A DNA stretch of 64,000 bases, taken from the NCBI GenBank assembly GCA_903904755.1, contig CAIVDV010000069.1:1-64000 (forward strand), given 5' to 3'. The notes beneath the pieces are model-generated. The model saw only the letters and a list, made by a program, of their open reading frames with translations. It was not told the origin of the DNA and made no database searches. The DNA comes from an uncultured Acidobacteriaceae bacterium. Lineage in GTDB: Bacteria; Acidobacteriota; Terriglobia; Terriglobales; Acidobacteriaceae. Positions 1 to 64,000 of this stretch are shown in pieces (within the stretch, counting starts at the first letter, position 1; the number at the start of each line of letters is the position of its first letter). The translations under genes were made by a program, and so were the position numbers.

Positions 1-385
1 GGCGACCCCACCGCCGAGGGTGAGAACGCAGTATGGCCCGATTTGCGCCGCAACCCGAAGGGACGGGGCCAGTTTTCCCCATTTCTGCGTCGCTCCTCGC
101 TTCAGTAACTCGTTACAGCGCACTCGTCGCTTCTTGAACTGGGGAAAACTCCTCTCCCGTCGCCACCACTCAGGTAATGTGAACAGGCCCTAATCGCCGT
201 TCAACTCTGCCAACCCACACCGACCCCAAATTCCACGCTCTCTCCCCAGCCGAACCCCGGAATCTCAACTCCCCGGCCCGCTGCCTTCAGCATTCGCGCA
301 CACCACCAATCCCAACCCATAAACTATGTGGGCAAGGAAATCCGCGTCGCATCCGCCGCGTACCTTCCAGGCCAAGGACCACCCC
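1..385. other. Non-coding start of window with an inverted repeat
   Basis: No credible gene was found here. A perfect 10-base inverted repeat (agttttcccc at 71-80, ggggaaaact at 141-150) encloses a smaller gtaac/gttac palindrome at 105-116. The layout resembles a dispersed repeat or a mobile-element remnant cut by the window edge, but no transposase reading frame is visible. The GH125 gene starts at 386, preceded by a ribosome-binding site (aagga at 374-378). Confidence 0.5.
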
Positions 386-1825
386 ATGCCCACCCGCCGC
401 CAACTCCTCCGCACCCTCGCCCTCACCTCCGGCGCAGCCGCCCTCGCCCGCTCCCCCCTCGCTGCCGCCACGCCCCCCGCCTACCCCTCCAAACGCCCCG
501 CACCCGCCGATCGCAAATTCCGCAGCCCCGCCGTCGACTCCGCCATCACCTCCGTCTCCGCCTCCATCCGCGACCCCCAGCTCGCCTGGCTCTTCGCCAA
601 CTGCCTCCCCAACACCCTCGACACCACCGTCACCTTCCGCCAATCCCCCAGCGGCCCTGACACCCTCGTCGTCACCGGCGACATCCCCGCCATGTGGCTC
701 CGCGACTCCTCCGCCCAGGTCTGGCCCTACCTCGCCTTCCTCTCCGCCGACCCCGACCTCGCCGCCCTCATCCACGGCCTCATCGCCCGCCAAACCCGCT
801 GCATCCTTACTGACCCCTACGCCAACGCCTTCATGCCCGACCTCGCCAGCCCCGAGCCCCTCTCCTGGTCCAAAACCGACCTAACCCAGCTCCTCCCCGG
901 CGTCGGCGAGCGCAAGTGGGAGATTGATTCCCTCTGCTACCCCATCCGCCTCGCCCACCGCTACTGGAAAGAGACTCGCGACTCAACCCCCTTCGGCCCC
1001 GACTGGCTCCGCGCCATGCACCTGGTCGTCACCACCTTCCGCCAGCAGCAGCGCAAGCTCTCCCCCGGCCCCTACCACTTCCAGCGCAACGCCAATAACC
1101 CCACTGACACCCTCCCCGAAGACGGCTACGGCGCACCCGCCCGCCCCGTCGGCCTCATCCACGCCGGCTTCCGCCCCTCCGACGATGCCTGCGTCTACCC
1201 CCTCAACATCCCCGGCAACTTCTTCGCCGTCGACGCCCTCCACCGCCTCGAAGAGATGTTCACTGAGCTCGCCCACGACACCGAGTCCGCCCGCGACGCC
1301 CGCCAGCTCGCCGACGAAGTCGCCGCCGCCATACAGCTCCACGGCCGCGCCCGCCACCCCCAGGCCGGCTTCATCTACGCCTACGAGGTCGACGGCTACG
1401 GCAATGCCATCTTCATGGACGACGCCAACTCCCCCAGCCTCCTCAGCCTCCCCTACTTCGGCTGCGTGCCACTCACTGACCCAACCTGGCAAGCCACTCG
1501 CGCCTTCGTCCTCAGCCCCGCCAACCCCTACTTCTTCCAGGGCACTGCCGCCGAAGGCGTCGGAGGCCCCCACGTCGGCCGCGACATGATCTGGCCCATG
1601 TCCCTCACCATGCGCGCCCTCACCACCCAAGACGAAGCCGAGCAGCTCCAATGCCTCCGCTGGCTCCGCTCCACCCACGCCGCCACAGGCTTCATGCACG
1701 AAAGCTTCCACAAAGACGACCCCCGCAAATTCACCCGCCCCTGGTTCGCCTGGGCCAACACCCTCTTCGGCGAACTCATCCTCTCCCTCCACAAATCCTC
1801 CCCAAAACTCCTCGCCCAAGCGTGA
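386..1825 (+). CDS. Tat-exported GH125 exo-alpha-1,6-mannosidase
   Basis: This 479-residue protein resembles glycoside hydrolase family 125 (formerly DUF1237), metal-independent exo-alpha-1,6-mannosidases. Family-like stretches include VTGDIPAMWLRDSSAQVWPY near residues 95-114 and the late segment GPHVGRDMIWPMS. The first residues contain TRRQLLR followed by a hydrophobic, Ala-rich segment, a twin-arginine signal, so folded export is expected. The ATG at 386 was chosen over an upstream one because it places the Tat motif at the N-terminus and has aagga eight bases upstream. It stands alone, with no partner transporter adjacent. The likely role is trimming mannosides outside the cytoplasm. Confidence 0.88.
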   Translation: MPTRRQLLRTLALTSGAAALARSPLAAATPPAYPSKRPAPADRKFRSPAVDSAITSVSASIRDPQLAWLFANCLPNTLDTTVTFRQSPSGPDTLVVTGDIPAMWLRDSSAQVWPYLAFLSADPDLAALIHGLIARQTRCILTDPYANAFMPDLASPEPLSWSKTDLTQLLPGVGERKWEIDSLCYPIRLAHRYWKETRDSTPFGPDWLRAMHLVVTTFRQQQRKLSPGPYHFQRNANNPTDTLPEDGYGAPARPVGLIHAGFRPSDDACVYPLNIPGNFFAVDALHRLEEMFTELAHDTESARDARQLADEVAAAIQLHGRARHPQAGFIYAYEVDGYGNAIFMDDANSPSLLSLPYFGCVPLTDPTWQATRAFVLSPANPYFFQGTAAEGVGGPHVGRDMIWPMSLTMRALTTQDEAEQLQCLRWLRSTHAATGFMHESFHKDDPRKFTRPWFAWANTLFGELILSLHKSSPKLLAQA

Positions 1826-2040
1826 GCAGAAAACACGTGTGAGCTAAGGGAGGCTGGCTCAGGGGTTCCGAGCTCTTCCCGCCCGACGCTACTCGTGACC
1901 GTTGGAATCACAATTTACTTCTGGCTTGAATAGCTGCTACCCTTGCCACCAACAGTGTGCAATCGGTGGGGCACGTTAATTTGTTGGGATGTGACAAAAA
2001 GAGTGGGCTCGCCACGCGCGCGAGTCGGGAACAACGCCAA

Positions 2041-3051
2041 ATGGATATCTTCGGATTCAAAAACGAAATCCCAGAGGACGAAGACCCTCAGGATGCCATA
2101 GTAAGAGCCGCCGTCAACGACGCCTGGCAGGAGTTGCTAGCCCGAACGCGCAGTGTGCCAGTTGCACTGGAGCCGAATCCGACGGCGCATGAAGGGGGCA
2201 CCAAGGGCGACCAACGAAGGGCTGATCACATAGGAGCGGCAAGTCGGATGGTGCTCGGAGAGAAGCATGCGGATCGCCTCAAGGTGCGCGGCGTGACGGG
2301 GCATGGAACACGGGAATTGAAGGAGGATCCCTCCGGCCCTAGTTTGAGTAAGTGGAACTTCTTGGTCTCGTTTGCAGCGGTCGCCGCCCTTGACTTGCTC
2401 TGGGCACCATCGTACCTTCGGCACCTGTCAAATGCCTGGGCAAGCCGCAGTGGAATATTTGGTATCGTCTTCTCGGCGGTCTTCTTCACTGTGTGGGGTG
2501 CATTCTTTGGGATTGGCCATTTTTTTGTTATTCGAGCACACGTAAGGTGCCCTAAGGATGCCCGGTGGCTTTACCATTACCCATGTAATAGGCACAAGCG
2601 AATAGGTTGCAAAACCTGCCTGCAAAGGGAATGGAATCTTCATCGATCCTTTATTTGGTCCATGGTCGCTTTTGACTATTACTTTTTTTGGTTTTTTTTC
2701 GGACCGCTTTTCCTGTACAGAAGCTCAACCATCAATTCCTTGGGGTTCATGATGAGCACTGGTGTCGGTCTGTTGCTCGTTTTCCGTTTAAGCGACCACT
2801 TAGGCCTGGAACCTCCACGCAATTTGGCGACGTCTTGGGGCTTTCTGCGGTCCCACGGCTCGCGGATATTCAGGACTCACCAGATAGTTCTCTTTGTGTC
2901 CTGGCTCGCACTGTTGACCCGTTCTATATCGTCCGATGACCTGAAGTTTACAAAACTCCTCTTGGTATCAGTCGTTCTCTATTTCATTGCGATCTTCTGG
3001 CTTGTGAAATACAAAGCCCTGTATCGCAACTTCAATCCCGCGTCTACGTGA
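2041..3051 (+). CDS. Uncharacterised multi-pass membrane protein
   Basis: The family is not recognised. The 336-residue product has a charged, acidic N-terminal half (about residues 1-100) and then about five or six hydrophobic segments, starting near residue 110 (FLVSFAAVAALDLLW) and ending near 330. Between the second and third segments is a Cys/His-rich loop (C..C..CKTC) that could bind metal. Base composition is clearly more AT-rich than the neighbours, with T-runs and codons rare elsewhere in the window, which suggests transfer. The start is uncertain. An in-frame ATG at 1957 exists, but the protein from 2041 looks more natural and neither start has a strong ribosome-binding site. Confidence 0.6.
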   Translation: MDIFGFKNEIPEDEDPQDAIVRAAVNDAWQELLARTRSVPVALEPNPTAHEGGTKGDQRRADHIGAASRMVLGEKHADRLKVRGVTGHGTRELKEDPSGPSLSKWNFLVSFAAVAALDLLWAPSYLRHLSNAWASRSGIFGIVFSAVFFTVWGAFFGIGHFFVIRAHVRCPKDARWLYHYPCNRHKRIGCKTCLQREWNLHRSFIWSMVAFDYYFFWFFFGPLFLYRSSTINSLGFMMSTGVGLLLVFRLSDHLGLEPPRNLATSWGFLRSHGSRIFRTHQIVLFVSWLALLTRSISSDDLKFTKLLLVSVVLYFIAIFWLVKYKALYRNFNPAST

Positions 3052-3121
3052 CAAACCAATCGACCGCCCAACCTCCACCCGCCCCAGATTCTGCCGGTCC
3101 GCGTCCCAGGCAGGTGGCACC

Positions 3122-3150
3122 CCCTTAGCCCAATGACCAAAGCAGGTGCC
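3122..3150 (+). repeat. Short repeat, copy 1 (flanks the gene at 3213-4034)
   Basis: The segment starting cccttagcccaa and continuing accaaagc recurs at 4129-4150 in the same orientation, with small differences in the middle. The two copies bracket the gene at 3213-4034. Confidence 0.5.
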
Positions 3151-3179
3151 CTACTCTTCCTTCCTTTGGAAGGGTAGGG
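3149..3179. terminator. Hairpin between convergent genes
   Basis: A 12-base stem (3149-3160 with 3168-3179, one G-U pair, 7-base loop) lies between the two convergent hypothetical genes and could end transcription from either side. There is no long T-run on either strand, so it could also be part of a dispersed repeat. Confidence 0.45.
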
Positions 3180-3212
3180 GGCAAAATACCAGCCCTGTTC
3201 TTTGGTAGCGTC

Positions 3213-4034
3213 CTAATTTGGCATTTTTCTGTCCTCGTCGGGCTTGTAATCAGTTACGGTTGGAGACAGTCCAGACGGCTTCATCTTCACGAAGCGCCCG
3301 TCCTCGCACCCCTGGAACAAGTCTTGGAAGGTCTGGCTCCGTTCGATCTCCATACAATCACGGTAGGTCACCTCTCGGGTAACAACAAAGATCGTCCCTC
3401 GATTATCCCAATCACTTCTTTCCACAAAAGCTCCGACATAGAATGGGAGTCCACAGTCAATGTCGCTTTTTTCTGGAGGAATTGGAGCGTCGCAGGAAAC
3501 AGTAAACGTTCTGGTTGCCCCCAGTCCGCGCGCTGCATGAGCAACGATCTTCTTCACCGTCAGGAGGTAGTCAGTTCTGTTTCGAACCTCAAACTGCAAA
3601 GTGACTTCAAAAGGGTTCTTGAAGGTTGGCGGAGTGACTGCCTTAATAGGCTCGATGTTGACCCATTGCCTCATAGCGTTCGACTGCAACGTGATTTGCT
3701 TTTCGGCAGATTGAGCAGATTTCCTCGTCTCTATCGACTGCCAGCAAATGACGCATCCTGTAAAGAATGCTATTCCAACCAGCCACCAGTTAGAGTCTTT
3801 CCACCAGAGGGTCCGTTCGACGCCTGCGTTCCCGGTTGGCGAGTTGCAACCGGGGCCGGCCTGATCTGCTTGACCGCCATTCTGTTTATTTGCCTTGACC
3901 GCTCCGACCGGACTCCCTTCCCCCTGTACTTGGTTTGCTGCGGTCTGTCTGGACTTGGCAGCTTGATTTGGCTCACCGGGCACCAATGGTGCGGATGCCA
4001 AGAGCAAACCGAGTATCACCAGCCATTTACGCAT
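3213..4034 (-). CDS. Uncharacterised exported/membrane-anchored protein
   Basis: The family is not recognised. The 273-residue product begins with a signal-like sequence (MRKWLVILGLLLASAPLVPG), followed by a Gln/Asn/Gly-rich linker to about residue 75. A hydrophobic segment at about 83-98 (WWLVGIAFFTGCVICW) leads into a short coiled stretch and then a soluble beta-rich domain to the end. The domain has several Cys residues (for example CDAPIPPEKSDIDCG) that could form disulphides. It is convergent with the gene at 2041-3051, shares its lower GC content, and is bracketed by a short direct repeat. Cargo of a former transfer event is plausible but not shown. Confidence 0.6.
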   Translation of the reverse strand: MRKWLVILGLLLASAPLVPGEPNQAAKSRQTAANQVQGEGSPVGAVKANKQNGGQADQAGPGCNSPTGNAGVERTLWWKDSNWWLVGIAFFTGCVICWQSIETRKSAQSAEKQITLQSNAMRQWVNIEPIKAVTPPTFKNPFEVTLQFEVRNRTDYLLTVKKIVAHAARGLGATRTFTVSCDAPIPPEKSDIDCGLPFYVGAFVERSDWDNRGTIFVVTREVTYRDCMEIERSQTFQDLFQGCEDGRFVKMKPSGLSPTVTDYKPDEDRKMPN

Positions 4035-4128
4035 GGCAGAAATGTATCATAAACATCCATTACACGAACTCAATTCATAGGCTTGCTACCCATCAATACA
4101 TGGATTCGATCCCTGGCAACTAGCCTCA

Positions 4129-4150
4129 CCCTTAGCCCAAGTACCAAAGC
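4129..4150 (+). repeat. Short repeat, copy 2
   Basis: This is the second copy of the element at 3122-3150 (cccttagcccaa, then accaaagc). It lies about 100 bases past the start of the hypothetical gene at 3213-4034. Confidence 0.5.
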
Positions 4151-4480
4151 GTGCGCCCCATCCATCCAGCGCACCTTGCCGGATGGGCAGGACCAACTAC
4201 CCCCTCCACGGACCCTGCCCTCACACCCCAATCGAGCGCCAGCTCGATGCCACTAGCTCCGCTGCATCCGTCAACCCCCCAAATCTCCACACCCCAGCCA
4301 AACCCAACAAAACAAACCACATCCCCCCTCAAAAAACCGCCCCACCACTGCCTGCAATTAACCCCCAAAGGCGCACAATGGAAGCAGTCCCGCAAAGAGG
4401 AAACCTCCATGCCACAACACATCCGAAATCCCGACCCCTTGAGCACCGCTCCAAACCGAATTCCCCCCAAAACGCGCAAA

Positions 4481-4510
4481 AAGTGCACCAAAACGCATCA
4501 AAATGCACCA
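4481..4510 (+). repeat. Three 10-base tandem units
   Basis: Consecutive units aagtgcacca, aaacgcatca and aaatgcacca repeat at exactly 10 bases, which is about one helical turn, each led by a short A-tract. The array lies about 180 bases upstream of the ArsR-family promoter. Function is unknown. It could be a protein-binding or bent-DNA element. Confidence 0.5.
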
Positions 4511-4688
4511 GGTAACCACCCCGTAACTCGCATCCCATCAACCACATAGCCGCCGAAAACAGCAAAAACACACCCCCTCCCCCCCCTTTTACCTGGTTAC
4601 CTCCCCCAAAAGCCACCCCAAAATCCTCGCCTCTCCCGCGAATTTCCCCGTCCCGGCCCACCCAATCCCGACCCAATTCAATCCACCC

Positions 4689-4717
4689 TTGACACACAGG
4701 GCCCCACCCACTACCAT
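4689..4717 (+). promoter_or_regulatory. Sigma-70-like promoter of the ArsR gene, leaderless
   Basis: TTGACA at 4689-4694, a 17-base spacer and TACCAT at 4712-4717 fit a housekeeping promoter. The expected transcript start falls on the GTG start codon at 4724, so the mRNA would be leaderless. No ribosome-binding site precedes the GTG, which agrees. Confidence 0.6.
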
Positions 4718-4723
4718 TCGGTT

Positions 4724-5074
4724 GTGGATAAGCTCTCCCCCACCTTCGCCGCCCTCGCCGACCCCACTCGCCGCGCCATGGTCCTCAGGCTCACCCGCGG
4801 CCCCGCCACCATCCACGACCTCACCGCTCCCTTCCCCCTCTCGCAGCAGATGATCTCCAAGCACGTCGCCTCCCTGGTGCGCGCGCGCATCGTCGTCAAG
4901 CACAAGCGCGGCCGCCACAGCGTCTGCTCGCTCCAACCCACAGCCATCAAGGCCGTCGCCGACTGGGCACTCGACTTCCGCTCCCTCTGGGAGCAGAGCT
5001 TCGACAAACTCGACGCGGTCCTCGAACAAATGAAAGCCGAGGAGGCAAACCGTGACACTACCGTCCCCAAATAG
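4724..5074 (+). CDS. ArsR-family winged-helix transcriptional regulator
   Basis: This 116-residue DNA-binding protein has the ArsR winged helix at about residues 8-90, including LADPTRRAMVLRL and the recognition region PLSQQMISKHVASLVRA. No Cys cluster typical of metal sensors is present. It belongs instead to the subgroup found next to SRPBCC/AHSA1 proteins. It overlaps the downstream SRPBCC gene by 23 bases, so the two are translated from one message. It probably autoregulates this pair, but the ligand is unknown. The GTG start is supported by a promoter placed for a leaderless transcript. Confidence 0.85.
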   Translation: MDKLSPTFAALADPTRRAMVLRLTRGPATIHDLTAPFPLSQQMISKHVASLVRARIVVKHKRGRHSVCSLQPTAIKAVADWALDFRSLWEQSFDKLDAVLEQMKAEEANRDTTVPK

Positions 5075-5564
5075 CTCCGCAACCCAGTCCATCACCCGCG
5101 TCTTCAACGCACCCCGCGCCCTCGTCTGGAAGGCCTGGACCACCCCCGAGCTCGTCATGCAGTGGTGGGGCCCCAAAGGCCTCACCTGCCCCGTCTGCCG
5201 CATCGACCTCCGCGTCGGCGGCCGCTTCACCTGGTCCATGGGCCTCCCCGATGGCCAAATCTTCTACAACGGCGGCAAATTCCTCGAAATCACCCCATTC
5301 GAGCGAATTGTCTGGCTCTGGCACTTCGCCGATGCCGACGGCAATTGGGTCAGCCCCGCCCAATACGGCTTCCCCCACGAAGACCGCGAAGGCAACGTCG
5401 ACGAAATCCTCTTCGCCGACTACGGTGACGGCCAAACCCTGCTCACCTACAACCGCAACGACCCCGCCGCCACCCCGGAAGAGAACGAAGGCGCCGCCGC
5501 CGGCTACGCCGAGATCCTCGACAAGCTCGCCGACCTCCTGGCCACTCTCGTCGCCTCAGCCTAA
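5052..5564 (+). CDS. SRPBCC (AHSA1-like) ligand-binding protein
   Basis: This 170-residue protein has the START-like/AHSA1 fold, recognised from its opening (ITRVFNAPRALVWKAWTTPE), the WWGPKG turn near residue 38 and the later GDGQTLLTYN strand. Such proteins bind small hydrophobic ligands and are often paired with ArsR regulators, but no substrate can be assigned. The GTG start at 5052 has a strong ribosome-binding site (ggagg at 5041-5045) lying inside the end of the ArsR gene. A bidirectional terminator follows. Confidence 0.82.
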   Translation: MTLPSPNSSATQSITRVFNAPRALVWKAWTTPELVMQWWGPKGLTCPVCRIDLRVGGRFTWSMGLPDGQIFYNGGKFLEITPFERIVWLWHFADADGNWVSPAQYGFPHEDREGNVDEILFADYGDGQTLLTYNRNDPAATPEENEGAAAGYAEILDKLADLLATLVASA

Positions 5565-5627
5565 CCACCCGCCAAAAGCGGCAGCCACCCGGAAACCCCG
5601 AGCGGCTGTCGCCTCTCAAAAACACGA

Positions 5628-5656
5628 AAGCGGCGAGGACTCATTCCTCGCCGCTT
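5628..5656. terminator. Bidirectional terminator
   Basis: A perfect 12-base stem (5628-5639 with 5645-5656) and 5-base loop lie between the convergent SRPBCC and cytochrome b genes. On the minus strand it is followed by a short T-run, so it mainly suits the cytochrome operon. Confidence 0.75.
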
Positions 5657-5703
5657 CCCATGCCTTCCTGCCCCTGTTTGCGCCGCCCCGCGGCAACCAC
5701 TCC

Positions 5704-6558
5704 CTAGCTGAAGTATGCCGTCAGGGTCAGCACCAGCAGCGTCAACCCAATCACAATCGCAATCGTTCCAATCACGCGTGAAAAGTGTACCTGCCAGGTC
5801 TGCGGAGCCTCACCCAACCGCGCTTCCAGCTTCCCGTCGCGCTTCAGCCGCGCATACTCCATCGGCCGCTTGTGGGCAAACTCTTCCTCGCTCTCCACGC
5901 CCGTAAACACCACCATATCCATCGGGAAACTATCCGGCCTCAGGTGCGTATTCACAAAGTGGATCGAGAAGATGAACAGAATCGCCAGCAGCCCTTCTTC
6001 GCTGTGGATCACCAGCGCCGCATTCAGCGCCCATCCCGGCAGGAAGTGCGCAAAAAACGGTGCAAACCACATCGCATATCCTGAGAAGCCGATAACAATC
6101 ATTCCCCAGAACACCGCCCAGTAGTCGAACTTCTCCCAGTAGGCATAGCGGTCAAAGTGCGGCCTCTCTCCCAGCCCCACCATCCAGCGCAGGTGGCCAA
6201 ACAAATCCTTCGCATCCTTCCAGTTCGCCACCATCGAATTCGGCCCCCAGAAGACGCCCTTTTCGCGATGCAGAATCCCTCGCGTAAAGATCTCCTTCAG
6301 GTGGATCAGAAACGCAATCGACAGCACCACTGCAAAGAACTTGTGAAAGAACAGAATCGCACCAAATCCGCCTACGCCCTTCGCCAGTCCGCGAGCCCAA
6401 ATGCTCTCGCTGAACCGCAGCGGAAGCCCCGTTCCGGCCAGCCCCAGAAACGTCGTAAACAGCACCCCGTGCATGTACCTCTGCTCGCGCGTAAACCGCT
6501 GGAAGAACCGCCCCCCCGGCTTCGTCTCCTTCACTGTCGCCTGCTCCAAATCACTCAT
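5704..6558 (-). CDS. Membrane cytochrome b subunit (FdhI/NarI-like)
   Basis: This 284-residue integral membrane protein resembles the cytochrome b561/formate dehydrogenase gamma family. Candidate haem-ligand histidines lie in hydrophobic segments: RYMHGVLF near residue 30, FFHKFF and FLIHLKE near 70-90, and VIHSEEGLL and FSIHFVNTH near 185-205. The ATG at 6558 has a ggagg site and overlaps the end of the upstream 11-haem cytochrome by 8 bases. A TTG at 6570 is less likely. It aligns with the C-terminal half of the fused protein at 9211-11166. The pair probably passes electrons between the quinone pool and periplasmic haems. Confidence 0.85.
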   Translation of the reverse strand: MSDLEQATVKETKPGGRFFQRFTREQRYMHGVLFTTFLGLAGTGLPLRFSESIWARGLAKGVGGFGAILFFHKFFAVVLSIAFLIHLKEIFTRGILHREKGVFWGPNSMVANWKDAKDLFGHLRWMVGLGERPHFDRYAYWEKFDYWAVFWGMIVIGFSGYAMWFAPFFAHFLPGWALNAALVIHSEEGLLAILFIFSIHFVNTHLRPDSFPMDMVVFTGVESEEEFAHKRPMEYARLKRDGKLEARLGEAPQTWQVHFSRVIGTIAIVIGLTLLVLTLTAYFS

Positions 6559-7825
6559 GGTCCCCTCCAACGGTCTTCTTCTCTTTGATCTGGTTGTAGC
6601 GCGCGCGAATCAGCCACAGCAGCGTGTGAATCATGAAAAACGTAAGTACGCTCGCCAGCAGCACATTCATGAACGTCCGCACATAGTACAGCGCCGGATT
6701 GAGCTTCCGGTCATGCGCGTTGGCATGCGGCTGATACTGCACAAAACTCGCGTTCGCGCCCGCATGGCAGGCCCCGCAGGTCTTGATCAGGTTCGCCTTG
6801 TTCACTGGCGACTTCGGATCGCTCGCCGGCAATATCTCGTGCGCTCCATGGCAATCCCAGCACCGCGCCGTCTCCACATACCCGCCCAGCGAACCAAGCT
6901 GCGAGTGGAACGTATCGCGATACGTGGACAGCTTGTCCTTGTGGCACGATCCGCATATCGGCGTCGACTGCATACGGAACGCTGACTCCGTCGGATGCAG
7001 AATCTCGTGCGCCGTGTGGCAGTCCGTGCATACCGGTGCCTTCACGTTTCCTGCCGCCATTTGCTTGCCGTGCGAACCGCCCATGTAGTCGTCGTTGATC
7101 TTCGCGTGGCAGCTTCCGCACGTCTTCGGAATGTTCACCCGGTTCGTCGGACTCGCCGGATCCTTGCGGCTCAGAATGTGATGCGATCCATGGCAGCTCT
7201 GGCAGTTCGCCGCCACCAGCAGCCCTTCCTTGCTCAGCGCAAATCCGTGTATCGAATCCATGTACTTCGGATACACGCTCGCCAACCCATGCTTCTGCGC
7301 CATCCCCTGGTTGCTGTGGCACTTCCCGCACGTATTCGGAATATTCAGCGGATACACCGCCGATCGCGAATCCGCCTTCGGAAATATCGAGTGCGCGCTC
7401 CCATGGCAGCTCGTGCACGGATGCTCCTTCGAGTCCGCATGAACGCTGCCCGCAAGCCCCTGCGCCTCATCCGCGTGGCAGCCCTTGCAGTCCACCTTCG
7501 CCACCTGCGCCGGATGCGGATACTCCTTGATGTTCTGGTGGCAATCATTGCACTTCATCGTGCCGTGGATGCTCTTGTTGAATGTCTTTCCGTCTACCGC
7601 AACGCTGTGTCCACTCGCGTCCTGCATCTCCGCGTTGTCGTGGCAACCCAGGCAATCCGTCTGCGCCTGCAACCTGCCCGCGTTTGTCACCAGCAGAGAG
7701 CCGGCCAACACACCAGCCAGCATTCCCCAGCGCATCCGTCGCCCAGCACCTCGGCAAACAACTCCGTTCGTCAACCGCCCGAACAACTCTATCAATAAGC
7801 TTCTAAAACTAGCGGCTTCGCCCAT
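6551..7825 (-). CDS. Membrane-anchored 11-haem cytochrome c
   Basis: The 424-residue product carries 11 CXXCH haem-attachment motifs, from CLGCH near residue 58 to CGACH near 350. A hydrophobic anchor follows near 380-400 (FMNVLLASVLTFFMIHTLLW), then a short cytoplasmic tail. The N-terminus has about 30 residues before a signal-like segment (MRWGMLAGVLAGSLLV), so the true start may be the ATG at 7735. The haem domain should face the periplasm. The overlapping cytochrome b gene downstream makes a two-subunit module, organised like Geobacter CbcL, a fusion of multihaem c and diheme b domains. The electron donor or acceptor is unknown. Confidence 0.87.
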   Translation of the reverse strand: MGEAASFRSLLIELFGRLTNGVVCRGAGRRMRWGMLAGVLAGSLLVTNAGRLQAQTDCLGCHDNAEMQDASGHSVAVDGKTFNKSIHGTMKCNDCHQNIKEYPHPAQVAKVDCKGCHADEAQGLAGSVHADSKEHPCTSCHGSAHSIFPKADSRSAVYPLNIPNTCGKCHSNQGMAQKHGLASVYPKYMDSIHGFALSKEGLLVAANCQSCHGSHHILSRKDPASPTNRVNIPKTCGSCHAKINDDYMGGSHGKQMAAGNVKAPVCTDCHTAHEILHPTESAFRMQSTPICGSCHKDKLSTYRDTFHSQLGSLGGYVETARCWDCHGAHEILPASDPKSPVNKANLIKTCGACHAGANASFVQYQPHANAHDRKLNPALYYVRTFMNVLLASVLTFFMIHTLLWLIRARYNQIKEKKTVGGDHE

Positions 7826-8274
7826 CCTGCCGTCTTCCTTCTCCGGTGAACGCGCTCACGCACCATCCCCGGCCTGCCAATCGCGAACCCCCGCCCTTGC
7901 GTCTTCTCAGAGCCATAGGTACAGCAGTCGCTCTCAAGAGGTGACACGATTGAAAAAAAAATCGCAGTGACTCGTATCACAACCACCCTTGGCCTGCGAC
8001 ACGCCTGCCAGTTTTCCTCACACGCCAGGTGCTCAATGATCTCTTTTTATGGGACGAACCAATCACAGAGAGCGGGTGCCACCGGTCCCTCGCACTTGGG
8101 GACCGGTGATGACAGTCCCTCACAAACGCGAGTGCGCAGAACCAATCCCCCTCACCAGTCGGGAGAGAGAAAAGCCCGAAAAATTATTCATGGAACTCAT
8201 CTTCGCTACGGAAGTCCGCGCTCCTGCCAGACCTGTTCGCAGCTCAATTCGGCTAAAAGCTGGAGGCTGCTCTC
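7826..8274. other. Upstream region of the split cytochrome module
   Basis: No gene was found here. It holds a CRP/FNR-like palindrome at 7966-7981, about 150 bases upstream of the cytochrome start, and a perfect hairpin at 8081-8107 (accggtccc/gggaccggt). The surrounding text (gcgggtgcca...gatgacagtccctcac) resembles other repeat-like spacers in this window. The rest shows nothing recognisable. Confidence 0.5.
7966..7981. promoter_or_regulatory. CRP/FNR-family-like operator
   Basis: AGTGA, 6 bases, TCACA matches the CRP consensus TGTGA-N6-TCACA at 9 of 10 positions. It lies about 150 bases upstream of the 11-haem cytochrome start at 7825. A similar site precedes the fused cytochrome gene. 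Confidence 0.45.
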
Positions 8275-9153
8275 CTACAAATACCGCCGCCAGATCCGCA
8301 CCACATCCCCAAAAGCCTTCACAAAATCCGTGGCATGCACCTTCGACCCCGCCACATCATCCCAGCGCCGCAGCGGAAACTCCACAATCTGGGCTTCCAC
8401 TGCCTCCGGCCCCAGCCCCGCCAGCCGCGCCGCCCGTATCTGCCGCGCGATAATCTCCACGTCAAACACCCATCGCGACAAAAACGGCTCATTCAGGTTG
8501 GTCAGCAACTCCGGCGTCGCCCGAAACAGCTTGGCTCCGCACTGTGTGTCATAGATAGGCAACCGCAGCATCGTTGAAACCACGGTGGCAAACAGCCGCC
8601 CCAGGTAGTGCCGACTCGCCTTCCGCCGCACAGCCCGCCCCAGCAGCCGTACCCGGGAGCCAAACACCATCTCCACCCCCGGCCGCTGATAAAACTCGCC
8701 CAGCAACTCTTGAATCGCATCCAGCGGAGTTGCCAAATCGGCATCCCAAAATCCCACAAAGTCGCTCTCGCCCAACTGCAGCGCCGCCAGCATTCCGGCC
8801 CGCACTGCCTCGCCCTTGCCGCCATTGGGCTGCTTGTCCAGTACCTGAACTTGCTCTTCGCGTCCCGTCCGGAACCGCTGCAGCACCGCCAGCGTCGCAT
8901 CACTGCTGCCGTCATTCACAAACAGGAATCGCACCTTCGGCATCGGCGGGGCACACGGGTCGCTCGACTGCCCAATCCCGCTTAAATACGCAGCGAACGC
9001 ATCCGCCTTCAGCCGCAACGCCTCGTTGTAACAGGGCACAACAATCGTGCACCAACCCTGGGACTCGCCGGTCACAACCCGCTCCTTCCCTCGCGCCAGC
9101 TCCGGCAATTCCACCTGCCTCACCCAGCCGCGGGACGACTCAAATCCCTCCAA
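8275..9153 (-). CDS. Family-2 glycosyltransferase (dolichyl-phosphate-sugar synthase type)
   Basis: This soluble GT-A fold enzyme of about 292 residues has the opening strand WCTIVVPCYNEALRL (about residues 34-48), FVNDGSSDATL near 78-88, a GGKGEAVRAGM loop and a DADLATPLDA metal-binding motif near 138. The order matches dolichyl- or polyprenyl-phosphate beta-glucosyltransferases of the AglJ/ALG5 kind. No membrane helices are visible, so it probably works at the cytoplasmic face of the membrane. It starts 57 bases after the fused cytochrome gene on the same strand. The start is uncertain because the longest frame begins with TTG and a GTG at 9123 is an alternative. Its link to the cytochromes is unclear. 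Confidence 0.8.
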   Translation of the reverse strand: MEGFESSRGWVRQVELPELARGKERVVTGESQGWCTIVVPCYNEALRLKADAFAAYLSGIGQSSDPCAPPMPKVRFLFVNDGSSDATLAVLQRFRTGREEQVQVLDKQPNGGKGEAVRAGMLAALQLGESDFVGFWDADLATPLDAIQELLGEFYQRPGVEMVFGSRVRLLGRAVRRKASRHYLGRLFATVVSTMLRLPIYDTQCGAKLFRATPELLTNLNEPFLSRWVFDVEIIARQIRAARLAGLGPEAVEAQIVEFPLRRWDDVAGSKVHATDFVKAFGDVVRIWRRYL

Positions 9154-9210
9154 GTCTACACCCTGCGCTCTCTCGCAAGCGCAAGGTGCAGACCCGCAGG
9201 AACCACCGGG

Positions 9211-11166
9211 TTACTCCTTCTCCTCGTTGCCCGCTTCCAGCGTACGAGTGTCCAGTGGATGCTCCTCTTCGTAGTGCTCGCGGCTCATCTTCCCGTCCCA
9301 CCACGCCCAGTTCATCGGGTACACATCCGGGTCAAGAATCACCTGGTACAGGTGCCACACCACAATCGCAAGCGTCGCCAGTATCGCCTCATAGAAGTGA
9401 ACTGCCGTCGCCGCGTCCACCCACCAGCGCGCCAGCTCATTGCCCACTGACACCTTCGCCCACATCATCACGCCGGTCAGGCCCATCAGCACTCCGCCCC
9501 ATATCAGCGCCCAGTACTCGGCCTTCTCGCCGTAGGTGAATCGCCCCTGCTGCGGCCGCTTCGTACTCAACCCGGTCCAGTAGGCAAACGTCTCCCACAC
9601 CGCCATCAAGTCCTTCGGCCCCGGCAGCAAGTCCAGCACCAGCCTCCTCCCCTGCGGCGTCAGCAGAGCATACCCAATGTGGTACACCCCGGCGGCAATC
9701 ATCACCACACCGGCAATCCGGTGCACCAGGCTCCGCAAGTGCTCGCTCAGACCCACCGCTCCGGCAAACCACGTATGCGGGTATTTCAGCGCAAACCCTG
9801 AAATCACCAGCACAATAAAGCTCACCAGCAGCGCCAGATGCTGCATCCGCTGCGCCTTCGTCATCCGCACCACCACCGCGCCGCGCACCTTTCGCTTGGC
9901 CAGCGCCTTGGCAATCCACAGCGCCAGGTTATGCGCCACCATGCCGCCAATCACCAGGAAGATGAGGATCAGGTAAATCCGCCGGATCCACCCCACCACC
10001 TTCCCGCTCGTGTCATGGCCCGTCAGTGCAGTGTCCACATGCACCCGTGTCTGCACAAACTTCTGGCTCACCCCAGGGTGGCACGCCCCGCACGTCTCCG
10101 CCAGGTGCGCCGGGTTGATCTTCGACCTCGGGTCGCTCGACGGAAGGATGTCGTGTACCCCGTGGCAGCTTGCGCAGTTCGCCACCACCGACGATCCTGA
10201 CTGGCTCGCCAGCCCGTGGTAGCTGTCCAGGTACGTAGAAACTGGATGCCGCTGCATGTTGAACTCGTCCGACAGCCGCACACCCTCATGGCACTTCGCG
10301 CATGTCGTCCCCGCCAGGTTTGCAGCGGAAACCGACGAACTCGGGTCCAGGTGATTCTTGATCGAGTGGATGCCGTGGCAGTCCGTGCAAACCGGCGTCT
10401 CTCCGTTCCCACGCGCCAGCGCCTGCCCGTGGATGCTATTCGTATAGTCCGCCAGAACCTTCTGGTGGCACTTGCCGCAGGTCTGTGGCACGTTGAACTT
10501 GAATATCGGAGACTTCGAGTCGTTCCCGGTCAGGATGTCGTGCGCGCTGTGGCAATCCGTGCACACTGCAGCGCCGTCCTTGCCCGCCGCCACAGCTTTG
10601 CCATGCACGCCCTCCTGGTAGCTCACAAACGGCCCCGCCGACCGCCCCGTAGCTTCCATCACAAACTTCTGCCCATGGCAACGTCCGCAGGTGTTGGGAA
10701 TCTTCGCATGGCTTACCGCTGAACCTGGGTCGCTTGCCGGCAATATCTCATGCACACCGCCGTGGCAGTCTTCGCACCCGGCTGCCTGCTGCTCGCCTGC
10801 CCGCCGCGCCCGGGCATGGTCGCTGCGTTCCCACGCTGCCTGCTCATCCGCGTGGCAGTCGCTGCACTTCGACTTCGCCGGCGTCACCGCATGCAGCTCA
10901 GCCTTCGTGCCCTTGTGGCAGTCCACGCAGCTGAGTATGCCGCCGTGAATGGACTTCTTGTAGTGGCTCGCCTCCACCTGCAGACTGACGCTCTTCCCGC
11001 CCACATCTTTTGTCAGCGAGGCGTCCCCATGGCAAGCCAGACAGTCTTCATTGGTGGGCGGTTTCTGCAGCCCGGCCGCAGCTGCAGAACGAAAACAAAC
11101 CAAAGCTAGAAGCACCACAAAACAACAGCGGACTACTTCAACAGAACTGCGGCGGACGCCAATCAT
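9211..11166 (-). CDS. Fused 11-haem cytochrome c / cytochrome b protein
   Basis: This 651-residue protein joins a periplasmic domain with 11 CXXCH motifs (CLACH near residue 42 to CGACH near 365) to a membrane domain with several helices from about 395. Histidines in RMQHLALL, VHRIAGVV, VYHIGYAL, VHFYEAIL and VVWHLYQV could bind b haems. An N-terminal signal (VVLLALVCFRSAAAA) directs export. It is the fused counterpart of the two genes at 5704-7825, and both share phrases such as HEILPASDP or HDILPSSDP followed by TCGACH. It resembles Geobacter CbcL in organisation, though with 11 rather than 9 c haems. A quinone-linked redox role is likely but the partner is unknown. Confidence 0.87.
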   Translation of the reverse strand: MIGVRRSSVEVVRCCFVVLLALVCFRSAAAAGLQKPPTNEDCLACHGDASLTKDVGGKSVSLQVEASHYKKSIHGGILSCVDCHKGTKAELHAVTPAKSKCSDCHADEQAAWERSDHARARRAGEQQAAGCEDCHGGVHEILPASDPGSAVSHAKIPNTCGRCHGQKFVMEATGRSAGPFVSYQEGVHGKAVAAGKDGAAVCTDCHSAHDILTGNDSKSPIFKFNVPQTCGKCHQKVLADYTNSIHGQALARGNGETPVCTDCHGIHSIKNHLDPSSSVSAANLAGTTCAKCHEGVRLSDEFNMQRHPVSTYLDSYHGLASQSGSSVVANCASCHGVHDILPSSDPRSKINPAHLAETCGACHPGVSQKFVQTRVHVDTALTGHDTSGKVVGWIRRIYLILIFLVIGGMVAHNLALWIAKALAKRKVRGAVVVRMTKAQRMQHLALLVSFIVLVISGFALKYPHTWFAGAVGLSEHLRSLVHRIAGVVMIAAGVYHIGYALLTPQGRRLVLDLLPGPKDLMAVWETFAYWTGLSTKRPQQGRFTYGEKAEYWALIWGGVLMGLTGVMMWAKVSVGNELARWWVDAATAVHFYEAILATLAIVVWHLYQVILDPDVYPMNWAWWDGKMSREHYEEEHPLDTRTLEAGNEEKE

Positions 11167-11272
11167 GTCTCGCCCCTTCCATCCAACAAACTGCCAGAAA
11201 CCATGTCAGGGGGAAGGCAACTGACCGCTCAGTGGCTTGAGAGAACTCTAGCCGACCATCTATCGATTCTGC

Positions 11273-11288
11273 TGTGACGAGCGGCACA
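11273..11288. promoter_or_regulatory. CRP/FNR-family-like operator
   Basis: TGTGA, 6 bases, GCACA matches TGTGA-N6-TCACA at 9 of 10 positions. It sits about 115 bases upstream of the fused cytochrome start at 11166 and within the region shared with divergent gmhB. Confidence 0.42.
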
Positions 11289-11379
11289 CCGAACCCTGCG
11301 CCAGACGCGAAAATCCTCAATCCTTCGTCATACCCGCCCGCGCCCGCCATCCTCCGGTTGGTATTCTTGTCGTGTACCC

Positions 11380-11973
11380 ATGACCACCCCCGCCTCCCAC
11401 CCCGCCTCTCTCTCGGCCCTGCCGCAGTTGCGCACTGTCTTTCTCGACCGTGACGGCGTCATCAACCGCAAGCTGCCCGAAGGCGAGTACTGCTCCTCCC
11501 TCGATCGTTTCCAACTCCTCCCCGGCGTCCTCCCGGCAATCGCCCGCCTCAAATCCGCCGGCCTCCGCGTTATCGTCATCACCAATCAGCGAGGCGTCGC
11601 CCTCGGCAAATACACCTCGGCCACTGTCCGCGATATCCACGCCCATCTCCAGGCCCAGCTCACCGCCCTGGGCGCACCCGTCGATGCCTTCTACTTCTGC
11701 CCCCACGACAAGAACTCCTGCGACTGCCGCAAGCCCCTTCCCGGAATGTTCCACCAGGCTCTGGCCGCTTTTCCCGATATCACCCCCGCCTCCAGTCTCA
11801 TGGTCGGCGACTCCTTTTCCGACATCGACTTCGGGCACCGCCTCAATATCCCCACCATCTTTATTGAAGGCGACCCCCAGCACCGCAAACCTGGCGCAGA
11901 AAAGGCTGTTGCCATCGCTACCGCCATCACCCAGGACCTCCCCGCCGCCGTCGCCCTCCTCCTCGGCAACTGA
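11380..11973 (+). CDS. gmhB: D-glycero-D-manno-heptose 1,7-bisphosphate 7-phosphatase
   Basis: This 197-residue HAD-IIIA phosphatase removes the 7-phosphate from heptose bisphosphate in ADP-heptose synthesis for lipopolysaccharide. The nucleophile motif FLDRDGVIN is near residue 22, ITNQRG near 69, CPHDKNSCDCRKP (zinc-binding Cys/His plus the motif III Lys) near 107-119 and GDSFSDIDFG near 143. The close relative histidinol-phosphatase is a possible alternative, but size and zinc loop fit GmhB. No other heptose gene is nearby. A terminator separates it from convergent rocD. Confidence 0.85.
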   Translation: MTTPASHPASLSALPQLRTVFLDRDGVINRKLPEGEYCSSLDRFQLLPGVLPAIARLKSAGLRVIVITNQRGVALGKYTSATVRDIHAHLQAQLTALGAPVDAFYFCPHDKNSCDCRKPLPGMFHQALAAFPDITPASSLMVGDSFSDIDFGHRLNIPTIFIEGDPQHRKPGAEKAVAIATAITQDLPAAVALLLGN

Positions 11974-11992
11974 CTCCGCTTCCAAACGCAAA

Positions 11993-12018
11993 AAGGGGCC
12001 GGAAATCTCCCGGCCCTT
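11993..12018. terminator. Bidirectional terminator between gmhB and rocD
   Basis: A GC-rich stem (gggccgg at 11996-12002 with ccggccc at 12110-12116 in the local numbering of the next line, that is 12010-12016) has a 7-base loop. It is flanked by an A-run on the left and a pyrimidine-rich tail on the right, as expected for convergent genes. Confidence 0.7.
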
Positions 12019-12037
12019 CTCTTGCTCTTCATCACCC

Positions 12038-13303
12038 TTACGCCGTCAGCACAGCCTCAATCTGGTCAATGCCCCAATCCAGGTCTTCCTTGCTGATTAC
12101 CAGCGGCGGCGCCAGCCGAACCACCGTCGAGTGCGTCTCCTTGCACAGCACACCGCGTTCCTTCAGTGCCTCGCAAATCGGCCGCGCCGGCCCGTTCAAC
12201 TCCAGCGCAATCCACAATCCAAGCCCGCGCACGCTCTTGATCAGCGGACTCTTGATAGCCAGCATTCGCTCCAGGGCATATGCCCCCAGCTCCGCCGAGC
12301 GCTCAGGCAGCTTCTCATCCACCAGCACCCGTAGTGCCGTCCGCGCCACCGCGCACGCCAGCGGATTCCCGCCAAACGTGCTTCCGTGGTCGCCCGGCTG
12401 GAAGACTCCCAGAACCTCCCGCGACGACAGCACCGCCGACACCGGGTAATACCCGCCCGACAGCGCTTTGCCAATAATCACAGCATCCGGCCGTATGCCA
12501 TCATGCTCAAAGGCAAACATCTTGCCCGTCCGCCCCAGGCCACTCTGTATCTCATCGCAAATCAGCAGCACATTGTTTTCGCGGCAAATCGCCGCCACCC
12601 GCGCCAGGTATCCCGTCGGCGGAATCAGCACGCCCGCCTCGCCCTGAATCGGCTCCACCAGGAACGCCGCCGTGTTCGGTGTAATCGCCGCCCGCACCGC
12701 CTCGGCATCCCCAAACGGCACCTCGCGGAAGCCCGCCGGGAACGGCCCAAACCCTCGCCGGTACTGCTCATCCGACGAAAAACCCACAATCGCAATCGTC
12801 CGCCCATGGAAGTTGTTCTGCGCCACCAGAATCTCGGTCCTGCCCGCCGCAATCCCCTTGACCGTCTCGCCCCACTTGCGAGCTGCCTTCAGTGCCGTCT
12901 CCACTGCTTCCGCGCCACTGTTCATCGGCAGCGCCATCTCGTAGCCGGTCAGCTCGCTCAGCTCCTTGTATAGCAGCGGCAACTGGTCATTTCGGAAGGC
13001 CCGGGACGTCAGCGTCACCTTCTGCGCCTGTTCCACCATCGCCTTGAAAATCGCCGGGTGGCAATGTCCCTGGTTCACGGCCGAGTACGCCGCCAGAAAG
13101 TCAAGGTAGCGCCGCCCTTCCACGTCATATACCCACGCACCCGAAGCACGCTCAATCACCACATCCAGCGGGTGATAGTTGTGCGCGCCATATTGGTGTT
13201 CCAGCTCAATCAGCCGGGCTGCGGTAGAGGTCTCCTGGGTCGCGTCTGCGGCAATCACGGGTATATCCATCCCAAAAATAGCGTTCCGGAGCTGCAGGTC
13301 CAT
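12038..13303 (-). CDS. rocD: Ornithine aminotransferase
   Basis: This PLP-dependent class-III aminotransferase of about 421 residues converts ornithine and 2-oxoglutarate to glutamate semialdehyde and glutamate. Family hallmarks include the early YGAHNYHPLDVVIERA, MNSGAEAVETALKAARKW, FHGRTI, LICDEIQSGLGRTGK and the PLP-lysine region VIIGKALSGGYYPVSAV. The start is not certain. The frame opens GTG-ATG at 13306/13303, and a further ATG lies at 13270. It is a single gene, converging on gmhB and downstream of the reductase gene on the same strand, with a terminator between them. Its role is probably arginine/ornithine use or proline supply. Confidence 0.92.
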   Translation of the reverse strand: MDLQLRNAIFGMDIPVIAADATQETSTAARLIELEHQYGAHNYHPLDVVIERASGAWVYDVEGRRYLDFLAAYSAVNQGHCHPAIFKAMVEQAQKVTLTSRAFRNDQLPLLYKELSELTGYEMALPMNSGAEAVETALKAARKWGETVKGIAAGRTEILVAQNNFHGRTIAIVGFSSDEQYRRGFGPFPAGFREVPFGDAEAVRAAITPNTAAFLVEPIQGEAGVLIPPTGYLARVAAICRENNVLLICDEIQSGLGRTGKMFAFEHDGIRPDAVIIGKALSGGYYPVSAVLSSREVLGVFQPGDHGSTFGGNPLACAVARTALRVLVDEKLPERSAELGAYALERMLAIKSPLIKSVRGLGLWIALELNGPARPICEALKERGVLCKETHSTVVRLAPPLVISKEDLDWGIDQIEAVLTA

Positions 13304-13376
13304 CACCTTGGGGCTTCAGGCGCGTCCCTGCCAGTAACTCCAGTGTAACCTGAGCCACGATTTCCGGCTCCCGCGC

Positions 13377-13404
13377 ACAAAAAAGGCGGCCAGATCCGGC
13401 CGCC
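13377..13404 (-). terminator. Terminator of the nitrite/sulfite reductase gene
   Basis: A perfect 7-base GC stem (13385-13391 with 13398-13404) is followed on the minus strand by a run of six T. It is placed just after the stop codon at 13429. Confidence 0.75.
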
Positions 13405-13428
13405 CTCTTGCCCTGCCTTCAGCGAGCC

Positions 13429-15096
13429 CTAAACGCTGGCTCCCGTCCCTTCCAGAATCCCCTTCAGTTCTTCATTTGTTCGCGCCGCAAACCACGCCCG
13501 CAGGTTCTGCTCCTCTGCCCGCGTGCCCAGGTACTCGCGCAGCAGCCGCTCAATCGCCGCCGGAGTCTCCTCCGCGCTGCAGCGGTAGTTCACCTGCCGC
13601 GCAAACCCCGCATGCTGCCCCAGCGCACCGCCCAGGGCAAAATACCACGCATCCACCAGCTTGCCATCCTGCTTGATCTTCTTGCCTTCCAGCCCAATAT
13701 CGCCAATCCACGCCTGCCCGCAGTTGTTCGGGCAGCCCGTCAGGTGCAGCTTCAGTTGCTGGTCAAATCCGGGCAGCCGCCCCTCCATCTCCTCCACCAG
13801 CCACCGCGCAAACCCCTTGGTCTCCGTAATCGCCAGCTTGCAGAACTCCGTCCCCGTGCACGCCACCGTCCCGCGCCAGAAGTTGTTGGCTTCCACGTGC
13901 AGGTTCAGGGCAGCCAGCCGCTCCAGCAGCGCTGCCAGATTCGCCTGCGGCACATTCGGCAGAATGAAGTTCTGGTTCACCGTAGTCCGCAGCTCGCCGC
14001 CACCCCGCTCATCCACAAGGTCAGCCAGCTTCAGCAGCGTCTCGCCGCTCAGCCGCCCGTTCAGTACGCTGGCGCCCACGCTGTACAAGCCCGCCTGCTT
14101 CTGCGGCCTCACGCCCGTATGGTCGCGGAAAACATCCTCCGGCACCTCATCCGCAACGCCCGGCTCCAGCTTGTAGCCCAGAATCGCCTCCAGCTCCGCC
14201 AGGAACGACTCCGCGGTCCAGTTCTCCGCCAGGAACAGATACTTCAACCGCGCCCGGTCCCGGCTCTGCCGCAACCCTTCCTGCCTCCGGAACAGCTCCG
14301 CAATCCCCCGCACCACCGGAATTACCTGCTCCTCGCGCAAAAACGCGTCCAGCTTTACCGCAAGGTGCGGCTCCTTGCTCAATCCACCACCCACGCGAAC
14401 CGAGTAGCCAACCTCATCTCCGCGCCGAACCGCCGTCAGCCCCACATCATTGATCTCCGGATAGCTGCACCAGATCGGGCATCCTGAAACCGTAATCTTG
14501 AACTTCCTTGGCAGGTTGAAGAACTCCGGGTTCCCGTTCAGCTCCGCCGCCAGCGCCTTCGCCAGGGGAGCCGCATCCACAACCTCGTGCGCATCCAGTC
14601 CGGCCATCGGGCAACCCGTCACGTTGCGCACCACGTCCCCGCATGCCCCGCGCGGGCTCAGCCCAATCGACTCAATCGCATCAATAATCACCGGCAGGCT
14701 CTCAATCGTCAGCCAGTGCAGTTGGATCGCCTGCCGCGTCGTAATATCGGCCAGGTTCCGCGCATGGTCCACCGTCAGTTGCCCAATTGCCCGCAATTGC
14801 TGTGCACTCAATATCCCGTTCGGAATCGCGATCCGCATCATGAAGTACTCGGTCGTAACGCCCTCGCCGCCCTTGCCGCCAGTCACCCCGGCGCCATCGC
14901 CCTGCGTATACACGCCCCACCACTTGAAGTAGAGCCCCGCCCACTCCGCCGGAACGCTGCCGCGGCCCTCGCGCGCAAACCGCCGGATATCCTCCAGCGC
15001 GTCCCATGGATTCTTCTCCAGCTTCAGCCGCTCGGCCCTCTGTGCCTTGCTCTCTTTCACTACCGCCTTGGGCGTAATCTCCGGGCTCCCGCTCAT
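13429..15096 (-). CDS. nirA: Ferredoxin-dependent nitrite (or sulfite) reductase
   Basis: This 555-residue sirohaem/4Fe-4S enzyme performs a six-electron reduction of nitrite to ammonium or sulfite to sulfide in the cytoplasm. The two-fold repeat of the family is visible. The cluster cysteines are in CTGTEFC and, later, LTGCPNNCG. The first half has RNVTGCPMAGLD and NLPRKFKITVSGCP, phrases commonest in nitrite reductases, so nirA is preferred but not proven. The ATG at 15096 has gaggag upstream. A longer frame reaching 15306 is rejected because that extension is compositionally odd. No nitrate reductase or sulfate-activation gene is nearby to settle the substrate. Confidence 0.82.
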   Translation of the reverse strand: MSGSPEITPKAVVKESKAQRAERLKLEKNPWDALEDIRRFAREGRGSVPAEWAGLYFKWWGVYTQGDGAGVTGGKGGEGVTTEYFMMRIAIPNGILSAQQLRAIGQLTVDHARNLADITTRQAIQLHWLTIESLPVIIDAIESIGLSPRGACGDVVRNVTGCPMAGLDAHEVVDAAPLAKALAAELNGNPEFFNLPRKFKITVSGCPIWCSYPEINDVGLTAVRRGDEVGYSVRVGGGLSKEPHLAVKLDAFLREEQVIPVVRGIAELFRRQEGLRQSRDRARLKYLFLAENWTAESFLAELEAILGYKLEPGVADEVPEDVFRDHTGVRPQKQAGLYSVGASVLNGRLSGETLLKLADLVDERGGGELRTTVNQNFILPNVPQANLAALLERLAALNLHVEANNFWRGTVACTGTEFCKLAITETKGFARWLVEEMEGRLPGFDQQLKLHLTGCPNNCGQAWIGDIGLEGKKIKQDGKLVDAWYFALGGALGQHAGFARQVNYRCSAEETPAAIERLLREYLGTRAEEQNLRAWFAARTNEELKGILEGTGASV

Positions 15097-15523
15097 CCTG
15101 CTCCTCAAATCTCTCTGCCGTGTGCCGCATCCGGCACCAGCATCCGTTGGCTCACAAAAAACAAAAGCCCCGCAAGCAACCAGCCTGCCGGGCGCTCCGG
15201 GAACTTCCGTCCCCGGTGTGGAATCCTGTGCATCCTGAGCGGCCTTCCGTTCTACTGCACATCTTCCCCGGCACTCATCACATGAGTACAACAGGCAGGA
15301 CGACAACAGCGACAGCAGGGAAAGCTCACAGCTTCAAGGGTAACGGCACCCGCCCCCGCCGTCAAACCTCTCCGCCCAATCCTCCCTCACAACTCCCTTA
15401 CGTTTCCCTTGCGTTCTCCTATGCTTCCCGGGCGCAACCTGATTCTGGCGCTGGGATTCACCCTCAGCGCAAAAGAGTTCGGGCGCTCCGTTCCCACATC
15501 TCCGCCCCCTCTGAGGTTTCGCA
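15097..15523. other. Divergent promoter region, nirA / kdp
   Basis: No gene was found in this region. It should carry the promoters for nirA (leftward) and the kdp operon (rightward), but no confident -35/-10 pair or KdpE box was identified by eye. The kdp side ends at a small gene beginning at 15524. Confidence 0.45.
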
Positions 15524-15610
15524 ATGCAGGATTTCTGGATGCTCGTCTTCACCATCGTCTTCTTCGCGCTCGCCTTCGCCTACGTGCAGGCCTGCCACAA
15601 ATTGAGGTAG
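15524..15610 (+). CDS. 28-residue membrane peptide preceding kdpF
   Basis: This tiny gene is led by gagg at 15513-15516 and ends 5 bases before the kdpF ATG. The product has one hydrophobic segment (WMLVFTIVFFALAFAYVQAC) and a short basic tail. Similar peptides with an FF.L...YV..C pattern are, from memory, common directly before kdpF in other bacteria, but they lack a confirmed function. Position, ribosome-binding site and pure transmembrane character support a real gene. It may assist KdpFABC assembly, which is an inference only. Confidence 0.65.
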   Translation: MQDFWMLVFTIVFFALAFAYVQACHKLR

Positions 15611-15615
15611 CTCAA

Positions 15616-15705
15616 ATGGATCTCGTCACCATCGTAGTTTTGGCTCTCGCTGTTTTCCTCATGGGTTACCTCACGGCAACCCTCCTCTACCCGGAGAAAT
15701 TCTGA
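15616..15705 (+). CDS. kdpF: KdpF, small subunit of the K+-transporting ATPase
   Basis: The 29-residue peptide is almost entirely one helix (VTIVVLALAVFLMGYLTATL) and ends LYPEKF, a characteristic KdpF tail. It stabilises the KdpABC complex in the inner membrane. A gagg site lies at 15604-15607. Its stop codon overlaps the kdpA start by one base (tgatga), as in other kdp operons. Confidence 0.88.
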   Translation: MDLVTIVVLALAVFLMGYLTATLLYPEKF

Positions 15706-17432
15706 TGACGGCAAATGGTTGGTTGCAATTCCTCCTCTTCTCCACCATCCTCCTGGTGCTGGTCAAACCCCTCGGCATCTACATCGCAAAGGTGCTTGAA
15801 GGTGAGCGCACCCCGCTCGACCGCATCCTGCGTCCCATTGAGCGCCTCATCTACTGGATCGGCGGCGTCGATGCCGAAAAGGAAATGACCTGGCGCGAAT
15901 ACGCTGGCGCCGTCCTCGGCTTCTCCCTCATCAGCCTGCTCCTCACCTACGTCATTGAGCGCGCCCAGGGCATCATCCCCTGGCTCAATCCGCAAAAGCT
16001 TCCCGCCGTAGAGCAGGCCCTCGCCTGGAGCACCGCCGCCAGCTTCACCACCAACACCAACTGGCAGTCCTACGTGCCTGAAGCCACCATGAGCTATCTC
16101 ACCCAGATGGCTGGACTCGCCTATCACAACTTCGGCAGCGCAGCCGTTGGTATCGCCGTTGCCCTCGCCCTCGTGCGCGGCATCAAGCGCACCGCATCCG
16201 CCACCATCGGCAACTTCTGGGTCGACACCACGCGCAGCATCCTCTATCTCCTCCTGCCCGCCTGCGCCCTCTACGCGCTCGTCCTCGTCTGGCAGGGTGT
16301 TCCCCAAAACCTCCACCCCTACACCCAGGCCACCACCATCGAAGGCCAAACCCAAACCATCGCGCAGGGTCCCGTCGCCTCGCAGGAAGCCATCAAGATG
16401 CTGGGAACCAACGGCGGCGGATTCTTCAACGCCAACAGCTCCCACCCCTACGAGAATCCCACTCCTCTCACCAACTTCATCCAGATTCTCTCCATCTTCC
16501 TCATCCCCGGTGCGCTCACCGTCACCCTCGGCCGCCTCACCGGTTCCCCTGGCCACGGGTGGGCCGTCTTCGCTTGCATGTTCGTGCTCTTTGCTGCAGG
16601 CTTCAGCGCCGTCTACTGGGCAGAGTCGCAACCCCATCCGCTCATCCACAACGCGCTGCAATCCACATCCACACTCGCACCCGGCGGCAACATGGAAGGC
16701 AAGGAAACCCGCTTCGGCATCGCGGAAAGCGCGCTCTTCGCCACCATCACCACCGACGCAAGCTGCGGTGCCGTCAACTCCATGCACGACAGCTTTACGC
16801 CTCTCGGCGGCATGGTCGTTCTCACCAACATCATGCTCGGCGAGGTCGTCTTCGGCGGCGTCGGTGCAGGTCTCTACGGCATGTTGATCTTCGTCATCCT
16901 CTCCGTCTTCATCGCCGGACTCATGGTGGGCAGAACCCCCGAATATCTCGGCAAGAAAATCGAGGCGTACGACGTCAAGATGGCCATGCTCTACGTGCTC
17001 ATCTTCCCGCTCATCATCCTCTCGCTCGCCGCCATCTTCGTCATCTCTCCCAACATCGGCCTCAGCAGCCTTGCCAACACCGGCCCGCACGGACTCACCG
17101 AAATCCTCTACGCGTTCACCTCCGCAGTCGGCAACAACGGCTCCGCATTCGCCGGGCTCAACGCCAATACCTGGTGGTACAACGTCACCCTCGGCGGAGC
17201 CATGCTCGCCGGCCGCTTCCTCATGCTCATCCCTGTGCTCGCACTCGCCGGCAACCTCGCCCAGAAGAAGAGCGTCCCACCTTCTTCCGGTACATTCCCG
17301 GTCAACTCGGCCCTCTTCACCACGCTCCTCACCGGCGTCGTTCTCATCCTCGGCGCGCTCACATTCTTCCCGGCACTCAGCCTGGGCCCCATTCTCGAAC
17401 ACCTCCTGTTGCGCTCCGGCCAACTCTTCTAA
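15705..17432 (+). CDS. kdpA: K+-transporting ATPase subunit A
   Basis: This 575-residue potassium channel-like subunit binds and conducts K+ in the high-affinity Kdp pump. It is multi-spanning with four filter-like regions, such as TNTNWQSY near residue 117, [13 protein letters not shown] near 235, [15 protein letters not shown] near 350 and [14 protein letters not shown] near 470. Length is normal for KdpA. It overlaps kdpF by one base and is followed after 64 bases by kdpB. Confidence 0.96.
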
Positions 17433-17496
17433 GCAGCGACTGCAGCGGCCGTTCCCCAACACGCATCGACACAACCATACATACGGACAAGGTGCT

Positions 17497-19533
17497 ATGA
17501 GCGACAAGAAAACCAGCCTTTGGAACCCCGAAATCCTGCGCCAGGCATCGCTGGATTCATTGAAGAAACTTGACCCCAGAACCATGGTCAAAAATCCCGT
17601 CATGTTCGTCGTCGAAGTCGGCTCGGTACTCACCACCGCGCTGCTCGTCACCGACTACCTCCACCATCGCCCCGGCCTCGGCTTCAACCTCCAGATCACC
17701 CTCTGGCTCTGGTTCACGGTGCTCTTCGCAAACTTCGCTGAGGCCATGGCAGAAGGCCGCGGCAAAGCCCAGGCAGATACCCTGCGCAAAGCCAAGGGCG
17801 AAACCATCGCCCAGCGCTACACCGCCACCGGCGAACTCGAATCCATCACCAGCAGCCTCCTCCGCTCTGGCGACGTCATCTACGTCGAGGCAGGCCAGTT
17901 CATCGCCGGCGACGGCGAGGTCATCGAGGGCGTCGCCTCTGTCGACGAGTCCGCAATCACTGGCGAATCCGCTCCCGTCATCCGCGAAGCCGGCGGCGAT
18001 CGCTCTGCTGTCACCGGCGGTACACGCGTCCTCTCGGACTTCATCAAAGTCCGCATCACATCCAACCCCGGCGAAACCTTCCTCGACCGCATGATTGCCC
18101 TCGTTGAAGGCGCAACCCGCCAGAAGACGCCAAACGAAATCGCCCTCAGCATTCTTCTTTCCGGCCTCACCATCGTCTTCCTCCTCGCCGTCGTCACCTT
18201 GCAGCCCTTCGCCATGTACTCGCACGCGCCGCAGACTGTCTTCGTGCTCGTCTCGCTGCTCGTCTGCCTCATCCCCACCACCATCGGCGGTCTTCTCTCC
18301 GCCATCGGCATCGCCGGCATGGATCGTCTCGTGCAGTACAACGTCCTCGCCATGAGCGGCCGCGCTGTGGAAGCTGCCGGCGATGTCAGCACACTGCTGC
18401 TCGACAAAACCGGCACCATCACTCTGGGCAATCGCCAGGCCACTGCCTTCTACCCCGCACCCGAGGTCTCCGAGCAACATCTCGCTGACGCAGCGCAACT
18501 CAGCTCGCTCTCCGACGAAACCCCTGAAGGCCGCTCCATCGTCGTCCTCGCCAAAGAGAAATACAATCTTCGTGGCCGTGATATTGCAGAGCATCACATG
18601 ACCTTCGTCCCCTTCACCGCACAAACCCGAATGTCCGGTGTGGATCTGCCTGGCTCGCGCATCCGCAAGGGCTCTGTCGATGCCATCACGCGCTTTCTGG
18701 AAGAGCAGGGAACACATCTTCCCCAGAAGGTCCGTGAGCAGGTCGATGAGATCGCACGCGCCGGCGGCACCCCTCTGGTCGTTGCAGAAAACGCATCCGC
18801 ACTCGGCGTCATCTACCTCAAAGACATCGTCAAAGGCGGACTCAAAGATCGTCTCGCGCGCCTTCGCGCCATGGGCATTCGCACCGTTATGATTACCGGC
18901 GACAATCCTCTCACTGCCGCTGTCATCGCTCGCGAAGCCGGCGTCGACGACTTCCTCGCTGAAGCAAAGCCCAAAGACAAAATGGATCTCATCAAGCGCG
19001 AACAAGCCAAAGGCAAACTCGTTGCCATGACCGGCGATGGCACCAACGACGCGCCCGCACTCGCGCAGGCAGATGTGGGTGTCGCCATGAACTCCGGCAC
19101 ACAGGCAGCCAAAGAAGCCGGCAACATGGTCGATCTCGACTCAAACCCAACCAAGCTCATCGAAATCGTCGAAATCGGCAAGCAGTTGCTCATGACCCGG
19201 GGCGCCCTCACCACCTTCTCCATCGCCAACGATGTCGCAAAATACTTCGCCATCATTCCGGCCATGTTCGCAGGCGTCTTCCCTGTGCTCAACGCACTCA
19301 ACATCATGCATCTCGCCACGCCGCAGTCCGCAATTCTCTCTGCGGTCATCTTCAACGCGCTCATCATCATCGCGCTCATTCCGCTCGCGCTCAAGGGCGT
19401 CAAGTACGAGCCCAAGGCCGCTGCCGTTCTGCTTCGCCAGAACCTGCTCATCTACGGCCTCGGCGGAGTCATCGTACCCTTCTTTGGCATCAAGGCGATT
19501 GACCTCATCCTCGTCGCCCTGCATCTCGCATAA
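17497..19533 (+). CDS. kdpB: K+-transporting P-type ATPase subunit B
   Basis: This 678-residue catalytic subunit of the Kdp pump hydrolyses ATP to drive K+ uptake. It shows the P-type phosphorylation motif [13 protein letters not shown] near residue 305, the actuator motif AITGESAPV near 155 and the hinge [18 protein letters not shown] near 510. The ATG at 17497 is preceded by aagg and gives the standard N-terminus. Longer in-frame extensions overlap kdpA and are rejected. It sits in order F-A-B-C. Confidence 0.96.
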
Positions 19534-19563
19534 CTTCAGAGCGCACTACCAAGGAGAACAGCA

Positions 19564-20139
19564 ATGCTTGCAATACTCAAGACATCACTTCGCTACACGC
19601 TCATCACTACAGTGCTGCTCGGCCTCGCATATCCCATGGCCATCACCGGCCTTGCGCAACTCCTCTTCCCGCATCAGGCATCCGGCAGCCTCGTCATCAA
19701 AGACGGCCGCATCATAGGCTCATCCCTGCTCGGTCAGTCCTTCACCAGCGACAAGTATTTCCACCCGCGCCCATCCGCTGCAGGCAATGGATACGATGCT
19801 GCAAACTCCGGCGGATCCAACCTCGCGCAGTCCAATCGCACTCTGGTCACGCGCATCCAGGGCGATATCGACAAGCTCTCGGCACAGAACGGCGGCAAGC
19901 CAGTCCCGATTGATCTCGTCACCACATCCGCCTCTGGCCTCGACCCCGACATCAGCCCTTCCGCCGCGTACTACCAGATCGCGCGTGTCGCCGCCGCGCG
20001 CGGAATTCCAGAAGCGCAGTTGAACTCGCTCGTCGCATCGCACATCACTGCAAGAGATATCGGAGTGCTCGGCGAGTCCAGAGTCAATGTGCTCGCACTC
20101 AACATGGATTTGGATGCAACAGGGAAGAAAGGGAACTGA
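19564..20139 (+). CDS. kdpC: K+-transporting ATPase subunit C
   Basis: This 191-residue periplasm-facing subunit raises ATP affinity of the complex. It has a single N-terminal membrane helix (TLITTVLLGLAYPMAITGLAQ) and the family phrases GSLLGQSF, YFHPRPSA and VTTSASGLDPDISPSAAYYQ. The ribosome-binding site aaggag lies just upstream. It is the last gene of the structural operon and converges with the regulatory pair. Confidence 0.95.
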   Translation: MLAILKTSLRYTLITTVLLGLAYPMAITGLAQLLFPHQASGSLVIKDGRIIGSSLLGQSFTSDKYFHPRPSAAGNGYDAANSGGSNLAQSNRTLVTRIQGDIDKLSAQNGGKPVPIDLVTTSASGLDPDISPSAAYYQIARVAAARGIPEAQLNSLVASHITARDIGVLGESRVNVLALNMDLDATGKKGN

Positions 20140-20158
20140 GGCGCCGGGGGTGCGCCTC
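20138..20158. terminator. Hairpin between kdpC and kdpE
   Basis: A 7-base GC stem (gaggcgc/gcgcctc) with a 7-base loop overlaps the kdpC stop codon and separates it from convergent kdpE. The tail is only weakly T-rich. Confidence 0.5.
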
Positions 20159-20162
20159 CCTT

Positions 20163-20897
20163 TCAGTCCTCTTCTGCGCTCGGTGGCGGAACCACTGTCG
20201 GATCATCCGTAAACCGATATCCAACATAAGCGTCCGTCAGCAGATAAATCGGGTTCGAAGGATCGTCCTCAATCTTCTTCCGCAACTGCCGGACAAACGT
20301 GCGCAGGTAGTCAATCTCATCGCGATACTCGCCACCCCACACCGCAGTCAGCAACTTCCTGTACGTCACCACGCGTCCAGCGTGCGTCATCAGGAAGAAC
20401 AGAATTTCGTATTCCTTGCGAGTCAGGTGTACTGCCTGTCCTGCCTTCGTCACACTGCGCCGCACCGGATTCAAATGAATCTCGCCAATCGTCAGCGGCG
20501 TATCTTCCTTCGGCTTCGGTTCCTGCGCCCGCCGAACCGCGGAACGGATGCGTGCAATCAATTCGCGCGTGCTGAAAGGCTTGGTCACATAGTCGTCTGC
20601 GCCAATCTCCAGCGCCTCAACCTTCTCCTCTTCGCCATCTCGCACGCTCAGGATAATCACCGGCAACCGCGGCAATCCGGCGCGAATCCTGCCCAGCGTT
20701 GCAATCCCGCCAATCCCTGGCATATTGATATCCAGCAGCACAATATCAAACGTCGCGCCACGCAAAATCTGCAGCGCTTCTTCCCCTCGCGAAGCCTCCG
20801 TCACCTGGAACCCAAGCTCCATCAGCGGTGGCCGCAGTGCCCTCCGAATCGAACTTTCATCATCCACTAAAAGAATCCGAATACCACCGGATGTCAT
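20163..20897 (-). CDS. kdpE: KdpE-type response regulator
   Basis: This 244-residue OmpR-class regulator has a receiver domain (about 1-120) with acidic pocket VDDESS, phospho-acceptor in VLLDINMPG and the conserved VTKPFS Lys. A winged-helix DNA-binding domain (about 135-230) ends LLTDAYVGYRF, typical of KdpE. It is translationally coupled to the sensor kinase upstream (ATGA overlap at 20894-20897). It should activate kdpFABC when K+ is scarce. The gene is convergent with, rather than downstream of, the structural operon. Confidence 0.9.
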   Translation of the reverse strand: MTSGGIRILLVDDESSIRRALRPPLMELGFQVTEASRGEEALQILRGATFDIVLLDINMPGIGGIATLGRIRAGLPRLPVIILSVRDGEEEKVEALEIGADDYVTKPFSTRELIARIRSAVRRAQEPKPKEDTPLTIGEIHLNPVRRSVTKAGQAVHLTRKEYEILFFLMTHAGRVVTYRKLLTAVWGGEYRDEIDYLRTFVRQLRKKIEDDPSNPIYLLTDAYVGYRFTDDPTVVPPPSAEED

Positions 20898-22642
20898 ACC
20901 ACAACTCCTTCCTCTTCCTTTGTTGGTATTGCCGCATAAAACGTGGTGCCTTCATCCGCATCGCTCGTCACCCACACATGCCCGTCGTGCTGCAGCGCGG
21001 CACGCTTCGCTACAGAAAGCCCAATGCCCGTGCCAGGCGCAAGATGACTCGATGCCGAAGACCGGAAGAACCGATCAAAAATTCTCTCCCGCTCCGCAAT
21101 CGGAATCACCGGGCCAAACGAGTGAACAGAAAGAATCGTCTCCGTCAGCGTCTGCTCTGCGCTCACCGTAATCGGCGAGGCCATGTTGGCATACTTGCCC
21201 GCATTCTCGACATATTGCATCAGAATAGAAGAAATCAGTTGCCGGTCGCAGCTCAGTGTCATCTGGTCACTCGAGAATCGAAACAGAACCTGCATCTCCG
21301 GCTGCCGCTGTCTCACACTCTCGACAACCTCTTCCACCAGCCCGTTCAAATCCACATCCGTGATGTTCAGGCCCACGTCTTCCGCATCCAGCCGCGCCGT
21401 GCGCAGCAGCCGCGTAGTCAGCTCATTCAGCAGTCCCGACTGCTCATCAATCAGCGCCACCAGATCCCGCTGTGCCATCGTCAGGCTGCCCATCTCTTCC
21501 AGCCCTGTACTCGCCGCACGAATCGCTGTCAGCGGAGTCTTGTACGCATGCGCAAGACTGTCAAGCACGGTCGTGCGCAACTGCTCCGCCTGCCTCTCCG
21601 CCTCCACATGGCTCTCGTTCAGGAACGCGCGATAGCGGTCAAACGTCACCGCCACCAGCGATGCGATGGCATCATTCGTAAGCGGTGTCGTCGTCCCCTT
21701 CAGCACAACAGATCCAATAGGCAGGTTGCCCATCCGCAGCACCCGCCGGCTGATCCCAGTCTCGGCGTTGTCGTCTACTCTGCCAAAATAGAAAACGCTT
21801 TGCGCCATCTCGCGCGCATCCAGGCCCCACTCGCCGGCTTCGTATACCTGGTGCAAGTCTGCGTCATAAATCGCCACCGCATCCGCATCAAATGTTGCCT
21901 TCACCAGCGCCGCCAAACGGCTCCCCGGCTCCTCGTGCAAATTCATCTGCAGCGTCGCGCGCGTGAACTCATACAGATCTTCAATCTGGTCACGCCGCAG
22001 CTCAGCCTCTTCCGCATGGCGCGAAGCCTGCGACGACAAATGGCTCACCACCAGTGCGGTAAGAATGAATGCGATAAAAGTAACGGCATTCGCCGGATCA
22101 GCGACAGGATTGTCACCACCCTGATGCACCGTCAGCACACTATGCACCACCACCGCCGTGAGAGAAACCACCACCGCCTGCCAGAATCCGCACAGCAGCG
22201 CCGTCGGCACCACAATCAGGAGATACAGCAGTGTCGCCACCGGCAGCAGCCATCCCGCCATATGCACCAGAGACGCAATCAGCCCAACCAGCAGCATCCC
22301 CAGAAGCGTCTCGAAGACAAACAGCAATATCTTCAGCGAGCTTCCAGACCGGAAGCGGTGATACCGCGGAATTCCATTCGGAGTCGGTGCGCTTCCCTGC
22401 GTTCCGGTGCCGCCACCGCTCGCTTCATCGCCAGCGCGCTCGTTCAGCGGAACCTGGAACATCAGAAATGGTGCAAGCATCCCCGGCGCAAATGGCGTGT
22501 GGTCGAAAACTGGAATCAGCTGCGGCATGGGAACGAGCAGCTTCCTCTCAAGCCAGGCAAGCATTCTCTGGGCCAGCAAATGAGGTTTCCATAAAGATGG
22601 AAAGATATTCTCCAAATTTCGGTCAGATTGCTGGATGTCCAT
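20894..22642 (-). CDS. kdpD: KdpD-type sensor histidine kinase lacking the cytoplasmic KdpD/Usp N-terminus
   Basis: The 582-residue protein has an unrecognised segment of about 100 residues, four membrane helices (about 103-205, DUF4118-like), a GAF-like region (about 220-345) and a kinase core. Key core features are the phospho-acceptor His365 in LAHAYKTPLTAIRAAS, an N-box YVENAGKYA and a G-box GTGIGLSVAKRAA. E. coli KdpD is about 900 residues because it also has an N-terminal nucleotide-binding KdpD domain and a Usp domain, which are absent here. The gene is coupled to kdpE. A gagg site precedes the ATG at 22642. The missing sensor part implies altered signal input. Confidence 0.85.
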   Translation of the reverse strand: MDIQQSDRNLENIFPSLWKPHLLAQRMLAWLERKLLVPMPQLIPVFDHTPFAPGMLAPFLMFQVPLNERAGDEASGGGTGTQGSAPTPNGIPRYHRFRSGSSLKILLFVFETLLGMLLVGLIASLVHMAGWLLPVATLLYLLIVVPTALLCGFWQAVVVSLTAVVVHSVLTVHQGGDNPVADPANAVTFIAFILTALVVSHLSSQASRHAEEAELRRDQIEDLYEFTRATLQMNLHEEPGSRLAALVKATFDADAVAIYDADLHQVYEAGEWGLDAREMAQSVFYFGRVDDNAETGISRRVLRMGNLPIGSVVLKGTTTPLTNDAIASLVAVTFDRYRAFLNESHVEAERQAEQLRTTVLDSLAHAYKTPLTAIRAASTGLEEMGSLTMAQRDLVALIDEQSGLLNELTTRLLRTARLDAEDVGLNITDVDLNGLVEEVVESVRQRQPEMQVLFRFSSDQMTLSCDRQLISSILMQYVENAGKYANMASPITVSAEQTLTETILSVHSFGPVIPIAERERIFDRFFRSSASSHLAPGTGIGLSVAKRAALQHDGHVWVTSDADEGTTFYAAIPTKEEEGVVV

Positions 22643-22917
22643 AGAGAAACCTCGTCAAATCGGCGGAAGATGAAATCTTCATTATTTCCTTATGGCTTCT
22701 TTGTATTCATAGTATCAACTTCAACGGACATGAGGCTGGCTTGCGTACTGCAGTCTTTCGGTCACTACGGCAAACAACTTTCGTAGCACTGACAGAAAGT
22801 CCGAGACGCAACAGCTTCGAGACAATCTCATGACGTTCAAGCCCGCAGCCCTGGGTCCCTGGCCCAGCCGGTACGCGCAACACATTTATTCAAACCTTTT
22901 CTGGAGGATGGAACTTC

Positions 22918-24108
22918 ATGATGGCTTCAAGGAATCAGGTACTGAAAGGTGTAGCGGCAGCGGTTCTCTCCGTTGCCCTCACCGCAGCGGCGCAGACAGC
23001 GCCCGCTCCCGCCCCGGCGCCCGCGGCACCGGCCGACGCAGCTCCTGCAGCCCCCACCTGGAGTGTAGGCTCCATTGACTTCTCCGGCTTTGTAGATGGC
23101 AACTACAGCTACAACGCAAATCGTCCGGCGGCGCAGCACGGCGGAAATCAGCTCTACAACTTCGACTCAAACGCGGATACATTCAGCCTGGAGGCTGCCA
23201 AGCTCACCATCAACCACGACCCCGATCCAATCGGCGCGCACGTTGACCTGCTCTTCGGTACCACCAAAAACACCGTCCTCGGTTCCTTGAGTGACAACGA
23301 CTTTGTTGAGCAGGCCTTCATCAGCTTCAAGCCCGCCAAGGCTAAGGGTTTTGAGGCGGACTTCGGCCAGTTCGTCACCTCCGCCGGCGCTGAAGTCATT
23401 GAAGCAAAAGATAACTGGAACTACTCCCGTTCGCTCCTCTTCGCATGGGCAATTCCTTACTACCACTTCGGCCTCCGCACCTCCATGCCCCTTACCAAAA
23501 CCTGGACTGCGGGCGTTCAGGTCGTCAACGGATGGAACAACGTCACTGCCAGCAATGGCGGCGTCACCGTCGGCATCACCAGCGCGCTCACCAAGCCCAA
23601 GTACACCTGGAGCGCCAACTACTACACCGGCCCCGGAAACTACAGCACGCAGAAGGGCTACACCAACCTCATCGATACCACCCTGTTGCTGACGCCCACC
23701 GCTAAGTTCAGCGCGTACATCAACTACGACTACGGGCAACACAACCTGGCCGCCAAAGAGGTTGCCTATGGCCTCAAGCCTCACTGGCAGGGCATTGCCG
23801 TTGCCGCTCACGAACAGGTCACTGGCAAGGCTGCTCTCACCCTCCGCGGTGAATTCTTCAATGATCCCCAGGGCTTCTCCACCACCGCTCGCCAGAATGT
23901 CAGCGAGTTCACCGGAACCTACGAATACAAGTGGGTTGAGGGCCTCCTGAGCCGCATCGAAGTTCGTCGCGACCAGTCCTCCGTCGGCTTCTTCTCCAAG
24001 GGCAACACGGTTGCTTCCATCAACGACTCGGGCTATGCCTCCGGCGGCGTCAAGGGCCAAACCACCGTCACCGCAGGCTTCATCGCTTTCTTCGGTCCCA
24101 AGCGCTAA
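22918..24108 (+). CDS. Outer-membrane porin, putative BBP2-type beta-barrel
   Basis: The 396-residue product begins with a signal peptide (VLKGVAAAVLSVALTAAAQ) and a Pro/Ala linker. It then shows alternating amphipathic strands, for example IDFSGFVDGNYSYN and FEADFGQFVTSAGAEV, ending in FGPKR. Pattern and length fit the acidobacterial OmpL-like porin group. It presumably allows diffusion of small solutes, but the substrate cannot be inferred. A ggagg site precedes the ATG. The next gene is a cytoplasmic-membrane amino-acid permease, so the two may act in sequence, though a hairpin and about 200 bases separate them. Confidence 0.75.
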   Translation: MMASRNQVLKGVAAAVLSVALTAAAQTAPAPAPAPAAPADAAPAAPTWSVGSIDFSGFVDGNYSYNANRPAAQHGGNQLYNFDSNADTFSLEAAKLTINHDPDPIGAHVDLLFGTTKNTVLGSLSDNDFVEQAFISFKPAKAKGFEADFGQFVTSAGAEVIEAKDNWNYSRSLLFAWAIPYYHFGLRTSMPLTKTWTAGVQVVNGWNNVTASNGGVTVGITSALTKPKYTWSANYYTGPGNYSTQKGYTNLIDTTLLLTPTAKFSAYINYDYGQHNLAAKEVAYGLKPHWQGIAVAAHEQVTGKAALTLRGEFFNDPQGFSTTARQNVSEFTGTYEYKWVEGLLSRIEVRRDQSSVGFFSKGNTVASINDSGYASGGVKGQTTVTAGFIAFFGPKR

Positions 24109-24128
24109 GCGCTGTCGGTATCCACTTC

Positions 24129-24155
24129 GGCGGCCTGCTTCATCGGCAGGTCGCC
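24129..24155 (+). terminator. Hairpin after the porin gene
   Basis: A 10-base stem with one G-U pair (24129-24138 with 24146-24155) lies just after the porin stop codon. There is no T-run, so termination may be partial. Confidence 0.4.
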
Positions 24156-24315
24156 AACAACTCCGGGCTCTCCCACTGGGCCTGGAACGAAACCTGAATC
24201 CATCATGCTGCGCTGGGGCTCGAATACCCACTTTCGAGCCGGCTGCGAGAGGTATCAACATTCGCCGGGCCCTAAGGCCAGGCCGCAACCGACTCTCAAT
24301 CACAGGAGAATGCAC

Positions 24316-26094
24316 ATGGCAGAACCTACCAACACTGGCGAAATGAAAGCCACACTGGGATTGACCGGCCTCACCAGTAATGCAATGGCGCTCATCGCTC
24401 CCGGCGCCTTTCTCTGGCTCACCTTCTACATCCAGGCAACCACCGGCGCCACAGCTCCTGATATGTGGTGGGGCATCATCGCCGCTCTGTTGCTCTGTCT
24501 TGCCACCGCCGTCTCCTACGCTGAGATCTCCAAGCTCTACCCCGGCACCGGCAGCAGCTACTACTACGCTGAGCAGGCGCTGCTCTCCAAAGACAAGGTC
24601 TTCAAGTACGCCCGCCTCTCCAAGTTCATCGTCGGCTGGGGCTCCCACCTGTACTACTGGGTCTATCCCGGCGTCATGGTCGGCACCACCGGCATCTTCG
24701 TGGGCTACATCACGGGATTCTTCTTCCCCAACTTCATCAGCGGTTCCAACCCCGGCCCTGTCTTCATGGCCCTGGTTGCCATCGTCTTCTCCTTCTTCGT
24801 AGCCTGGATCGCCCAGAAGGGCGCAAACGCCTCCACCGCCGTCAATCTGGCCATCAACATCATTCAGATTTCGGCCCTCGTTCTCTTCGCGTTCCTCGCC
24901 ATCGGCTATCGCATCAACCACCCGGAAGGCACCGCCGCTTCGCAGTATGATGCCACCACGCTTGCCACCTACTCCTACGAATTCGCTACAAAGGCTGACG
25001 GCACCATCGTCCGCGACAGCAACCAGATTCCCCAGCCTTCCCTCGACAAGGCCGGCAAGCCCGTGCCCTTCCACATTGCATACCCTGAGAAGGAGCCGGC
25101 CACCGGCAACTTCCTCACCCACGCCAAGGCCTCCTCGGTCATCAAGCCTCACAACTTCAGTTGGATCATGATTCAAGCCACCGTCGCCATTCTGATTCTC
25201 GTCGGCTTTGAGTCGGTAACCTCCATGGGTGCTGAAGCGAGAAATGCCAAGCGGGATATCCCGATTGCGGTTATCGTCTCGCTCCTCATTCAGGGGCTGG
25301 TCTGCTATCTGATTGAATACTTTGCAGCCAACTACTTCCTCAACTCCGGTTACACCATGGTCAGCGCGACCGGTTCCGCTGCTCCTATCGGCGACATGAT
25401 GATTATGGTCGGCGATTGGCTACTCGGCCCCGGCAATGGCAAGTACTTCATGATGGGCGAAGCGCTCACCGTATTCCTCGCTCTCATCGGCACCACGCTC
25501 AGCTGCATGAACACCGGCGCACGCGTTACCTACGCCATGGGCAAGGACGACGAAGCTCCCGAGCACTTTGGCATGTTGCACTCCAAAACACTGTCCCCGA
25601 CTCGCGCCATCTCAACCCTTGCGATTATCTCCGCATTGGTCGGCGCCGTCGCGGTTATCTTCCCGTTCGCTGACGGCGCCGCGCCTACTGACGCAACCAT
25701 CGCCGCCCTCCCGCATGGCATCTTCTCCAGCTTCGGGTACCCCAGCCACGACATCCTCGCCGCGATGCCTAACTCCCTGCTGGCCATCACCCTCACCTCC
25801 AACTTCGGCACCTTCATCCTTTACGCACTCAGCTGCGCACTGTGCATGATTGCCTTCCACAGCCGGCCTGATCACAGCTTCCTCAAGCACACGCTCATCC
25901 CCGGCTTTGGTCTGCTCGCTAACCTTGGTTGCATGGCCTTCTATCTCATCGGACCCTTCATGGGCTACGGTACTTGGAAGGAACCCTTCACCGCACTCGG
26001 GATCGCAGCCGCCTGGGGCCTCTACGGCGGAATCTACTTCCTCCGCAGTTCCAAGAAGAAGGGCAAATCTGTCCTGCTGACCACAAAGGCATAA
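24316..26094 (+). CDS. APC-superfamily amino-acid permease
   Basis: This 592-residue transporter has about 12 membrane helices. The N-terminus shows the APC pattern (LTGLTSNAMALIAPGAFLWL) and PGTGSSYYYAEQALL near residue 77, followed later by VGFESVTSMGAEARNAKRDIP near 296-316. An unusual hydrophilic stretch of about 80 residues (about 200-282) is inserted between helices. The ATG at 24316 has aggag 7 bases upstream. It is probably an amino-acid or amine importer, substrate unknown. Nearby glnII is only weak context for glutamate or glutamine. Confidence 0.82.
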   Translation: MAEPTNTGEMKATLGLTGLTSNAMALIAPGAFLWLTFYIQATTGATAPDMWWGIIAALLLCLATAVSYAEISKLYPGTGSSYYYAEQALLSKDKVFKYARLSKFIVGWGSHLYYWVYPGVMVGTTGIFVGYITGFFFPNFISGSNPGPVFMALVAIVFSFFVAWIAQKGANASTAVNLAINIIQISALVLFAFLAIGYRINHPEGTAASQYDATTLATYSYEFATKADGTIVRDSNQIPQPSLDKAGKPVPFHIAYPEKEPATGNFLTHAKASSVIKPHNFSWIMIQATVAILILVGFESVTSMGAEARNAKRDIPIAVIVSLLIQGLVCYLIEYFAANYFLNSGYTMVSATGSAAPIGDMMIMVGDWLLGPGNGKYFMMGEALTVFLALIGTTLSCMNTGARVTYAMGKDDEAPEHFGMLHSKTLSPTRAISTLAIISALVGAVAVIFPFADGAAPTDATIAALPHGIFSSFGYPSHDILAAMPNSLLAITLTSNFGTFILYALSCALCMIAFHSRPDHSFLKHTLIPGFGLLANLGCMAFYLIGPFMGYGTWKEPFTALGIAAAWGLYGGIYFLRSSKKKGKSVLLTTKA

Positions 26095-26133
26095 ACAGCC
26101 TTCCCGGTCCACAGGTCAAACCAACCGCAACTC

Positions 26134-26189
26134 CGAGTGGCATTCTCCTCAGCTGGCATCCCATCGCCCGCAACAGAGAATGCCACTCG
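26134..26189. repeat. Perfect 14-base inverted repeat
   Basis: cgagtggcattctc at 26134-26147 and its exact complement at 26176-26189 enclose 28 bases between the permease stop and the phosphatase gene. It could act as a terminator, an mRNA stabiliser or an operator. The long loop and lack of T-run make simple termination less likely. Confidence 0.6.
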
Positions 26190-26250
26190 CCGGTTTCCTA
26201 TATAACGGAATCAGACAACGGATTACTGGTACAGCAGAGGCCATTCCGCA

Positions 26251-27063
26251 ATGCTTGATATTACCTATGGCGAAGCCACAGATCCGGGCAAGGTCCGCAC
26301 CAACAACGAAGACTCCTACATCTCCTTCGTGCCAAAATCGCGCCAGATCGCGCGCTCCCACGGATGGATGTTTGCTCTCTCCGATGGTGTCGGCGGTATG
26401 GACCGCGGCGAAGTTGCCTCGCGCATCGCCGTGGAAACCATAGCCAAGGGCTTTGAAGAGGCGCAGGACAATACTTCGCTCGCTGCCCTCATGCCCCGGC
26501 TCGCGCAGCACGCCAATGCCGAAATCCACAACGAAACTCTCGCCCCCGGAAAACGCGGCGGCAAAATGGCCGCAACCCTCGTCTGCTGCGCCTTCCGTAA
26601 CGATCAAGGCGTCGTCGCCCACGTCGGCGACTCCCGCTGCTACCTCGTCCGCGATGGAAAAGCTGAAGCCCTCACCAAAGATCACACCTGGGTCAACGAG
26701 CAGCGCAAGCTCGGCCTCATCACCGCGGCTGAAGCCGAAGAGTCCGACGCCAGGCACATCCTCACCCGCAGCCTCGGCCCGGAACTCTTCGTCACTGCAG
26801 ACTCCTCCACCCTTCGCATTCAACCCGGCGATACATTCGTCCTGTGTTGCGACGGCCTCCACAACGCTTTGCCCGAGTCAAAGATTGCTGAGATGGTCAG
26901 CGGCGGCAACGGCACCCAGGCTGAAATGCAGGAAATCGCAAGGCGGCTCGTCGCTTACGCCGTCCAGGAAGACGGCTCCGACAACACCACCGTCATCGTC
27001 ATCCGCATCCGCGATGTCGAGCGCGTCGCCATGTATCGCGGCCAGGTCTACCGCTTGCGATAA
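26251..27063 (+). CDS. PP2C-family serine/threonine phosphatase
   Basis: This 270-residue Mn/Mg-dependent phosphatase dephosphorylates Ser/Thr phosphoproteins in the cytoplasm. Metal-binding motifs are present: VRTNNEDSY near residue 16, FALSDGVGGM near 41, AHVGDSRCYLVRDG near 125 and VLCCDGL near 200, with DGSDNTTVIVI close to the end. It lacks membrane segments. The next gene is a Ser/Thr kinase, an arrangement typical of bacterial kinase/phosphatase pairs acting on each other, though here the kinase is frameshifted. Confidence 0.9.
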   Translation: MLDITYGEATDPGKVRTNNEDSYISFVPKSRQIARSHGWMFALSDGVGGMDRGEVASRIAVETIAKGFEEAQDNTSLAALMPRLAQHANAEIHNETLAPGKRGGKMAATLVCCAFRNDQGVVAHVGDSRCYLVRDGKAEALTKDHTWVNEQRKLGLITAAEAEESDARHILTRSLGPELFVTADSSTLRIQPGDTFVLCCDGLHNALPESKIAEMVSGGNGTQAEMQEIARRLVAYAVQEDGSDNTTVIVIRIRDVERVAMYRGQVYRLR

Positions 27064-27116
27064 ACTCACAGCGTGCCCGCCGGACTGCGCAAACATCAAT
27101 TGGGAAAGTGAGTTGT

Positions 27117-28093
<977 letters not shown>

Positions 28094-28430
28094 GGCCGCT
28101 CTCGCGGCCCTGCGGAACCAACCGGAATCTTCATGGATTCTTCATGAAATGGCCGATAGCCTGAAGACTCACTGTATCCCCACTGTTTGCCCAGGGCCGA
28201 CGGGACTCATGTCGGTAGCAGATTCACCCTGCGCCCACTCGACAAACAGCGATGGACAGGTTGTCGCTATCGGGAAATGATCCGCACGGCTGCCGGATGG
28301 TAGTGCAGCCCACCACCGTTTTGCCTGAAACGATGGGCCGGCAAGCTCTTTCCGCTGGCCCCTCAGGCGAAAGCACCAGGAATTCATTTTTGTATGGACA
28401 GCAACAATCGCTGATCCTCAAGGAGATATC
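28094..28430. other. Non-coding region before glnII
   Basis: A short GC hairpin (ggccgc/gcggcc at 28094-28109) follows the kinase stop and may end its transcript. The remaining 320 bases should contain the glnII promoter and leader, but no convincing promoter or nitrogen-regulator site was found. Confidence 0.45.
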
Positions 28431-29444
28431 GTGACCAAGTACAAACTCGAATACATCTGGCTTGACGGTAAAAAGCCTGTTCCCGGCCTCCGCGGCAAGA
28501 CCCAGCTCAAGGAATTTGAAGTAGAGCCTAGCCTCGAAGACATCCCACTCTGGGGCTTCGACGGCAGTTCCACTATGCAGGCCGAAGGCAAGAGCTCGGA
28601 CTGTATCCTCAAGCCCGTCGCTCTCTATCCCGACGCCAGCCGCAACAACGCCTTCATCGTTCTCAGCGAAGTCATGCATCCCGATGGCACCCCGCACTCC
28701 ACCAACTACCGAGCCACCATCGAGAACGATCCCGACCTTTGGGTCGGCCTTGAGCAGGAGTACTTCCTTTACCAGGACGGCCGTCCGCTCGGCTTCCCTG
28801 AGACCGGCTATCCCGCGCCCCAGGGCCCCTATTACTGCGGCGTCGGATACGCCAACATGGGCAGCATCGCACGGGAAATCGTGGAAGAGCATCTCGAGCT
28901 CTGCCTCGCTGCCGGCATTAACCACGAAGGCATCAACGCTGAAGTCGCCAAGGGCCAGTGGGAATTCCAGGTCTTCGCCAAGGGCTCTGCCAAGGCTGCC
29001 GATGACACCTGGGTCGCGCGCTACCTCCTCATGCGCCTCTGCGAGAAGTACGAAGTCGATGTCCAGTTCCACTGCAAGCCCATCAAGGGCGACTGGAACG
29101 GCTCCGGCATGCACACCAACTTCTCCACCAAGTACCTCCGCGAAGTCGGTGGCAAGGAGTACTTTGAGGCTCTCATGGCTGCTTTCGACGCCGCCAAGGC
29201 CGAGCACATCGCCGTCTACGGTCCCGACAACCACCTCCGCCTCACCGGCCACCACGAGACCCAGTCCATCGACAAGTTCTCCTATGGCCTCTCCGATCGC
29301 GGCGCTTCCATCCGTATGCCCGTCAACTTCATCAAGAACGGCTACAAGGGCTACCTCGAAGATCGTCGCCCGAACTCGGAAGGCGATCCCTACCAGATTG
29401 TCTCCCGCATTCTCCACACCATCAACAGCGTTCCCAAGCCGTAA
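28431..29444 (+). CDS. glnII: Glutamine synthetase type II
   Basis: This 337-residue cytoplasmic enzyme makes glutamine from glutamate, ammonium and ATP. It is the short, eukaryote-like GSII rather than the ~470-residue GSI. It has the beta-grasp start (LEYIWLDGKKPVPGLRGKT), LWGFDGSSTMQAEG, the catalytic EQEYFLY and GVGYANMGSIAREIVEEH, KGQWEFQVF, GDWNGSGMHTNFSTK and GASIRMP. The GTG start at 28431 has aggag 5 bases upstream. It is a single gene with a strong terminator. No GSI adenylylation-loop signature is seen, so control is probably transcriptional. Confidence 0.95.
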   Translation: MTKYKLEYIWLDGKKPVPGLRGKTQLKEFEVEPSLEDIPLWGFDGSSTMQAEGKSSDCILKPVALYPDASRNNAFIVLSEVMHPDGTPHSTNYRATIENDPDLWVGLEQEYFLYQDGRPLGFPETGYPAPQGPYYCGVGYANMGSIAREIVEEHLELCLAAGINHEGINAEVAKGQWEFQVFAKGSAKAADDTWVARYLLMRLCEKYEVDVQFHCKPIKGDWNGSGMHTNFSTKYLREVGGKEYFEALMAAFDAAKAEHIAVYGPDNHLRLTGHHETQSIDKFSYGLSDRGASIRMPVNFIKNGYKGYLEDRRPNSEGDPYQIVSRILHTINSVPKP

Positions 29445-29475
29445 CTCCAATTCGCCGCTTCCCGCGGCATCCTCC

Positions 29476-29512
29476 AGCGGCCCATCCCACACGGATGGGC
29501 CGCTTTCTTTTC
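29476..29512 (+). terminator. Intrinsic terminator of glnII
   Basis: A perfect 12-base GC-rich stem (29476-29487 with 29493-29504) and 5-base loop are followed by a T-rich tail. It lies about 30 bases after the stop. Confidence 0.88.
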
Positions 29513-29585
29513 CTTTCCCTGAACGCTTTATATCCTCTGGAGTAGAATTGTCACCTGAGCGAACTCGCTTTCCCGGAGACCATCC

Positions 29586-30665
29586 ATGAGCCCTGAGAAG
29601 ACCAACACCGGCCGCCGCAACTTCCTCAAAACCTCCAGCGCCATCGCCGCCGGCCTCCTCACCACCCCCATCCTCTCCGAGGCTTCACCTGCCGCACGTC
29701 CGGCCTCTGATGCCCCTCCAACCGCTATCGCCCGCGACGCCATGCCCACCCGCAACCTCGGCAAAACGGGCCATCGCGTCGGCATCTTCTCCCTCGGCGG
29801 CCAGGCCGCCCTCGAGCGTGCCAACAACTTCGACGTTGCCGTCCCCATCATCGAGCGCGCGCTCGACCTCGGCGTCAACTACTGCGACACCTCCTCCATC
29901 TACGGCGGCCCCGAGCGCTGGAGCGAGCAGTACTACGGCCGCGTCCTCAAGCACCGCCGCAAAGAGACCTTCATCGCCACCAAAACCAAGGAGCGCAGCC
30001 GCGATGCCTCCTGGCGCATGCTCGAGAAATCCCTCGAACTCATGCAGACCGACCACATCGACCTCTGGCAACTCCACGACATCGGCACCCTCGAAGACAT
30101 CAACCCCTGCTTCGCCAAAGGCGGTGCCATGGAGGCCATGCAGGAGGCCAAAGACCAGGGCATCGTCTCCTTCCTCGGCATCACCGGCCACCACCGCCCC
30201 GCCTCCCTCGTCGAGTGCATCCGCCGCTATCCCTTTGACACCGTCCTCATGGGCTTCAACGCCGCAGACACCCACCAGCACAGCTTCGCCACAGAACTCC
30301 TTCCTCTCGCGGTCGAGCGTCAGATGGGCATCATCGGCATGAAGGTTCCCGCCCGCGGCCGCCTCCTCGCCAGTTGGACCCCCGATCCCCTCGAAAAGCA
30401 GCAGCACAGTTGGGAAGGCCAGGCCGTCATCTCCACCAGCCCCGGCACCCTTACCATGCGCGAAGCCATGTACTACACCCTCTCCCACCCCGTCAGCACC
30501 GTCATCATCGGCTGCGACACCATCGCCCAGCTTGAAGAAAACGTCGCCCTGGCCAAGGCCTTTACCCCCCTCAGCCAGAATCAGCTCGCAGACATCTCCG
30601 CCCGGACCGAACCCATCCACAAGCAGGCCCTCTTCTTCCGCAACTTCAACCGCGCTGAAGTTTAG
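29586..30665 (+). CDS. Tat-exported aldo/keto reductase
   Basis: The 359-residue protein has a twin-arginine signal (GRRNFLKTSSAIAAGLL) and then a full aldo/keto reductase barrel from about residue 52 (MPTRNLGKTGHRVGIFSLGG). Catalytic residues are visible as Asp (NYCDTS), Tyr (SIYGGPE), Lys (IATKTK) and His (LWQLHD), with a C-terminal HPVSTVIIGCDT phosphate-binding region. Export of an NADPH-dependent enzyme is uncommon and depends on cofactor loading before Tat transport. The substrate is unknown. A terminator hairpin separates it from convergent larB. Confidence 0.85.
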   Translation: MSPEKTNTGRRNFLKTSSAIAAGLLTTPILSEASPAARPASDAPPTAIARDAMPTRNLGKTGHRVGIFSLGGQAALERANNFDVAVPIIERALDLGVNYCDTSSIYGGPERWSEQYYGRVLKHRRKETFIATKTKERSRDASWRMLEKSLELMQTDHIDLWQLHDIGTLEDINPCFAKGGAMEAMQEAKDQGIVSFLGITGHHRPASLVECIRRYPFDTVLMGFNAADTHQHSFATELLPLAVERQMGIIGMKVPARGRLLASWTPDPLEKQQHSWEGQAVISTSPGTLTMREAMYYTLSHPVSTVIIGCDTIAQLEENVALAKAFTPLSQNQLADISARTEPIHKQALFFRNFNRAEV

Positions 30666-30677
30666 CCCGCACAAAAC

Positions 30678-30714
30678 CACAAGGGGCTGGAGATTCCCTC
30701 TCCGGCCCCTTGTG
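30678..30714. terminator. Bidirectional terminator between the reductase and larB
   Basis: A long stem (outer arms 30678-30687 and 30705-30714, continuing inward by six more pairs with one G-U, 5-base loop) separates two convergent genes. Confidence 0.78.
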
Positions 30715-30731
30715 CATTTCGCTTCAAACCC

Positions 30732-31490
30732 CTACTTCCGTTCCGCTCCCCGCGCAATCAGCGTTGCCGTGTACGCTGCCCCAAATCCGTTGTCGATATT
30801 CACCACCGTCACATTTGGGCTGCACGAGTTCAGCATCCCCAGCAGCGCCGCCGCCCCGCCAAAGCTCGCCCCATACCCCACCGACGTCGGCACCGCAATC
30901 ACCGGCACACCCACCAGCCCGCCAACTACTGACGGCAACGCCCCTTCCATCCCCGCGCACACAATCACCGCCTGCGCGCTCGCCAGTTGGTCGCGCACCG
31001 CCAGCAGCCGGTGTACCCCAGCCACGCCCACGTCATACAGCCGCGTTACCGCCACGCCAAAGCACTCCGCCGTCACCGCCGCTTCCTCTGCCACAGGCAA
31101 ATCGCTCGTCCCCGCGCACACAATCGCAATTTGCCCCACCGCCGTCGTCGCCGCGCTCTGCCGCAGCGCAACCGTCCGCGCCACCGGGTTATGCACCGCC
31201 TTTGGAGCCACCACCAGCACCGCCGCCGCTGCCTCGTCGTCCACCCGCGTTGCCAGCACATCCACACCCGAGGCCGCCAGCCGCCCAAAAATCGCTGCCG
31301 TCTGCTCCGCCGTCTTGCCCGCCGCGTAAATCACCTCGGGCAGCCCATGCCGCAACGGTCTGTGGTGGTCAATCCGTGCAAATCCCAAGTTCTCAAACGG
31401 CATCCCGCTCAGTCGCTGCTGCGCCGCTCCTGCAGAAAGCTCACCTCGCTCCACGGCTGCCAGCACTCTCAGCAACTCATCCGGCGTCAT
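30732..31490 (-). CDS. larB: Nickel-pincer cofactor biosynthesis protein LarB
   Basis: This 252-residue PurE-like protein catalyses the first step of nickel-pincer nucleotide synthesis, carboxylating and hydrolysing nicotinic acid adenine dinucleotide. The N-terminal helix region (MTPDELLRVLAAVERGELS) leads to FENLGFARIDHHRPLRHGLPEVIY, a family signature. The AIR-carboxylase-like core follows with AGTSDLPVAEEAA and CAGMEGALPSVVGGLV. The ATG at 31490 overlaps the larC stop (ATGA). It is the third gene of larE-larC-larB. Confidence 0.9.
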   Translation of the reverse strand: MTPDELLRVLAAVERGELSAGAAQQRLSGMPFENLGFARIDHHRPLRHGLPEVIYAAGKTAEQTAAIFGRLAASGVDVLATRVDDEAAAAVLVVAPKAVHNPVARTVALRQSAATTAVGQIAIVCAGTSDLPVAEEAAVTAECFGVAVTRLYDVGVAGVHRLLAVRDQLASAQAVIVCAGMEGALPSVVGGLVGVPVIAVPTSVGYGASFGGAAALLGMLNSCSPNVTVVNIDNGFGAAYTATLIARGAERK

Positions 31491-32767
31491 AGCCCGTTCT
31501 CCTGCATCCACGCGCTCGTCGCCGCCTGTATCACCTGCTTCACCGGCACCTGGTTCGCCTCCGCCGCGCTGCGGCAATCCTCAAATTCAGGCGCAATGTT
31601 CATCGGCTCGCCATTCCGAAGCCCCAGCTTCACCCGAATCACACCATACGGCGTCGTCACTTCATCGTGCCTGCGGTCCAGCACCGTCCGCCGCTCCTCG
31701 CGTCGCCGCACACCCAGCGTGCTCGTCTCGCGGAAAAGATAATCCTCCAGCGCCGTCGCATCCTGCGGCCGGCACAGCACCGTCAGCAGCGTCCCGCTGC
31801 GTCCCTTCTTCATCACCACCGGCGACAGCATCGCATCCAGCGCGCCCCGGCTCAGCACCTGCTCGCTCACCATCGCCAGCACCTGCGGATTCAAATCATC
31901 CAACGCCGTCTCCAGCACCGTCACCACCTCGCCCTCAGGCTCAGCATCCACCGCCTCGCCCAGGCTCACCCGCAGCACATTCGCAAATCCCTTGGGATTC
32001 CGCCCGCCCGCGCCGTAACCAATGCTGGCCACACGCATCGTCGGCTGCTCGCCAAACCTCGGCCCCAGCAGCCGCAGCAGCACCGCGCCCGTCGGCGTCA
32101 CCATCTCTTTCTGGATGTGCGCCGCATACGTCGGCATTCCCCGCAGCAAATCCGCAGTCGCCGGCGCCGGCACCGGCAGCGTCCCGTGCGCGCAGTCCAC
32201 CGTCCCGCTGCCCACATTCACCGCCGAGCAGTACCACGCAATCGGCCCCGACTGGTCCAGATAATCCAGCGCCGCGCACGCCCCCACTATGTCCACAATC
32301 GCGTCCACCGCGCCCACTTCATGGAAGTGAATCTTCTCTACCGGCACGTTGTGAATCTTCGCTTCCGTCGCCCCCAGCAGCTCAAACGTCCGGATCGCAT
32401 TCCCCTTCACCGCAAACGGCAAATCCGCCGCCTCAATCAGCTCCCGAATCTTCCCCAGCGACCGCCCATGCACATGAGCATGAGAATGCTTCTCCGCATG
32501 GCTGTGCCCGTGCGAATGCTCGTGCGCGTGGTCATGCCCATGCACCTTTGCACCAGCCTCCTCGGCCACCTCGCCATCCTCCAGCACATGCACCTTGGTC
32601 GCCCGCACCCCGCTGCGGTCCACCATCTCCACCCGCACCGTCGCGCCAATCCCCAGCGCCAAAGCTGCCTCTTCCAGCACCCGCGCCGGCACTCCTGCAT
32701 CCACCAGGGCGCCCAGAAACATATCGCCGGAAATGCCCGCAAAACAATCCAGATAAGCTACACGCAT
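31487..32767 (-). CDS. larC: Nickel insertion protein LarC
   Basis: This 426-residue CTP-dependent cyclometallase inserts nickel into the pincer nucleotide. It opens MRVAYLDCFAGISGDMFLGA and carries a His-rich loop (about residues 76-101, 11 His among 26 residues) suited to nickel binding, followed by VEKIHFHEVGAVDAIVDIVG and later ALDDLNPQ. In Lactobacillus plantarum the gene is split by a programmed frameshift, while here it is one continuous frame. The start could be the GTG at 32773, which has the better-placed gagg. It overlaps larB by 4 bases and follows larE by 23. Confidence 0.92.
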   Translation of the reverse strand: MRVAYLDCFAGISGDMFLGALVDAGVPARVLEEAALALGIGATVRVEMVDRSGVRATKVHVLEDGEVAEEAGAKVHGHDHAHEHSHGHSHAEKHSHAHVHGRSLGKIRELIEAADLPFAVKGNAIRTFELLGATEAKIHNVPVEKIHFHEVGAVDAIVDIVGACAALDYLDQSGPIAWYCSAVNVGSGTVDCAHGTLPVPAPATADLLRGMPTYAAHIQKEMVTPTGAVLLRLLGPRFGEQPTMRVASIGYGAGGRNPKGFANVLRVSLGEAVDAEPEGEVVTVLETALDDLNPQVLAMVSEQVLSRGALDAMLSPVVMKKGRSGTLLTVLCRPQDATALEDYLFRETSTLGVRRREERRTVLDRRHDEVTTPYGVIRVKLGLRNGEPMNIAPEFEDCRSAAEANQVPVKQVIQAATSAWMQENGL

Positions 32768-32790
32768 CAGCACGTCATCCTCAGGAAAAT

Positions 32791-33627
32791 TCAAATCCGG
32801 CCAATCGCCGCCACCGGCAGCACCGCATTCATCGATCCCGTGCGGTAGCCTTCCGTATCGAGCGTACTGTACGTGAACCCCGCCGCGCGCATCGCTGCTG
32901 AAATCGCATCCAGTGTCTCCAGGTTCAGCGCCCGCGCCAAGTCCTCCCGCGCAATCTCCACCCTCGCCAGTGTGCCGTGGTGCCGCACCCGCACCCGTGC
33001 AAAACCCATCCGGTGCAGCGCTTCTTCCGCCCGCTCCACCTGCGCCAGCGCCTCCCCGGTCACCGCCCGACCATACTCTATCCGCGACGCCAGGCACGCC
33101 GACGCCGGCTTGTCCCACACCCGCAACCCTGCCGCCTTCGCCAGCTCCCGAATCTCCGCCTTGCCCAGCCCCGCAGTCACCAGCGGTGCCACGGCATGGT
33201 GCAGCGCCGCAGCCTTCTGCCCAGGCCGAAAATCCCCCTGGTCATCCACATTCATCCCAAACGCCAAATGCCGGAACCCCAGCCGCTCCCGCGCCGCTTC
33301 CATCTCCGTAAACAGCTCATCCTTGCAGTGGAAGCATCGCTGCGAGTCATTCCGCTGGTAATCCGGATTCTCCAGCTCTTTCGTCGTCAGCACTTCCAGC
33401 GGAATCCCCTCCGCATCGGCAAACGCAATCGCCGCCGCCAGCTCAGCCCGGGGCAGGGAAGCCGAATCCGCCAGCACCGCCCGCATCCCGTCGCCCAGCA
33501 CCCGGTGCGCCGCCCACGCCAGATACGCCGAGTCCGTCCCCCCGGAATACGCCACCAGCACGCTCCCCAAATCAGCCAGCGCGCCATTCAACCAGTCCAG
33601 CTTGTCCTGAAGATCAGAATCGGCCAT
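32791..33627 (-). CDS. larE: Sulfur-transferase LarE
   Basis: This 278-residue ATP-pyrophosphatase-type enzyme adds the two sulfurs that hold nickel in the pincer cofactor. The PP-loop is SGGTDSA (residues 28-34), RCFHCKDEL lies near 98-105, and Cys178 in [13 protein letters not shown] matches the sacrificial cysteine of L. plantarum LarE. It is the first gene of larECB. No ribosome-binding site is evident at the ATG at 33627, and an ATG at 33657 is possible. It is divergent from parDE. Confidence 0.9.
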
Positions 33628-33766
33628 ATCGGGAATGGTATCGCATTCGACACTCATCGCGGAGCACGCGCAAGCGGTGAGCCCACCTGCCCCACATCGA
33701 TCCAAAGGCAATGGAAATCGAGAGCAGGAAGTAGTAAAATTTGCTCCAAGCCCTGGAGGAATACGG

Positions 33767-34057
33767 ATGCCAGACGTCCAGAAAATCAGCATTGCCGTCA
33801 CCGGCGAACAGATTGTTGCCATGAAAGCAGCAGTCGAAACCGGCGAATATGCCACCACCAGCGAAATCATTCGCGAGGCAATCCGAGACTGGCAATTCAA
33901 GCGTGCGCTCCGTCAGGAAGACCTGCGCCAGTTGCGTCAATCGTGGGACCAGGGGAAGGCCAGCGGTGCTCCTACCCCCGTAGATTTGGAATCGGCCCGC
34001 CTCGAAGCACGACAGCGGCTTGCCGCAATGCAAGGGGATACGGCACGTGTCGGTTGA
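33767..34057 (+). CDS. parD: ParD-like antitoxin
   Basis: This 96-residue protein starts with a ribbon-helix-helix domain ([20 protein letters not shown] and [16 protein letters not shown], about residues 5-45) and continues with a charged helical tail ([15 protein letters not shown]) that would wrap the toxin. It should bind its own promoter and neutralise the adjacent ParE-like toxin. A ggagga site lies at 33755-33760. The toxin gene overlaps its end. The pair is on the opposite strand to the lar genes. Confidence 0.87.
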
Positions 34058-34358
34058 TCTCGTCTGGACCCCGCAGGCTCGTGAAGATCTGATTGAGATT
34101 TACACGTATATCGCCTTCGACAATGAATCGGCGGCAGAGCGTGTCTTCGAGGACGTGCAGTCCAAGGTCACCCTCCTCGCGCAGCATCCCCGCCTCGGCA
34201 TCCGCCGCCGGGAGATCCGACCGACCACACGCGTTCTCGTCGAAGGCCCCTACCTAATCCTCTATGAAACCCACCCCAACTCCGAGGAAGGTCCCATCGA
34301 GGAAGTCGAAATCGTCCGAATTATCGACGGCCGGAGTCACCTGAAAAGCCTCCTGTAG
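34047..34358 (+). CDS. parE: ParE-like toxin
   Basis: This 103-residue RelE/ParE-superfamily protein has [18 protein letters not shown], then [31 protein letters not shown] and a final [11 protein letters not shown] strand. Relatives target DNA gyrase or ribosome-bound mRNA. The GTG at 34047 has aagggg upstream and overlaps parD by 11 bases, indicating coupled synthesis. Longer frames starting at 34020 are less likely. Confidence 0.87.
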
Positions 34359-34424
34359 CCACGAGGAAACCCAGCAAGAAAAAGTCAGACACAATCCCGC
34401 ATCATGCCCCGCCGCCAAACCCCA

Positions 34425-35699
34425 TCACTCCGCAAATCTCCCCGCGTGCGCCCACAACCCCAGCGCCGGGTTCGAGATATAGAAAATCCGTTCCCCGTCC
34501 ACCTCGTTCCACCCATCCCTCAGATCCTCCGGCCGGTATCGCGCCATCATCTCCTGCAGGCTCGCCCACCCAAAGCCCACGCTCTCCACTTCCTTCCGCG
34601 TCAACTCTCCCGCACACAGCGTAATCCGGAACCGCCCTTCCGACGACCCATGAATCAGATGCGCCGCCGCACTCAGGTCGCGCGCCAGGTCAGCATTCTC
34701 CTCCACCGCCCGCAGCGTCTCCGCCGTACCCCGGTACCCATACTTCCGAATCAGCCCGTCAATCGTAGGGTCCTCGCCAAACTCCCGGATCCCCGGCGCC
34801 AGTATCACCAGCTCCGCCCCATCCGCCAGTGCCATCCGCGTCCGGTACACAGCCTTGTTCCCCAGCCACGTGCTCTTGAACTCCTCCGGCTCCAGGTACA
34901 CCACCGCCTTCCGGATTGGTTCCTCCACCATCGCAAAGTTCACCTGCAGGCTCAGTGCCGCCGCCACCTCAAAGCACTCCACGTCGTCGCCCACAAACAG
35001 CCCGCGCACCACCAGCTCGCCCCCCGCGTTCCGCCCCACCACCGTCAGCACATACACAATCGGCAGGTGGCTCAGATACCGGTCGCTCGCAAAGTTCAGC
35101 ACCCGCCGCACCGGGTTGTCCGCCCGGCCCATAATCCGCTCCATCCCATACACCGCGCCCAGGTAGTGGCTCCGGCTTATGCCCCCCGGCCCCCCCGCGC
35201 CCACCAGAATGTTCTTGTTGTAGTTCGCCATCCCAATCACTTCATGCGGAACTACCTGCCCAATCGACAGAATCAAGTCGTGCCCGCCCTCGGCAATCCT
35301 CCGGTTCACCTCCACCGGCCAGGCAAAGCTCAGCTTCCCCTCCGACTGCTCCTCGATAAAGCTCGCAGGCACCTCGCCCAGGCTCACCACATCCTGCCGC
35401 CAGTTGTGCACCCGGAACAGCCCATGCGGCAAATCCCCAAACATCCGCGTCAGCTCCGCCGGCGTCATCGCTGCATGGGTCCCCAGCGCCGGTAATATCC
35501 CTTCCACCGCCTCGCCGTAGTACGCCGCGGCCATCCGCGTCAGCGGCCCCGCCTGGGAGTGCAGTCGTGTCATGTCCGGCGGAACCAGCAGCACCCGCTC
35601 GCGCCGTCCCAGCTTCCCCAGCGCCTCTTCCAGCCCCAGCCGCAACTCCTCCGGTCCCAGCTCACTCTCCGCCGATCCCAACTGCAAGTACACACTCAT
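34425..35699 (-). CDS. LarA-family nickel-pincer racemase/epimerase
   Basis: The 424-residue protein is a lactate-racemase (DUF2088) homologue of normal length. Recalled L. plantarum LarA residues His108, His174, Lys184 and His200 align with His75, His152, Lys162 and His178 here, with identical 10- and 16-residue spacing between the last three. The Lys that tethers the cofactor is therefore present, although the usual GGRK context is replaced by ANYNKN. DMTR near 42-45 matches the LarA DHTR motif. It is coupled (ATGA, 35696-35699) to a LacI-type regulator and faces a uronate operon, so a sugar acid is a likelier substrate than lactate. Confidence 0.85.
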   Translation of the reverse strand: MSVYLQLGSAESELGPEELRLGLEEALGKLGRRERVLLVPPDMTRLHSQAGPLTRMAAAYYGEAVEGILPALGTHAAMTPAELTRMFGDLPHGLFRVHNWRQDVVSLGEVPASFIEEQSEGKLSFAWPVEVNRRIAEGGHDLILSIGQVVPHEVIGMANYNKNILVGAGGPGGISRSHYLGAVYGMERIMGRADNPVRRVLNFASDRYLSHLPIVYVLTVVGRNAGGELVVRGLFVGDDVECFEVAAALSLQVNFAMVEEPIRKAVVYLEPEEFKSTWLGNKAVYRTRMALADGAELVILAPGIREFGEDPTIDGLIRKYGYRGTAETLRAVEENADLARDLSAAAHLIHGSSEGRFRITLCAGELTRKEVESVGFGWASLQEMMARYRPEDLRDGWNEVDGERIFYISNPALGLWAHAGRFAE

Positions 35700-36763
35700 T
35701 CCTGCCCCTTTTGCGCGCTGGCTCCCACCGGCCCGGTCGTCTCCCGCAGTATCAGCTCCGGCTCCACCACCACATCCCGCTCCTGCGGCTTCTCTCCGCC
35801 AATCCAGCGCACCAGTTGGCTTGCCGCCAGCGCGCCCATCTGGTGCAGCGGCTGCCGCAGCGTCGTCAGCCGCGGAATCGTATACGCCGCCGCAGGAAGG
35901 TCATCAAACCCAATCACCGAAATATCCTCAGGAACCCGCCATCCCGCTTCATGCAGCGCCCGAATCGCGCCCAGCGCCGAAATATCGTTGAACGCCACCA
36001 GCGCCGTAAACGGCACACCCCGGCTCAGCAACTGCTTCGCCGCGTCATACCCCTCCGCCGGCGTCGCCGGCCGATAGTGCTTCTCTTCCTGCTGCATCTC
36101 CACCGTCAGCCGCTTGTCCAGCTGGATGCCCCGCGCCTTCGCCTCTTCCTGTGTCCCTTCCCAGCGCTCCGCCGCCGCCGGCCGCCAGCGGTGCCCGCGA
36201 ATCACGGCAATCTCCCGGTGCCCCAACTCCGCCAGGTGCCCCAGCGCCAGCCGCGCCCCCAGCCGGTTATCCAGCAATATCCGCGCCATCTCCCCAACCA
36301 CAGGCTGGCTCCCCACACTCACCACCGGGCAGCTCAGCGGCTCTGCCACCGGTGTGTTGATCAGAATCACTCCCTCCACAGCACGCTGCGGAAACCGCCG
36401 CGGAAACTCCTGGATCAGCGCACTGTCCCCATGGTGATTCGCCAGAAAATACGCATAATTCCGCCGCACCAGCTCCTCATCAATCCCGGCCAGTATCGAC
36501 GCCGAAAACCCCTCCCCAATCTCCGGAACCATCACAGCTACCGTGTCGCTCCGCCCCGTAAACAGGTACCGTGCGTACAGGTCGGGCCGGTAGTCCAGCT
36601 CCTGCGCCGCCTTGATAATCCGCTGCCGCGTCGCCTCGGGAATCGCAGCCGCCAGGGGTGCGTTGTTCAGCACCAGCGACACCGTGCTGGGCGACAGCCC
36701 CAAATGCGCCGCCAGCGCCTTCTGGCTTACTCTCCCCTTCGGCTTTTCTCCCGTACCCGCCAT
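35696..36763 (-). CDS. LacI-family transcriptional regulator
   Basis: This 355-residue repressor has an N-terminal helix-turn-helix (VSQKALAAHLGLSPSTVSLVLNN, about residues 11-33) with the hinge region, followed by a periplasmic-binding-like sugar domain (VAVMVPEIGEGFSASILAGI to TTLRQPLHQMG). The ATG at 36763 has aaggag upstream. Translation is coupled to the LarA homologue. It probably represses the divergent transporter-uxaC-kinase operon and its own operon through the palindrome at 36875-36892. The effector is probably a uronate or breakdown product. Confidence 0.88.
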   Translation of the reverse strand: MAGTGEKPKGRVSQKALAAHLGLSPSTVSLVLNNAPLAAAIPEATRQRIIKAAQELDYRPDLYARYLFTGRSDTVAVMVPEIGEGFSASILAGIDEELVRRNYAYFLANHHGDSALIQEFPRRFPQRAVEGVILINTPVAEPLSCPVVSVGSQPVVGEMARILLDNRLGARLALGHLAELGHREIAVIRGHRWRPAAAERWEGTQEEAKARGIQLDKRLTVEMQQEEKHYRPATPAEGYDAAKQLLSRGVPFTALVAFNDISALGAIRALHEAGWRVPEDISVIGFDDLPAAAYTIPRLTTLRQPLHQMGALAASQLVRWIGGEKPQERDVVVEPELILRETTGPVGASAQKGQE

Positions 36764-36874
36764 ACTCTCTCCTTGCGCAGCCCGGTCTCGTCGGCAATTT
36801 GCTAGATGGAGAATACGCCTGCTCCTCGCCCTTGGCAAGCATTCCCGCCACCCCGACTCGTAAAAAATATTACC

Positions 36875-36892
36875 TATTCAACCGCTTGAATA
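36875..36892. promoter_or_regulatory. LacI-type operator
   Basis: TATTCAACCGCTTGAATA reads as TATTCAA-NNNN-TTGAATA around a central CG, a hallmark of LacI-family sites. It lies between the divergent regulator and transporter genes, and a -10-like TATGAT begins at 36891 at its right edge, so binding would block rightward transcription. Confidence 0.65.
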
Positions 36893-36992
36893 TGATATAC
36901 AGGCAGGGTGGCCCTTCGCCGGCCGTCTCCCTCGTGCCGGCCTCGGGCGCAGGGCATGGCCTCCGGCGTATCATGCCCTCGGAGCGTTACCC

Positions 36993-38315
36993 ATGGCTTT
37001 CCAGGCAGTTTCCCCGCAGATTCGCCCCCTCAACCACTCCGATGGCAATCGCGCCAAATGGGTGCTCTGCGGGCTCCTCTTCCTCGCCACCACCACCAAC
37101 TACATGGACCGCCAGGTCCTCGGCATCCTCGCCCCCGTCCTTCAGAAAGACCTCCACTGGACCGAGTCCGGCTACGGCAATATGGTCGCGGGATTCACCT
37201 TCGCCTATGCACTCGCCTACATCCTCTCCGGACGGGTGGTTGACCGCTTCGGCACCCGGCGCGGCTACGCCGTCTTCGTCTCCATCTGGAGCCTCTCCTC
37301 CGCCGCCCACGTCCTCGTCTCCACCGTCCTCGGCTTCGGCATCGTCCGCTTCTTCCTTGGCGTCGGCGAATCCGGCAACTTCCCCGCCGCCCTCAAAGCC
37401 GTCGCCGAGTGGTTCCCCAAGGAGCAGCGCGCCTTCGCCACCGGCATCTTCAACTCCGGCTCCAACCTCGCCGCTCTCGTCGCTCCCATTGCCATTCCCG
37501 CCATCGCCCTCCGCTGGGGCTGGCGCGCTGGTTTCCTCTTCACCGCCAGCCTCTCCATGCTCTGGCTCCTCCTCTGGCTCAGCTTTCCTTACAACCGCCT
37601 CCGCCCTTCCGCCCTCGACCTCACCCGCAGCGACGTTACTCCCCAGGAAATGGCAGCCCGCCAAAGCTTCCTTACCCTCCTCTTTGACCGCGGAACCCTC
37701 GCCTTCGCCCTCGGCAAGTTCCTCACCGACCCCGCCTGGTGGTTCTACCTCTTCTGGGGCCCCAAGTTCCTCGCCAGCCGTTTCCACCTTTCGCTGGCCC
37801 AGCTCAGCCTTCCGCTCGTCATCATCTACTTCGGCTCCAGCTTCGGCTCCATCGCCGGCGGCTGGCTCTCCGGCTACTGGATGCGCCATGGCCGCACCGT
37901 CAACTTCAGCCGCAAAATGGCCATGCTCGTATGCGCCTTCTGCGCGGCACCGGTCGCCATCGCTGCCAGCACCGCCAGCTATTGGCTCTCCATCGGCGTC
38001 ATCACTCTTGCCGCCGCTGCCCACCAGGGCTGGAGCTGCAACATCTTCTCCACCCCCTCCGATCTCTTCCGGCCCGGCTCCGTCGCCACCGTCGTCGGCA
38101 TCGGCGGCACTGCCGGCGCTCTCGGTGGCACCGCTTTCGCGGCTCTCGCCGGCCTCGTCCTTGGCCGCTTCCAAAGCTACTCCCTGCTCTTTCTCCTCTG
38201 TGGCGTCAGTTACCTCTCAGCTATCCTCCTCTTCCATTTGCTCGTTCCCCAGTTGACATCCGGCCGCTCAGGCACCACGCTGGGGATGCCATCCACAAGC
38301 GAGGAATCCCAATGA
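36993..38315 (+). CDS. MFS transporter, hexuronate (ExuT-like) type
   Basis: This 440-residue, roughly 12-helix permease belongs to the anion:cation symporter branch. Its first helix phrase NYMDRQVLGILAPVLQKDLHW and the conserved VGESGNFPAALKAVAEWFPKEQRA are typical of hexuronate/galacturonate importers. It overlaps uxaC by 4 bases, fitting uptake of the substrate of that enzyme. The LacI-type operator upstream should control it. The exact uronate is not determined. Confidence 0.85.
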   Translation: MAFQAVSPQIRPLNHSDGNRAKWVLCGLLFLATTTNYMDRQVLGILAPVLQKDLHWTESGYGNMVAGFTFAYALAYILSGRVVDRFGTRRGYAVFVSIWSLSSAAHVLVSTVLGFGIVRFFLGVGESGNFPAALKAVAEWFPKEQRAFATGIFNSGSNLAALVAPIAIPAIALRWGWRAGFLFTASLSMLWLLLWLSFPYNRLRPSALDLTRSDVTPQEMAARQSFLTLLFDRGTLAFALGKFLTDPAWWFYLFWGPKFLASRFHLSLAQLSLPLVIIYFGSSFGSIAGGWLSGYWMRHGRTVNFSRKMAMLVCAFCAAPVAIAASTASYWLSIGVITLAAAAHQGWSCNIFSTPSDLFRPGSVATVVGIGGTAGALGGTAFAALAGLVLGRFQSYSLLFLLCGVSYLSAILLFHLLVPQLTSGRSGTTLGMPSTSEESQ

Positions 38316-39706
38316 GTCTCTTGCACGAAGACCGCCTTTTTCCGGCTGAAATCATGACCCGTGCCATCGCGCGCGAACTATATGAAGGCATCCGCAACCT
38401 CCCCATTCTCAGCCCCCACGGCCACACCCTGCCCCAGTGGTTCGCCCAGGACGAACCATTCCCTGACCCCGCTCACCTTCTCATCGTTCCCGACCACTAC
38501 ATCTACCGCATGCTCTACAGCCAGGGCATCCCGCTGGAGCAACTCGGCATCGGCCCCAACAACGAAGCCGATCCCCGCGAAATCTGGCGACTCTTCGCCT
38601 CCAACTATCACCTCTTCCGCGGCACCCCCACCCGCCTCTGGCTGGACTTCGCCTTTGAGCGCGTCTTCGGTCTCACGGAACCCCTCACCGCAGCCAACGC
38701 CGATGTCTATTACGACGCCATCGACGCCCAACTCGCTACCCCTGAGTTCCGCCCCCGCGCCCTTCTTGCCCGCTTCAATATCGAGGTCCTCGCCACCACC
38801 GACTCGCCCCTCGACTCTCTCGAGCATCACTCCGTCATCTGCGAGGCCGGCATCAAAACCCGCGTCATCCCCACCTTCCGCCCCGACCCCGTCGTCGACC
38901 CCGACTTCGAGGGATTCATTGATAACGTCATGCGCCTCGGCCAGATCACCGGCGAAGACACCTCCAACTGGCAGGGCTACCTCAACGCCCTCGCCATCTC
39001 CCGCCTGCGCTTCCGCCAGATGGGCGCCACCGCAACTGACCACGGCCACCCCACACCCGCCACCGCAGACCTCGCTCCCGCCTCCATTGAGCGCCTCTTC
39101 TGGAACGTCCTCACCAACGCCGCTACCTCCACCGAAAAGGAACTCTTCCGCGGCCAGATGCTCACCGAAATGGCCCGCATGAGCCTCGACGACGGCCTCG
39201 TCATGCAAATTCACCCCGGCAGCTACCGAAATCACAACCACCTGCTTCATCAGCGCTTCGGCCGCGACGTCGGCGCAGACATCCCCATGGCCATCGACTT
39301 CGTCCACCACCTCCAGCCCCTGCTCAATCGCTTCGGTAACGAGCCCGGCCTCACCGTCATCCTCTTCACCCTCGACGAGTCCACCTACAGCCGCGAACTC
39401 GCCCCTCTCGCCGGCCACTATCCCGCACTTCGCCTCGGCCCCGCCTGGTGGTTCCACGACAGCCCGGAAGGCATGATGCGCTTCCGCGAACTCACCACAG
39501 AAACCGCAGGCTTCTACAACACCGTCGGTTTCAACGACGACACCCGCGCGCGGCTCTCCATCCCCGCCCGCCACGATGTCGCTCGCCGCGTCGACTGCGC
39601 CTTCCTCGCCCGCCTCGTCGCCGAGCATCGACTCTCCCGCAACGAGGCTCACGAACTCGCCCAAGCTCTCACCAGTGACCTGCCCCGCAAGGCATACAAA
39701 CTCTAG
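38312..39706 (+). CDS. uxaC: Uronate isomerase
   Basis: This 464-residue amidohydrolase-fold enzyme converts glucuronate to fructuronate and galacturonate to tagaturonate in the cytoplasm. Key features are LSPHGHTLPQWF (metal His) near residue 32-45, TDSPLDSLEHH near 160, MQIHPGSYRNHN near 293-305 and AWWFHDSPEGMMRFRE near 383. Length is normal. The ATG has gagg upstream and overlaps the transporter stop. The downstream kinase follows after 42 bases. Confidence 0.93.
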   Translation: MSLLHEDRLFPAEIMTRAIARELYEGIRNLPILSPHGHTLPQWFAQDEPFPDPAHLLIVPDHYIYRMLYSQGIPLEQLGIGPNNEADPREIWRLFASNYHLFRGTPTRLWLDFAFERVFGLTEPLTAANADVYYDAIDAQLATPEFRPRALLARFNIEVLATTDSPLDSLEHHSVICEAGIKTRVIPTFRPDPVVDPDFEGFIDNVMRLGQITGEDTSNWQGYLNALAISRLRFRQMGATATDHGHPTPATADLAPASIERLFWNVLTNAATSTEKELFRGQMLTEMARMSLDDGLVMQIHPGSYRNHNHLLHQRFGRDVGADIPMAIDFVHHLQPLLNRFGNEPGLTVILFTLDESTYSRELAPLAGHYPALRLGPAWWFHDSPEGMMRFRELTTETAGFYNTVGFNDDTRARLSIPARHDVARRVDCAFLARLVAEHRLSRNEAHELAQALTSDLPRKAYKL

Positions 39707-39748
39707 CCCTGCCTCGCGCACGGCTACCTAACCCAAAGGAACTGCATC

Positions 39749-40831
39749 ATGGAACTCGGCTTCGCAATCCCCGCTCCCGGCGGTCTCGATCTCCTCTCTC
39801 TCGGCGCACTCGTCCATCGCATCGACCCCGGAGTCATCCCTTTCCGCAAGGCCACATCCTTCGCCGTGCACGTCTCCGGCGGGGAATTCAACGTCGCCGC
39901 CAATCTCGCGGACTGCTTCGGCCTCTCCACCGGCATCGCCTCCGCCATGGTCAACTACCCCATCGGCGACCTCATCGCCGAGCGCGTCCGCGCCATGGGC
40001 GTCAAGCCTTTCTACAAGCGCTTTGACCACGACGGCACCCGCGGCCCCAATATGGCCACCGTCTACAGCGACCAGGGCTTCGGCGTCCGCGCCCCCGTCG
40101 TTTTCTACAACCGCTGCAACGAGGCTGCCGCCCAGCTCAAGCCCGGCGACTTTGACTGGGACTCCATCTTTGCCTCCGGCGTTCGCTGGTTCCACTCAGG
40201 CGGCATCTTCGCCTCCCTCTCTGAGACCACCGCCGACCTCGTCATTGAGGCCATGCAGGCCGCCCGACGCGGCGGCGTCCTCACCTCCTTCGACCTCAAC
40301 TACCGCGAAAAGCTCTGGAAAACCCAGGGCGGCCCCGACCGCGCCCGCTCCGTCCTTGGCGCCATCGCAGAAAACGTCGATGTCCTCGTCGGCAACGAAG
40401 AAGATATGCAGAAAGGCCTCGGCTTCCACGGCCCTGAGGTCCACAGCGCCTCCAAGCTCGACCCAGCCGTCTTCCTCAGCATGATGGAGCAGGTCATCTC
40501 CCGATATCCCAAAATGAAGGTCGTCGCCACCACCCTCCGCGAGGTCCACTCCACCAACCGCCACAGTTGGAGCGCCGTCGCCTGGGTCAACGGCCACGCC
40601 GTCCAGGCGCCCACATGCGAGCTCCAGGTCATGGATCGCGTCGGCGGCGGCGATGGCTTTGCCTCCGGCTTCATCTACTCGCTCCTCTCCGGCGAATCAC
40701 CCGAGCAGGCCGTCCGCATGGGCTGGGCCCACGGCGCCCTCATGACCACATTCCCCGGCGACACCACCATGGCCACACTCGACCAGGTCCGGGCTTTCGC
40801 TGCCGGCGGCTCCGCACGCATCCAGCGCTGA
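39749..40831 (+). CDS. kdgK: PfkB-family sugar kinase, probably 2-keto-3-deoxygluconate kinase
   Basis: This 360-residue ribokinase-fold enzyme shows the N-terminal GGEFNVAANLADCFG motif and the C-terminal signature DRVGGGDGFASGF with catalytic Asp. Its place after uxaC suggests phosphorylation of 2-keto-3-deoxygluconate, the shared end product of uronate pathways. It is longer than most KdgK and resembles the acidobacterial type. Related PfkB kinases cannot be excluded. The ribosome-binding site aagga precedes the ATG. Confidence 0.75.
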   Translation: MELGFAIPAPGGLDLLSLGALVHRIDPGVIPFRKATSFAVHVSGGEFNVAANLADCFGLSTGIASAMVNYPIGDLIAERVRAMGVKPFYKRFDHDGTRGPNMATVYSDQGFGVRAPVVFYNRCNEAAAQLKPGDFDWDSIFASGVRWFHSGGIFASLSETTADLVIEAMQAARRGGVLTSFDLNYREKLWKTQGGPDRARSVLGAIAENVDVLVGNEEDMQKGLGFHGPEVHSASKLDPAVFLSMMEQVISRYPKMKVVATTLREVHSTNRHSWSAVAWVNGHAVQAPTCELQVMDRVGGGDGFASGFIYSLLSGESPEQAVRMGWAHGALMTTFPGDTTMATLDQVRAFAAGGSARIQR

Positions 40832-40843
40832 TTCTCCATCCTC

Positions 40844-40881
40844 GGCGCTGATCCACTTAAACCCTGTTTAGGATCAGCGCC
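40844..40881. terminator. Hairpin overlapping the end of the XRE gene
   Basis: A perfect 11-base stem (ggcgctgatcc at 40844-40854, complement at 40871-40881) lies between convergent genes. Its right arm is inside the last codons of the regulator at 40857-41564, so the terminator uses coding sequence. Confidence 0.6.
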
Positions 40882-41564
40882 ACCCGCCCCGCAATCGCGT
40901 CATTCGGCGTCTCGTCGCCCTCCAGCTCCATCACTTCCAACGCAGACCCCGGCTCGTACCCCCGCAGCACCAGTCGGTCCGCATGGAACTCCACATACCG
41001 CACCGCCAGCCTGCCCGCATCGTTCCTCACCGCATACAGATTCGCCTCGCCCGGTACGTAGTTCACCAGCGAGTTGTAGTGCCGGTCCAGCACCAGCAAC
41101 GCCTCCGGCTTCAGCACCGGCTCCATTCCTGCCACATCCTTCCCATCCACCTCAATCATGACGAATCGCGCCCACTGCCGCCGCGTGGCTGTGCATCTCG
41201 GACGCAACTCCTCCAGCATCTTTCCTGGCATCACCACCATCCGCACCACCGCCGATGGACGCAGATACGGCTCATGCAGCGCCACACTATGCGCCACCAG
41301 CGGCACCGCATCCCGTTCTGCCAGTTGCTCGCTCTGCAACTCCCCCCGTGGCGTCGGCATCAGGTCCTCTGCAGTCATCCGAATCGCCGCCAGCACACGG
41401 TCCAGCGTCTCCAGCGAAAGACCCCTCCGGCCATTCAGAAAATTCGATACATGCGACTGTCCCACATCCGATTGCCTCGCCAGCAGAGACACACTCAGCG
41501 TCCCACGCTCGATCCTGCGGCGCAGCTCGAGGCGTAAACGCTCCTGCAACTGGGTGAAATTCAT
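40857..41564 (-). CDS. XRE-type regulator with C-terminal S24-like domain
   Basis: This 235-residue protein has an N-terminal helix-turn-helix (SLLARQSDVGQSHVSNFLNG, about residues 26-45) and a C-terminal region (about 100-235) whose strand order, ending in NLYAVRNDAGRLAVRYVEF and VMELEGDE, resembles LexA/CI (S24) dimerisation domains. No clear Ser-Lys self-cleavage pair was identified, so it may not be a protease. Targets are unknown. It is convergent with the sugar kinase gene. Confidence 0.65.
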   Translation of the reverse strand: MNFTQLQERLRLELRRRIERGTLSVSLLARQSDVGQSHVSNFLNGRRGLSLETLDRVLAAIRMTAEDLMPTPRGELQSEQLAERDAVPLVAHSVALHEPYLRPSAVVRMVVMPGKMLEELRPRCTATRRQWARFVMIEVDGKDVAGMEPVLKPEALLVLDRHYNSLVNYVPGEANLYAVRNDAGRLAVRYVEFHADRLVLRGYEPGSALEVMELEGDETPNDAIAGRVALILNRV

Positions 41565-42168
41565 GGTGTGGAAAATTTACTCGTAGCAATAGCACAGTCC
41601 GGTCAAGGCTTGCAGCAGGAAAACCGATTTTCGCCAAATATCCCAAATTCCAGTCAACTCCCCATTCAGCCAGCAACCGAATTCTCTGAAATCCACGGAA
41701 CCCATTGACTAAAAAGAACAATAACCCTAGATTCTGTTTACTTTATCAATCGGCTTTTGTGGATAACTCTGGGGGCCTCTCTGTCCCATCGTATTGTCGG
41801 CCTGACGGTCGTCGACGGTCACAGGACTCAAGATTCCCCGGGAACGCCATCTTTTTCGGCATTCCGCCTCCTGTTGCGGACTCAGTCCACGGTCTCTTGC
41901 TGGCACAACCACGTTGTGTCTCGCGGCAGTCCTTCGCCGCCATCCAGCACCGGCCGCCTGTCTCCCTTCTCCAGGGGTTTCCACAAACGCTCCTTGAAAT
42001 TCCAGGATCTGCGCACCATGAGCAAGACCTTCGATCAGAGCGGGCAACCGGCCATCCCCCAGCAGGGCGTGAGACACCTGCGCGGCCTCTTTCCCTCTCG
42101 TTTACCCAGCGGCTCGTTGACGATTCCATATCCGCCGCTGGTGTTCGTTGCTTTTGGGAGAGCAAACC
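41565..42168. other. Long non-coding stretch before the zinc-ribbon/sigma pair
   Basis: No convincing protein gene was found. A good sigma-70-like promoter (41705-41733) points rightward, giving a transcript of about 430 bases before the next start codon. Reading frames on both strands are unlike bacterial proteins. It may be a long leader or a separate small RNA. Confidence 0.5.
41705..41733 (+). promoter_or_regulatory. Sigma-70-like promoter
   Basis: TTGACT at 41705-41710, a 17-base spacer and TAGATT at 41728-41733 are well matched and lie in an AT-rich patch. The predicted start is near 41740, far upstream of the zinc-ribbon gene at 42169. Confidence 0.55.
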
Positions 42169-42378
42169 ATGGATGTGCAAGTTCAACTAAAAGTCTGCGA
42201 GGGGTGCGGCTGTCTTTGGTACCGCCCCTCCGTTGATGCCAGAGTCTATTGCCAGCCTTGTAACGAGCGTCTCAAGGACTTTCCTACTCCGGAAAGCCGA
42301 AAGCGCCGCGGGCGGCCAAAGAAAATCGCGCTTCCCACTGTCTGGGCAGTCGCGGAAGCCACAGGAGGCATACAATGA
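42169..42378 (+). CDS. Small zinc-ribbon protein with AT-hook-like tail
   Basis: The 69-residue protein has two Cys pairs, CEGCGCLW near residue 9 and CQPC near 29, forming a likely zinc ribbon. A basic RKRRGRPKK segment near 45 matches the AT-hook core that binds the minor groove of AT-rich DNA. No enzyme motif is visible. The ATG at 42169 has gggag upstream. Its stop overlaps the start of the sigma-like gene (ATGA), so both are translated together and probably work together at promoters. Function is not known. Confidence 0.7.
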   Translation: MDVQVQLKVCEGCGCLWYRPSVDARVYCQPCNERLKDFPTPESRKRRGRPKKIALPTVWAVAEATGGIQ

Positions 42379-42914
42379 GCGCCGCGCTGGCCATGCCAGC
42401 CGCCGCTCCGCATTTCCAACCGATCGACACCATTTGGGCCATGAGCGGCATGGGACAGCGGAAGCCAATCGCTTCCGCCGCATCCCTCATCCGGCAGCAG
42501 GCAACCCCTGCCCCGCCGGTGCCACAGGAAACAACGGTACCCGTTGTCTCCTACGCCTTCTACCGCAGGCACACGGAAAACCTGCTCCGGCGTTACCTCT
42601 ACGCCTCCATGCAGGTTGGCCGCACTCCCGAGCTGCTCAGCGACTCCGTCGGTCGCGGCTGGGCTTCCAGCCGCCGCATACGGACCTTTGAAGACGCAGT
42701 CATCTTCGTCCTCGATGTGGAGCGCTGCCTCAGTCGGCTCACCCCGCTTGAGCGCCAGCTCGTTACCCGGGTCATCCTGCAGGAGTACACCCAATCTGAG
42801 GCGGCTTCCATGCTCGGCGTCTGCACGCGCACGGTCAGTACAAGGCTGTCCATCGCGCTCGATCGACTCACCGAAATCCTCCTCGCGGCGGAAATCCTCA
42901 TCCTGCCCTGCTGA
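42375..42914 (+). CDS. Sigma-70 region-4-like protein
   Basis: The 179-residue protein has a disordered N-terminus (about 1-55) and a C-terminal domain resembling sigma region 4, with LSRLTPLERQLVTRVILQEY followed by the helix-turn-helix YTQSEAASMLGVCTRTVSTR near residues 136-155. A sigma region 2 is not recognisable, so it may be a specialised regulator rather than a full sigma factor. It is coupled to the zinc-ribbon/AT-hook gene. Targets are unknown. Confidence 0.7.
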   Translation: MSAALAMPAAAPHFQPIDTIWAMSGMGQRKPIASAASLIRQQATPAPPVPQETTVPVVSYAFYRRHTENLLRRYLYASMQVGRTPELLSDSVGRGWASSRRIRTFEDAVIFVLDVERCLSRLTPLERQLVTRVILQEYTQSEAASMLGVCTRTVSTRLSIALDRLTEILLAAEILILPC

Positions 42915-43018
42915 CGGGCAACCACACCCCGGCATCCTTCCCAACCTCCTCGGGCGGGCAGGATGCCGGGCGTTTTGCATGCAAACACGTCCCAGCCGGA
43001 ACGGTGTAGCCTGTGGGC

Positions 43019-43987
43019 ATGACACTTCGTTCCCCAGTCCTTCTGGTCCACGGCGGCGCATGGGCCATCCCCCCGGAAATGGCAGAAGACCATCAGCGCG
43101 GCGTCGCCAACGCCCTCGCCGCAGGCTACGCAGTCCTCACTCGCGGCGGTATCGCAACTGAGGCCGTCGAGGCCGCAGTCACCGTCCTCGAAGACGACCC
43201 CACCTTTGACGCTGGCCGCGGCAGCTTCCTCACCGCCGAAGGCCGCGTTCAGCTCGACGCCCTCCTCATGGACGGCGGTTCCATGCGCGCCGGCGGTGTC
43301 GCATGCGTCGAGCGCCTCCGCAACCCCATCCAGGCCGCCCGCCTCGTCCTCGACCGCAGCCCCCACGTCTACTTCGTCGGCCAGGGGGCTGAAGCTTTCG
43401 CCGCCGCCCACGGCATGACCCTCATCGACAACAGCGAACTTGTCCTCGACCGCGAACGCGTCCGCCTTGCCGACGCCCAGGCCCGCCTCGCCGCCGGTCT
43501 CGCCGACATCACCTTCTCCGGCCCCCTCGCCGCCGACGACAAAAGCCCTGAAACCGCCGTCCCCCACAACCACTTCGACTCCCACGACACCGTCGGTGCA
43601 GTCGCCCTCGACGCCCACGGCAACCTCGCCGCCGGCACCTCCACCGGGGGCACCCTCAACAAGGCTCCCGGCCGCGTCGGCGACAGCTCCCTCATCGGCT
43701 GCGGTTGTTACGCCGACAATCTCTCCGCCGCCGTCTCCCTCACCGGCTGGGGAGAACCCATCATGAAGCTCGTCCTCGGCAAGTGGGCCACCGACCGTGT
43801 CGCCGCCGGCACCCCACCCGCCGACGCAGCACGCCAAGCCATCGACTACCTCTTCACCCGGCTCGGCGGCCACGGCGGCATCATCCTCCTCGGTCCCGAC
43901 GGTCGCTTCGGTCTCGCCCACAACACCCCCGGCATGGCCTGGGGCATCGCAGACGATTACGGCCAGCGCACCGGCCTCGTCGTCTAG
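43019..43987 (+). CDS. iaaA: Isoaspartyl peptidase / L-asparaginase
   Basis: This 322-residue Ntn-hydrolase precursor cleaves itself to expose a catalytic threonine. The cleavage site is Asp190-Thr191 in DSHDTVGAVALDAHGNLAAG, followed by TSTGGTLNKAPGRVGDSSLIG. The start VLLVHGGAWAIP is typical. It degrades isoaspartyl dipeptides and asparagine, and no signal peptide is seen. The ATG at 43019 lacks a ribosome-binding site, and a GTG at 43013 is also possible. A GH127 gene follows after about 30 bases. Confidence 0.9.
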   Translation: MTLRSPVLLVHGGAWAIPPEMAEDHQRGVANALAAGYAVLTRGGIATEAVEAAVTVLEDDPTFDAGRGSFLTAEGRVQLDALLMDGGSMRAGGVACVERLRNPIQAARLVLDRSPHVYFVGQGAEAFAAAHGMTLIDNSELVLDRERVRLADAQARLAAGLADITFSGPLAADDKSPETAVPHNHFDSHDTVGAVALDAHGNLAAGTSTGGTLNKAPGRVGDSSLIGCGCYADNLSAAVSLTGWGEPIMKLVLGKWATDRVAAGTPPADAARQAIDYLFTRLGGHGGIILLGPDGRFGLAHNTPGMAWGIADDYGQRTGLVV

Positions 43988-44018
43988 CGCCCCCACCAAA
44001 TACTCCCCAGAGGCTCCC

Positions 44019-46028
44019 ATGCCCACAAATCCCGCTTCCCGCCGCCGCTTCCTCCAGCAACTCGGTGCCACCAGCCTCGCTGCCGCCCTACCCGCTCCGC
44101 TCTTCGCAGCGCAGCCCCCCACCAATCCCACACCCCTCGCTGCCGGCGCCTTCTCCCCGCTCCCCCTCGGCCGCGTCAAGCCCACCGGCTGGCTTCTCGC
44201 CCAGCTCCGCATCCAGGCCTCCGGCCTCTCCGGCCACCTCGACGAAATCTGGCCCGACGTCGGCCCCGCCAGCGGCTGGCTCGGCGGCTCCGGCGAGTCC
44301 TGGGAGCGCGGCCCCTACTTCCTCGACGGCCTCGTCCCCCTCGCATATCTCCTCGACGACGCACGCCTCAAAGCCAAGGCCCAGCGCTATATCGATTGGA
44401 CCCTCGCCTCCCAGCAGCCCAACGGCTTCTTCGGCCCCGCCTCCAACAACGACTGGTGGCCCCGCATCGTCATGCTCAAGGTCCTCACCCAGTACCACGA
44501 GGCCACCGCCGACCCCCGCGTTCTCCCCTTCATGGGCCGCTACTTCGCTCACCAGCTCGCCGAGCTCCCCAACCGCCCCCTTCGCGACTGGGGCAAATTC
44601 CGCTGGCAAGACAACGCCCTCACCGTCCTCTGGCTCTACAACCGCACCGGCGACAGCAACCTCCTCGCCCTCGTCCGCCTCCTCCACTCCCAGGGCCACG
44701 ACTGGGTCGCCCAGTACGACAACTTCCAGTACACCCAGCGCATTACCGCCGAGTACCTCAAGCTCGATCAGGACCAGGGCCTCAAAGACCTCGCCCTATC
44801 CACCCACGGCGTCAACAACGGCCAGGCCATCAAAACCGGCCCCGTCTGGTCCCTCGTCTCCGGTTCCGCCTCCGACCGCGCTGCCGCCCAAAAGATGCTC
44901 TCCACGCTCGACCACTACCACGGCCTCCCCAACGGAATGTTCAGTTGCGACGAGCATCTCGCCGGCCTCAACCCCTCCCAGGGCTCCGAGCTCTGCACCG
45001 TCGTCGAAGAGATGTTCTCTCTCGAGCAATCCCTCGCCATCACCGGCGACCCCGCCCTCGGCGACCGCCTCGAGAAACTCGCCTTCAACGCCCTCCCCGG
45101 CACCCTCACTGACGATATGTGGGCTCACCAGTACAACCAGGAGCCCAACCAGGTCGAGTGCAGCCTCCACCACGCCCCATGGACCACCGACGGCCCCGAG
45201 TCCGGCCTCTTCGGCCTGGAACCCAACTTCGGCTGCTGCACCGCCAACTTCCACCAGGGCTGGCCCAAATTTGCCGCCAGCCTCTGGATGGCCACCCCCG
45301 ACGATGGCCTCGCCGCCGTCGCCTACGCCCCCTGCGTTCTTGAAACCACCCTCCTCGGCACCGCCGTCCGCATCACGCAACAGACCAACTACCCCTTCCA
45401 CGGCGCCATCCGCATCACCGTCAACCCCGCCTCGCCCCTTGCCTTCCCGCTCAGCCTCCGAATCCCTGCCTGGGCCTCGGGCGCAACCGTCACCATCAAC
45501 GGCCAACCCCAGCCCTCGCCTTCCACCGGCACCTTCGCCCGCCTCGCCCGCACCTGGCAACCCGGCGATCTTGTGGAGCTGACCCTACCCCTCCAGCCCC
45601 GCATCTCCCGAGGCTTCCAGGCTTCCGCCGCCATCGAGCGCGGCCCTCTCGTCTTCTCCTTCCCCATCGGCGAAGACTGGCTCAAGCTCCGCGACCGCGG
45701 CACCGCCCCCAGCCCCTCCGCCGACTGGCAAATCTACCCCACCACTCCCTGGAACTACGCCCTCGTCCTCAACCCCGACACACCCGACTCCACCATCACC
45801 ACAACCCTTGCCGACCCTGGCCCCATACCCTTCGCCGCTCACGGCACCGCCGTCACCCTCCACCTCAAAGCCCGCAAGGTCCCCGCCTGGCGCGCCATCG
45901 ATGGCGTCGCCGAACCCGTCCCCCAATCCCCCGTCACCTCCACCGAGCCCGAAGAAACCATCGCCCTCATCCCCTACGCCGCCGCCAAGCTACGCATCAC
46001 CGCCTTCCCGGTCCTGAAGAACGCCTGA
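44019..46028 (+). CDS. Tat-exported GH127 beta-L-arabinofuranosidase
   Basis: This 669-residue enzyme of the DUF1680/GH127 type removes terminal beta-L-arabinofuranose. A Tat signal (SRRRFLQQLGATSLAAALPA) precedes an (alpha/alpha)6 barrel. Zinc ligands Glu324 and Cys326 (SELC) and Cys406-Cys407 (FGCC) match the E-x-C and CC sites of the Bifidobacterium enzyme HypBA1, where the first of the CC pair is the catalytic nucleophile. The ATG at 44019 has agagg upstream. It is probably cotranscribed with the peptidase gene 31 bases before. It suits arabinan or extensin side chains of plant walls. Confidence 0.88.
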   Translation: MPTNPASRRRFLQQLGATSLAAALPAPLFAAQPPTNPTPLAAGAFSPLPLGRVKPTGWLLAQLRIQASGLSGHLDEIWPDVGPASGWLGGSGESWERGPYFLDGLVPLAYLLDDARLKAKAQRYIDWTLASQQPNGFFGPASNNDWWPRIVMLKVLTQYHEATADPRVLPFMGRYFAHQLAELPNRPLRDWGKFRWQDNALTVLWLYNRTGDSNLLALVRLLHSQGHDWVAQYDNFQYTQRITAEYLKLDQDQGLKDLALSTHGVNNGQAIKTGPVWSLVSGSASDRAAAQKMLSTLDHYHGLPNGMFSCDEHLAGLNPSQGSELCTVVEEMFSLEQSLAITGDPALGDRLEKLAFNALPGTLTDDMWAHQYNQEPNQVECSLHHAPWTTDGPESGLFGLEPNFGCCTANFHQGWPKFAASLWMATPDDGLAAVAYAPCVLETTLLGTAVRITQQTNYPFHGAIRITVNPASPLAFPLSLRIPAWASGATVTINGQPQPSPSTGTFARLARTWQPGDLVELTLPLQPRISRGFQASAAIERGPLVFSFPIGEDWLKLRDRGTAPSPSADWQIYPTTPWNYALVLNPDTPDSTITTTLADPGPIPFAAHGTAVTLHLKARKVPAWRAIDGVAEPVPQSPVTSTEPEETIALIPYAAAKLRITAFPVLKNA

Positions 46029-46324
46029 CAGTCCAAAAACTGTAAAGGATGTCTGGAGACAACTTGTAAAGGATGTCATGGTACTGAACAACTTCAGTGA
46101 TGCCGTAAATGCCTGATAAAAAGAAGAGGGCTTCAGCCCCTGCCTACTGTCGGCACTGGAAATACAGCTCTACAAAGCCTTTTTCAGCAGCTTCTTTAGC
46201 CCCTGCCCCCAGCCAACGACAGAGATACTGCGGGATGACGCTCTCCCCGAATTTCCCCAAAACCGGCTTGTTGCAGCTTCCTCCCCAGCAACTCCCAGCC
46301 CCAACCCTTACTCTGGAAGAGCCC
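46029..46324. repeat. Repeat-rich spacer with 13-base direct repeats
   Basis: tgtaaaggatgtc occurs at 46041-46053 and 46065-46077, 24 bases apart. Further on, gggcttcagcccctgcc near 46128 and ttagcccctgccc near 46197 also repeat loosely. The first pair resembles, from memory, sequences beside IS481-like elements, but no transposase frame is present, so only a remnant is suggested. Confidence 0.4.
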
Positions 46325-46909
46325 ATGCACACCCTCGTCCTTGCCTCCGCCAGTCCCCGCCGCCGCGAACTCCTCGCCCAGGCCGGCTTCCAGTTCCGCG
46401 TCCTTCCCGCCAACATCCCTGAGCACGTCCTCCCCGGCGAAGACCCCCAAGCCTACGTCACCCGCCTCGCTCTCCAGAAAGCCCAGGCCATCCACCTCGC
46501 CCTCGCCCCAACCGAGCCCGGCGTCATCGTCCTCGGCGCAGACACCACCGTTGTCATCGACGACCACATCCTCGGCAAGCCCGCCGACGCTCCAGACCCC
46601 ATCGCAGAAGCTACCCGCATGTTGCGCCTCCTCTCCGGCCGCACCCACCGCGTCATGACCGGCATCGCCCTCGTCTCCAGCTCCGGCTCCCACAGCACCG
46701 CAGAAATCACCTCCGTCGATTTCGCCCCCCTCACCGACGCCGACATCGCCGCCTACGTCGCCACAGGCGAGCCCATGGACAAAGCCGGCGCCTATGCCAT
46801 ACAGGGACTCGCCGCCCGCTGGATTCCCCGCATCCATGGCTGCTACTTCAACGTCGTCGGCCTCCCCATCGCCCGCGTCGCCGATCTGCTCGCCAACCAC
46901 GCGCAATAG
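46325..46909 (+). CDS. maf: Maf-family nucleoside-triphosphate pyrophosphatase
   Basis: This 194-residue cytoplasmic house-cleaning enzyme hydrolyses dTTP/UTP and modified nucleotides to monophosphates. It has the opening LVLASASPRRRELLAQAGF, VLGADTTVVIDD near residue 77, LSGRTHRVMTG near 101 and the late GAYAIQGLAARWI near 157. The ATG at 46325 has ggaag upstream. Upstream in-frame codons enter repeat-like sequence and are rejected. It is a single gene. Confidence 0.9.
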   Translation: MHTLVLASASPRRRELLAQAGFQFRVLPANIPEHVLPGEDPQAYVTRLALQKAQAIHLALAPTEPGVIVLGADTTVVIDDHILGKPADAPDPIAEATRMLRLLSGRTHRVMTGIALVSSSGSHSTAEITSVDFAPLTDADIAAYVATGEPMDKAGAYAIQGLAARWIPRIHGCYFNVVGLPIARVADLLANHAQ

Positions 46910-47110
46910 CTTCCCTATCCCTCCCCGAATAACTGCACAGGGTGAGTCGCCCGCCCTCCGCCCCCCCCGTCTTACGCTTCCCTGGGCATTCCTGAGCAAA
47001 TGCGTCTGTTTCGCTCACTCCAAAGGTGTTAGCTCCATTTCAGCAGACAAATTGGCGTATACCCAATCCTGCAAATCACTGATACCCTAGGAGCAACAGT
47101 CCCCCGGGGG

Positions 47111-48133
47111 GTGGGCTCATTGAAAATTCTTTTCTGTTCCTTTCATTACGCCCCCGAGGTTGGAGCCATTCCAACCATCGCGAGACTGTTGGCCCACGAG
47201 TATCTCCGTGCCGGCCACCAAGTCACCCTGGTCACCCATGCCGTCGCCCCCGCCGATATCGATCAGGATTCCCCTTTCCTCGTCATCCGCCGCCCCTCCA
47301 TCTTTCGAGTCATGCTTCTCGGCATCCGCACCGATGTCATCCACTTCAACAACATCTCTCTGCGCTTCCTCCTGCCTCTCCTCGTTCTCTTCAAACCGAT
47401 CTTCATTACCCACCAGCGCTGGCTCAGCCGCTACCACGGCGGCATCGGCTGGCAAGACCGCGTCAAGCGCGTCATCCTCCGCCTCGTGAACAACGTTGCC
47501 GTCAGCGAGCCCGTCGCCCGCCTCCTCCCCACCCGCTCAAGCGTCATCGGCAATCCATTCGACAGTCCCACCTTCCTGCCCTGGCGCGGATTGGCCCGTG
47601 ACCGCGACATCGTCTATCTCGGCAGCCTGTCCAGCGAAAAAGGCTGCGACATTGCCCTCCGCGCTATCGGCCAGCTCGCCGGCCAGGGCCTCTACGCCTC
47701 CGTCACCATCCTCGGCGACGGTCCCGAGCGCGAATACCTTGAAGCCCTCGCCGCTTCCATGGCCATCGCCGATCAGGTCCAGTTCCTCGGTCAGGTCACC
47801 GAAAATCTCGGCCAAATCCTCGCCCGCCACAAGGTCATGGTCATCCCCTCCCGCCGCAGCGAGACCTTCGGCATCGTCGCACTGGAAGGTATCGCCGCCG
47901 GCTGCGCTATCGTCGCCAGTTCCTCCGGCGGACTCCCCGAAGCCGTCGGCCCCTGTGGCATCCTCTTCCCGGCTGGCAATGTCGCCGCCCTCGCCGCCGC
48001 CCTCAAGCAGGCGCTGGAAGACAACGCCACCCGCGCCGCCCTCATCGCCGCCGGCCCCGCCCATCTCGAACAGTTCGCCCCGGCCACGATCGCCGCCAAA
48101 TACCTCGAACTCTTCGAAGCAGCGCTCGAGTAG
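47111..48133 (+). CDS. GT4-family glycosyltransferase
   Basis: This 340-residue GT-B enzyme has a Rossmann-like first half (KILFCSFHYAPEVGAIPTIAR) and a C-terminal nucleotide-sugar domain. That domain carries GSLSSEKGCDIALRAIGQL near 170, LGDGPEREYLEAL near 200 and PSRRSETFGIVALEGIAAGCAIVASSSGGLPE near 250-281, which includes the E-x7-E signature. It builds a glycan of unknown type at the cytoplasmic face. The start is uncertain (GTG at 47111, TTG at 47120). A strong terminator follows. Confidence 0.87.
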   Translation: MGSLKILFCSFHYAPEVGAIPTIARLLAHEYLRAGHQVTLVTHAVAPADIDQDSPFLVIRRPSIFRVMLLGIRTDVIHFNNISLRFLLPLLVLFKPIFITHQRWLSRYHGGIGWQDRVKRVILRLVNNVAVSEPVARLLPTRSSVIGNPFDSPTFLPWRGLARDRDIVYLGSLSSEKGCDIALRAIGQLAGQGLYASVTILGDGPEREYLEALAASMAIADQVQFLGQVTENLGQILARHKVMVIPSRRSETFGIVALEGIAAGCAIVASSSGGLPEAVGPCGILFPAGNVAALAAALKQALEDNATRAALIAAGPAHLEQFAPATIAAKYLELFEAALE

Positions 48134-48153
48134 CTCGGCACAACCCAGCCCCA

Positions 48154-48196
48154 AACGCAGAAGAGCCCGCACAGTCTGTGCGGGCTCTTCTGCGTT
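48154..48196. terminator. Strong bidirectional terminator
   Basis: A perfect 20-base stem with a 3-base loop lies between the glycosyltransferase and convergent hemB genes. It is the longest perfect hairpin seen in the window. Confidence 0.85.
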
Positions 48197-48206
48197 GTCG
48201 TTTCCC

Positions 48207-49193
48207 TTACAGCGCCGCCGCGGCTTCCTTCGCAAAATACGTCACGATAAAGTCCGAACCAGCGCGACGCAGTCCAAGCAGGCTCTCCAGCATCGCCCGC
48301 TTCGGCTCCAGCCAGCCCCGCTCAAACGCCGCCTGCAGCATCGAGTATTCGCCCGACACCTGGTACGCGCCAATCGGAATCTCGAACCGCTGCCGCGCCG
48401 CCAGAATAATGTCCTGATACGGCATCGCCGGCTTCATCAGAATCATGTCCGCGCCTTCGGCCAGGTCCAGCTCAATCTCCCGCATCGCTTCCCGCGCATT
48501 CGCGCCGTCCATCTGGTAGCTGCGCCGGTCGCCAAACTGCGGCGCACTGTCCGCCGCTTCCCGGAACGGTCCATAAAACGCCGAAGCAAACTTGCTCGCG
48601 TAGCTCAGGATTGGCGTGTTCTCCAGCCCCTCCTCATCCAGCGCACGGCGAATCTCACCCACGCGTCCATCCATCATGTCGCTCGGCGCCACAATGTCCG
48701 CTCCCGCATGCGCCAGACTCGCCGCCGTCTTGCCCAGCAGGTCCAGGCTACTGTCGTTCTCAACCTCAAACCCGTCCTTGCCTTCCACCACAATGCCGCA
48801 ATGTCCGTGGCTGGTGTACTCGCACAGGCACACATCGGCAATCAGCACCAACTCCTTGCTCGGCGCCGTCGCCTTAATCGCGCGCAGGCTTCGCTGCACA
48901 ATTCCGTCGTCATCCCAGGCGCCCGTCGCGTCTTCGTCCTTGGTCTCCGGCAGCCCAAACAGCAGCAGCCCGCCAATGCCAAGCTTCACGGCCTCTTCCG
49001 CTTCCTTCACGGCCTCGTCAATCGACAGGTTAAACACCCCCGGCATCGAGGAAATCGGCTTCCGAATCCCCTCACCAGGACAAATAAACAGTGGGTAAAT
49101 CAATTGGCTGGGCTCAAGGCGTGTCTCCCGCACCAGCCGACGAAGGGGTTCTGTACGGCGCATCCGCCGCATGCGTACCTGAGGAAAGTCCAT
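48207..49193 (-). CDS. hemB: Porphobilinogen synthase (delta-aminolevulinate dehydratase)
   Basis: This 328-residue cytoplasmic enzyme joins two aminolevulinates into porphobilinogen for haem and sirohaem. It has the zinc triad [14 protein letters not shown] near residue 118 and the two active-site lysines in [15 protein letters not shown] near 192 and [14 protein letters not shown] near 246. The ATG at 49193 is preceded by TACAAT exactly 6 bases upstream, so the message may be leaderless. A longer frame to 49244 is rejected. It serves the many haem proteins nearby. Confidence 0.94.
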
Positions 49194-49199
49194 GCCAAA

Positions 49200-49205
49200 A
49201 TTGTA
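49200..49205 (-). promoter_or_regulatory. -10 element of hemB
   Basis: TACAAT (minus strand) ends 6 bases before the hemB ATG, so transcription should start at the start codon. No good -35 hexamer is visible at 17 or 18 bases. Confidence 0.45.
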
Positions 49206-49343
49206 CGCCGCACACCGCTCCAGCTTGTGAGTTCCGTCACACACCCTTTCCGCCTTTCCTCCCCGCCCGCCCTTCCGCTAGAGTTATCCAGCGCAATCTT
49301 CACGCCCCCATTCGCCCTCCAACAACCCTCCCAGGACCCCGCC

Positions 49344-50174
49344 ATGAGACTGCTTGAAACCGCCGACCGCCATCGCTTCCCCCGCATGACCACCGCCGAG
49401 CTGCGCGAATCCTTCCTCATCACCGACCTCTTCCGCCCCGGCTCCCTCGACCTCGTCTATACCGACCAGGATCGCGCCGTCATCGGCTCCGCCGTCCCCC
49501 TGGCCACCCCCCTTACCCTGCCCACCGACGATGCCCTCAAGGCCGACTACTTCACTGAGCGTCGCGAGCTCGGCGTCCTCAACATCGGCGGCCCCGGCAC
49601 AGTCACCGTCGGCGATTCCGCCTACTCCCTCGCTCCTCTCGACGCCCTCTACATCGGCCGCGGCAACCCCTCCGTCAGCTACGCCAGCCAGAATCCCGCA
49701 CATCCCGCCGAGTTCTACCTCCTCAGCTACCCCTCCCACGCCGCCTGGCCCACCCAGCTCATCCGCTCCGCCCTTCAGCCCGCCACCCAGCTCGGCTCGG
49801 CTGAAACCGCCAACCAGCGCGCCATCACCCGCCTCATCCACCTCGGCGGCGTCCGTTCCAGCCAACTCGTCATGGGCTTCACCCAGCTCGCCCCCGGCAG
49901 CGTATGGAACACCATGCCCCCGCACACCCACATGCGCCGGTCAGAGGTATATCTCTACTTCCACCTCCCCGCAGGCGAGCGCGTCCTCCACCTCATGGGC
50001 CCAGCGTCCGAAACCCGCCACCTCGTCGTCGCCGACAAGCAGGTCATCCTCTCCCCCGGCTGGTCCATCCACGCCGGCTCCGGCACCGCCAGCTACTCCT
50101 TCTCCTGGGGCATGGGCGGCGAAAACCAGGCATACGACGACATGGACAAACTCGCCATCGCCGACCTCCTCTAA
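49344..50174 (+). CDS. kduI: 5-keto-4-deoxyuronate isomerase
   Basis: This 276-residue cupin-fold zinc enzyme isomerises 4-deoxy-L-threo-5-hexosulose uronate, the product of unsaturated uronates, toward 2-keto-3-deoxygluconate. The zinc motif MPPHTHMRRSEVYLYF is near residue 194, with WSIHAGSGT near 239 and GGENQAYDDMD near the end. The ATG has aggac-type ribosome-binding sequence upstream. It opens a pectin-related run with a cupin, GH105, GH3 and an esterase. KduD is not in the window. Confidence 0.92.
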   Translation: MRLLETADRHRFPRMTTAELRESFLITDLFRPGSLDLVYTDQDRAVIGSAVPLATPLTLPTDDALKADYFTERRELGVLNIGGPGTVTVGDSAYSLAPLDALYIGRGNPSVSYASQNPAHPAEFYLLSYPSHAAWPTQLIRSALQPATQLGSAETANQRAITRLIHLGGVRSSQLVMGFTQLAPGSVWNTMPPHTHMRRSEVYLYFHLPAGERVLHLMGPASETRHLVVADKQVILSPGWSIHAGSGTASYSFSWGMGGENQAYDDMDKLAIADLL

Positions 50175-50209
50175 CCCCAAATCTGCAAATCCCGTCGTTC
50201 AGGCAAACA

Positions 50210-50258
50210 TTCGGGTGCCCCCGGTCTCGCTTCTGAGGCTGGGGAGTCACAAACCTTC
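50210..50258 (+). repeat. Repeat-like hairpin before the cupin gene
   Basis: The text gggtgcccccggtctcgctt and onward to ggggagtcacaaacc contains an imperfect palindrome. Similar gggtgcc and tcacaa phrases occur near 8070-8130, suggesting a dispersed family. Confidence 0.35.
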
Positions 50259-50268
50259 AAGGAGCCAA

Positions 50269-50730
50269 ATGCCGAGAATCCGCCCCCTCCTGGCCCTCCT
50301 CCTCGCCGCGCCACTCGTCCTTTCCCAGGCCCCGGCCGACCACCTCACCCGCGCCCAACTCCTCCAGCAGGCCGCCGCTCTCAATACAGCCGCCACCGGA
50401 TCCGCCAGCACCAAACTCGCCACCTACCCCCATCACTTCACCATGGTTGCCCTCCGGCAGCGCAACGGTCAGGCCGAGCGCCACGACCGCTACGCTGACC
50501 TCCTCGTCGTCCTCAAAGGCCACGCCACCATCCTCACCGGCGGCACCATCTCTGATCTCCACGAAACCGCCCCCGGCGAATTCCTCGGCTCCGCCATCGT
50601 TGGCGGCACCTCTGCCATCCTCGGCCCCGGCGACATCTTCCACATCCCCGCCGGCCTGCCCCACCAAATCCTCCTCGCCCCCCACTCCCACTTCGCCTAC
50701 TACGTGGTCAAAATCGAGGAAAAGCCATGA
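50269..50730 (+). CDS. Exported cupin-domain protein
   Basis: This 153-residue protein has a signal peptide (LLALLLAAPLVLSQ) and a single small beta-barrel, seen from HDRYADLLVVLKGHATILTGG and ILGPGDIFHIPAGLPHQI. The His residues that would bind metal are partly present. The function is unknown; it may bind or convert a sugar acid given its place between kduI and GH105. The aaggag site is strong. The stop overlaps the GH105 start. Confidence 0.75.
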   Translation: MPRIRPLLALLLAAPLVLSQAPADHLTRAQLLQQAAALNTAATGSASTKLATYPHHFTMVALRQRNGQAERHDRYADLLVVLKGHATILTGGTISDLHETAPGEFLGSAIVGGTSAILGPGDIFHIPAGLPHQILLAPHSHFAYYVVKIEEKP

Positions 50731-52982
50731 AGCTTTCCCTTCTCCTCGCCACCGCCCTCCTCTTCGCAACTTCCTCCCCAGCCCAGCAAAAGCAAGACTG
50801 GTTCGGCGACGCCCCCACCTCCGCCCCACCCCTCGCCACCCTCTCCCCAGCCCTCCGCCAGCCCGATATCGCCCACGCCCTCCGCCTCGTTGGCGACTGG
50901 GAACTCCATCAGGCCCAGCCCCACTTCTCCCAGGACTGGACCTTCGCCGCCCTCTACGCCGGCTACATGGCTGTCCCCGACGCCGCCGGGGGCAGGGAAT
51001 ACCGCACCGCCATGGCCGCCATGGCCGGCAGCTTCCTGTACCAGCCCGGCCCCCGCCTCACCCATGCCGACGATCACGCCATCGGCCAAACCTACCTCGA
51101 CCTCTACGCCCGCAGCCACGACCCCCAGGCCCTCGTACCCATCCGCGCCCGCATGGACGAGCTCATGCGCCAGCCCGAAGATTTCACACAACCCCTCTGG
51201 TGGTGGTGCGACGCCCTCTTCATGGCCCCGCCCGTCCTCGTCAAGCTCTCCGAGGCCACCGGCAACCGCGCCTACCTCGACTACATGGACCGCCACTGGT
51301 GGCAAACCTCCACCCTCCTCTACGATCCCGCAGAGCACCTGTACTTCCGCGACAAATCCTTCCTCCAGCGCCGCGAAACCAACGGCCGTGGCCTCTTCTG
51401 GTCCCGCGGCAATGGCTGGGTCATGGCCGGCCTCGCCCGCGTTCTCGCCCAGCTTCCCCCGGACTACCCCACCCGCCCCCGCTACATCGCCCAGCTTCAG
51501 CAAATGGCCGCCGCCGTCGCAGCCATCCAGGGCCCCGACGGTCTCTGGCGTCCCGGCCTCCTCAACCCCGCCGCTTATCCCCTCCCGGAAACCTCCGGCT
51601 CCGCCTTCATCACCTACGCCCTCGCCTGGGGAGTTCAGAACGGCCTCCTCGACCGCCCCACCTATCTCCCAGTCATCGCCCGCGCCTGGGCCGGCCTCCT
51701 CGCCCACGTCTATCAGGATGGCCGCCTCGGCTGCGTCCAGCCCATCGGCGCAGCTCCCGGTGATTACTCCCCCACCGCCAACTACGTCTTCGGCACCGGT
51801 GCCTTCCTCCTCGCCGGCTCCCAGCTTCACCAGCTCGCCGCCTCTCTCCCCACCCCCAAGCACCAGCTCGTCCTCACCAACCCCCTCCCCGTCGACCGCC
51901 CCGCCCGCGTCCTCGAGCTGCCGCTCTCCCCCCTCCTCGCCCGCCTCCGCACCACCCCTCAGGACGCACCCTTCCTCACCCCCACTGACGCCTCCACCGG
52001 CGAGCACATCCCCTCCCAGCTATTCCCCAACTCCCCCGGCACCACCCCCACCCACCTCCTCCTCTACCTCAGCCTTCCCGCCCGCGGCAGCCGCACCATC
52101 GTCTTTTCTCTCAATCCCGCCGCCCCACCCACCCAGCCCCTCGTCTATGGCCGCGAAGCCCCCGAGCGCAAAGACGACTACGCCTGGGAGAACCAGCTCG
52201 TCGCCTATCGCATCTACGGTCCCGCCCTTGAAGCCACCGGCGAAATCACCTCCGGCATCGACGTCTGGTCCAAGCGCGTCCCCAACCTGGTCATCGATAC
52301 CTTCTACCAGCGCGACGCCGAGGGCGCCCGCACCCACAACCCCCAGCTCACCTATCACAAAGACAATGGCCAGGGCCTCGACTCCTACTACGTCGGCCCC
52401 ACCCGAGGCTGCGGCGGCACCGCCGTCTTCTCCAACGGCCAGCTCATCGTCTCCCGCAACTACACCCACATTCGCCAGCTCTCCTCAGGCCCCCTCCGCT
52501 TCGCCTTTGACGTCACTTACGCCCCCTGGCAAGCCGCCGGCACCACTGCCCCGACCGTTTCAGAAACCAAACGCATCACCCTCGACGCCGGCACCCACAT
52601 GAACCTGATCGACTCCACCTACATCTTCCCCGGCTCCGCCACCCTCCAGCTCGCCGCCGGCATCGCCATCCATCAGGGCGGGGAAGCGTCGTTCCCCCAG
52701 CCCAATGCCATCGCCGCCATCTGGGATACCCCGCAGGACCCCTCCGCCGGGCGGATCGCCACCGCCCTCATCGCCCTCCCCGGCCAGCAGGTCACCACCA
52801 CCACAGCCGCCAGCCACGCCCTGCTCCTCTTCACCCGCGCTTCCGGCCAGCCCTTCCGCTATCTCGCCGGCTCTGGCTGGTCCCAGGCAGACATGCCCAC
52901 CCCCGTCGCCTGGGCCACCTATCTCCAGCTCGAACGCTCCCTCCTCCTCCACCCCGTCACCACCCGCTGGATTGCACACTAA
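50727..52982 (+). CDS. Exported GH105 unsaturated glucuronyl/rhamnogalacturonyl hydrolase fused to DUF4861
   Basis: The 751-residue protein has a signal peptide and then a GH88/GH105 (alpha/alpha)6 barrel to about residue 375. It includes DDHAIGQTYLDLYA near 115 and the catalytic WWWCDALFMAPPVL near 158-171 (Asp162), matching the Asp143 of YteR. A second domain from about 400 to the end (DYAWENQLVAYRIYGPALEA onward) resembles DUF4861. It should release unsaturated galacturonate from pectin fragments, providing substrate for KduI. It overlaps the cupin gene by 4 bases. Confidence 0.85.
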   Translation: MKLSLLLATALLFATSSPAQQKQDWFGDAPTSAPPLATLSPALRQPDIAHALRLVGDWELHQAQPHFSQDWTFAALYAGYMAVPDAAGGREYRTAMAAMAGSFLYQPGPRLTHADDHAIGQTYLDLYARSHDPQALVPIRARMDELMRQPEDFTQPLWWWCDALFMAPPVLVKLSEATGNRAYLDYMDRHWWQTSTLLYDPAEHLYFRDKSFLQRRETNGRGLFWSRGNGWVMAGLARVLAQLPPDYPTRPRYIAQLQQMAAAVAAIQGPDGLWRPGLLNPAAYPLPETSGSAFITYALAWGVQNGLLDRPTYLPVIARAWAGLLAHVYQDGRLGCVQPIGAAPGDYSPTANYVFGTGAFLLAGSQLHQLAASLPTPKHQLVLTNPLPVDRPARVLELPLSPLLARLRTTPQDAPFLTPTDASTGEHIPSQLFPNSPGTTPTHLLLYLSLPARGSRTIVFSLNPAAPPTQPLVYGREAPERKDDYAWENQLVAYRIYGPALEATGEITSGIDVWSKRVPNLVIDTFYQRDAEGARTHNPQLTYHKDNGQGLDSYYVGPTRGCGGTAVFSNGQLIVSRNYTHIRQLSSGPLRFAFDVTYAPWQAAGTTAPTVSETKRITLDAGTHMNLIDSTYIFPGSATLQLAAGIAIHQGGEASFPQPNAIAAIWDTPQDPSAGRIATALIALPGQQVTTTTAASHALLLFTRASGQPFRYLAGSGWSQADMPTPVAWATYLQLERSLLLHPVTTRWIAH

Positions 52983-53078
52983 CCACCCGCAAAACAATCG
53001 GTTGTCCCGTCCCGCGCTCATCCGCTACCATCGCTTGCGACACCCGGCGTGCCTCTTCCGCCTCCCGGAGACTTCCCA

Positions 53079-55304
53079 ATGCGACGCACCTTCCTCTCCC
53101 TTCCGCTGCTCCTCGCCGCCACCTTTGCCCCGATTCTCCCTGCCCAGACCCCCGCAAAGCCCGTCTATCAAGACACCACCCGGCCCATCGAAGCCCGCGT
53201 CGCCGACCTCCTCGCCCACATGACCATCGAAGAGAAGGCCACCCTCCTCGCCGGCTCCGGCTGGATGGAAACCCCCGCCATCCCCCGCCTCGGCATCCCC
53301 GCCCTGCTTATGGCCGACGGTCCCATGGGCGTTCGCTCCTGGCACGGCTCCTCGCTCATCACCAACGCTGCCGGAGCCGCCGCTCCTGTCTTCTCCACCT
53401 CATTCCCCGCCGGCATCGCTATGGCCGCCACCTGGAACCCCGACCTCGTCCAGCAGGAGGGCGCAGCCATCGGGGCGGAAACCCGCGCCCACGGCCGCAA
53501 CATGATCCTCGGTCCCACCGTCAACATCAACCGCGTCCCTGTCTGGGGCCGCAACTTTGAGGGATACGGCGAAGATCCCTGGCTCACTTCCCGCCTCGGC
53601 ATCGCCTACATCCGCGGCGTCCAAAGCCAGGGCGTCCTCCCCTCCCTCAAGCACTTCGCCGCCAACAACGAGGAGTTCGAGCGCCACCGCATCGACGCCC
53701 ATCTCGACGAGCGCACCCTCAACGAAATCTACTTCCCCGCCTTCGAGGCCGCCGTCAAAGAGGCCGACGTCTGGACCGTCATGTCCGCCTACAACCTCCT
53801 CAACGGCGTCCACTGCGCCGAAGACAAAGAACTGCTCACCGACATCCTCCGCAAGCGCTGGGGATTCAAGGGCCTCGTCGTCTCCGACTGGGGCAGCACC
53901 TACTCCACCGCACCCACCGTCAACGCCGGCATGGATATCGAAATGCCCGGCGGCGAACCCCTGCAAAAATTCCTTCTCCGCCCCGATGCCATCAAAACCG
54001 GCAACAGCGGCGGCTGGCTGGCCGTCCCCGCCGTGCTTGCCGAGCTGAAAGCCGGCCACATCTCTGAAGCCACCATCACCGCCAACGCAGGCCACATCCT
54101 CCACACCCTCATCGCCAGCGGCATTTACGACCACCCCGAGCTGCCCGCCGACAACCCCGCCAACATCGACACCCCCGCCCAGCAGCAACTCGCCCGCCAG
54201 GCCGCAACCCAGTCCATCGTCCTGCTCAAAAACGTCGGCAACCTGCTCCCGCTCGACCCCGCCAAACTCCACTCCATCGCCGTCATCGGCCCCAATGCCG
54301 CCGTCGCCCGCACCGGCGGCGGAGGCAGTTCCCTCGTCCGCCCCGCTTACGCCGTCACCCCGCTCGACGGCATCCGCCAGCGCGCCGGCTCCGCTATCAC
54401 CATCAACTACGCCCTTGGCGTCTCCATGGAAGGCGAAAACCCCGACCAGGACTCCGACATCGCCCGCGTCCGTCTCATCGACGAAGCCGTCGCCGCCGCT
54501 GCCAGAAGTGACGTCGCCATCGTCGTCGTCGGCCGCTATCCCAAACTCGAGGGCGAGGGCTTCGACATTGCCACCATGGACCTGCCCCTCGGCCAGGACG
54601 ATCTCATCGCCGCCGTTGAAAAGGCAAACCCCCGCACCATCGTCGTCCTCAACACCGGCGCCGCCGTCACCATGACTCGCTGGCTCGCTAACACGCCGGC
54701 CCTCCTCGACCTCTGGTACCCCGGCCAGGAGGGTGGCCACGCCCTCGCATCCATCCTCTTCGGCGACGCCAACCCCTCCGGCCATCTCCCAGTCACCCTG
54801 CCGGTCAAATTCGAAGACTCCCCAGCCGCCGCCAACTATCCCGGCACCGACCTCAAGGTCAATTACGCCGAGGGCATTTACGTCGGCTACCGCTACTTCC
54901 TCACCAAATCCGTCCCCGCCGCCTTCCCCTTCGGCTTCGGCCTCAGCTACACCACCTTCCAGCTAAACAACCTAAAAATCGCTCCACCCACCGCCACCGG
55001 CCAGCTCCGCGTCACCGCCCAGGTCACCAACACTGGCACCCGCGCCGGAGCCCAGGTCGTCCAGCTCTACATTCACGACGGCCACTCCCCCATCGATCGT
55101 CCCGAGCGCGAACTCAAGGCCTTCGCCCGCGTTGAGCTCGCCCCCGGCGAATCCCGCACCGCAGAGTTCACCCTCAACCCCCGCTCCTTCTCCTGGTACA
55201 ACCCCCAAACCCACGACTGGACCCTCACCCCCGGCAACTTCACCATCCTCGTCGGCACCAGCGCCGTTGACCTGCCCCTCACCGGCACCATCGCCCTCAA
55301 ATAG
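53079..55304 (+). CDS. Exported GH3 beta-glycosidase
   Basis: This 741-residue enzyme has a signal peptide (MRRTFLSLPLLLAATFAPIL) and the GH3 N-terminal barrel. The barrel carries GRNFEGYGEDPWLTSRLG near 155, KHFAANNEEFERHRID near 195 and the nucleophile in GLVVSDWGS near 270. The (alpha/beta)6 and fibronectin-III-like domains follow (FGFGLSYTTFQL onward). It probably acts as beta-glucosidase or beta-xylosidase on plant oligosaccharides. The ATG at 53079 has ggag upstream and starts the signal cleanly. It may be cotranscribed with GH105 about 100 bases upstream. Confidence 0.93.
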   Translation: MRRTFLSLPLLLAATFAPILPAQTPAKPVYQDTTRPIEARVADLLAHMTIEEKATLLAGSGWMETPAIPRLGIPALLMADGPMGVRSWHGSSLITNAAGAAAPVFSTSFPAGIAMAATWNPDLVQQEGAAIGAETRAHGRNMILGPTVNINRVPVWGRNFEGYGEDPWLTSRLGIAYIRGVQSQGVLPSLKHFAANNEEFERHRIDAHLDERTLNEIYFPAFEAAVKEADVWTVMSAYNLLNGVHCAEDKELLTDILRKRWGFKGLVVSDWGSTYSTAPTVNAGMDIEMPGGEPLQKFLLRPDAIKTGNSGGWLAVPAVLAELKAGHISEATITANAGHILHTLIASGIYDHPELPADNPANIDTPAQQQLARQAATQSIVLLKNVGNLLPLDPAKLHSIAVIGPNAAVARTGGGGSSLVRPAYAVTPLDGIRQRAGSAITINYALGVSMEGENPDQDSDIARVRLIDEAVAAAARSDVAIVVVGRYPKLEGEGFDIATMDLPLGQDDLIAAVEKANPRTIVVLNTGAAVTMTRWLANTPALLDLWYPGQEGGHALASILFGDANPSGHLPVTLPVKFEDSPAAANYPGTDLKVNYAEGIYVGYRYFLTKSVPAAFPFGFGLSYTTFQLNNLKIAPPTATGQLRVTAQVTNTGTRAGAQVVQLYIHDGHSPIDRPERELKAFARVELAPGESRTAEFTLNPRSFSWYNPQTHDWTLTPGNFTILVGTSAVDLPLTGTIALK

Positions 55305-55347
55305 TGATGGCCCCGGTTGGCCACCTCACCACCCAGGAGCCTGACCC

Positions 55348-56409
55348 ATGCGCCCCATCTTCCTCGCCCTCGCCCTCGCCGTCCCCGCCGCGCTCGCCCA
55401 GCAACCGGCCCCCACCACCACAGCCGCTCAGGCTCCCAACTCCGACACCAGCTACATCGACGCCCAGGGCAACGCCCACATCACCCGCGTCATCCCCGTC
55501 CCCCAATCCCTCAGCCGCGAGTCCCGCTATTGGCTCTCTGAGCAGGTCCCCGACGGTGGCCCGGAAGACTCCCTCGCCGACCGTCGCGCCCACACCGACG
55601 CCTGGGCCCTCACCGCCCGTGATGCCTGGTTCAAGCTCTACCCCGGCACACTCACTGAGGACAAAATCGCCGGCGTCCCCGTGCGCATCGTCGTCCCCGC
55701 CAACCTCGACGCAACTCGCAAAGATCAGGTCCTCCTCAACGTCCATGGCGGCGGCTTCAACTCCGACTCCGGCTCCTTCACTGAGTCCATCCCCATGGCC
55801 GGCATGACCGGCATCCGCGTCGTCGCCGTCCTCTACCGCCTCGCCCCGGAGAATCCCTTCCCCGCCGCTGTCGATGACACCGTCGCCGTCTACAAGGAAC
55901 TCCTCAAAACCCACAAGCCCAGCCATATCCTCCTCTACGGCACCTCCGCCGGAGCCATCCTCACCGCCGAAGTCGCCGTCCGCCTCAGGCAGCTCGGCCT
56001 GCCCCAACCCGCCGCCCTCGGCATCTTCTCCGGCATGGGAGACTTTGCCCGCCCCGGCGACTCCCAGGCCATGTACGCCCTCCGTGGTCTCTCCGGCCAT
56101 CTCGATATTCCGGACTCTGGCCCCCACGACCCCTACTACACCGGCAAAACCGATCCCACCGACCCCGTCCTCTCCCCCATCTATGCCGATCTCCACGGCC
56201 TCCCGCCCACCCTCTTCATCACCAGCGGACGCGACCTCCTGCTCTCCGGCACCGTCAACCTCCACCGCGCCTTCCTCAACGCCGGCAACGACGCCCGCCT
56301 CATCGTCTACGACGGCCTGCCCCACGCCTTCTGGTACTCCACCAAGCTCCCTGAAGCCCTCGAAGCCAACCACGCCATGGCCAAATTCTTCGTCGAGCAG
56401 CTCAAATAG
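55348..56409 (+). CDS. Exported alpha/beta-hydrolase (HSL-type esterase)
   Basis: This 353-residue enzyme has a signal peptide (IFLALALAVPAALAQ) and a hormone-sensitive-lipase-type fold. Catalytic motifs are the oxyanion HGGGF near 136, the nucleophile GTSAGA near 193, an Asp in ITSGRDLLL near 293 and a His in GLPHAFWYS near 328. It may remove acetyl or other esters from plant polysaccharides, given the neighbouring genes. It ends overlapping the convergent chrA gene by 8 bases. Confidence 0.87.
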   Translation: MRPIFLALALAVPAALAQQPAPTTTAAQAPNSDTSYIDAQGNAHITRVIPVPQSLSRESRYWLSEQVPDGGPEDSLADRRAHTDAWALTARDAWFKLYPGTLTEDKIAGVPVRIVVPANLDATRKDQVLLNVHGGGFNSDSGSFTESIPMAGMTGIRVVAVLYRLAPENPFPAAVDDTVAVYKELLKTHKPSHILLYGTSAGAILTAEVAVRLRQLGLPQPAALGIFSGMGDFARPGDSQAMYALRGLSGHLDIPDSGPHDPYYTGKTDPTDPVLSPIYADLHGLPPTLFITSGRDLLLSGTVNLHRAFLNAGNDARLIVYDGLPHAFWYSTKLPEALEANHAMAKFFVEQLK

Positions 56410-57556
56410 CTGCTCCAAGAGCCCACCCCGCCACCGCCCCTGCGCCAATCAGCCACGTCGGGTTCAGCCTCGTCCGCAGCAGCACCGCCAGGCATCCCAC
56501 CCCCAGCACCGCTGCCAACCCCGCCATCGGCCCGCCCAGCACACCTCGGCTCAGCGTCACCAGCACGCTCGCCATCAGCGCCAGTGCTGCAGCGTTCACC
56601 CCATCCAGCGCCGCGCCTGCCACCGCTGACCGCCGTATCCGCGGTGTCAGCCAGCCCACCCCTGCCACCATCACAAACGATGGCAAAAACACCGCCGCCG
56701 TCGCCACCGCCGCGCCCGCGTACCCGTGCAGCAGATAGCCCACAAAGGTCGCCGTCGTAAACACTGGTCCCGGCGTCACCTGCCCCGCCGTCACCGCATC
56801 CAGCAACTGCGGCATCGTTATCCAGTGCAGCCGGTCCACTAAATCCGTTTTCAGGAACGCCACCAGCACATAACCTGACCCGAAAACCACCACCCCCAGC
56901 TTCAAAAACGCCAGCGCAATCCCTACCAGTCCAGTCCCAGTCATCGCCGCCGTCATCCCGCCCGGCAATATCCATCCGAACCCCGTCAGCCGACCGGCTT
57001 GCCCACTTCTTACCTGCTCCACCGCCAGCCCTGCCACCGCTGCCCCGGCCAGAATCGCCACCGGCGGGGCGCCCCACAGCGCCGCAGCCAGGCTCAGAAC
57101 CGCCAGCACTGGCCGCACCCACTCCCGCTTTTCCCCCGGCACCGCCGCCCCCCGCAAATTCCACACCGCCTGCGCCAGAATCGCCAGAATCACCGGCCGA
57201 ATCCCCCACAGCAGCCCGCCCGCCTGCGGCAGCGCCCCAAACCGCACATACGCCCACGCCAGCCCCAGCGTCGCCACAAAACTCGGCAGCAGAAAGCACA
57301 ACCCCGCCGTCGCCAGCCCTGGCAAACCGTCCCGCTTATACCCAATTGCCATCGCAACCTGCGACGAGCTCGGCCCCGGAAGCAGATTGCATCCCCCCAC
57401 CAGGTCGAGAAACTCCTGCCGCGTCAGCCACTTTCGCCGTTCCACCAGTTCCTGCTGCATCAGCCCCAGGTGCGCCGCCGGCCCGCCAAACGCCGTAGCT
57501 CCCAGCCGCAGAAAATAGCGCGCCAGCTCCACCACCCCACTCGGCTCTCGGCTCAT
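56402..57556 (-). CDS. chrA: Chromate/anion transporter ChrA
   Basis: This long-chain CHR protein has two homologous halves, each with a signature: FGGPAAHLGLMQQELV near residue 23 and GQVTPGPVFTTATF near 256. It has about 10-12 membrane helices and is thought to expel chromate or transport sulfate-like anions. The ATG at 57556 has gaggg upstream, and an ATG at 57574 would add six residues. It lies downstream of a glutathione peroxidase gene on the same strand, 29 bases away (11 if the longer start is used), so the two probably form one operon and may serve oxidative or metal stress. Confidence 0.88.
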   Translation of the reverse strand: MSREPSGVVELARYFLRLGATAFGGPAAHLGLMQQELVERRKWLTRQEFLDLVGGCNLLPGPSSSQVAMAIGYKRDGLPGLATAGLCFLLPSFVATLGLAWAYVRFGALPQAGGLLWGIRPVILAILAQAVWNLRGAAVPGEKREWVRPVLAVLSLAAALWGAPPVAILAGAAVAGLAVEQVRSGQAGRLTGFGWILPGGMTAAMTGTGLVGIALAFLKLGVVVFGSGYVLVAFLKTDLVDRLHWITMPQLLDAVTAGQVTPGPVFTTATFVGYLLHGYAGAAVATAAVFLPSFVMVAGVGWLTPRIRRSAVAGAALDGVNAAALALMASVLVTLSRGVLGGPMAGLAAVLGVGCLAVLLRTRLNPTWLIGAGAVAGWALGAAI

Positions 57557-57585
57557 CCGGCCCTCACTTCTCATCCCCGGCCGCC

Positions 57586-58080
57586 TTACAGCAAAGCCTC
57601 AACCCGCTTCGCCAGGCCCGCCGGCGTGGTCGTCGGCGCAAACCGCGCTACCACCCGCCCCTCCCGGTCCACCAGAAACTTCGTAAAATTCCACTTGATC
57701 CGCGCCGACCCAAACAGACCGCGCTTCTGCTCGCTCAGCCACCGGTACAGCGGATGCGCCCCCGGCCCATTCACCTCAATCTTGCCAAACAGCGGGAACG
57801 TCACCCCATAATTCCGCTCGCAGAAGGCCCCAATCTCCCCCTCGCTCCCCGGCTCCTGGTGCCCAAACTGGTCGCACGGAAACCCCAGCACCGTCAGCCC
57901 TCGCTCCCGGTACCGCTGGTACAGCTCCTCCAGCCCCTTGTACTGCGGCGTAAAACCGCACTTGCTCGCCGTGTTCACAATCAGCACCACCCGGCCCCGG
58001 AATTGGGCCAGCGGCAGCTCGTGACCATCCAGCGCCCGAGCCGTGAAATCGTAGATCGTTCCTTCTGTTGCCCTACTCAT
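57586..58080 (-). CDS. Glutathione/thioredoxin peroxidase
   Basis: This 164-residue thioredoxin-fold peroxidase reduces hydroperoxides. The peroxidatic Cys41 is in NTASKCGFTPQY, the resolving-type PCDQFGHQEP follows, and WNFTKFLVD near residue 130 carries the conserved Trp. It has cysteine, not selenocysteine. No signal peptide is seen. It is upstream of chrA, probably in one operon. Confidence 0.93.
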   Translation of the reverse strand: MSRATEGTIYDFTARALDGHELPLAQFRGRVVLIVNTASKCGFTPQYKGLEELYQRYRERGLTVLGFPCDQFGHQEPGSEGEIGAFCERNYGVTFPLFGKIEVNGPGAHPLYRWLSEQKRGLFGSARIKWNFTKFLVDREGRVVARFAPTTTPAGLAKRVEALL

Positions 58081-58513
58081 GGTGCATTCCTCACTAGATT
58101 CAACTTGCTTCGTCTAAAAAGATGCTGTTCCCTTTGTCTTTGACGCAGCAAAGCTCCGGGATTCCCCTTGGAACCGGGGTTGCTTCCGATAGACTGAAGG
58201 GTAGCAGCAACAGCAAAAAGCCGGAGATTCGCAGGCATCCAGTTGAATCCACATGCCTTCGCTTCCGGTAGCAGTTTGCAGGTGCGGTTCCATGCCGTAA
58301 GGCCGGATACTGCAAAGCCGTAGCCGGGCACGTCAAACCCACCGTTCCAGCATCTTCCGGGACATGGTTCACACGGGCTCCGGGGCGGGCAAGGCGCGCG
58401 TCTTTCTGGCTTGCATCCCTCCTTCGCCATTTGGGCAGGGAAGGTGCGGGGCAATATAATCAGAGATTCGCGAACCAGGCGCGGACCAGAATCGATTTTT
58501 CAGCAGTGAGGGT
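58081..58513. other. Divergent region between the peroxidase and bamA
   Basis: No gene was found. The bamA side has a likely promoter (TTGGGC at 58431-58436, 18 bases, TATAAT at 58455-58460) giving a leader of about 47 bases. Nothing recognisable lies in the left part. Confidence 0.5.
58431..58460 (+). promoter_or_regulatory. Promoter of bamA
   Basis: A perfect TATAAT at 58455-58460 is combined with a weak TTGGGC at 58431-58436. An 18-base spacer separates them. Confidence 0.5.
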
Positions 58514-61450
58514 GTGCTTATCTTTCCCGTCAAGTCGAACAACGCACCGTATAGCACCAATGCAAGCGCGCAGCTCTGCGCTTCGGGCCACCTCCATGGC
58601 GCCGAAACCTCGACGCATCGTCGCCAGGTTTCCGCCCCGTCCCGCATTGGAATCCTCCATATCCTGGTACTGCTGGTTCTCGCTCTCGCCGCCGGTTCGG
58701 CATGGGCACAGTCCCTCACCGTCGAGCAGATTCGCGTCATCGGCAACCGCCGCATCCCCAAGGAAACTGTCCTCGCCCGCCTCTTCACCCACCCCGGCGA
58801 CAACTTCGACCCCGTCTCCATTGAGCGCGATTTCAACTCCCTCTGGAACACCGGATACTTCGATGACCTCCGCATCGAGCGCGAGGACTCTGAGCAGGGC
58901 ATCATCCTCAACATCGTCGTCAAGGAAAAGCCGAATATCCGCGAAATCAACTACAAGGGCCTCAACTCCGTCTCCCAGTCCGACGTTCTGGACCGCTTCA
59001 AGAAGGAGAAGGTCGGCCTTTCCGTGGAAAGCCAATACGACCCCACCCGCATCAAGCGCGCGGAAACTGTCATCCGCCAGCTCCTTTCCGAGCATGGCCA
59101 CCAGTTCGCCACCATCAAGACTGAAGTCAAGACCATCCCGCCGGCCAGCGTTCAGGTCAACTTCAACATCAAGGAAGGTCCGACCGTCAAAGTCGGCCAA
59201 ATCAAGTTCGTTGGCAACCAGCACATCTCCAGCCTGCTCCTGCGCCGCTCCATGAAGAATCTGCGACCCATCGGCATCCCATATTCCATCTTCCTGGAAA
59301 ACCTCTTTTCCCAGACCTTCGACAGCACCAAGCTCGAAGAAGACGCCGAGCGCGTCCGTCAGGCGTACCGCGACAAGGGCTATTACAACGCCGCTGTCGA
59401 AGAGCCTCGCACCCAGATTCGTGATGAAGGTGGCCTCTCCCTCATCACCTTCCAGCCCCGCAAGGGCAAGCGTATCGATATTCTGATGCCCATCGAAGAA
59501 GGCGATCGTTATCGCCTCGGCAGCATCACCTTCACCGGTAACAAGGCTGTCAACAACGTCAAGGGTCTCCGCGGCCAATTTGCCGTCAAGGATGGCGACA
59601 TCTTTAGCGCCACCCTGCTCGGCAAGGGTCTCGAAAATCTCAAGAAGGCCTACGGCCAACTCGGCTACATCAACTTTGGCGCCATCCCCAAGGCCACCTT
59701 TGACGAAGCCAAAAAGACCGTCTCCTTCTCCATCGACATCGACGAAGGCAAGCCCTTCTACGTCTCCCGCATCGAGATCACCGGCAATACCCTCACCCGC
59801 GATCGCGTCATCCGTCGTGAGCTCCTCCTCGATGAAGGCCACGTCTACAACTCCCAACTCTGGGAGTACAGCCTCCTGCGCCTCAACCAGCTCGACTACT
59901 TCGATCCCCTCAAAGTCGAACAGGACTCTGAAGCCCATCAGGACAGCGAAAACGGCACCGTCGACCTGCTCCTCAAGGTCAAGGAAAAGGGCAAGAACTC
60001 CATCGGCCTCAACGGTGGCGTCAGCGGCCTCTCCGGCGCATTCCTCGGGCTCAACTACCAGACCAACAACTTCCTCGGCCTCGGCGAAACCCTCAGCCTC
60101 CAGGCCAACCTTGGCAACGTCCAGCGCCAGTTCCAGTTCGGCTTCACCCAGCCCTACTTCCGCAATCGGCCTCTGAACATCGGCTTCCAGCTCTTCAACA
60201 CCAAGTCCGACTACAACGCCGCCAAGAACTACGGAACCTCTGGCATGGCCGCCAACCTCACCGCCGCACAGCAGTCTCTGGTGCAGAATTACAACAACGA
60301 GTCCATCGGTCTCAACTACTCCATGAGCTACCCGCTGCCGCACCGCAACTTCCAGCGCGTCGGCTTCACCTACTCGTTGACCAAGTCCTCCATCACCGCC
60401 TTCAGCTCGGCCTCGCAGAATCTCTTCCAAACCCTGAACTTCCGCTCCGGCATCCAGGGCCAGAACGCCCTCAACGGCATCGTCAGCAGCTCGGCATCCT
60501 TCAGCTATACCTACAACACCGTCAACAACCCGATGCGCCCCAATCGCGGCAAGGAAATCTCCGCCGTCATGCAGTTCGCCGGCATCGGTGGCAACGTCCG
60601 ATACATCTTCCCGGCGCTCGCCTACAAGGCCTACATCCCGGTCAAGTACTTCCTGCCCGACTCCGCCGGACACAACGTCTTCGGCATACGTACCGAACTC
60701 AAGTACATCCAGGGATGGGGCGGCGACGTTGCCCCCCCGAACAACCGCTTCTACGCCGGTGGCGAAGCCGATATCCGAGGCTTCGACATCCGCAGCACCA
60801 CCCCCTTCGCCTACATCCCCAACCGGATTCTCTTCAACCTCACCAATCCGGATGGAAGTTGCGTCCCGCGCGATCCCAACAACCCGCAGCTCAACCAGTG
60901 CATCCAGGTGCCGCTGCCCGTCTATAGCATCGTCTCCATCGGTGGTGATACCAACCTCACCAACAACATGGAGTACCGCATCCCCATCGCCGGCCCGGTC
61001 ACCTTCGCCATCTTCAACGACCTCGGCATCGATGCATCCCTCGTCAAGTCCCAGCTCAAACAGAGCCCTGAGGGCGCTGCTGCCCTCAATGCCCCTCTCT
61101 ACGGTTGCCCCGTTTACAACAACGGCACCTGCGAGGGCGGCGTTCAGGTCAAGTTCAACAACCAGATTCGCCCGCTCTCCGGCACCAACTTCTTCCCGCG
61201 CATGTCCACTGGCGCGGAACTCCAGGTCATGATGCCGGTCATCAACGCCCCCGTTCGCGTTTACTATGCGTGGAACGCCCTCGCGCTCAACCGCCAGGAT
61301 CCCGGCTACAACCTCATCACCCGCGAAATGTTCCCCGCTGGCGGCGCTGGAGACTACTCCTACGCACAGGCCATGCAGGCCTACGGCTCCCGCTATCAGC
61401 TCCGCGAGCCCAAGAAGACATTCCGCCTCACCGTCTCCACCACCTTCTAG
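58514..61450 (+). CDS. bamA: Outer-membrane protein assembly factor BamA
   Basis: This protein of about 978 residues inserts beta-barrel proteins into the outer membrane. A signal-like helix at about 46-65 (ILHILVLLVLALAAGSAWA) is followed by repeated POTRA domains (VEQIRVIGNRRIPKETVLAR, INYKGLNSVSQSDV, VGQIKFVGNQHIS, LGSITFTGNKAVNN, VSRIEITGNTLTRD). The barrel contains RFYAGGEADIRGFDIRS and a Phe-terminated last strand. The GTG at 58514 leaves about 45 residues before the signal, so a shorter start is possible. A terminator follows. Skp is two genes further on. Confidence 0.93.
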   Translation: MLIFPVKSNNAPYSTNASAQLCASGHLHGAETSTHRRQVSAPSRIGILHILVLLVLALAAGSAWAQSLTVEQIRVIGNRRIPKETVLARLFTHPGDNFDPVSIERDFNSLWNTGYFDDLRIEREDSEQGIILNIVVKEKPNIREINYKGLNSVSQSDVLDRFKKEKVGLSVESQYDPTRIKRAETVIRQLLSEHGHQFATIKTEVKTIPPASVQVNFNIKEGPTVKVGQIKFVGNQHISSLLLRRSMKNLRPIGIPYSIFLENLFSQTFDSTKLEEDAERVRQAYRDKGYYNAAVEEPRTQIRDEGGLSLITFQPRKGKRIDILMPIEEGDRYRLGSITFTGNKAVNNVKGLRGQFAVKDGDIFSATLLGKGLENLKKAYGQLGYINFGAIPKATFDEAKKTVSFSIDIDEGKPFYVSRIEITGNTLTRDRVIRRELLLDEGHVYNSQLWEYSLLRLNQLDYFDPLKVEQDSEAHQDSENGTVDLLLKVKEKGKNSIGLNGGVSGLSGAFLGLNYQTNNFLGLGETLSLQANLGNVQRQFQFGFTQPYFRNRPLNIGFQLFNTKSDYNAAKNYGTSGMAANLTAAQQSLVQNYNNESIGLNYSMSYPLPHRNFQRVGFTYSLTKSSITAFSSASQNLFQTLNFRSGIQGQNALNGIVSSSASFSYTYNTVNNPMRPNRGKEISAVMQFAGIGGNVRYIFPALAYKAYIPVKYFLPDSAGHNVFGIRTELKYIQGWGGDVAPPNNRFYAGGEADIRGFDIRSTTPFAYIPNRILFNLTNPDGSCVPRDPNNPQLNQCIQVPLPVYSIVSIGGDTNLTNNMEYRIPIAGPVTFAIFNDLGIDASLVKSQLKQSPEGAAALNAPLYGCPVYNNGTCEGGVQVKFNNQIRPLSGTNFFPRMSTGAELQVMMPVINAPVRVYYAWNALALNRQDPGYNLITREMFPAGGAGDYSYAQAMQAYGSRYQLREPKKTFRLTVSTTF

Positions 61451-61476
61451 CCCTCACCGGCTCTATGGGTACACCA

Positions 61477-61507
61477 GAGGCTGCCCCCAACGGGTAGCCT
61501 CTTTTTT
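61477..61507 (+). terminator. Intrinsic terminator after bamA
   Basis: A 10-base stem (61477-61486 with 61492-61501, one G-U) is followed by six T. This separates bamA from the next gene. Confidence 0.85.
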
Positions 61508-61525
61508 AGCCGCCAGCCTCGCCCC

Positions 61526-61531
61526 TTGACA
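61526..61531 (+). promoter_or_regulatory. -35 element of the next gene
   Basis: TTGACA lies 30 bases before the ATG at 61562, with a poor -10 (gaacct) 17 bases on. The spacing would place the transcript start at or beside the ATG. No ribosome-binding site is seen. Confidence 0.35.
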
Positions 61532-61561
61532 GAATCGCCTCTTCCGGCGAACCTTGCCCAC

Positions 61562-62173
61562 ATGGAATCCCTCAATCTCTCCGGCAACAACCGCCGCTCC
61601 GACGGATGGCTCAAGAGCCTCCTCTGGCCCACCGTGGAAAATGCCTGGGATGTCAATTACCTCGGCCAGCAAGGCTTCTGGATCTGTCTTCTCATCGCCG
61701 TCGCCACCCTGCTTTGGTCCCTCTTTCCCGGATCGCCCATAGTGGCCCTCCTGGGCCTCTTCTCGGCCCTCTTCTACTTCCTTGGCGGTGTAGGCGTGCG
61801 CCAGGGCAGTTGGCCCGCCGCGCTGGTCGTCTCCATCGCCTATGGCATCAGCCTTATGACCTCCCTCGCCGCAGGCAGCCTTCCCGGCCTCCCTTCGCTC
61901 ATCTTCGGTGCCATCCTGCTCACAAATCTCCGCGCCGCCTTCCTCGCCTCAGAGTGGAAGCCCGCCGGCCCCGATGAGGACACCCCCCAGCGCTTCAACG
62001 AGACTCTGGTGGATAAACTCGTCGATCAGCTCCCCGCCCGCCTCTGGCCCGTCCTGCAGATCCCCTTCTACGTCCTCGGCGGCATCGTCATCCTCGTCAC
62101 CACCCTCTCTTTGGCTGCCGTCGTCGCCCACCGCTTCGGCCTGCTGCCATCCATCCCCTCCACACACCCCTGA
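61562..62173 (+). CDS. Uncharacterised small multi-pass membrane protein
   Basis: The family is not recognised. The 203-residue product has about four to six membrane segments (for example FWICLLIAVATLLWSLF near 39, ALLGLFSALFYFLGGVGV near 62 and FYVLGGIVILVTTLSLAAVV near 170). A short charged stretch around residue 135 (EWKPAGPDEDTP) is probably a loop. The ATG at 62562-type numbering does not apply; the start used is 61562, preferred over a TTG at 61526 that overlaps a -35 sequence. It sits between bamA and skp, which makes a role in envelope maintenance possible. Confidence 0.65.
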   Translation: MESLNLSGNNRRSDGWLKSLLWPTVENAWDVNYLGQQGFWICLLIAVATLLWSLFPGSPIVALLGLFSALFYFLGGVGVRQGSWPAALVVSIAYGISLMTSLAAGSLPGLPSLIFGAILLTNLRAAFLASEWKPAGPDEDTPQRFNETLVDKLVDQLPARLWPVLQIPFYVLGGIVILVTTLSLAAVVAHRFGLLPSIPSTHP

Positions 62174-62218
62174 TTCGCGGAAAACCCTGATTTACCGTAC
62201 TTTTCACCACTTCATGGT

Positions 62219-62247
62219 TTGACCAAGACCCCCCCCGCTCCTATAAT
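62219..62247 (+). promoter_or_regulatory. Strong sigma-70-like promoter of skp
   Basis: TTGACC at 62219-62224, a 17-base spacer and TATAAT at 62242-62247 form the best promoter in the window. The transcript should begin near 62254, about 185 bases before the skp ATG. Confidence 0.75.
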
Positions 62248-62253
62248 CCAGAT

Positions 62254-62438
62254 AGTTCCTGCTGACGTCTCTGTCCGCGTCTTTTCCTCTTGTTCCGCTG
62301 CTGTTGTTCCGGCTGGGCAGACTCCCGTTAAGACCTGAGAGGGTTCACAGGAGGCACCGTATTGCTTCCCGGAAGCAATGCGGGCCCCCGAAGGAATTCG
62401 GGCACAGACCAGGACGATTGAAGGAGTTTTCAAAACCA
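62254..62438 (+). promoter_or_regulatory. Structured 5' leader of skp
   Basis: The leader contains a perfect 9-base hairpin (attgcttcc/ggaagcaat near 62360-62378) and a second stem (cccgaa/ttcggg near 62385-62400), before aaggag at 62421-62426. It does not match a riboswitch I recognise. Confidence 0.45.
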
Positions 62439-63059
62439 ATGAAGCGTATCTTTGCAATTGCAACTTTGATGGCGTCGGGCCTTGCCCTGACCGCCGCGGC
62501 GCAGGCTCCGGCCGCTGCCCCCGCAGGACCGGCGAAGGTTGCCGTTATTGCTTTCCAGGTCGCCGTAGCTCAAACCAACGAGGGTCAGCGCGACTTCTCT
62601 GACATCCAGAAGAAGTTCGAGCCCAAGCGCGCACAGCTCAAATCCCTCAGCGATGAGATCGACGGACTCAAGAAGCAGCTCCAGGCTCAGGGCGACAAGC
62701 TCAGCCCCGCCGAGAGCGCTGCTCGCACCAAGACCATTGACGACAAGTCCAAGCAGCTCCAGCGCTCGGCCGAAGACGCTCAGAACGATTTCCAGACCGA
62801 AGTCCAGGAAATGTACAACACCGTGGCCTCAAAGGTTTACGAGATCGTCGCCAGCTACGCCAAGGACTCGGGTTACACCCTCGTCGTTGACGTCAGCCAG
62901 CAGCAGAGCCCAGTTCTCTGGGCCGCTGAGTCCACCAACATCACCCAGGCCGTCGTCGATGCTTACAACGTCAAATCTGGCGTTCCGGCTCCTCCTGCTC
63001 CCGCTGCAGCTGCTCCCAAGCCCGCCGCGCCGGCTGCCAAGCCTGCTCCCAAGAACTAA
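62439..63059 (+). CDS. skp: OmpH/Skp-family periplasmic chaperone
   Basis: This 206-residue protein has a signal peptide (FAIATLMASGLALTAAAQ), a short beta-strand start (KVAVIAFQVAVAQTNEGQRDF) and a long coiled-coil (about 50-115). The coil returns to a strand at about 145 (YTLVVDVSQQ) and ends in an Ala/Pro/Lys-rich tail. It fits Skp/OmpH, which holds unfolded outer-membrane proteins for BamA. It lies close to bamA, as is common, but has its own promoter. The Pro/Ala tail is an extension beyond E. coli Skp. Confidence 0.88.
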   Translation: MKRIFAIATLMASGLALTAAAQAPAAAPAGPAKVAVIAFQVAVAQTNEGQRDFSDIQKKFEPKRAQLKSLSDEIDGLKKQLQAQGDKLSPAESAARTKTIDDKSKQLQRSAEDAQNDFQTEVQEMYNTVASKVYEIVASYAKDSGYTLVVDVSQQQSPVLWAAESTNITQAVVDAYNVKSGVPAPPAPAAAAPKPAAPAAKPAPKN

Positions 63060-63079
63060 GCCCTGTCCGGCTCACGCAG

Positions 63080-63110
63080 AAAGGCCCCGCACCTGCGGGG
63101 CCTTTCTCTT
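63080..63110 (+). terminator. Intrinsic terminator of skp
   Basis: A perfect 12-base stem (63080-63091 with 63094-63105) is followed by a T-rich tail. It is placed about 20 bases after the stop. Confidence 0.85.
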
Positions 63111-63448
63111 TTTCCACCCTCTTCTGCGCCCCGTCAGCCACTTCCAAGCCGGCCCCCAGGCACTCGCACACGGTTCTCCACAGTTGTCATGTCAATTTCC
63201 CCATTTCTGTGGAAAAAACTGTGGAAGAAATTTGTCGATTTCTACAAAAAACAGGGGATGTTTCTCTTGCCAAGAGAGCTTTCCATCTGGTACCACCCGC
63301 AAGTGCAACAGATTCAATGCATTAGAGTACGCAACCCAAACCCCCGCAACCCTCGCGCTCCATCTCCGCAAGCCCCTGTGTTTTCACTACTTTCCACAGT
63401 TTCGTGTGAACCAACTGTGACACCCCCCAGCAAAAACACCACATCCAG
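63106..63448. other. Non-coding region with DnaA-box-like motifs
   Basis: No gene was found. Four motifs like TTTTCCACA/TTATCCACA occur: TTCTCCACA at 63174-63182, TGTGGAAAA at 63208-63216, TGTGGAAGA at 63220-63228 and CTTTCCACA at 63390-63398. The middle pair are 12 bases apart in an A-rich stretch. Such clusters can mark replication-initiator binding sites, but this region may serve otherwise. Confidence 0.4.
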
Positions 63449-64000
63449 CTACCCCTGGTTGTCTTCGCCCACGCGCAGAACCGCCAAAAACGCCTCTTGC
63501 GGAATATCCACTTTCCCAATCCGCTTCATGCGCTTCTTGCCCTCTTTCTGCTTGTCCAGCAGCTTTCGCTTGCGGCTGATGTCCCCGCCGTAGCACTTGG
63601 CAATCACGTTCTTGCGCAGCGCGGCCACTGACTCGCGGGCCACAATCTTCGCTCCAATCGCCGCCTGAATCGCCACCTCAAACTGTTGCCGCGGAATCAG
63701 CTCCCGCATCTTCGATACCAGCGCCCTGCCCCGGTCGTACGCCAGGTCCTTGTGCACAATAATCGACAGCGCATCCACCGGCTCGCCCGATACCAGAATG
63801 TCCATCTTCACCATCGGGGAAACCCAGGTGCCTGAAAGCGAATAATCCAGCGAAGCATACCCGCGCGACACCGACTTCAGCCGGTCATAGAAGTCCAGCA
63901 CAATCTCGTTCAGCGGCAGCTCGTAGGTCAGCATCACCCGCGTTGACGAAACGTACTCAAAGTTCTTCTGCCGACCCCGCTTCTCTTCCAGCAGCTTCAA
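63449..64000 (-). CDS. lepA: Elongation factor 4 (LepA), C-terminal part
   Basis: This 183-residue fragment continues past the window edge. It holds the C-terminal third of LepA, a ribosomal GTPase that back-translocates or helps initiation. The family phrases include [63 protein letters not shown] and the final [24 protein letters not shown]. The GTPase domain lies outside the window. Confidence 0.95.

Follow-up and report, generated by a model that had tools for sequence, protein, structure and literature searches.

The window analysed here, a stretch of 64,000 nucleotides that forms part of contig C69 in an 83-contig assembly, carries two short overlapping genes that raise a simple question: what does this pair control, and by what means? 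The first gene, z (42169 to 42378, + strand), encodes a 69-residue zinc-ribbon protein recognised from its ORF translation and from homologue searches. The second, s (42375 to 42914, + strand), encodes a 179-residue protein in which a sigma-region-4-like helix-turn-helix (HTH) is preceded by a conserved helical domain. A first-pass annotation of this DNA had described z by its two cysteine pairs and its RKRRGRPKK tail and had noted the overlap with the 179-residue s; the reading frames are arranged just so, with an overlap of 4 nt (ATGA).

The gene pair and its neighbourhood

The cysteine pairs of z (Cys10-x2-Cys13 and Cys28-x2-Cys31) bound a zinc-ribbon core (42196 to 42261, + strand) that is defined by residues invariant in relatives. 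The invariant part reads LKxCExCGxL..R plus CxxC in 20 of 20 aligned relatives, with Cys10, Cys13, Cys28, Cys31, E11, G14, L16 and R19 unchanged in all of them. No significant Pfam family is found for z itself; 7 of 20 relatives match Zn_ribbon_TFIIB (best 2.6e-5), and a search of PDB sequences returns chance-level matches, mainly polymerase zinc ribbons (best 0.015). The basic tail (residues 44-52; 42298 to 42324, + strand) is conserved only in the genus and its nearest relatives. The earlier emphasis on a zinc-ribbon/AT-hook protein thus survives in its first half but not in its second, and the AT-hook-like tail was dropped as a defining feature of z.

Pfam matches s to sigma-70 region 4 (PF04545, 7.8e-9; PF08281, 6.6e-8), placing the HTH at residues 118-165 (42726 to 42869, + strand), and finds no region 2. 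On this ground a full ECF sigma factor, the outcome that the annotation had said would refute it, was rejected. Its statement that s has only region 4 holds in that this is the sole sigma domain found, but a conserved helical part, defined by invariant residues and modelled helices, precedes the HTH (residues 61-122; 42555 to 42740, + strand). Conservation of s is strongest in this block, and Y63, R64, T67, L71, R83, P85, F105, E106, I110, D114 and E116 are invariant. The AlphaFold2 model of s (mean pLDDT 78, pTM 0.62) leaves the first 60 residues without structure and predicts helices at residues 61-81, 85-89, 105-120, 124-135, 140-147 and 151-171.

Comparisons of this model point to sigma region 4 and, over a longer span, to a phage antiterminator. 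No PDB entry reaches E 0.001 with Foldseek, whose best hits are ECF sigma region 4 domains at E 0.01, and the PDB sequence search likewise finds sigma region 4 (best 1.7e-4). With VIA-align, the top Z is 10.1, for SigL region 4 over 73 residues, while residues 58-176 align with the antiterminator Q21 at Z 8.1-8.2 over 95-96 residues (rmsd 3.2, 10% identity). Q21 thus ranks below the sigma region 4 chains by Z but aligns the most residues among the 50 matches listed, and the program cautions that helical models often reach Z values of this size. DUF6456, under which GafA homologues are annotated according to the accessible part of PMC9638019, is matched weakly by 2 of 20 s relatives (best 0.001, 19.6 bits, HTH part only), and none of 20 family members reaches its Pfam cut-off of 26.3 bits. 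Because these matches are only weak, s could not be established as a proven GafZ homologue; no direct comparison with the GafZ sequence was made.

Inside z, a sequence read as the ribosome-binding site of s (AGGAGG; 42363 to 42368, + strand), also on the basis of the relatives' junctions, lies 6 nt 5' of the s start. Of 31 genomes, 29 allow the exact 4-nt overlap of s start and z stop, as do 84 of 90 loci drawn from named contigs and IMG/VR (z is found in 89 of the 90), some of these loci coming from the same genomes as the set of 31. These counts take as the s start whichever start codon lies closest to the z stop; they demonstrate a start codon at exactly that place and leave its use as the start unproven. 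As judged from sequence, the overlap is more than chance. One genome, G028, has z interrupted by an in-frame stop.

The pair is also conserved as a unit. A search of 61 relatives located z in 32 genomes (31 from the same family, plus a weak class-level match at E 0.007) and s in 31, every one from that family. In a sample of 297 genomes from the phylum, 31 of them listed as Acidobacteriaceae, the s and z profiles match the identical 26 genomes, with one match each, and all 26 are Acidobacteriaceae. Among the genomes sampled, z-s is a fixed unit of this one family, as its neighbourhood of a repressor and a phage cluster would explain, and the separation of the two genes in relatives, which the annotation would have taken as refutation, does not occur. 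An origin as a gene of known phage isolates was rejected, P0002 being unmatched at E 1e-3 in 50,697 phage records.

Upstream of the pair, a divergent Cro/CI-type repressor gene (40857 to 41564, - strand) encodes 235 residues with an N-terminal HTH (HTH_3, 7.4e-6). Such a repressor precedes the pair divergently in 35 of 41 loci, which were chosen for the presence of s or z. In the repressor family, 9 of 24 members match Peptidase_S24 (best 7.6e-9), and the C-terminal part is LexA/S24-like in relatives. The window's copy has no Pfam S24 match, and the family profile lists only HTH regulators, antitoxins and one anti-CRISPR among PDB sequences, without S24; an S24 domain in the window's repressor was rejected on these negative searches. 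The residue before the repressor's conserved MxP is Ser in some relatives and Gly, Ala or Pro in others; the window's copy has Gly.

A putative sigma-70 promoter of z-s, TTGACT-17-TAGATT (41705 to 41733, + strand), fits a loose pattern. Of 32 gaps between repressor and z, 19 contain such a pattern facing z, at a distance of 71-173 nt from the start of the repressor, a count without a chance control. At the other end, a terminator-like hairpin with a T run, read from the sequence as intrinsic in type, ends the z-s operon (42928 to 42976, + strand); it is the operon's own terminator and distinct from the leader terminator of the phage cluster. In 11 of 41 loci (L210, L217 and nine others), the repressor-z gap also holds a small + strand ORF family of ~70 residues that is not among the window's ORFs.

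The phage cluster and its leader

After s, a one-direction phage cluster with an HK97-fold capsid, portal, terminase and adaptor follows in 19 of 29 stretches, which were picked by hand for inspection. No cluster follows s in 9 of the 29, all from the window's genus or g9. The cluster comprises about 14-17 families, among them a head-tail adaptor, the terminase large subunit, the portal and an HK97-like capsid, with further protease-like, scaffold-like, long fibre-like, HipA_2 and DUF3037 proteins (protease, scaffold and fibre being labels from a reading of the proteins). The portal matches PF04860 (9e-55), the terminase phrog_2 (6e-23) and the adaptor phrog_442 (2e-13), and the capsid model is similar to HK97-fold shells, so that one of the features by which PMC9662315 characterises gene transfer agents (GTAs), the use of caudoviricete-derived proteins, is present. 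Between terminase and portal the clusters retain a HipA_2-like kinase and a DUF3037 protein (in G151, L240:12696-14668). In the remaining one of the 29, G304 (L272, g40), an internal deletion seems to have removed most of the cluster, the genes between its first one and the small ones at its end, leaving s and the leader in place.

The probable target of control is invisible in the window because in this genome the cluster, with 14 genes, lies on another contig, C64, unlinked from z-s. The same 14 genes are unlinked in six other genomes (window's genus and g9), and purE/purK follow in 6 of these 7. Host genes read as purE/purK and/or an E2-lipB-lpd block follow the cluster in 12 of 20 linked loci; of the remainder, six stretches end too early and two (G196 and G024) are without host genes. 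In Terracidiphilus gabretensis (G484), regulators and capsid lie ~748 kb apart on one contig. A second GTA feature, full endogenisation at several loci, is seen in the chromosomal position, the recurring host neighbours and the unlinked regulators of the window's genus.

Across 200 genomes of the family, the capsid profile is found in 115 and s in 148: both occur in 110, s alone in 38, the capsid alone in 5 and neither in 47 (Fisher p 9e-17). This value is only a guide, since the genomes are related and draft gaps add noise. Genomes with s and no detected capsid include G001, at 98% completeness. In 199 genomes of the phylum the capsid is found in 20, all within the family.

The leader of the cluster has the same plan in both arrangements: a -10 element and, close by, a strong hairpin with a T run, the hairpin mostly starting 17-40 nt past the -10, which in the linked arrangement is extended (TGnTANNCT). 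This -10 and terminator pattern occurs in 20 of 26 leaders versus 5 of 260 shuffles. These 26 leaders served to make the pattern; they exclude G001, G013 and G022, where no cluster adjoins, and G196, where s is not in the stretch. Applied unchanged to 20 held-out genomes, hand-picked from those with s and capsid on one contig, the pattern is found in 16; it occurs in 4 of 300 shuffles and in 9 of 178 real control stretches, which follow long ORFs that were not checked as genes. A feature of Q/AlpA-type antiterminators, an intrinsic terminator just past the promoter, is thus present in 16 of 20 held-out genomes, though not in the window's own, and a strong leader terminator was found neither there nor in T. 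gabretensis. In two genomes, G033 and G204, the called start of the first cluster ORF falls within about 10 nt of the terminator end, and since this leaves no room for another promoter, the cluster operon should depend on read-through.

Further elements surround the -10. TGTCAA stands 96-99 nt before it (positions -102 to -90 allowed) in 49 of 58 anchored leaders versus 1 of 560 other TANNCT sites, each such site counted once; the choice of anchor carried a TGTCAA bonus, which favours matches in leaders. Three of 61 leaders, a set that includes a few loci lacking a detected capsid, had no anchor and stand outside the 58. In the window's own genome TGTCAA lies exactly 97 nt ahead of a deviant -10, TAGGAT. 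Where the -10 is near the s stop, the TGTCAA element overlaps the 3' end of s, and TGTCAAGAG encodes Cys-Gln-Glu; in several relatives the C-terminal Cys-Gln-Glu of s overlaps this promoter element, so conservation there may reflect DNA. At the -35 position, with its start some 27 nt ahead of the -10, a TTGGC-like block is conserved (there are no binding data), and the consensus after the -10 is A-rich. A dyad spanning the spacer was seen in some genomes only, five in number (G151, G212, G288, G160 and G033). The sequence TAANNNNTTGA, which we take to be the consensus of an IHF-like site, occurs with at most one mismatch in 20 of 49 anchored leaders versus 37 of 1740 control windows, and 16 of these 20 leaders share one spacing; on sequence grounds a putative IHF-like site in the leaders is a lead only. 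In three g40 genomes (L240, L238 and L270), the promoter unit after s appears in tandem, twice.

The reading of the pair as an unusual transcription-control module gains support from three sides: the divergent repressor, the phage cluster and the conserved promoter-terminator before it. It is likely that z-s regulates the phage cluster.

Inheritance and viral relatives of the cluster

In 24 genomes, protein distances correlate with those of recA at r 0.67 for the capsid, 0.68 for the terminase, 0.70 for the portal and 0.63 for s, and mean identity is 0.78 for the capsid and 0.86 for recA. Median dN/dS is 0.15 for the capsid, 0.28 for the portal, 0.37 for the terminase, 0.38 for s and 0.10 for recA, taken from pairs with dS under 1.5; the values are rough because dS is high in many pairs. 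A tree of capsid, terminase and portal has 10 of 21 splits in common with a recA nucleotide tree, against a mean of 0.3 with shuffled labels. Ten pairs of strongly supported splits conflict, and in these it is the cluster tree, not the recA tree, that holds the genus groups g1 and g40 together. The cluster genes look constrained, and look to have followed the host largely, not fully.

Relatives filed as viruses fall into several kinds. Among the 26 IMG/VR loci whose capsid identity is 68% or more (L283-L308), 24 have four or more cluster families, and these seem to be fragments of the Acidobacteriaceae cluster that have been classified as viral. Loci at 45-53% capsid identity have relatives of portal, protease, capsid and adaptor, and no relative of z, s, HipA_2 or DUF3037 in the parts available. 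On other IMG/VR contigs, by a reading of the ORFs, z-s ends tail-like operons or adjoins integrase-like ORFs. On the same reading, two contigs classed as viral, L326 and L328 (G503 and G504), have z-s at the end of a tail-gene operon, L326 with an integrase-like ORF. A scan of 18 stretches from viral contigs with z-s found the compound promoter only in L335, which has cluster genes.

Explanations and known systems

The preferred explanation, considered probable but well short of secure, is that z-s is a Q/GafZ-like late activator-antiterminator pair, under control of the repressor, that belongs to a domesticated GTA-like phage cluster. What was computed in its favour is the co-occurrence and overlap of the genes, the divergent repressor, the cluster, the promoter-terminator architecture and the predicted fold. 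The divergent repressor, CI/RogA-like, would hold z-s off; once it is relieved, z and s would be made together via translational coupling. The s protein, as a Q21/AlpA/GafZ-like protein with a sigma-4-type HTH, would then load in the region of the -35 position and spacer of the compound promoter and carry RNA polymerase through the intrinsic terminator that lies just past this promoter, which would allow transcription of the head-tail operon. As its zinc-ribbon partner, z may act at the distal TGTCAA site or on the polymerase. Binding, repression and the role of z are inferred, as is antitermination, which is nonetheless the best-supported mechanism for z-s.

Three other explanations were weighed. 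The pair might activate initiation only, with s a split or partial sigma factor or a -35 co-activator and the terminator an insulator or attenuator; sigma region 4 domains are indeed the best structural matches by Z, the promoter's conserved block sits at the -35 position, and the accessible part of the GafA paper considers an alternative-sigma role for GafA. This is unlikely, as s has no region 2 and the -10 precedes the terminator, with no other promoter space in G033 and G204, where read-through is needed. That the pair controls ordinary host genes in the window's genome, its link with the phage cluster being ancestral, is held to be very improbable: pair and cluster are unlinked in the window's genus and s is kept without a detected capsid in 38 of 200 genomes, yet the window's own genome has both, with TGTCAA at 97 nt. 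Moreover, s matches judged by eye are partial or split in 6 of the 38 capsid-less versus 1 of 110 capsid-bearing genomes, counts to which contig ends may contribute.

An ordinary prophage lineage, active or decaying, with z-s as its late regulator and no GTA, is also doubtful. It is favoured by the position of the T. gabretensis cluster inside the published 2018 prophage interval 'Cluster 153', known from a partial source, and by the presence of z-s in IMG/VR contigs of viral class, two with ORFs read as integrase-like. Against it, the same host genes follow the cluster at 12 of 20 linked loci, the other eight being too short or without them, and at 6 of 7 unlinked loci, and the capsid combines a mean identity of 0.78 in 24 genomes with a median dN/dS of 0.15 and has no inner stops in 116 matches from 115 genomes. 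Nor was any integrase found within 50 kb of cluster or regulators on the same contig among the matches listed (25 genomes, matches to E 6.7e-22); integrases are common in these genomes, the nearest listed lying 51 kb off (G020), and in drafts any distance that spans two contigs stays hidden.

It is plausible that the cluster works as a gene transfer agent, with particle production and DNA transfer only inferred. The full proposal is that of an unrecognised, independently domesticated Acidobacteriaceae GTA, kept in much of the family, with z-s as its antiterminator and with a repressor, distal site and terminator-guarded promoter in parallel with the Caulobacter GTA; on this, belief and doubt are evenly balanced. 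Acidobacteriaceae are common in soil and peat. If they make GTAs, one way in which genes are exchanged in soil has been catalogued as prophage or viral contigs, and a further GTA lineage would exist in another phylum. With Caulobacter, terminator-guarded late promoters would then be suggested as a recurrent check on domesticated phages.

The cluster has been met before under another name. Eichorst 2018 (PMC5900883) assigns 700000-740000 of LAIJ01000009 in T. gabretensis to an acidobacterial prophage, 'Cluster 153', and this interval contains the T. gabretensis cluster at about 712.8-731.6 kb; in the portion of that paper available it is called a prophage, without regulators, promoter or a GTA reading. 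In openly licensed literature, as far as titles and abstract starts extend, no GTA is described in Acidobacteria or its genera, and a search of the same literature for an acidobacterial sigma-like/zinc-ribbon antitermination module found none. Like RcGTA, BaGTA and BhGTA, as the accessible text of PMC9662315 presents them, the acidobacterial cluster has caudoviricete-type capsid, portal and terminase, is endogenised at more than one locus and looks largely, though not fully, vertical in its inheritance. Unlike the case of these known GTAs, its particle and transfer are inferred, and no acidobacterium is among the producers named in the introduction of that paper, as far as it is available.

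Q proteins and AlpA occupy a site between -10 and -35 and let transcription continue past an intrinsic terminator further down; in lambda Q a zinc finger is inserted (PMC9371919, PMC6606751, both available in part). By these partial accounts, the acidobacterial system resembles Q21, lambda Q and AlpA in its HTH protein, putative promoter-embedded site and intrinsic terminator just downstream; its predicted fold aligns with Q21 over 95 residues, though at a lower Z than with sigma region 4 chains, and it is like lambda Q in having a zinc part, and like AlpA in being putatively held off by a repressor. It differs in that no sequence similarity was found, the zinc part is a separate gene, the site is not clearly between -35 and -10, and a -10-like pause element in the initial transcribed region is not shown.

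The nearest parallel lies in Caulobacter (PMC11150451; PMC9632790, each seen as partial text), where RogA represses gafYZ and GafY binds at -123 to -113 relative to the start, with IHF in the interval; for GafZ there are a sigma-like HTH by prediction, a putative element lying between -10 and -35, and evidence of antitermination; the leader of that GTA carries tandem repeats that terminate. So far as these texts extend, shared points are an activator operon of two genes, the second of which encodes a sigma-like HTH, a LexA-like repressor (RogA) missing key catalytic residues, a distal activator site with an IHF site (in the acidobacterial leaders both are inferred from sequence, the IHF-like site as a lead only), a terminator between promoter and structural genes, and regulators away from the cluster. 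The first acidobacterial gene, by contrast, encodes a zinc ribbon rather than a DnaA-like protein, s matches DUF6456 only weakly, the phage cluster and the phylum are different, the conserved block sits at the -35 position, and as a rule one hairpin terminator lies near the -10. By analogy, the acidobacterial module would have much the same order of parts as the Caulobacter and Q systems, built from different proteins.
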